A stretch of 8,062 nt of DNA, from positions 1 through 8,062 of the forward strand of contig JADHVS010000198.1 in NCBI GenBank assembly GCA_016783865.1. The letters are read 5' to 3'. Position 1 is the first letter of the stretch; each line of letters begins with the position of its first letter. Under the pieces are notes generated by a model that ran no database searches, had not been told where the DNA came from, and was given only the letters and a program-made list of their open reading frames with translations. Shown in pieces: positions 1 through 8,062 of the stretch. Source of the DNA: Bacteroidales bacterium (GTDB taxonomy: Bacteria > Bacteroidota > Bacteroidia > Bacteroidales > SM23-62). The position numbers and the translations under genes are program-made.

Positions 1-12
1 ATACATTGACTC

Positions 13-34
13 TCCTCGCAGCAAGCTGCGAGGA
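13..34. repeat. REP-like perfect hairpin
   Basis: A perfect inverted repeat: the 10-base arms TCCTCGCAGC and GCTGCGAGGA are separated by AA. It shares its core (CGCAGCAAGCT) and trailing GGAAT with the hairpin at 76-95, so the two are members of one repeat family rather than isolated palindromes. No T-run follows directly, so I do not call it an intrinsic terminator. Bacterial REP elements have this form; membership in a named family is not established. Confidence 0.6.
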
Positions 35-63
35 ATCATCGATCCTTTATATAAATTTTTAAT

Positions 64-106
64 TGCGCTCGCTAACCCCGCAGCAAGCTACGGGGAATGC
101 GCTCGC
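64..106. repeat. REP-like hairpin flanked by 9-bp direct repeats
   Basis: The hairpin at 76-95 has arms CCCCGCAGC and GCTACGGGG around an AA loop, with one C/A mismatch. It is bracketed by the direct repeat TGCGCTCGC at 64-72 and 98-106. An ATG at 97 lies inside this repeat. This is one reason to start the next gene at 121 instead. Same family as the hairpin at 13-34. Confidence 0.55.
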
Positions 107-120
107 AGGATTCAAAAATT

Positions 121-528
121 ATGATCAGGTGGATAAAAGATAGCATTGGAATAAAAAACCTCCTTATACTGGTTACAGTTATTTTGGTAATTGCAGGTCT
201 TCTTGCTGGACCATCCCTTTATAAATCGATTAAACGGAATCAATACAAAGGTCATATTGAAGCAAGAGTTCTGAATATTGTGGACAAAAAAGCTTCATTT
301 CAACACTATAATGGAACAAATGTCAAAACTATTGGGTATGATATTTCCTATACATATTTTATAGATGGGGATAACTATACAAGAACTGAGTTTACAAAGT
401 CCGGTTCAGACGTGAAACTTTTATATGATAACTATTCTTCCGGGCAGAATTGCGAGGTTGTAGTAAAGTATTCTCTTGAGGCCCCTTCCGAAAGCTTTAT
501 TTCGAGTTTTACCAAAGAAGAGAACTAA
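121..528 (+). CDS. small membrane-anchored DUF3592-like protein
   Basis: Predicted 135-residue protein of unknown function. Residues about 13-34 form one hydrophobic segment, preceded by a basic N-terminus and followed by KSIKRNQYKG. The rest is probably an exported beta-rich domain. The pattern (an ARVLNIV strand, then YDISYTYFIDGDNYTR, then a late VVVKYSLEAPSES strand) resembles the DUF3592 family, where a V-x-Y-x-P-x-x-P-like stretch closes the domain. I chose ATG 121 because the upstream in-frame ATG at 97 lies in a repeat and would add eight non-hydrophobic residues ahead of the membrane segment. The stop abuts the decayed LysS-tail module at 530. No partner gene suggests a role. DUF3592 membership is an inference from the pattern; the reading frame itself looks real. 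Confidence 0.7.
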   Translation: MIRWIKDSIGIKNLLILVTVILVIAGLLAGPSLYKSIKRNQYKGHIEARVLNIVDKKASFQHYNGTNVKTIGYDISYTYFIDGDNYTRTEFTKSGSDVKLLYDNYSSGQNCEVVVKYSLEAPSESFISSFTKEEN

Positions 529-529
529 T

Positions 530-722
530 AAGTTTGTCGAATTAGGTGTCCCCAGGGAATATATAGAACCACTTAAGTCACTTTGATTTACTAATATCCC
601 TAAAATTAAGACAGTAGAGAAGCCCGGCAAGCTTGCAATGACCTGAATGGTTATAATAAAAAAATAAGCTTGGGCTGGCCGGGTTGAGTCCGGAGGCAGT
701 TGCTGAGTGGATTAAAGATTAG
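530..722 (+). pseudogene. decayed copy 1 of LysS C-terminal-extension-like module
   Basis: Translating from 530 gives KFVELGVPREYIEPLKSL, then a TGA at 584-586 where the other copies have Gly, then FTNIPKIKTVEKPGKL. A one-base loss at about 636 and another near 663 shift the frame. Reading through them gives NDLNGYNKK and LGLAGLSPEAVAEWIKD before TAG at 720-722. The order and residues match the intact modules at 2783-2995 and 4867-5121. The closest family I recognise is the roughly 70-residue extension at the end of Bacteroidota lysyl-tRNA synthetases. With a nonsense codon and two frameshifts it cannot make the domain. It is followed by a terminator. Confidence 0.75.
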
Positions 723-743
723 CAGATTAATATTTGATTACCT

Positions 744-773
744 AAGCCTCAATCATCCGATTGGGGCTTTTTT
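744..773 (+). terminator. rho-independent terminator
   Basis: Stem AGCCTCAATC (745-754) pairs with GATTGGGGCT (759-768) with one T-G wobble, around the loop ATCC, and is followed by a six-base T-run. It is the most convincing terminator in the window. It lies just downstream of LysS-tail copy 1 and ends transcription coming from the DUF3592-like gene or from the module. Confidence 0.85.
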
Positions 774-789
774 GTCACTTGATTGTCAC
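773..789. repeat. box A: TGTCAC-N5-TGTCAC
   Basis: Two TGTCAC hexamers start 11 bases apart, about one helical turn. The first overlaps the end of the terminator T-run. Similar pairs are at 3051-3067, 3170-3186, 4776-4792 and, degenerate, 6004-6019. The box lies 98 bases before the TPR gene start. It could be an operator for a protein binding two half-sites on one face, or part of a repeat unit. Confidence 0.5.
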
Positions 790-870
790 AGTGAAAATTG
801 ATTCCATAATATTATTGGAGTTTGGTAATATAACCAAGTTGGACTAAATTTATATATCCAAACCAAAACT
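790..870 (+). promoter_or_regulatory. leader/promoter region of the TPR gene
   Basis: This 80-base AT-rich leader carries an inverted repeat (TTGGT 822-826, ACCAA 833-837) and an overlapping CCAAGTTGG palindrome (834-842). The last part aligns with the region before the broken TPR paralogue at 6096: both have a GTTTG-TAAT stretch, then AGTTG, then ATATCCAAAC, then CTATG. That conservation marks it as the functional leader. I could not place -7 and -33 boxes with confidence. There is no Shine-Dalgarno; the start is preceded by an A/C-rich CCAAACCAAAACT. Confidence 0.45.
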
Positions 871-2793
871 ATGTCTGATAAATCCAACAATCCATTCCAA
901 TTCTGGGAGGAATTAAAGCGCAGGAAGGTTATCCGTGTTATTATTGGTTATGCAGCGGCGGCTTATTTGATTCTTGAGTTAGTGTCAATAATTGCTGAAC
1001 CATTAGGATTGCCAGGTTGGACTATAAACCTTGTTTTAGTACTACTTTGTGTGGGATTTATTATTGCAATCTTTCTTTCCTGGATTTTTGATTTCACGTC
1101 TGAAGGGATCAAAAAAACAGAATCAGCCAAGGTTGCTATGGCGAAGGAAGTACAGACTAAACCCGATAAAAGAAAATTGAAAGTTAGTGATATAGTAATT
1201 GCTGTGCTGGTTGTATTTGTTGTGATATTGGCTTACCCAAAGATATTCAATAATGATAGATTAGAGGGGATTCGAAATCCGGAAGGAAAGATTTCCATTG
1301 CAGTTATGCCTTTTGATAATCTATCTGGTGATTCCCTTTATAATGTTTGGCAGGGTGGTTTTCAGAATCTTCTTATTACAACTCTATCAAACTCCGAGGA
1401 GCTCCTAGTCCGACAGTATCAAACGATGTCTACTTTACTTGACAAGAAAAATGTTGCCACTTACGCTTCTCTCACGCCATCAATTGCCAGTGATCTCGCT
1501 TTAAGCCTTGAGACAAGGACATTTATACTTGGTAAAATACTGAAAGCCGGAAATAAGATCCGGGTAAACGCGCAACTGGTGAATTCTGAAACAGAAGAAA
1601 TATTTAAAACGTTCAAGGTAGAAGGATATACAGAGGATGATATATTTGTCATGGCCGACTCCTTGTCTGGTCTGATAAAGAACTATCTTGAAATTAAAAA
1701 ACTTGCTGAAAAGCATTCTTCATCTATTATTGGTAGCCCTTCTTTTACAAATTCTGCTGAGGCTTTTCAATATTATATTCACGGATGGGATTCTTTTATG
1801 GGATTAGACTTTCAAACAGCCACTGAATCACTTTCTAAAGCCATAGAAATAGATTCAAATTTTTTATCGGCATTTACAACCCTGTCATATGTTTATATGG
1901 TTAGTGGAAATGATAAACTAGCAAAGCACTGGTGTAATTTGGCTTATAAAAAGAGAGATGATTTCTCATTGAAAGGAAAACTATTAATAGACCAACTCAA
2001 CGCATATTATTTTGGGACCCCAAATGAAGAAATCAAATATCTTAGACAGATACTGGAAATTGATGAACTGAATTCTACTTATTGGTTCTTACTTGGCTTT
2101 GCATATTACCTAAAGCTTCAGAATTATGAAGATGCTGTAATTAATTTTGAAAAAGCCCTCGAAATAAATAAAAAATGGGGAACCAACTTTCGCAATCCCT
2201 GGATATATTGGTATTTGGGAGATTCGTACCATCAAGTTAATGAACATAAAAAAGAAAAAGAAATCTATAAATTGGGATTAAGCGTGTTTCCTCAGGAAAC
2301 ACGTATCATACAACAACAGGCCATTTGTGCTCTTTCACAAGGAGATACAGAGGCGGCGAATGATTTTATAGCGAAATACAAATCAATTAGTAAAAATAAA
2401 AACCAGTGGCCCGAGTCAAGAATACTTTCAGGGATAGGAACTATATATACTGAAGCAAATATAATTGCTAAAGCAGAAATTTGTTTTCGTCAAGCCCTTA
2501 CATTAGATCCCGTGAATCCCTCAAGAATACATGATCTGGCCTGGTTCCTGATAGATAATGATATTAATATAGATGAAGGAATGGACCTTGTTCAAAAAGC
2601 TTTGAAAGAAAGGCCTGATGACTGGTACTACTTAGACACCAAAGGATGGGGTCTATATAAACAAGGCAGGTATGAAGAATCACTAAAGGTTCTCAATGAC
2701 TCCTGGGAATTGAGACCTTTCTTTGACCATACCGGTTTTCTACATATCCAGGAAGTCGAAAAAGCTCTTGCCAAACAAGAGAGTGAGCAGTGA
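871..2793 (+). CDS. inner-membrane TolB/FlgO-like tetratricopeptide-repeat protein
   Basis: Predicted 640-residue membrane protein. Residues about 12-79 (FWEELKRRKVIRV, two membrane helices at about 20-41 and 51-73, then SWIFDFTSEGIKK) match the N-terminal module of proteins that precede a TolB/FlgO-like domain. A third helix spans about 106-123, so the C-terminal part should face the periplasm. Residues about 141-265 begin ISIAVMPFDNLSGD and include RTFILGKILKAGNKIRVNAQL, the usual signature of that domain. From about 290 to 635 there are TPR-type helical pairs, for example NYEDAVINFEKALEIN and RYEESLKVLNDSWELRP. No cyclase, kinase or DNA-binding domain is seen, so it is probably a scaffold or sensor rather than an enzyme. 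ATG 871 fits the A-rich leader. The TGA stop lies within the next module. A broken paralogue is at 6096-6276. Partners are unknown. Confidence 0.85.
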   Translation: MSDKSNNPFQFWEELKRRKVIRVIIGYAAAAYLILELVSIIAEPLGLPGWTINLVLVLLCVGFIIAIFLSWIFDFTSEGIKKTESAKVAMAKEVQTKPDKRKLKVSDIVIAVLVVFVVILAYPKIFNNDRLEGIRNPEGKISIAVMPFDNLSGDSLYNVWQGGFQNLLITTLSNSEELLVRQYQTMSTLLDKKNVATYASLTPSIASDLALSLETRTFILGKILKAGNKIRVNAQLVNSETEEIFKTFKVEGYTEDDIFVMADSLSGLIKNYLEIKKLAEKHSSSIIGSPSFTNSAEAFQYYIHGWDSFMGLDFQTATESLSKAIEIDSNFLSAFTTLSYVYMVSGNDKLAKHWCNLAYKKRDDFSLKGKLLIDQLNAYYFGTPNEEIKYLRQILEIDELNSTYWFLLGFAYYLKLQNYEDAVINFEKALEINKKWGTNFRNPWIYWYLGDSYHQVNEHKKEKEIYKLGLSVFPQETRIIQQQAICALSQGDTEAANDFIAKYKSISKNKNQWPESRILSGIGTIYTEANIIAKAEICFRQALTLDPVNPSRIHDLAWFLIDNDINIDEGMDLVQKALKERPDDWYYLDTKGWGLYKQGRYEESLKVLNDSWELRPFFDHTGFLHIQEVEKALAKQESEQ

Positions 2794-2995
2794 ACAGGAA
2801 TATTTGGATATTGGGGTGCCAAAAGAATGGGTACCGGTGTTGCAGAAGTTAGGGTATACTACCATTGAGAAACTTAAAGCAGTTGAAAAGCCGGGCAAGC
2901 TGCACCAGGAGATGATGGGACTCAGGAAGAAAAATAAACTTGAGATCGCAACGGTAAGTGCTGAGGATGTTACGAATTGGCTTAAAACTGAATAG
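2783..2995 (+). CDS. copy 2: stand-alone LysS C-terminal-extension-like module
   Basis: An intact 70-codon frame from GTG 2783 begins VSSEQEYLDIGVPKEW and ends SAEDVTNWLKTE. It resembles the helical C-terminal extension of Bacteroidota lysyl-tRNA synthetase (IGVPEEWVPxxQKxGY, KLHQD, NKKxKLEL, then VxxW), without the catalytic core. GTG 2783 overlaps the TPR stop (2791-2793), so translation could be coupled. An in-frame ATG at 2723 exists, but it would add 20 residues encoded wholly inside the TPR gene, whose own frame is clearly the coding one there. The C-terminal half (HQEMMGLRKKNKLEI) differs from copies 1 and 3. A terminator follows at 3026. Whether it is translated is unknown; it may be a relocated lysS 3' end. 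The domain assignment is from memory. Confidence 0.55.
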   Translation: MSSEQEYLDIGVPKEWVPVLQKLGYTTIEKLKAVEKPGKLHQEMMGLRKKNKLEIATVSAEDVTNWLKTE

Positions 2996-3025
2996 TCCAG
3001 TATATTAACTTTCGCAATATATGTA

Positions 3026-3051
3026 CCTGAGACAATTATCTCAGGATTTTT
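3026..3051 (+). terminator. rho-independent terminator
   Basis: CCTGAGA (3026-3032) pairs perfectly with TCTCAGG (3039-3045) around a six-base loop, followed by A and five T. It ends the TPR/LysS-tail copy 2 transcript. Its placement relative to the module, and the sequence right after it, parallel the terminator after copy 1. Confidence 0.75.
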
Positions 3052-3067
3052 ATCACCTGTTTGTCAC
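3051..3067. repeat. box B: TATCAC-N5-TGTCAC
   Basis: Hexamers TATCAC (3051-3056) and TGTCAC (3062-3067) are 11 bases apart. The surroundings also match box A: a T-run, the two hexamers, then TGAAAATT in both. This is therefore true homology downstream of LysS-tail copies 1 and 2, not a chance motif. Confidence 0.5.
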
Positions 3068-3425
3068 TGAAAATTTCCAATCTAGTGAGTCTTTCCCATA
3101 ATCACATCCTGGGCTTGTGCAAAAATACTGGTGGACTATGCTGATAAAAGGTGGCTTTGTGGTCTGTTTTGTCACGATTGTGTCACTTGCGGATTTATTG
3201 TTTAATGTAAACCATTAATTATAAACTAAACGCAAGGCAAGATCTCATTTATACCAGAAATGCGACGCACCACTCCACCTGTGAATCCATCTAACCATGA
3301 AACTTTTGGAGTAATCATTCTAATCATTCCCCTAAATACTTGACATTCTACCAATATCGTCTTAATTTAGTTTACGATTTTTACTTTTCTAAGCTATAAA
3401 CTCTTATTGTAATTAATTGAGTGCT
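3068..3425. other. non-coding stretch before the aldo/keto reductase gene
   Basis: I see no convincing gene on either strand. It contains box C (3170-3186), a tandem 2 x 9-base repeat TAATCATTC (3312-3329) and a promoter-like pair TTGACA (3340-3345) / TAATTT (3363-3368) with a 17-base spacer. The last would suit a generic housekeeping promoter. Bacteroidota promoters usually differ (a TAnnTTTG -7 box), so the promoter call is weak. The length suggests a displaced or decayed segment rather than a simple leader. Confidence 0.45.
3170..3186. repeat. box C: TGTCAC-N5-TGTCAC
   Basis: A second exact pair of TGTCAC hexamers 11 bases apart with spacer GATTG, preceded by CTGTTT. It lies about 120 bases after box B and about 240 bases before the aldo/keto reductase start. 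Confidence 0.5.
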
Positions 3426-4619
3426 ATGGGAAAAAACCCTATTTCCAGAAGAAACTTCATGAAATCTTCAGCAGCAGGTATGGCCGGAATGATTTGTCAG
3501 CCTTCAAAGAACATAGATCGTCATATTGGTCAAGAAACGAGAACTCTTGTATACCGCACTCTTGGAAAAACAAACATTAAAGTCCCAGTGATCGGAATGG
3601 GAATTCTGTCTTCTGGCAGCCCTGCTTTAATCAGGGCAGCACTTGACGCAGGGATTACTCACTTTGACTCTACTGCTGCTCTCCAACAGCAAGTGCGGAA
3701 TGAGGAAATGATAGGAAAGGTTATGAAAGATCGATCACGGGAATCATTCATCTATGGTACCAAAATCCATCTTCCGCAGGACTATCAAACGGGCCTGTAC
3801 AAAGAAACCGCGACCGAGGAGGAATTTACAAGAAAGCTTGATGAGGCGCTGCGAAATCTACAAATGGATTATGTGGACATCGTGTACCACCATATGGTTT
3901 CCCGTAAGGAGTCTGCCTTCCATGAACCTGTAATGAAAGCTATGGAAAAAGCTAAAAGCGCCGGAAAGGCGAGATTTTTGGGATTGACCACTCACAGCAA
4001 TGTTCCAGAGGCGATTCATGCTGCAGTAGATTCAAACTTTTATGAGATCGTTATGGCATCCTATAATCCCAGGCAAAAAAATCTAACAGAGGTTAAAAAT
4101 GCAATTGCAAGAGCGGCCGATGCAGGACTGGGAGTGGTCGCCATTAAAGTGATCAGGGGAGATGTAGAAAAAGGACAGGAACCGGTGAATCCCAAAGCCT
4201 CATTAAAATGGGTACTCCAGGATATGAATGTCCATGCGACAATCCCTGGCTTCGGTAGTTTTGAAGAAATGGAAATCGACCTTTCCGTAATGGAAGACCT
4301 AAGTTTGACTGTTGCTGAACTCAACGATTTAAAGAAAGACACTTCTTATTCGGGTTTGTTTTGCCAGGGATGTAACCAGTGTTTAAAGAACTGCAGCGCT
4401 GGACTTCCTATTCCTGACTTAATGCGGGCATATATGTACACATACGGCTACAAACAACCAGTTCTCGCTCACAATCTGCTCACCTCCCTGGAGCTGCCTC
4501 AAGAGGTTTGTAATGATTGTAATTCCTGCAAGGTTGAATGCCAAAATGGTTGGAAGGTTGATGAAAAAATTCTTGATATCATAAGACTAAAGGAAATACC
4601 GTTAGATTTTATTGTATGA
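3426..4619 (+). CDS. Tat-exported aldo/keto reductase-like protein with two CxxCxxCxxxC clusters
   Basis: Predicted 397-residue protein from ATG 3426; a TTG at 3417 would only add MSA. Residues 6-24 form a twin-arginine signal (ISRRNFMK, then SSAAGMAGM), implying folded export. Residues about 41-300 follow the aldo/keto reductase barrel: YRTLGKTNIKVPVIGMG, AALDAGITHFDS, MDYVDIVYHH, GKARFLGLTTHS. Of the family's Asp-Tyr-Lys-His tetrad, D81, K113 and H155/H156 are present, but no Tyr lies in the segment after D81 (STAALQQQ). Near the C-terminus, C313-C316-C319-C323 and C362-C365-C368-C372 each give CxxCxxCxxxC, typical of [4Fe-4S] binding. An electron-transfer oxidoreductase in the envelope is plausible; the substrate is unknown. 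It is a single gene with no operon partner, and no good terminator is seen after it. Confidence 0.85.
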   Translation: MGKNPISRRNFMKSSAAGMAGMICQPSKNIDRHIGQETRTLVYRTLGKTNIKVPVIGMGILSSGSPALIRAALDAGITHFDSTAALQQQVRNEEMIGKVMKDRSRESFIYGTKIHLPQDYQTGLYKETATEEEFTRKLDEALRNLQMDYVDIVYHHMVSRKESAFHEPVMKAMEKAKSAGKARFLGLTTHSNVPEAIHAAVDSNFYEIVMASYNPRQKNLTEVKNAIARAADAGLGVVAIKVIRGDVEKGQEPVNPKASLKWVLQDMNVHATIPGFGSFEEMEIDLSVMEDLSLTVAELNDLKKDTSYSGLFCQGCNQCLKNCSAGLPIPDLMRAYMYTYGYKQPVLAHNLLTSLELPQEVCNDCNSCKVECQNGWKVDEKILDIIRLKEIPLDFIV

Positions 4620-4723
4620 ATTTTTTCTGAATGATCCCTCAACCATATTTCTGGCATACTCTCTCCATCACCTCTTGCCCAATTTCCTTTGAATGATTAT
4701 CAATATTCTCCCAAGCGGGAAAT

Positions 4724-4746
4724 GGGGTGTTAGCTCAGTTGGTTCA
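4724..4746 (+). pseudogene. tRNA 5'-half fragment
   Basis: GGGGTGT, then TA, then GCTCAGTTGGTTC reproduce the acceptor 5' strand, positions 8-9 and the D arm of a tRNA, a common Bacteroidota D-loop form. The expected GAGC closing the D stem is absent (AGTCC follows), and I find no anticodon arm, T arm or acceptor 3' strand. It is therefore a broken tRNA gene rather than a functional one; identity cannot be assigned. Confidence 0.4.
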
Positions 4747-4775
4747 GTCCGCCAACTGGCAGATGACAGGCATGA

Positions 4776-4792
4776 TGTCACAAATTTGTCCC
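4776..4792. repeat. box D: TGTCAC-N5-TGTCCC
   Basis: TGTCAC (4776-4781) and TGTCCC (4787-4792) start 11 bases apart, one base off the exact box form. Unlike boxes A and B it lies upstream of a LysS-tail module (copy 3), about 100 bases before its frame. Confidence 0.35.
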
Positions 4793-4866
4793 TGACCTCA
4801 ACCCGAAACTAACTAATCCCCTCCTACCTATCAATATTCCCATCCCAACTCGGTTGTTTCCCGCAA

Positions 4867-5121
4867 ATGAGATTAATCGGTGATCAGGGATCGGTGAGCG
4901 GTGAACAGGAATACATCGATATTGGTGTTCCGAAAGAGTGGGTGCCGGTGTTGCAGAAGTTAGGTTATACTACGATTGAAAAGTTAAAGGCAGTTGAAAA
5001 ACCGGGCAAACTTGCCAACGACCTGAATGGGTATAATAAAAAGAATAAACTCGGGTTAGCGGGTTTGAGTCCGGAAGTTGTTGGTAAGTGGATTTTGTTC
5101 TCAGGAAGCTCAGGAACCTGA
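4867..5121 (+). CDS. copy 3: stand-alone LysS C-terminal-extension-like module
   Basis: Open frame of 84 codons from ATG 4867. Homology to copy 2 starts at the GTG at 4894 (VSGEQEYIDIGVPKEW) and ends near W-I at 5089-5094; the last nine residues (LFSGSSGT region) are unrelated and probably read-out after the module's own 3' end was lost. From Asp 4918 to Leu 5013 its 32 residues are identical to copy 2. The second half (ANDLNGYNKKNKLGLAGLSP) follows copy 1 instead. It resembles the C-terminal extension of Bacteroidota lysyl-tRNA synthetase without the synthetase. The frame is intact and could be translated, but no clear promoter is seen. It may be a relocated lysS 3' end. It is convergent with the hydrolase at 5153. 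Confidence 0.5.
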   Translation: MRLIGDQGSVSGEQEYIDIGVPKEWVPVLQKLGYTTIEKLKAVEKPGKLANDLNGYNKKNKLGLAGLSPEVVGKWILFSGSSGT

Positions 5122-5148
5122 GGATCTCATAATTATGGGTCCTGTTTT
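5121..5148 (+). terminator. possible terminator after LysS-tail copy 3
   Basis: AGGATC-T-CAT (5121-5130) pairs with ATGGGTCCT (5135-5143) with one bulged T and one wobble, loop AATT, followed by GTTTTCC. It lies between convergent genes. The short, interrupted T-run makes it weaker than the other two, and no T-run is present for the minus strand. Confidence 0.35.
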
Positions 5149-5152
5149 CCTG

Positions 5153-5977
5153 TCATTCATAACTTGCATAAATCTGCCCAATCCAGCTTTCTTTTGTAAT
5201 AAACGGAAAGAATTTGCCCCATTGTTCAAAATCCGTTAATACGTCAGATTCCTTAATTTCCTGTAAGTTTTTCCCGGCATTCATTTCAGCCCTCACAAGA
5301 TCTATAGTGATTTTAAGCATGCTGATGTAATCTTTCAGGTCGGACATATTTGTTTCTTTCCCATGTCCGGAAAACAACCTGGTGTCTTGCGGTAACATTC
5401 TCAGTATCGCTTCAAGGTTTTTAACTACTGTTTGAGCTTTTGAGCCTAGTCCAATGATTACCAGAGGGAAAGATTCTGATAAATACAGATCCCCCAAATA
5501 GGCTATCTTAAGGTCAGGGACATAAACAATGATATCACATTGAGAATGCCCACCTGGAAAGGGAATGCAGATTACCTTATTCCCTGAGAAATCAAATGTA
5601 TATTCTTCATCAATAGTAATAATTTCAAATCCTTCTGATGTAAGCTCATCTTTGCACTCCAGATGACCTATTATTTTTAATCCTTTGCCAAAGGCTTTAT
5701 TTCCACCAGTATGATCTCCATGAAGATGTGAATTAATTATAATGCTGACATCCTTACCAATGAATTGAACGGCATCCACAAGATCATCAGCTGCATCCTT
5801 GAATCCTGTATCAAACAGGAGTATTCCATTTTCACCTGTAATGGCTAATATATTGACTGTGAATCGCGTAGTTTCTTTTAAGAGAAACAGGTTTTCATCA
5901 AGTTTCGTGATTTCAACATTATCATTTGTGAATATCGCCTGGCCGGATTGATTTCCTTTGCTGAATGTGTTGTTCTT
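5153..5977 (-). CDS. metallo-beta-lactamase-fold hydrolase lacking a usable start codon
   Basis: From GTG 5779 the frame gives 208 residues with a full zinc set: SHLHGDHTGG (H18, H20, D22, H23), GGHSQCD (H78), YLGDLYL (D97) and FSGHGKE (H139). That is the HxHxDH type shared by glyoxalase II-like hydrolases and subclass B3 enzymes. The substrate is unknown. The frame stays open 66 codons further upstream, to 5977, and those residues are clearly the missing first strands of the fold (ENLFLLKETTRFTVNILA, then GILLFDTGF). No ATG, GTG or TTG lies in that part. An ATG at 5983-5981 is followed at once by TGA (5980-5978). So the gene is 5'-truncated, has a nonsense second codon, or uses an unusual start. 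No signal peptide is seen. Function as drawn is uncertain. Confidence 0.75.
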   Translation of the reverse strand, partial: KNNTFSKGNQSGQAIFTNDNVEITKLDENLFLLKETTRFTVNILAITGENGILLFDTGFKDAADDLVDAVQFIGKDVSIIINSHLHGDHTGGNKAFGKGLKIIGHLECKDELTSEGFEIITIDEEYTFDFSGNKVICIPFPGGHSQCDIIVYVPDLKIAYLGDLYLSESFPLVIIGLGSKAQTVVKNLEAILRMLPQDTRLFSGHGKETNMSDLKDYISMLKITIDLVRAEMNAGKNLQEIKESDVLTDFEQWGKFFPFITKESWIGQIYASYE

Positions 5978-6003
5978 TCACATTGTTCGGTGCTCGATAT
6001 CCC

Positions 6004-6095
6004 TTTCACTATTTGTCTATAACAAATTCTATTTCATCCTTATGACTTGTGTTTGATAATTAGTTGATATATATTTAAATATCCAAACTCAACCT
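6004..6095 (+). promoter_or_regulatory. duplicate of the TPR gene leader with degenerate box
   Basis: TTTCAC (6004-6009) and TGTCTA (6014-6019) form a degenerate version of the TGTCAC box, here with a 10-base period. Further on, GTTTGATAAT, TAGTTG and ATATCCAAAC then CCTATG match the leader of the TPR gene at 871 in the same order and at nearly the same distance from the ATG. It might still drive transcription into the GH9 gene. Confidence 0.45.
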
Positions 6096-6276
6096 ATGCC
6101 TGAAAAAATCAGTGATCCTAGAATTGGTATCTATCATTTCAGATCCGTTTGGATTGCCTGTCTGGACATTGAAGCTTGTTGTTATCCTGCTTTGCATTGA
6201 TTTAATTATTACAATTATTCTTTTATGGATCTATGCTATCACACCGGAAGTTGTTCAAAGATCCTCAGGAAGTTAA
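6096..6276 (+). pseudogene. truncated N-terminal remnant of a TPR-gene paralogue
   Basis: ATG 6096 encodes MPEKISDP, matching MSDKSNNP of the TPR protein at 871. An internal deletion equal to residues 9-35 of that protein then shifts the frame. From 6121 the reading resumes in another frame as ELVSIISDPFGLPVW and a membrane helix ending WIYAITPE, matching residues 36-78 of the intact protein. It ends at TAA 6274-6276 with no TolB-like or TPR part. It is a non-functional duplicate. Its remaining helix could in principle be made, but the frameshift argues against it. Confidence 0.75.
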
Positions 6277-6297
6277 ATTTAAAAACTAAACCATATG

Positions 6298-8062
6298 ATG
6301 AAACCATTTAAAAGTTCCTTATTGATGGTAATGCTGTTTGGCCTGTCACTCATAACATATTCACAGACCGGAGTGATCAGGATCAATCAGATGGGTTATT
6401 ACCCTGATGCCAATAAATTTGCTGTAGTGGTCTATAGCGATGTAAACAATTTTGAGGTTGTAAATACGGCAGACAGCACCGTTGTATTTACAGGAAATAT
6501 GACTCCCCGGATGTACTGGCCAGATGCGGGCGACAGCATAAAACTCTGCGATTTTTCCGGGCTTACCCAAACAGGGATCTATAAAATCCATATTCCCGGG
6601 TTCGGGGAATCCTATCCTTTTGAAATTTCAGATACCGTATGGCGCAAGGCAGCTTACGCTTCATTAAAATCATTCTATTACCAGCGTTGTTCATATGAGC
6701 TTGAAGAAGATTACGCGGGATTATGGGCCAGGGCTGCAGGACATCCTGATACGGCATGTTTTTTTTATTCTTCAACAGGAAAGACCGGGAAAATATCATC
6801 ACCGGGAGGCTGGTACGATGCCGGTGACTTCGGGAAATATGTGATCAATGCAGGTATTTCAGTTGCTACCATGCTCTCCTTCCATGAGAATTTTAAAGAT
6901 TTTTTCGCTGACAGCACCATTCATATTCCTGAATCGGGCAATGGAAAAAACGATCTGCTGGATGAGGTAAAATTTGAGTTGGACTGGCTGAAGACCATGC
7001 AGGATGAAGATGGGGGTGTATTTGTCAAATTGACCACCCTGTGGTTCGTGGGATTCATCATGCCTTCTGCAGCCACGGCGGATCGATATGTAATCGGGAA
7101 ATCAACGGCCTCGGCACTTGATTTTGCGGCCATGATGGCCATGGCCGGCAGGATCTACAAGGACTATGATTCTGCATATGCAGCCGACTGTATCATGCGT
7201 GCAACAGAGGCCTGGAAATGGGCAAAGGCAAATCCGGCGATATATTTTAAGAATCCTTCGGATGTTTCAACCGGCGAATATGGCGATGGAAATGTTTCCG
7301 ATGAATTTATATGGGCTGCAGCCGAGCTCTATATAACCACTGATAGTTCTGAATATAAAACCTTCCTGGAAGGAAAGAGCAGTTCATTAAAATATCAATA
7401 TGCCCCCGGATGGCCAAATGTGCAGCCACTTGCATCCCTTTCACTGGCAACCCGGACAAACGGTTTGTCTGAAGCCCTTGTTACAACCATAAAGAATTCG
7501 GTTATTTCAACTGCCGACAACTGGCTGAACCAGATATCCTCAAGCCCATGCCGGATACCCCAGTTTGGATACTGGTGGGGATCGAACAGCGGGATTGCAA
7601 ACATGGGTGTCGGATTGCTATATGCATATATCATCACAAATGATGAAAAATACATCAAAGGAGCTGCCGAATGTGCCGATTATCTCCTGGGGAAAAATGC
7701 AACGGGTTATTCCTTTGTGTCTTCATATGGCTACAAAACCCCGGTAAATTTTCATCACCGGGCTTCGGGCTCCGATGGGATAACCCAGCCGGTTCCGGGC
7801 TTTGTGGCAGGCGGGCCAAATAAAGACAAGCAGGACGGTGAGAAGTATCCATTCATCAATCCTGCTAAATCCTATACTGATGTAACAGGCAGCTATGCAT
7901 CGAACGAGGTCTGCATTAACTGGAATTCACCACTTACAGCATTACTGGCCGGTGTGGATGCCGTTCTGGGTGACAGCTCGGAAGTTGATTTTGAAGTACA
8001 AACCAGTGCAAATAATCCTCCGGTCATTAAACTTATTTCTCCGACTTACGGTTTTAATGCTG
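6298..8062 (+). CDS. secreted family 9 glycoside hydrolase (endoglucanase-like), 3' incomplete
   Basis: 588 codons are visible and the gene runs past the window end. Residues 1-23 are a signal peptide (KPFKSSLLMVMLFGLSL, cleavage near TYSQ). Residues about 25-110 (VIRINQMGYYPDANKFAVV) form the N-terminal Ig-like domain found before many GH9 catalytic modules. The catalytic domain follows: GGWYDAGDFGKYV with D174 and D177 as the expected base pair of aspartates, KLTTLWFVGFIMP, the NFHHRASG substrate motif (H486, H487, R488), and SYASNEVCINW with E537 as the expected acid. All key GH9 residues are present, so activity on cellulose or a related beta-1,4-glucan is likely. After about residue 575 a new domain begins (NNPPVIKLISP), typical of an Ig-like repeat. 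Either ATG 6295 or 6298 could start it; the leader is A-rich. Confidence 0.92.
   Translation, partial: MKPFKSSLLMVMLFGLSLITYSQTGVIRINQMGYYPDANKFAVVVYSDVNNFEVVNTADSTVVFTGNMTPRMYWPDAGDSIKLCDFSGLTQTGIYKIHIPGFGESYPFEISDTVWRKAAYASLKSFYYQRCSYELEEDYAGLWARAAGHPDTACFFYSSTGKTGKISSPGGWYDAGDFGKYVINAGISVATMLSFHENFKDFFADSTIHIPESGNGKNDLLDEVKFELDWLKTMQDEDGGVFVKLTTLWFVGFIMPSAATADRYVIGKSTASALDFAAMMAMAGRIYKDYDSAYAADCIMRATEAWKWAKANPAIYFKNPSDVSTGEYGDGNVSDEFIWAAAELYITTDSSEYKTFLEGKSSSLKYQYAPGWPNVQPLASLSLATRTNGLSEALVTTIKNSVISTADNWLNQISSSPCRIPQFGYWWGSNSGIANMGVGLLYAYIITNDEKYIKGAAECADYLLGKNATGYSFVSSYGYKTPVNFHHRASGSDGITQPVPGFVAGGPNKDKQDGEKYPFINPAKSYTDVTGSYASNEVCINWNSPLTALLAGVDAVLGDSSEVDFEVQTSANNPPVIKLISPTYGFNA

Follow-up and report, generated by a model that had tools for sequence, protein, structure and literature searches.

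The FFPQM codons of lysS, the gene for lysyl-tRNA synthetase, very probably serve as the attachment site for a family of small integrative elements in Bacteroidales, whose insertions would swap the C-terminal tail of the enzyme and build up an array. The stretch of DNA analysed here (hereafter the window) comprises 8,062 nt from a Bacteroidales bacterium (GTDB Bacteroidales; SM23-62; assembly GCA_016783865.1, contig JADHVS010000198.1, positions 1 to 8,062, forward strand), and it carries three copies of the LysS C-terminal tail, all on the plus strand, interspersed with unrelated genes. One of the models offered by a sequence-only reading of the window, in which the 3' DNA of lysS is an integration hot spot where displaced tails remain between successive inserts, now provides the best fit to the data, given the tails found past the true lysS, the constant breakpoint, the flanking arm sites, the native synteny, and a clade of integrases linked to lysS.

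According to this model, an element would carry a full replacement 3' end of lysS (tail, stop, terminator, and left arm site), followed by cargo and a right arm site, with the core TGTTTCCCGCAAATG 65-66 bases further along. An arm-binding tyrosine integrase would recombine this core with lysS, a chemistry that we infer, so that the element tail would become the new C-terminus of LysS and the old tail would stay at the far end. Repeated insertions would produce an array of lysS, cargo, old tail, cargo, and older tail; events in the window presumably followed the same order. Units devoid of an integrase, which are most of those seen and all of those in the window, would either have been mobilised in trans or be deletion products.

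Displaced tails and cargo in the window

The features of the window are as follows.

97..528, plus strand: weakly DUF3592-like membrane protein, probable cargo of the leftmost visible unit (Pfam 15.8 bits, below the cut-off of 25.3)
515..716, plus strand: displaced LysS tail A, broken by a stop and frameshifts (profile matches 515-664 and 657-716)
744..769, plus strand: intrinsic terminator past tail A, AAGCCTCAATCATCCGATTGGGGCTT and a T run, predicted from sequence
772..789, plus strand: left-end arm site TTGTCACTTGATTGTCAC, exact
871..2793, plus strand: cargo gene, N-terminal membrane segment and TPR repeats (Pfam TPR)
2783..2995, plus strand: displaced LysS tail B, a mosaic that overlaps the last bases of the TPR gene (profile match 2759-2986)
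3026..3045, plus strand: intrinsic terminator past tail B, predicted from sequence
3050..3067, plus strand: left-end arm site TTATCACCTGTTTGTCAC, 1 mismatch
3169..3186, plus strand: second arm-like site TTGTCACGATTGTGTCAC, 1 mismatch, with no adjoining tail
3417..4619, plus strand: cargo gene, aldo/keto reductase (Pfam Aldo_ket_red, E 9.9e-26)
4775..4792, plus strand: right-end arm site ATGTCACAAATTTGTCCC, 2 mismatches, 65 bases upstream of TTCCCG in the core
4855..4869, plus strand: attR-like core TGTTTCCCGCAAATG, matching lysS CTTCTTCCCGCARATG (codons FFPQM)
4858..5094, plus strand: displaced LysS tail C (profile match), with an intact tail ORF at 4867-5121
6062..6118, plus strand: 5' part of a second TPR-type unit, the rest decayed (74% repeat of 837-893)

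Profile matches confirm the three modules that had been placed at 530-722 (broken), 2783-2995, and 4894-5094, and show them to lie on one strand. The genes in front of them agree with the earlier description, though the DUF3592 match falls below the Pfam cut-off. Searches found no synthetase core in the window, as had been stated, and no integrase; the latter statement is true of the window, although further along this contig there is probably a fragment of an integrase gene (P0163), outside the window.

Local DNA alignments of the tails score 109 for A/C, 160 for B/C, and 41 for A/B, the maxima of 300 shuffles being 34, 27, and 37, respectively; the A/B alignment barely exceeds chance, and so the identity of tail A rests on its match to tail C and to the protein profile. 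In its second half, tail A is 82.5% identical to tail C at the DNA level; tail B, a mosaic, shares 87.7% identity with tail C over the first half of its length and 61.0% over the rest. The right end of tail B (arm, core, and first codons) is absent, and the fact that several window copies have no arm or core on one side counts against the element model. The TPR gene is 66.7% identical to a gene in the first unit past lysS of locus L019, and 60.3% identical to one in L012. The aldo/keto reductase gene encodes a possible TAT signal and a possible 4Fe-4S C-terminus (TAT_signal and Fer4_9, slightly below Pfam cut-offs).

Tails, breakpoint, and arm sites next to lysS

The proposal that the module is the C-terminal extension of LysS proved correct: among the best 80 of 438 genomic tail matches, 71 sit within a lysS reading frame exceeding 400 codons, 8 belong to a lysS interrupted at a contig end or gap, and one is stand-alone (L012). 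Further copies near the true lysS, which the sequence-only reading had proposed to look for, are present in related genomes, with tails downstream in L004, L007, and L019, and a displaced lysS fragment marks the distal end in these three loci, in L012, L113, and L118, and in the window. Copies with an intact 5' end start at or slightly upstream of one codon group, FFPQM, which in most LysS read lies about 75-85 codons upstream of the stop. The same boundary is seen in stand-alone homologues: among the 120 listed (a few of them plainly cut lysS genes), a start consistent with the Met of PQM is seen in 88 and an FPQM-like stretch in a further 17. About 12 bp, TTCCCGCARATG, are common to lysS and the displaced copies in sequence comparison, the position of the crossover being approximate.

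Direct repeats of TTGTCACnnnnTTGTCAC are found downstream of the new tail and upstream of the old one. Four such sites are present in the window (772, 3050, 3169, and 4775; all on the plus strand, at most 2 mismatches) versus 0.04 expected, and four or more occurred in none of 200 shuffles; the arm-like site at 3169..3186 is perhaps a remnant of a deleted unit. The spacing from right arm to core is 65, 66, 65, and 66 bases in the window, L012, L118, and L113, respectively, and a similar block of hairpin plus arm is found after lysS or a displaced tail at loci L019, L012, and L111. In a set of 20 genomes, the exact arm pattern occurs in 3, and all 6 sites follow lysS or a displaced tail (reversed control, 0). 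Of 14 genomes, 8 have an arm site with up to 3 mismatches no more than 120 bp from the lysS stop, versus 0 of 14 control stretches and 20 of 2800 shuffles, in a test whose pattern was drawn partly from three of these same genomes (G004, G012, and G041). A full LysS ORF with its own tail, followed by an arm site, is present in G004, G012, G041, G051, G054, G055, G057, and G060. The motif is not exclusive to lysS: among 393 order-level genomes, 16 possess 30 sites (reversed control, 5), only one of which (G004) adjoins lysS or a tail, and this counts against the element model. Two further results count against it: a slightly looser pattern gave 4 sites in the G001 family (117 genomes), none by lysS, with 8 in the reversed control; and, among the best 80 of 438 tail loci, an arm with up to 2 mismatches lies within 400 bp past the lysS tail only in L001, L004, and L019.

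Traces of the native arrangement can be recognized as well. The old tail in L019 is followed, 9 bp downstream, by tRNA-Thr(CGT), which in the arm-free genome G042 lies about 225 bp past lysS, and this old tail groups with the LysS tail of G042 (SH-aLRT 83; the G042 branch is long) and not with that of L019's own LysS. One observation that counts against the element model concerns glnA, which neighbours lysS in G042 and G041 and lies inside the array in G004.

Units and linked integrases

Arm-to-arm units of approximately 0.9-2.4 kb, each holding one or two genes, are present in L001, L004, L012, and the window, possessing like ends and different cargo; FISUMP cargo at arms is 64-77% identical between G051 and L012. 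Linked to the lysS site is a clade of tyrosine integrases that possess an arm-binding domain. It comprises seven loci at 60% identity or more, including the query's own (G061), and in five of these a lysS core or tail lies within 1.5 kb by BLAST; as to the other two, a tail is found at 2.5 kb in G061, and tail-like codons are seen by eye in G001. None of 36 loci with distant integrases lies near lysS or a tail. A full-length relative, P0122, possesses PF00589, SAM-like, and arm domains, and relatives of 355-362 aa are known as proteins without genomic context. However, 4 of the 7 copies in the clade amount to only about 41-55 residues, and no intact integrase was seen beside lysS, the linked copies being truncated or frameshifted, which counts against the element model. 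No integrase remnant was found in most genomes with a lysS array.

These decayed integrases would also be expected if the arrays were the degenerate remains of a single ordinary prophage or conjugative element in lysS, the small units having no cassette behaviour. The presence among the cargo of ORF6N (a phage-regulator type domain) and Abi_2, the use of lysS as a site by Streptococcus ICEs, and an arm-to-arm stretch of 5.8 kb in G054 point the same way. We consider this unlikely, as the small units recur with different cargo and like ends, no structural phage or conjugation genes were found among the proteins scanned (no complete autonomous element being among the units seen), the tail was not found in IMG/VR or phage records, and the two exact arm patterns were not found in IMG/VR.

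Apparent replacement of the LysS tail

In one family of 28 genomes, LysS possesses, past FFPQM, either a helix-hairpin-helix (HhH) tail or an unrelated winged-helix tail, with no evident homology between the two downstream of this point. Tail type is scrambled on the tree of the LysS core (6 HhH and 10 winged-helix tails in 16 genomes), requiring 6 changes, at least 4 of which are forced by the starred branches. Remnants of HhH tails persist in winged-helix genomes, on the same contig in G041 and on another contig in G060. As the tail brought in differs between elements (two HhH subtypes or a winged helix), an insertion would swap a LysS domain, and together with the displaced tails, breakpoint, arms, and integrase clade, this suggests that a domain of an essential enzyme is being replaced, the old tails appearing as scars.

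A much less probable explanation, in our opinion, is that lysS 3' fragments were exchanged by homologous recombination or taken up naturally, with no site-specific recombinase, the intervening genes being ordinary insertions. While this accounts well for tail B, whose mosaic switches mid-domain, and while HhH tails are identical enough to recombine homologously, HhH and winged-helix tails are not evidently homologous past FFPQM, and the constant 5' boundary, the fixed arm-core distance, and the integrase clade at lysS would be left unexplained. Least credible, and very improbable, is the model of a functional family of small, free-standing proteins that bind nucleic acid, descended from LysS and retained for their own sake: despite 387 database homologues (91 of the 120 listed being 77-81 aa, in a search returning only 0.55-1.75 times the query length), intact stand-alone tail ORFs common in metagenomes, and a predicted fold (AlphaFold model of tail C, all-helical, tandem-HhH-like, pLDDT 81) weakly resembling the HhH domains of RadA/Rad51 and NusA, 15 of the 21 displaced copies read are fragments or broken, and only 6 span 75 or more of the 89 profile positions without interruption; window tail A is broken, the ATG is no more than the Met codon of PQM, and the copies lie behind unrelated genes.

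Comparison with known systems

SCC elements at rlmH are one example of serial insertion into the end of a housekeeping gene, with arrays and recombinase-less units, all of which are shared by the lysS elements; SCC uses serine recombinases and does not alter a domain of the target protein, whereas here the linked recombinase is a tyrosine integrase and the target domain appears to be swapped. Integrons and chromosomal cassette arrays also consist of single-gene units, including toxin-antitoxin and other accessory genes, and use a tyrosine recombinase. The likeness here is in the array layout of single-gene accessory units and in the recombinase type, but the recombination site of the lysS elements would lie in the coding sequence of an essential gene and have direct repeats of the arm type.

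When a tyrosine-integrase genomic island enters a tRNA or tmRNA gene, as outlined under the Islander principle (PMC4383910), the gene is split and made whole again by the island, whose far end is marked by the displaced fragment. The lysS elements would follow this scheme, but with a protein gene as the target, a whole and possibly non-homologous C-terminal domain as the restored part, and most units devoid of an integrase and arranged in arrays. A tyrosine integrase and the 3' end of lysS are also employed by Streptococcus ICEs, conjugative elements of another phylum, whose repeats are described as the final 17 bp of lysS, or as 13 bp lying a little further inside the gene, leaving the protein very little changed, with, in S. 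suis, tandem accretion at sites other than lysS (PMC4701971, PMC7168690). The target product is there described as unchanged or nearly so (PMC4701971), whereas the junction here is at least some 70 codons upstream of the stop and not in the last bases of lysS.

Implications

In 16 genomes of one family, a housekeeping aminoacyl-tRNA synthetase has seemingly had its whole C-terminal domain replaced by an unrelated domain on at least four occasions, and the tail swaps make it a testable question whether mobile DNA can rewrite a core translation enzyme. They also place a cassette-array design alongside integrons, in environmental Bacteroidota. More tentatively, and as a possibility that we hold to be rather doubtful, lysS may be a recombination platform, with the site inside an essential enzyme and the downstream array as an archive of alternative C-termini, where integrase-driven gain and loss of cassettes would switch between HhH and winged-helix tails, perhaps reversibly. 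If so, tail switching would perhaps affect tRNA binding or the fitness of the mobile element.

Displaced LysS tails

The window contains one domain in three copies, all on one strand, corresponding to the C-terminal domain that in LysS follows the codons for FFPQM (the tail) and displaced here from lysS.

Displaced LysS tails in the window
515-716, tail A, broken
2783-2992, tail B, 5' end missing, overlapping the end of the TPR gene
4858-5094, tail C, intact, with TGTTTCCCGCAAATG before it

Local DNA alignments of B with C and of A with C are far above shuffled controls, while A with B is barely above, and tail B is a mosaic, its identity to C being 87.7% in the first half and 61.0% in the second. 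The surroundings of the array include a pair of hairpin-like 23-base repeats at 14-98 (CCTCGCAGCAAGCTGCGAGGAAT and CCCCGCAGCAAGCTACGGGGAAT, 87% alike) and, on its right, genes for a metallo-beta-lactamase-fold protein (5153-5779, minus strand) and a GH9-family glycosidase (6295-8061, plus strand).

Extra tails or fragments also lie 2-5 kb 3' of lysS, on the same strand, at L004, L007, and L019, and another contig of the L019 genome (L012) has two displaced tails, with lysS out of view. Among the 39 genomes reached via the first 40 loci, four possess extra copies (G004, G006, G007, and G012). Of the 21 displaced copies in the loci read, six match 75 or more of the 89 profile positions as a single stretch, and 15 are fragments or broken. 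A glutamine synthetase gene is found inside the G004 array (L004:12819-14321), and the same gene neighbours lysS in G042 and G041. All of the evidence is comparative, with many genomes represented by fragmented assemblies, and neither recombination, nor a circle, nor an intact autonomous element was seen at lysS in the loci compared.

Arm sites and cargo

The mobile unit we propose would consist of a replacement lysS 3' end, a left arm, cargo, a right arm, and the core at FFPQM, moved by a tyrosine integrase. Past the stop codon, whether of lysS or a displaced tail, a terminator hairpin is often followed by TTGTCACnnnnTTGTCAC, and displaced tails whose right end is kept have a similar site, of the TTGTCACAAGTTTGTCCC type, on their 5' side. 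From the right arm to TTCCCG there are exactly 65 or 66 bases (window, L012, L118, and L113), and the arms are about 0.9-2.4 kb apart (L001, L004, L012, and the window); in G054, the distance between two arm-like sites is 5.8 kb, and past the second no tail was seen. The window has four arm sites versus 0.04 expected, a number reached in 0 of 200 shuffles. Just 5' of its right arm, GTGTTAGCTCAGTTGGTTCAG (4725-4760) resembles the 5' half of a tRNA; ARAGORN recognized no tRNA in this stretch.

Close to lysS, the arm motif is specific. The exact pattern occurs six times in 20 genomes, always after lysS or a tail (reversed control, 0). With up to three mismatches, it is present within 120 bp of the lysS stop in 8 of 14 genomes, three of which had helped define the pattern, versus none of 14 control stretches farther along, the shuffle control giving 20 of 2800. 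At the order level, 16 of 393 genomes have the exact pattern, at 30 sites (reversed control, 5), of which only the one in G004 is beside lysS. The other 29 (loci L121, L122, and L124-L150; seven in G265, four in G515, three each in G378 and G326) perhaps belong to different elements whose arms are similar. A somewhat relaxed pattern matched the G001 family (117 genomes) at four sites, all of them away from lysS and tails, fewer than the eight of the reversed control, and only L001, L004, and L019 of the 80 first loci have an arm (up to two mismatches) within 400 bp past the lysS tail. Given these sites away from lysS and the few lysS loci with an arm, the motif alone proves nothing, and it counts by its place.

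The cargo in the window encodes a DUF3592-like protein (below the cut-off), a TPR protein, and an aldo/keto reductase, and in other genomes a glycosyltransferase, HipBA (assigned by eye in L115 and L116), ORF6N, FISUMP, Abi_2, HigB with an HTH partner, and DUF6528. The TPR protein of the window is 66.7% identical to that in the first unit past lysS in L019, and the FISUMP proteins of G051, whose LysS has a winged-helix tail, and of L012 are 64-77% identical; thus, like cargo occurs behind different tails in different genomes.

Probable exchange of the LysS tail domain

In the G004 family (28 genomes), a LysS core was matched in 19 genomes and a core with a readable tail type in 16, the tail being helix-hairpin-helix (HhH) in six and of a second type in ten. 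The two are unrelated, and both begin at the same point past FFPQM; for the second, the structure model is a winged helix (pLDDT 79, best Foldseek E 2.3e-3). On the core tree of these 16 genomes, six changes of tail type are needed versus a shuffled mean of 5.0-5.2, and therefore tail type is not clustered at all; at least four changes are forced by the starred branches, with seven inner branches open. Support of 99/99 joins G004, with an HhH tail, to its sister G049, with a winged-helix tail. G041 has a winged-helix LysS and keeps an HhH remnant just 3' of lysS, and in G060 three weak HhH fragments lie on a separate contig. The linker past FFPQM (L182, L179, and L118, for example) consists of short near-tandem repeats of varying sequence (SRQSPVASRQSPVA, GDGETGRRGDKETGGPGD, SEQSTVSSEQ).

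Integrase remnants linked to lysS

An integrase remnant in L113 (G061) possesses arm-binding and SAM-like integrase domains. As a query, it has matches in 5 of the 28 G004-family genomes, its own included, and remnants of its clade are found in G007 and G001 of the 117-genome family. In a like-for-like search, a lysS core or tail lies within 1.5 kb on either side at five of seven clade loci (G055, G060, G062, G063, and G007), and neither core nor either tail is present at any of 36 loci of distant integrases (28-43% identity). Tail fragments flank the G007 remnant on the lysS contig, a displaced tail lies 2.5 kb from the remnant in G061, and tail-like codons, read by eye in the printed sequence, directly follow that in G001. 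None of the seven is intact, and four are only about 41-55 residues long. P0122, a 360-aa relative, has the full domain set; its best match among 393 order-level genomes is 43% identical, and therefore the clade is rare. Another integrase fragment, P0163, is 80% identical to the G060 remnant, and table entries common to P0163, P0001 (the window's own tail protein), and P0002 (a tail), namely a contig count of 4 and a longest contig of 20,559, suggest that the window's contig probably also carries this fragment and a fourth tail.

Native lysS 3' end

In G042, lysS has no arm; next come a small ORF and then tRNA-Thr(CGT). This ORF, directly after lysS at L171, encodes 58 aa with weak HTH matches, and it may be a relative of the winged-helix tail that is joined to LysS in other genomes.

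tRNA-Thr(CGT) beside the lysS 3' end
L019:6889-6960
L226:2553-2627

In L019, the tRNA gene is 9 bp past a displaced tail that clusters with the G042 tail and not with its own LysS (SH-aLRT 83, long branch). It lies between this tail and an arm site, and therefore host DNA may be captured in a unit. In Streptococcus, lysS is also a target of ICEs, but near its last bases and with little protein change (PMC4701971). tDNA islands follow the same restore-and-displace rule as the lysS units (PMC4383910). The simplest reading of the sequences compared is that the native lysS 3' end was displaced by the arrival of a different one.
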